Below, in pieces: positions 1 through 6,883 of a stretch of 6,883 nt of DNA. The translations under genes were made by a program, and so were the position numbers. Position 1 is the first letter of the stretch. Every line of letters starts with the position of its first letter. The notes under the pieces are model-generated. The model was not told where the DNA came from. It searched no databases and was given only the letters and a program-made list of their open reading frames with translations. The stretch spans positions 1-6,883 of the forward strand of contig JANXMO010000023.1 in assembly GCA_025354615.1 (NCBI GenBank). Reading direction: 5' to 3'. The stretch is from Burkholderiales bacterium. Its GTDB lineage: Bacteria; Pseudomonadota; Gammaproteobacteria; Burkholderiales; Burkholderiaceae_C.

Positions 1-16
1 GCTTACAAAAATGCAG

Positions 17-47
17 GGAAGGGCGGTGTATAAAAACCGCTCCTTCC
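17..47. terminator. Hairpin before the first gene, possible two-way terminator
   Basis: Bases 17-27 pair with 36-47 as an 11-bp GC-rich stem with one bulged T (position 41) and an A/T-rich loop. On + the stem is followed by TTCATTTT, on - by CTGCATTTTTG, so it could stop transcription from either side. It ends only 22 nt before the start of the first gene, so it may instead sit in that gene's leader. No upstream gene is visible to decide this. Confidence 0.35.
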
Positions 48-69
48 TTCATTTTGAAAGCAGTGCTTC

Positions 70-486
70 ATGAGTATTTTCAGCAACATTCTGGCCAAAC
101 TGGGTTTTGGTCGTACTGACGCGCCCAGCCCCGGCCCCGCATCCCCCACCGGCGCGGCGCCTACCGCCGCACCAGCCGGCAGCAATACGCCCGCTGCCAC
201 TGCACCGGCTGTACAAGCCATCAGTCTGGTCGACGTGGTGACGCAGCTGGAAAGCGCAGCCGCTTCCAACCCCGAAAAGCTGAACTGGAAAACATCCATC
301 GTCGATCTGCTCAAACTGCTCGGTCTGGACAGCAGCTTCAACGCCCGCAAGGAACTCGCCACCGAACTGCATTGCCCCGCCGACAAGATGAGCGACTCCG
401 CCGCAATGAACATCTGGCTGCACCAGACGGTGTTGCAAAAGCTGGCGCAAAACGGCGGCAACATCCCGGCTGATTTGTTGCATTGA
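70..486 (+). CDS. DUF3597 domain protein
   Basis: A 138-aa protein of unknown function. It starts with a short amphipathic segment (MSIFSNILAKLGFG, residues 1-14), has a Pro/Ala-rich low-complexity linker at about 19-48, and then a compact helical domain (about 50-138). That domain has the features I associate with DUF3597: LVDVVTQLE at 53-61, LNWKTSIVDLLKLLGLD at 71-87, the NARKELATELHCP stretch, and a final NIPADLLH. There is no signal peptide or membrane segment. No strong Shine-Dalgarno is visible; GAAAG lies 9 nt before the ATG. The architecture (short N-terminus, variable Pro/Ala linker, conserved C-terminal domain) is usual for such proteins, and no biochemical role is established that I know of. 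The gene stands alone, followed by a terminator-like repeat, so no operon partner informs its function. The family call is from memory of the motif pattern. Confidence 0.75.
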   Translation: MSIFSNILAKLGFGRTDAPSPGPASPTGAAPTAAPAGSNTPAATAPAVQAISLVDVVTQLESAAASNPEKLNWKTSIVDLLKLLGLDSSFNARKELATELHCPADKMSDSAAMNIWLHQTVLQKLAQNGGNIPADLLH

Positions 487-501
487 TTGTTGACAACGAA
501 A

Positions 502-541
502 TCCCCTCGCCCCTTTGGGGAGAGGGTTGGGGTGAGGGGAG
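502..541. repeat. GC-rich dispersed intergenic repeat (CCCCTCGCCCC type)
   Basis: CCCCTCGCCCC, a TTTG spacer and GGGGAGAGGG form an imperfect hairpin, followed by TTGGGGTGAGGGG. When translated, this family yields the spurious LTPTLSPKGRG or SPLWGEGWGEG peptides often seen in proteobacterial genome annotation. It lies 16 nt after the stop of the DUF3597 gene, so it may act as a transcription-end or mRNA-stabilising structure. It has no clear U-tract, so terminator function is a guess. Confidence 0.7.
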
Positions 542-646
542 TCTGCACAGCGCCAAAGCGGTTGCCCGAGTCTTCAGTTCCGCACTTTTGAGGTGCGACA
601 AGTTTGCAGGCGTCTCAATTGTGGTGTGGGTGTTAGTGCGTATTTG

Positions 647-683
647 CTGCACTGCGCCGGGACGAAACCCCGGCGTAGTGCAG
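647..683. repeat. 15-bp-stem hairpin, 7-nt loop
   Basis: The left arm (647-661, CTGCACTGCGCCGGG) pairs with the right arm (669-683, CCCGGCGTAGTGCAG) along all 15 positions, with a single G-T wobble. The loop is ACGAAAC. No T-run follows on either strand, so it does not look like an ordinary intrinsic terminator. It lies about 80 nt upstream of the PIP-box-like motif and about 160 nt after the preceding gene. It could be a protein-binding palindrome, an RNA element, or part of a dispersed repeat. Confidence 0.6.
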
Positions 684-766
684 AAATTCAGGACCAGCAC
701 CAACTCAACCGCGGCGTTCTTGCTGTTGTGACGGCGGCCGTTGCGCATTGGAAAAAAGCCGTCCTT

Positions 767-791
767 TTCGCATTCCTGGACTTCCTTTCGC
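767..791 (+). promoter_or_regulatory. PIP/hrpII-box-like motif (TTCGC-N15-TTCGC)
   Basis: TTCGC at 767-771 and TTCGC at 787-791 are separated by exactly 15 nt. This matches the plant-inducible-promoter box TTCGB-N15-TTCGB recognised by the AraC-type activators HrpX (Xanthomonas, Acidovorax) and HrpB (Ralstonia). The family's -10 rule (YANNNT, 30-32 nt downstream) is met only in part: GAAACT at 823-828, 31 nt downstream, has the A and T but not the leading pyrimidine. Transcription starting near 835 would leave a leader of about 36 nt before the ATG at 871. Assuming equal base frequencies, such a box is expected by chance about 0.1 times in the whole window on both strands. Its position before an unknown gene and a HrpB1-like gene raises its credibility. 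Confidence 0.5.
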
Positions 792-870
792 TATTCAACT
801 GTTGTGCACCGTGGCTTGGATTGAAACTGCCCGTCAGGACAAGCGGTCACACAACGAATGGGAGCGTCAC

Positions 871-1455
871 ATGGGTGCCATCAGCAAAGTGTTCAAAAAC
901 ATCACGCACGCCGTTGACAGTGCGGCGCACAAACTCAAGCACGGGTTGTCTGAAATCGGCAAGGGCGTGGGAGACATGCTGGTCGGCGCCGTCACGCTGG
1001 ACTCGAAAAAATTCACGGCCGGTCTCAGCCGTGAGTTGAATGGCGTGGCGGAAGCCGGACGGGCGGTGGCATCGCTGCAGCCGCTGGAACTGATGGCCAC
1101 GGCCGTGTTGGGCGATGTGGTCACTCGGACGCTGGACAAGTTTTCGGCCAAAGTGATGGGCACGGTGACTGGCAGCATTGAAATGCTGGGGGAAGGCGCG
1201 GCGGAGTTTCGCCACGGCGTGATGCATGGCAATTTTCGCGAAGCGTTGGGCGGTTTGGTCAAGGAGGGCGCAGCTGCCGTGACGCTGGCTGAAACGCTGA
1301 CGCCAAAGGGCATGGCCACTTTGGCCGCAACCAGTGCGGTGAGCGTCGGCATGGAAGCCACCGGCCTTGACAAAAACCTTGAAAACGTGGTGGGTGAACG
1401 GGGCATGAAGGTGCTGGAGGTGGCCGCCAGCGCAACCTTGAGGACGGCTTTGTAA
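871..1455 (+). CDS. Hypothetical protein, Cys/Trp/Tyr-free, candidate type III secretion-associated protein
   Basis: I do not recognise a family for this 194-aa protein. I chose the ATG at 871 because GGGAG lies 6 nt upstream; the open frame reaches further back (TTG at 748), but that stretch covers the PIP-like box. The protein is rich in Ala, Gly, Val and Leu, contains no Cys, Trp or Tyr, and has only two Pro (71, 145). It reads as a chain of amphipathic or mildly hydrophobic helices: about 3-28, 56-69, 73-98, 122-141 and 147-162. The N-terminus is Ser/Lys/His-rich and lacks a Sec signal. Weakly hydrophobic segments (72-84, 147-160) might touch membranes but are not clear transmembrane helices. 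Such composition occurs in harpins, translocators and other type III substrates. This, the upstream box and the HrpB1-like gene 77 nt downstream suggest a type III link, but that is inference. A phasin-like or other helical soluble protein is an alternative. Confidence 0.8.
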   Translation: MGAISKVFKNITHAVDSAAHKLKHGLSEIGKGVGDMLVGAVTLDSKKFTAGLSRELNGVAEAGRAVASLQPLELMATAVLGDVVTRTLDKFSAKVMGTVTGSIEMLGEGAAEFRHGVMHGNFREALGGLVKEGAAAVTLAETLTPKGMATLAATSAVSVGMEATGLDKNLENVVGERGMKVLEVAASATLRTAL

Positions 1456-1504
1456 AGCCTGCCACTCCAACCTTTCACCAAACGCAGATCGATCAACGGA
1501 CGGA

Positions 1505-1519
1505 CGGGTCCAGGACCCG
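1505..1519. other. Perfect 7+1+7 palindrome next to the Shine-Dalgarno
   Basis: CGGGTCC, a central A and GGACCCG form a perfect inverted repeat. Its last base is the first base of the Shine-Dalgarno GGAAAGG (1519-1525) of the gene at 1533. As RNA it could fold only as a 5-bp stem with a 5-nt loop; as DNA it is an operator-like dyad. It is the only obvious structure in the 77-nt gap, so it may tune expression of the downstream gene. Confidence 0.4.
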
Positions 1520-1532
1520 GAAAGGGCACCTC

Positions 1533-1913
1533 ATGGAAACAGCCGAGTTGGAACACGTCGACCTGTCAAACGAGCCGATCGTGCAGAAAGCCCGCGCCAT
1601 GCGGCTGGCGCTGAACAACTGCGACGCCGATGCCGCGGAAATCACGCTGGCCGAGATGTGCGAAATCAACCCCGACCTGAAAGACGAGCTGCTTTTCCCG
1701 GTGATGATCTTCTTGTTCCGCGGCCAGGTGCGCGAAGCCCTGCAATTCATCAACTCTTTCCCTGATGACCGCTCGCCGGAGTTGAAAACGCTGTGCCTGT
1801 TTTTGCTGGGTGACCCGACATGGCAGGGCCTGGCGGAAGCGCAGGCGGCCAGCGGCAATCCGGCGATCAGTGCGTCGATGAAGCAGCTATTGGCAAACGC
1901 CGCGGTGGCGTAA
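1533..1913 (+). CDS. HrpB1/HrpK-like type III secretion protein (TPR-like)
   Basis: A 126-aa all-helical protein with a good Shine-Dalgarno (GGAAAGG, 7 nt before the ATG). The layout resembles the HrpB1/HrpK family: an acidic helical hairpin (about 15-46, ending EMCEINPDL), a second pair with LFRGQVREALQFI at 61-73, then LKTLCLFLLGDPTWQGLAEAQAASG at 84-108 in two helices, and a last helix, MKQLLANA. The gly-x-x-x-x-A-L turn and LGDPxW segment are the parts I rely on most. It is somewhat shorter than the usual 150 or so residues. In Xanthomonas, HrpB1 is needed for type III secretion and is reported to act in the periplasm, binding peptidoglycan; no classical signal peptide is visible here. 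A TPR-like secretion chaperone of the YscG/LcrH kind is the main alternative. It probably shares a transcript with the 194-aa gene upstream. No other secretion gene lies in the window. Confidence 0.6.
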   Translation: METAELEHVDLSNEPIVQKARAMRLALNNCDADAAEITLAEMCEINPDLKDELLFPVMIFLFRGQVREALQFINSFPDDRSPELKTLCLFLLGDPTWQGLAEAQAASGNPAISASMKQLLANAAVA

Positions 1914-2041
1914 CGTCACGACACCGGAGATGCGTTGCTGAACGAAGTGGCCGCCGTTCACTGAGTGCGAATGGAATTCCAGGTCGGTATTCAATCGGCT
2001 GCCGAGGCCGCGCCGAAAATCGTGTGGGTGGCACAGAACCT

Positions 2042-2204
2042 AGTACGCCAACCCGGAGATTTCGAAACATGAACCCGCGTCTTCGCCCCGATGGCTGCGT
2101 TGCAAATCCTCGCGATACCTTCGGGTATCGCTGTGGTTTGCGCCTTGCCCTCGGGCCAAATCCATCGCGTTCATCTTGTTCCGAAATCTCCAGGTTGGCG
2201 TACT
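2042..2204. repeat. MITE-like palindromic element with 23-bp terminal inverted repeats
   Basis: Bases 2042-2064 are the reverse complement of 2182-2204 at 22 of 23 positions (ends AGTACGCCAACC and GGTTGGCGTACT). The centre is a perfect hairpin, GCGATACC-TTCG-GGTATCGC (2112-2131). The flanks between centre and ends also pair imperfectly: GCGTTGCAAATCC on the left faces GGTTTGCGCC on the right, and TGAAC and CGCG segments are mirrored. The whole element can therefore fold into one long cruciform. It encodes nothing plausible. No clear target-site duplication is visible (CCT on the left, GGA on the right). A non-autonomous transposon remnant or a dispersed REP/BIME-type repeat fits best. Confidence 0.75.
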
Positions 2205-2212
2205 GGAGCATG

Positions 2213-2231
2213 TGGAGCGTGAGCCGCTCCA
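2213..2231. repeat. 7-bp perfect hairpin
   Basis: TGGAGCG (2213-2219) pairs with CGCTCCA (2225-2231) around the loop TGAGC. It sits 8 nt beyond the large palindromic element. Without a T-run on either side, it is at best a weak transcription-end structure for either convergent gene. Confidence 0.4.
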
Positions 2232-2247
2232 GCGGCCGCCCATGCCG

Positions 2248-2274
2248 GAATAAAGCGCCTTGGCTGGCGGCGCT
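2248..2274 (-). terminator. Candidate ptsI terminator
   Basis: On the - strand, AGCGCC and GGCGCT (2274-2269 with 2259-2254) form a 6-bp GC stem with a 9-nt loop, followed by TTATTCC. It begins 21 nt after the ptsI stop codon, a usual place for an intrinsic terminator. The T-run is short and interrupted, so termination may be weak or Rho-dependent. Confidence 0.4.
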
Positions 2275-2295
2275 GTCTTTGGCTGTACGCGGGCT

Positions 2296-4110
2296 TTACC
2301 GCGCCCCACCGGACGCCGCTGTTTCCGGGACGCTCGACACGTTGCATTGGCTGCGCGCCGCTGCGCAGGCCACCTGCGGCGTTTCCGACAAAAGAATTGT
2401 TTCAAGTTGGGTTCGCCACTTGGCAACGTCCGTCAGCAACACACTTTGTTTGACTGCTGCCAATTGAGACGGATGCATGGAGAAACTCCGCAAACCCATG
2501 GCCAGCAAAAGCTCTGTAAACGCAGGGTCGCCTGCCAGCTCACCACAAACACTGACACCTTTGTGCATTGCATTGGCTTGTTGAATGGTCTGGCCAATCA
2601 ATGACAGCACGGCCGGATGCCAGGGGTCATAAAGATGCGCCACCGCTTCATCAGCCCGGTCAATCGCCAACGTGTACTGGATCAGGTCATTGGTGCCAAT
2701 GGAGACGAAGTCAAAAAATTGAAGCAACTTCGGCAGCAGCAACACGGCCGCAGGCACTTCGATCATGGCGCCGATCTTCACATTGCCAAATGCTTTCTTT
2801 GCATCCTGCAATTGCCGCCGGGCGCGCTGCAGGCACTCGATCGTTTGTTGCGCTTCACTCAAGTGCGCAACCATTGGAACCAGCACATTGACTTCTCCAT
2901 ACACACTTGCACGAAGGATGGCCCTCAACTGCTGACGGAACATGGCGGGCTCTGACAGGCTCCAGCGAATGGCGCGCAGCCCCAATGCGGGATTCAAAGA
3001 GTGGTCGTGCCTCAATTCATTCGCACTCAATCGATCCAATGGTTTGTCAGCACCGATGTCCACTGTTCTTATGGTGACGGGCAAGCCTTGCATGGCCTGC
3101 ACGGCTGCTTTGTAAGCCGTGAATTGTTCTTCTTCATCCGGAAGCCCATTCACACGGTGCATGAACAGAAATTCGCTTCTGAAAAGCCCGATTCCCACCG
3201 CCCCGGCGGCCAAAGCGCCAAAAGCATCGTCCGGTAGTTCTATGTTGGCCAACAGGACGACTTTTTCTCCGTCAAGCGTGATGGCGGGCGTATGCCGCAG
3301 ACGCGACAAACGAGCCCACTCCAACTCGCTTTGTTTCTGGCGGAAGCGATACTCTTCGAGAACGATGAGTGACGGGTTGATGATCACCACACCGGCGTCG
3401 CCGTCAATGACAACCCAATCATCTTGCCGGATGATCTTGCTGGCTTCACGTGCCCCTACCACGGCTGGGATGTCAAGGCTGCGCGCGACAATGGCGGTGT
3501 GAGATGTTTTGCCGCCCACATCAGTGACAAACCCGGTGAAAACACTGCGTTTGAACTGCAGCATGTCCGCAGGTGCAATGTCGTTGGCCACCAATATCAG
3601 AGGCTCTTCTCCTTGTGCGTTTGGACTGCCCGTCAAGTCGGTACGCAGTTCAGGCAATGCCAATGGATTGCCTCTTGCCATCGCTCTCAACAACCGCTCG
3701 ACCACCTGTTCGATGTCCGCCTTGCGTTCCCGCAAATAGTCGTCTTCCATTTCATCGAACTGTCGGGCGAGCACCTCCAGCTGTGCGGACAAAGCCCATT
3801 CAGCGTTGTAATGCCGGCTTGAAATCCATTGCGCGGCGGCAGTTGTCAGGGTGTCATCGTGCAGAAGCATCAAATGCACATCCAGCAGCGCTGACAACTC
3901 CGGCGGAGCGTCAACAGACAGATCGCGCTGCAAGGTGCTCAGCTCGCCAACGACCACGTCACGTGCTGCGAGCAGCCGCGCCGTCTCGCTCTCGACGCAA
4001 TGACTGGCAATAAAGTAATGTGCAACATCAATTCTGCTAGAAGCCACCAGCACGGCACGGCCAATGGCCACACCACGCGATACGGGCAAACCAAAGATTT
4101 GAATGCTCAT
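2296..4110 (-). CDS. ptsI: PTS enzyme I (phosphoenolpyruvate-protein phosphotransferase)
   Basis: A 604-aa cytoplasmic enzyme that takes phosphate from phosphoenolpyruvate and passes it to HPr. The order is an N-terminal HPr-binding and phosphohistidine half (about 1-250) and a C-terminal PEP-binding barrel (about 265-575). The phospho-His motif GGKTSHTAIVARSL (199-212) has the active His204. Barrel motifs include GLFRSEFLFM (309-318), IGADKPLDRL, MIEVPAA (449-455), and IGTNDLIQYTLAIDR (471-485). VCGELAGD (521-528) supplies the catalytic Cys522. Every expected active-site residue is present, so the enzyme should work. A tail of about 25 residues rich in Ala and Ser extends past the usual end. 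It is the last gene of the EIIA-ptsH-ptsI operon, 112 nt after ptsH. No Shine-Dalgarno is evident; the start codon instead abuts an inverted repeat. Standard length and motifs leave no real alternative. Confidence 0.97.
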   Translation of the reverse strand: MSIQIFGLPVSRGVAIGRAVLVASSRIDVAHYFIASHCVESETARLLAARDVVVGELSTLQRDLSVDAPPELSALLDVHLMLLHDDTLTTAAAQWISSRHYNAEWALSAQLEVLARQFDEMEDDYLRERKADIEQVVERLLRAMARGNPLALPELRTDLTGSPNAQGEEPLILVANDIAPADMLQFKRSVFTGFVTDVGGKTSHTAIVARSLDIPAVVGAREASKIIRQDDWVVIDGDAGVVIINPSLIVLEEYRFRQKQSELEWARLSRLRHTPAITLDGEKVVLLANIELPDDAFGALAAGAVGIGLFRSEFLFMHRVNGLPDEEEQFTAYKAAVQAMQGLPVTIRTVDIGADKPLDRLSANELRHDHSLNPALGLRAIRWSLSEPAMFRQQLRAILRASVYGEVNVLVPMVAHLSEAQQTIECLQRARRQLQDAKKAFGNVKIGAMIEVPAAVLLLPKLLQFFDFVSIGTNDLIQYTLAIDRADEAVAHLYDPWHPAVLSLIGQTIQQANAMHKGVSVCGELAGDPAFTELLLAMGLRSFSMHPSQLAAVKQSVLLTDVAKWRTQLETILLSETPQVACAAARSQCNVSSVPETAASGGAR

Positions 4111-4128
4111 TAAATGAAGGCCATTTAA
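4110..4128 (-). promoter_or_regulatory. Inverted repeat over the ptsI translation start
   Basis: TTAAATG and CATTTAA, with a 5-nt centre, form a perfect 7-bp inverted repeat that ends at the last base of the ptsI ATG region (4108-4110). It occupies the place where a Shine-Dalgarno would be, and none is visible. On the - strand the sequence also reads as a mini-frame, ATG GCC TTC ATT TAA, whose stop overlaps the ptsI start as TAATG. This could couple or limit ptsI translation; that role is inference. Confidence 0.4.
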
Positions 4129-4185
4129 GATGGAACTGGCTTTGAATCGCGGCCATCACGGCAGTGTTTCAAGTGCAACACGACA

Positions 4186-4224
4186 AACGGGCGTTCAAAG
4201 GACTTCATCAAGTCGACACCCGTT
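4186..4224 (-). other. Nested inverted repeats between ptsH and ptsI
   Basis: The outer arms AACGGG (4186-4191) and CCCGTT (4219-4224) enclose an inner hairpin, GACTT (4201-4205) with AAGTC (4210-4214). The outer right arm overlaps the ptsH stop codon. In the transcript this would form a branched structure just after ptsH. No T-run follows, so it is more like an mRNA-processing or stability element than a terminator. It may let HPr be made in excess of enzyme I, as is common for PTS operons. Confidence 0.35.
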
Positions 4225-4492
4225 ACTGACCTTCACCAAATTTGTCATTGACAAGGTCAATCAGCGCTTTGATCGCCAGTTCTTCGTCAGGACCGTCGGC
4301 TTCAATCCCGATCACACTTCCCATCCCTGCGGCGAGCATCATGACGCCCATGATGCTTTTTGCATTGACCCTGCGATCATTGCGGCTCAATTGAATTTCA
4401 CTTTTGAAGGTGCTGGCCAGCTTTGTCAGCTTGGCTGATGCACGGGCATGCAGACCCAGCTTATTGCTGATGGGAATTTGAATTTGAATCAT
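4223..4492 (-). CDS. ptsH: HPr phosphocarrier protein
   Basis: An 89-aa HPr of normal length, the small cytoplasmic carrier that takes phosphate from enzyme I and hands it to EIIA. His15 lies in LGLHARASAKL (12-22), with Arg17 next to it as in active HPr. Ser46 lies in NAKSIMGVMMLAAG (43-56), the target of HPr kinase/phosphorylase, so a second, regulatory phosphorylation is likely; hprK is not in this window. The open frame extends further upstream to 4648, but MIQIQIPISNKLGLHARA is the family N-terminus, so I chose the ATG at 4492. No Shine-Dalgarno is visible. The start lies inside the end of the EIIA gene (32-nt overlap), which suggests translation coupled to EIIA. All key residues are intact. 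Confidence 0.96.
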   Translation of the reverse strand: MIQIQIPISNKLGLHARASAKLTKLASTFKSEIQLSRNDRRVNAKSIMGVMMLAAGMGSVIGIEADGPDEELAIKALIDLVNDKFGEGQ

Positions 4493-4919
4493 GAACAATC
4501 GGTTTGTATGTTTGATTTTGAGGACGCGATACTGACAGCGGCATAACGCCCTGCACCGCACCAGCGATTGCGCGGGCCGCAAGGCTCTCAATCGACTCAT
4601 GGGCATAGCAAAGGGAACGCCACAACATGGGCACATTGACACCCGCAATGACTTTGAATTGGCCGCCCTCTACCTGCGCGGCGAGACGTTGTGCAACATT
4701 GCAAGGCGTGGCGCCAAATACATCCGTGAAGATGATGGCATCGGGATTGGCTATTCGTGCAAGCAACTCCCGCCCCCTGGCTTCTATTTCTTCAGTGGTC
4801 ATGGCGGCCGCAACGTCAAGCGCCTCGACCCATCCGGCGCATTCGGGATAGGCGTGCTGAGCCACAATTTTCAAAGACGAAGCAAGTGGCGCATGGGCAA
4901 TGATCAAAAATCCTGGCAT
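4461..4919 (-). CDS. PTS EIIA component, mannose family
   Basis: A 152-aa cytoplasmic EIIA of the mannose/sorbose family (ManX-like), accepting phosphate from HPr. The expected His9 lies in the N-terminal strand and loop FLIIAHAPLASSLK (4-17). The second family motif, IFTDVFGATPCNVAQRLA (62-79), and the GVNVPML segment (about 93-99) are also present. The last 20 or so residues, ending SNSNSHQQ, are polar and read through the start of ptsH, so they may be a variable tail. No EIIB or EIIC follows, as in the regulatory PTS clusters of many betaproteobacteria, so this EIIA probably signals to partner proteins rather than feeding a permease. First gene of the operon; its ATG at 4919 lacks a good Shine-Dalgarno. 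Such clusters often lie next to glutathione synthetase; here the neighbour is instead a divergent kinase-like gene. Confidence 0.93.
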   Translation of the reverse strand: MPGFLIIAHAPLASSLKIVAQHAYPECAGWVEALDVAAAMTTEEIEARGRELLARIANPDAIIFTDVFGATPCNVAQRLAAQVEGGQFKVIAGVNVPMLWRSLCYAHESIESLAARAIAGAVQGVMPLSVSRPQNQTYKPIVHDSNSNSHQQ

Positions 4920-5050
4920 ATGGCTGCATTATCGATAGTTCATCACAAATAGTTGGCTGACTATCAACTGGAATGTTCATTTTTGTCGACTTGGCGGGCG
5001 GCGGTCACACCGTGTTCTTGACGAACGGCATTTCAAACAGTTTTTGAACG

Positions 5051-5170
5051 GATCGATTGCCTGTGGACACTGATTGCTGCAGCACGGACCGGTCGTGAAA
5101 TTTTTACCCCCTCAGACCGATGGCGTCCCGCATGATCGTTGTTTTGATCGATCAGCATCGTGGACACTGA
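5051..5170. repeat. Direct repeat pair in the divergent control region
   Basis: GATCGAT followed after 5 nt by GTGGACACTGA (5051-5073) recurs as GATCGAT followed after 7 nt by GTGGACACTGA (5146-5170). The two 11-mers are identical, and the copies start 95 nt apart. The second copy is embedded in the 10-nt palindrome TGATCGATCA. A small old duplication or two sites for one regulator would both explain it. Confidence 0.6.
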
Positions 5171-5240
5171 CAAGCGCTGTGCTTTTTGACAAAGAGGCAA
5201 CTGCCGTCGCCGAGTTTTGCCCATTTTGCTTTTTACGGGC

Positions 5241-5268
5241 TTGCACGAGTTCATGCATCTTCTATATC
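5241..5268 (+). promoter_or_regulatory. Weak sigma-70-like promoter for the kinase-like gene
   Basis: TTGCAC (5241-5246) and TATATC (5263-5268) are separated by 16 nt. This gives fair matches to -35 and -10 and a leader of about 16 nt to the ATG at 5291. A better -35 (TTGACA at 5186) has no -10 at the right distance. The match is weak enough to be chance. Confidence 0.3.
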
Positions 5269-5290
5269 GCTCAATCCAAGTAACAAGCCC

Positions 5291-6427
5291 ATGGACATGT
5301 CAGATTCCCACGTAGGCCACCCCCCCCGTTCGGTATCCGACGATGAAACGCATCTTTCTTATTGGCGGCGCATGGTCAGTGATGCTGGGGCTGAAATCGC
5401 GGGGCCGTTGAGTGCCGCGCTCGAGCACATTCATGCGTTGACTACCACCGGTCACATTGACCGAGCAGCATTGCGCAATCTGCGTGACGAAGTGGAACAA
5501 GCCCGACAGGTTGGCATTGCAGCACAGCAACTGTCACGGTTCGCAGCCGGGCACATGCGGCAGTCCCATGAACGGCTGGCTTTGGCGGACACCGTGACAA
5601 CGGTGATGACGCACCGCGCGCGTGAAACACAAACACGAGGCATTCAACTCAAACTTCTTCTCAAGCCGGTGGATGTGGTGATTGACGCATCGCTGTTTTT
5701 CAGTTTGCTCAACACCATGGTCGACTGGGCTGTTGCCAATACGAGCGTGCAAATCGATTTTTCGATTGAAGTCAAAACCTGGCCCGCAATGGCCCGGTTG
5801 CTGTGCAGCTTCAACTTGTTGTCAAACGAGGCTTTGAATGGAAAGCCTCTCACTGTCAATACGACAAAACTGGATTCGATGGTTTGGCGACTTCTGGAGC
5901 AAACGGCACTGACGATGAACTTGCCTTTGACACGCAGCCTGCAAGGCCACCGGGTGGAACTCGCGCTGTCATTCCCCCGCACGGTCAATGATCAGATGCA
6001 AGGCGTCAGCATGCTGGAGCTCGACGAAGGCTTTGCGCCTTCGGGCAATTCAAAACCGCTGGCGGGCAGCCATGTACTGGTGATTGCGTCTCGTCGAGAC
6101 ATGCGGGTGCAGGTGCGCGACGCCACTCGTCACATGGGGTTGATTGTTGACATGGTGTCGTCGGTCAACGAAGCGCGTGATTTCTGCCGTGAGGGTTTGC
6201 CGCACGCCGTTATTTTCGAAAGTATTTTGAACGGCAGTGACTTGGCCGAACTGCGGGCGGAACTTCTGTTGGAAATCGCCGACTTTCCCTTTATCGAAAT
6301 CACCGAACACGGCAGCGATCACATGATGTCGGGGTTCGGCGGCGCCGAGCACGCCTTTGTCGGACGAGATGCCTTGCAAACAGCATTGCCCTCCGTGCTG
6401 ATGTATGAACTCTCGAAATCGCTGTGA
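5291..6427 (+). CDS. Degenerate histidine kinase-receiver fusion (pseudo-hybrid kinase)
   Basis: A 378-aa soluble protein, no signal peptide or membrane segment. Residues about 24-90 resemble a dimerisation/phosphoacceptor domain: GAEIAGPL (33-40) aligns with the canonical SHELRTPL but has Ala34 in place of the phospho-His. Residues about 95-230 resemble the ATPase domain: the X-region ERLALADTVTTVM, then LLNTMVDWAVANT (139-151) in place of the N-box, with Trp146 where the Mg-binding Asn should be. No DxGxG or GxGLGL box can be found; only the end, RVELALSFPR, is retained. Residues about 259-375 resemble a receiver: HVLVIASRRD lacks the acidic pair, AVIFES has Glu310 at the phospho-Asp position, Thr338 is kept, and Arg359 replaces Lys. 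It should thus neither bind ATP nor transfer phosphate. Start 5291 is chosen because it precedes the first plausible Met; 5297 is possible. Divergent from the PTS genes, so it may be an adaptor sensing them, but this is inference. Confidence 0.85.
   Translation: MDMSDSHVGHPPRSVSDDETHLSYWRRMVSDAGAEIAGPLSAALEHIHALTTTGHIDRAALRNLRDEVEQARQVGIAAQQLSRFAAGHMRQSHERLALADTVTTVMTHRARETQTRGIQLKLLLKPVDVVIDASLFFSLLNTMVDWAVANTSVQIDFSIEVKTWPAMARLLCSFNLLSNEALNGKPLTVNTTKLDSMVWRLLEQTALTMNLPLTRSLQGHRVELALSFPRTVNDQMQGVSMLELDEGFAPSGNSKPLAGSHVLVIASRRDMRVQVRDATRHMGLIVDMVSSVNEARDFCREGLPHAVIFESILNGSDLAELRAELLLEIADFPFIEITEHGSDHMMSGFGGAEHAFVGRDALQTALPSVLMYELSKSL
5320..5327 (+). repeat. C8 homopolymer in codons 10-12 of the kinase-like gene
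   Basis: Eight C residues run through the codons for His10-Pro11-Pro12-Arg13. Slippage by one base would frameshift the gene near its start and remove nearly all of the protein. At length 8 the tract is in the range where slippage is possible but not assured; chance in a GC-rich gene is also plausible. Confidence 0.5.
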
Positions 6428-6448
6428 ACGGGCGCCACCATATACCCG

Positions 6449-6883
6449 TCAAACCACGCCAGCTGCGTGCGCCTGTTGGTCCGCGTGGTAGCTGCTTCTC
6501 ACCATCGCGCCCACGGCGGCGTGTGTAAAGCCCATTTCCGCAGCCTGTGATTCAAACATCTTGAACGTGTCGGGGTGGACGTAACGGCGCACAGGCAGGT
6601 GGTGGCCGCTGGGGGCGAGGTACTGGCCGATCGTCAACATGTCGATGCCGTGCGCCCGCATGTCGCGCATCACTTGCAGTATTTCATCATCGGTTTCACC
6701 CAAGCCCACCATCACGCCGCTTTTCGTCGGCACGTCGGGCGCGAAGGCCTTGAATTGCTTCAACAAATTCAGGCTGTACTGGTAGTCGGAACCTGGCCGC
6801 GCTTCTTTGTATAGGCGTGGCGCCGTTTCCAGGTTGTGGTTCATGACGTCCGGCAGGCCGTCCTTGAAGATCGCCAGCGCCTT
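6449..6883 (-). CDS. lipA: Lipoyl synthase, C-terminal part (gene runs off the window)
   Basis: Radical-SAM enzyme that inserts two sulfurs into octanoyl groups on lipoyl domains. The last 144 residues are present, less than half of the roughly 310-330 aa of the family; the start lies beyond 6883. Visible family motifs are [40 protein letters not shown] and RSSYHADQ. The Ser in RSSYHA is the conserved ligand of the auxiliary iron-sulfur cluster that donates sulfur. The Cys motifs that hold both clusters are N-terminal and not visible. The gene is convergent with the kinase-like gene, with only 21 nt between the two stop codons. No terminator with a T-run is evident in that gap, so the two transcripts probably overlap. 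lipB often sits nearby in related bacteria but is not in the window. Confidence 0.95.

Follow-up and report, generated by a model that had tools for sequence, protein, structure and literature searches.

A PIP-box unit of a HrpB1 paralogue, predicted to be a TPR chaperone, and a candidate type III-exported protein in a Burkholderiales MAG

The window under study coincides with contig C673 (6883 bp) over its full length; the contig belongs to a MAG (G000; 2.80 Mb in 697 contigs, 80.85% complete) that its relatives place in Burkholderiales. The window carries a PIP box followed by two genes, here termed A and B, which are best read as an HrpX-controlled unit in which B is a predicted TPR chaperone for A, and A is likely exported by type III secretion; a probability of about 0.6 is assigned to this reading as a whole. 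Its constituents differ in strength, since control of the unit by HrpX is judged highly probable from the sequence, while export of A by the Hrp type III machine is predicted with good confidence and the function of B as the chaperone of A is predicted with more reserve. The box, the gene order, the hrc and regulator genes and the recurrence of the box-A-B arrangement in other genera were observed directly, and the following course of events is proposed. HrpX would bind the box and drive expression of A and B, upon which B would bind A in the cytoplasm and prevent its premature assembly or its sticking to membranes, as YscG and PscG do for needle subunits. Subsequently, A would be exported and could serve an extracellular function, be it as needle, as translocon or as an accessory of the harpin kind.

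The box, TTCGC-ATTCCTGGACTTCCT-TTCGC, occupies positions 767-791 of the forward strand as an exact match to TTCGC-N15-TTCGC, and the 79 nt separating it from the ATG of gene A at 871 bear out the sequence-only reading, which had placed a perfect motif at this distance before an unknown gene. Gene A (871-1455, forward strand; 194 aa) belongs to no Pfam family and is followed after 77 nt by gene B (1533-1913, forward strand; 126 aa). The start of A at 871 is supported by a likely ribosome binding site, GGGAG at 860-864 on the same strand, and by the alignment of the A family from M1 onwards. A longer reading frame beginning with TTG at 748 was rejected, because this start precedes the box and the ATG at 871 is where the alignment of the A family begins. 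At 30-32 nt past the box YANNNT is absent; the hexamer found 31 nt downstream, GAAACT (823-828, forward strand), deviates from it by one letter and may represent a weak -10 element. Genes lacking YANNNT past their PIP box are on record (PMC3285194).

Gene B had been taken for a HrpB1/HrpK-like gene on first inspection, and the proposed profile search upheld the relationship by a detour only. By itself, B remains below the curated cut-offs of both PF09613 (HrpB1_HrpK; 14.3 bits, cut-off 29.3) and TIGR02561 (17.1, cut-off 123.85). Homology is secured through a second B-type gene of the MAG on contig C521, which adjoins hrcN 145 nt behind a box of its own: its product is 48% identical to B (E 5e-27) and passes PF09613 with 40.7 bits, as does the relative from Aquabacterium terrae with 32.9 bits. 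Moreover, profile comparison by hhalign aligned the B group with canonical HrpB1 over 117 columns at 98.7% probability, and a BLASTP comparison of a B-type protein with a canonical HrpB1 gave an E value of 8e-6. PF09613 was matched in 48 of 399 family genomes, in many cases by long TPR proteins, and the tree was computed from 26 short HrpB1-like proteins, including B of the window and the MAG's own copies. B falls into a clade of nine short proteins with a support of 0.997, its place inside the clade not being resolved, and canonical HrpB1, including the copy on contig C345 of the MAG, lies outside. Since B stands in a clade apart from canonical HrpB1 and the two are nevertheless joined by the profile match, B is a paralogue of HrpB1 and not HrpB1 itself. 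It is shorter than the canonical protein and devoid of its C-terminal extension, and it is the C345 copy, not B, that sits beside hrpB2 and hrcJ in the hrpB operon; an Asp and a Trp near residues 94-97 are conserved in both groups. Single-sequence searches of 5.8 billion proteins returned merely the window's own protein for A as well as for B, and profile searches reached further for the relatives of both.

The structure model of B shows a confidently predicted TPR fold (pLDDT 88.0) with seven main helices and a short one, a pattern predicted to correspond to three TPRs and a capping helix. When this model was compared with the PDB, the top two of all matches were the class III type III secretion chaperones YscG and PscG (2P58 and 2UWJ), which resemble B over 110-111 residues at 2.8 Å. 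Like these chaperones, B is a small protein, and its gene lies beside that of a small candidate substrate. The comparison has its limits, however, as neither chaperone matches B in sequence, no YscE-like partner is shown in the unit, and their clients are needle subunits whereas A is no known needle protein. A PDB sequence search with B gave 12 matches up to E 1, none of them a chaperone, and the corresponding search with canonical HrpB1 retrieved no chaperone either. Two genes of 87 and 88 aa near hrcN (5474-5740 of L046, which belongs to C521, and 6807-7070 of L051) are alike by eye and constitute a possible YscE-like co-chaperone; one of them, in L051, stands before a short gene of 141 aa. 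For the Hrp2-type systems of plant-associated bacteria, no YscG-type chaperone of a needle or pilus is known to be established. HrpB1 was absent from the open-access literature found on YscG/PscG chaperones, and in the literature consulted for HrpB1 this protein is called just a predicted inner-rod protein.

The latter description gives rise to another reading, in which B would be a second structural HrpB1 and a periplasmic part of the inner rod, while A would be an HrpX-regulated gene that merely shares its promoter. The homology of B to a protein described as a predicted periplasmic rod component agrees with this, as does the occurrence of B without A, but the hrpB operon of the MAG already includes a canonical copy of hrpB1, most loci pair B with A or with another small gene, and the best structural matches of B are cytoplasmic chaperones, so that a structural role of B is considered unlikely.

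A contains no Cys, Trp or Tyr, has an amphipathic N-terminus and is modelled as a helical protein with low confidence (pLDDT 56.6). Measured against the harpin criteria, which are richness in Gly, absence of Cys and scarcity of aromatic residues, A lacks Cys, Trp and Tyr, yet Gly and Ala together make up just 27% of the protein. Its family was assembled stepwise: the gene upstream of B in genome G266 matches A (single-pair E 2e-10), that of G310 matches the G266 gene (E 3e-19), and a profile of these three proteins found at least eight proteins, a count that includes A itself and proteins of the G266 and G310 kinds. When the window was left out of the profile, the relatives alone still matched A at E 2e-18. 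Proteins of 459-654 aa from Paracidovorax, Acidovorax and Rhizobacter Root1221 (L125-L131, L138, L132) have A as their N-terminal part, and the three of these that were scanned gave no convincing Pfam match. Among 99 further relatives, B was found in none, and the single-sequence search for A gave one weak match, in G066. This genome belongs to another family of the order and encodes a 280-aa A-like protein (L012, G066:C1, 1132-1986), matched at E 3e-10 in the profile search. Its gene stands about 310 nt behind a perfect box and G066 contains no B; hence, A may also occur without B.

The association of box, A and B recurs in other genera. Scanning of contigs with relatives of B yielded 17 named loci from Aquabacterium terrae, six Paracidovorax species, two Acidovorax, two Rhizobacter, Cupriavidus necator, Paraburkholderia solisilvae, three Burkholderia and a Herminiimonas MAG. 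Five of the loci belong to records that are also in the set of family genomes, namely G266, G304, G310, G367 and G425, and the two sets are therefore not to be added. In 15 of the 17 loci, the gene immediately before B is of the A family, with gaps of 1-140 nt, the matches of the two Burkholderia genes being weak (E 1e-6 and 2e-5); ten of the 15 A relatives stood outside the profile, six of them being close kin of two inside. In the two exceptions without A, Cupriavidus and Burkholderia WAC0059, a perfect box still precedes B. A TTCG-N16-TTCG box lies 66-140 nt upstream of each of the 15 A genes, six of these boxes being perfect and the others deviating at one position, which bears out the expectation of such a box before orthologues in relatives. 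Boxes that end 60-145 nt upstream and deviate at no more than one position were found for 15/15 A genes compared with 9/114 other genes, a set including some hrp genes or false calls, and with 4.9% of 20400 random places; for perfect boxes the respective values were 6/15, 6/114 and 0.9%. YANNNT at 30-32 nt is present in 11 of the 15 related units. In the 399 family genomes, all six strong matches to A adjoin B, three weak ones (E 1.5e-4 to 6.5e-4) having been left out, so that the A family is mostly found together with B. Clear B-type genes (E below 1e-20) occur in nine of these genomes, weaker matches in six genomes being left out. HrcV exceeds its cut-off in seven of the nine, the remaining two being the present MAG with its split hrcV and G144, in which a single HrcV match under the cut-off was taken for flagellar FlhA. 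In addition, an HrpX-like protein was matched over most of its length in eight of the nine genomes, with G144 as the exception.

B-type genes are also accompanied by other small genes. In one locus each of G321 and G158, a Gly-rich gene of 70/71 aa stands between a perfect box and the B-type gene (L197 4251-4574 = G321:C41; L198 3565-4365 = G158:C48), and a second locus of G321 has a 125-aa Gly-rich gene before B and no clear box. In G144 (L056 = G144:C9, 5076-6446), a perfect box, a gene of 124 aa, the B-type gene and a GNAT-like gene follow one another. None of the small genes beside B in these three genomes matches the A profile. The 70/71-aa Gly-rich products of G321 and G158 are needle-sized and constitute candidate substrates of a second kind. 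G144 is 99% complete; no HrcV match there reaches the cut-off and no HrpX-like protein was found, and its unit may be a relic or serve another system.

The sequence-only reading had proposed an orphan unit of the Hrp regulon, for which hrc genes and an AraC regulator of the HrpX/HrpB type should be found elsewhere in the genome, and the search revealed both. On contig C386, an HrpG-like gene of the OmpR type, an HrpX/HrpB-like gene of the AraC type with TPRs, a PIP box and sctU occur together with the beginning of hrcV, the remainder of which lies on C124. The two parts cover model positions 3-369 and 368-677 and both stop at contig ends; hence, hrcV is probably a single gene split by the assembly. 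The HrpX-like assignment rests on HTH_18, the TPRs and the position beside sctU and hrcV, as no dedicated HrpX model exists. Contig C345 carries canonical hrpB1, which passes PF09613 (118.4 vs 29.3) and is slightly under the cut-off of TIGR02561 (116.1 vs 123.85), together with hrpB2, whose match is under the cut-off (63.3 vs 93.3), and C521 carries sctT (hrcT) and sctN (hrcN). Further genes on these contigs are, judged from their sequence, presumably hrcJ, hrpB7, hrcQRS and hpaB. With the regulators and hrc genes in the MAG and the box conserved in relatives, the proposal of an orphan unit stands. That the unit is nonetheless a decaying relic of the regulon, out of use in this bacterium, is rated as quite improbable: the missing YANNNT past the window box and the example of G144, where box and B are present, HrcV stays under its cut-off and no HrpX-like protein was found, would suit such a state, but both reading frames are intact, the window box ranks among the genome's best, the MAG retains hrc and hrpX-like genes, and YANNNT is missing in 4/15 related units as well.

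As to the box itself, the degenerate form TTCGB-N15-TTCGB occurs 77 times in the MAG compared with 84 occurrences of the reversed pattern and thus is not enriched, in contrast to TTCGC-N15-TTCGC with 34 occurrences compared with 13 of its reversed control. Hence, the degenerate motif alone constitutes weak evidence, and the argument rests on the stricter TTCGC variant together with the -10 element and conservation. The earlier expectation was about 0.1 chance occurrences in the window, derived from equal base frequencies; the reversed controls yield about 0.2 for the TTCGB form and about 0.03 for the TTCGC form. The sequence surrounding all 77 boxes was taken and the genes around them were called with a simple custom script. 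YANNNT starts 30 or 31 nt past the box in 28 of the 77 cases but in at most five at each of the remaining offsets (0 to 51), and its occurrence at 30/31 concerns 27/54 boxes outside called genes vs 1/23 inside. These 28 boxes agree with the layout TTCGB-N15-16-TTCGB-N30-32-YANNNT published in PMC3285194. A matrix of the inner 15 nt was built from them, the window box being outside this training set, and assigns the window box 9.65 bits, rank 3 of 77, with p about 2e-4 against random stretches. That the box is a mere chance match and the A-B pair is driven otherwise is therefore very improbable, for even though the TTCGB form is no commoner than its control and no -10 element stands at the usual distance, the inner sequence ranks near the top, the box precedes every related A gene and few of the other genes, and no sigma-70-like promoter was found in 480-2300 of the window. 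The box of the unit thus stands, on sequence grounds, as a conserved and not a chance motif, and the unit bears the marks of the HrpX regulon at a place away from the main secretion genes. The 28 boxes with YANNNT mark a sizeable regulon of the HrpX type in the MAG, many of its genes being unnamed; two similar Gly/Pro-rich proteins (L061 226-1518 and L064 3151-3909) are among its members.

The unit shares several traits with the HrpX/HrpB regulons of Xanthomonas and Acidovorax citrulli, namely (PMC6913199, PMC7831014, PMC3285194) TTCGB-N15-TTCGB before the first gene, hrc genes together with a regulator of the AraC type in the same genome, and orphan units away from the hrp cluster, which are usual there. 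It differs by the lack of YANNNT at 30-32 in the window, and the HrpX dependence of A and B is putative. The HrpB1/HrpK family (PF09613, TIGR02561) is homologous to B in fold and sequence by profile comparison, while B is shorter, under both curated cut-offs and outside the hrpB operon. Another two-gene PIP-box operon, compared by arrangement only, is hpaT-hpaH of Xanthomonas translucens, whose first product HpaT evolves fast and is thought to help translocation, and whose second gene hpaH, unlike B, is described as a gene of the lytic transglycosylase type and not a TPR gene (PMC5483457). For A. citrulli M6, PMC6913199 gives 78 perfect boxes, 41 of them tied to HrpX-regulated genes. In the P. 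citrulli genome searched here, the unit has a box with one mismatch and consequently would lie outside the perfect-box table of that source; HrpX control of this unit may already be on record. Within the open-access literature, and as far as the searches go, the A-B pairing, the separate clade of HrpB1 paralogues and the predicted YscG-like fold are new. A conserved HrpX-box operon of a HrpB1 paralogue and a small candidate substrate offers a simple two-protein test of the chaperone role, and the succession of a box, a short gene and a short HrpB1-like gene provides a signature for unannotated type III substrates, also in bacteria not known as plant pathogens.

More tentatively, the HrpB1 paralogues might constitute the fixed half of a movable PIP-box cassette, each being a TPR chaperone of the YscG type with a fast-changing, exchangeable small exported partner (the A family, the 70-aa Gly-rich or the 124-aa type), and distributed among those Burkholderiales that possess Hrp2-type secretion. 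HrpB1 itself might then likewise be such a chaperone, perhaps for its neighbour HrpB2, and not a periplasmic rod protein.

In the window, an imperfect inverted repeat with 31-nt arms (2042-2204) lies just past B, a possible end of the transcript or of an inserted segment, pieces of which match 5 of 64 other stretches of the MAG. Pieces of a short repeat before the box (504-540) match 1/64, and insertion of the unit between repeats is possible. The search for an empty site beside ptsI covered 30 loci, of which six were annotated (L168, L169, L171, L172, L173 and L175); their neighbours vary and provide no clean empty site, and neither A, B nor DUF3597 was among the genes listed. A DUF3597 gene upstream (70-486) ends 280 nt before the box, and no evidence makes it a member of the unit. 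Downstream, the opposite strand carries genes that we take to be ptsI and those of HPr and an EIIA component. Between these PTS genes and a lipA-like gene lies a histidine-kinase-like reading frame (5186-6427), with no Pfam match over the cut-off and a weak NCBIfam match to QseC.
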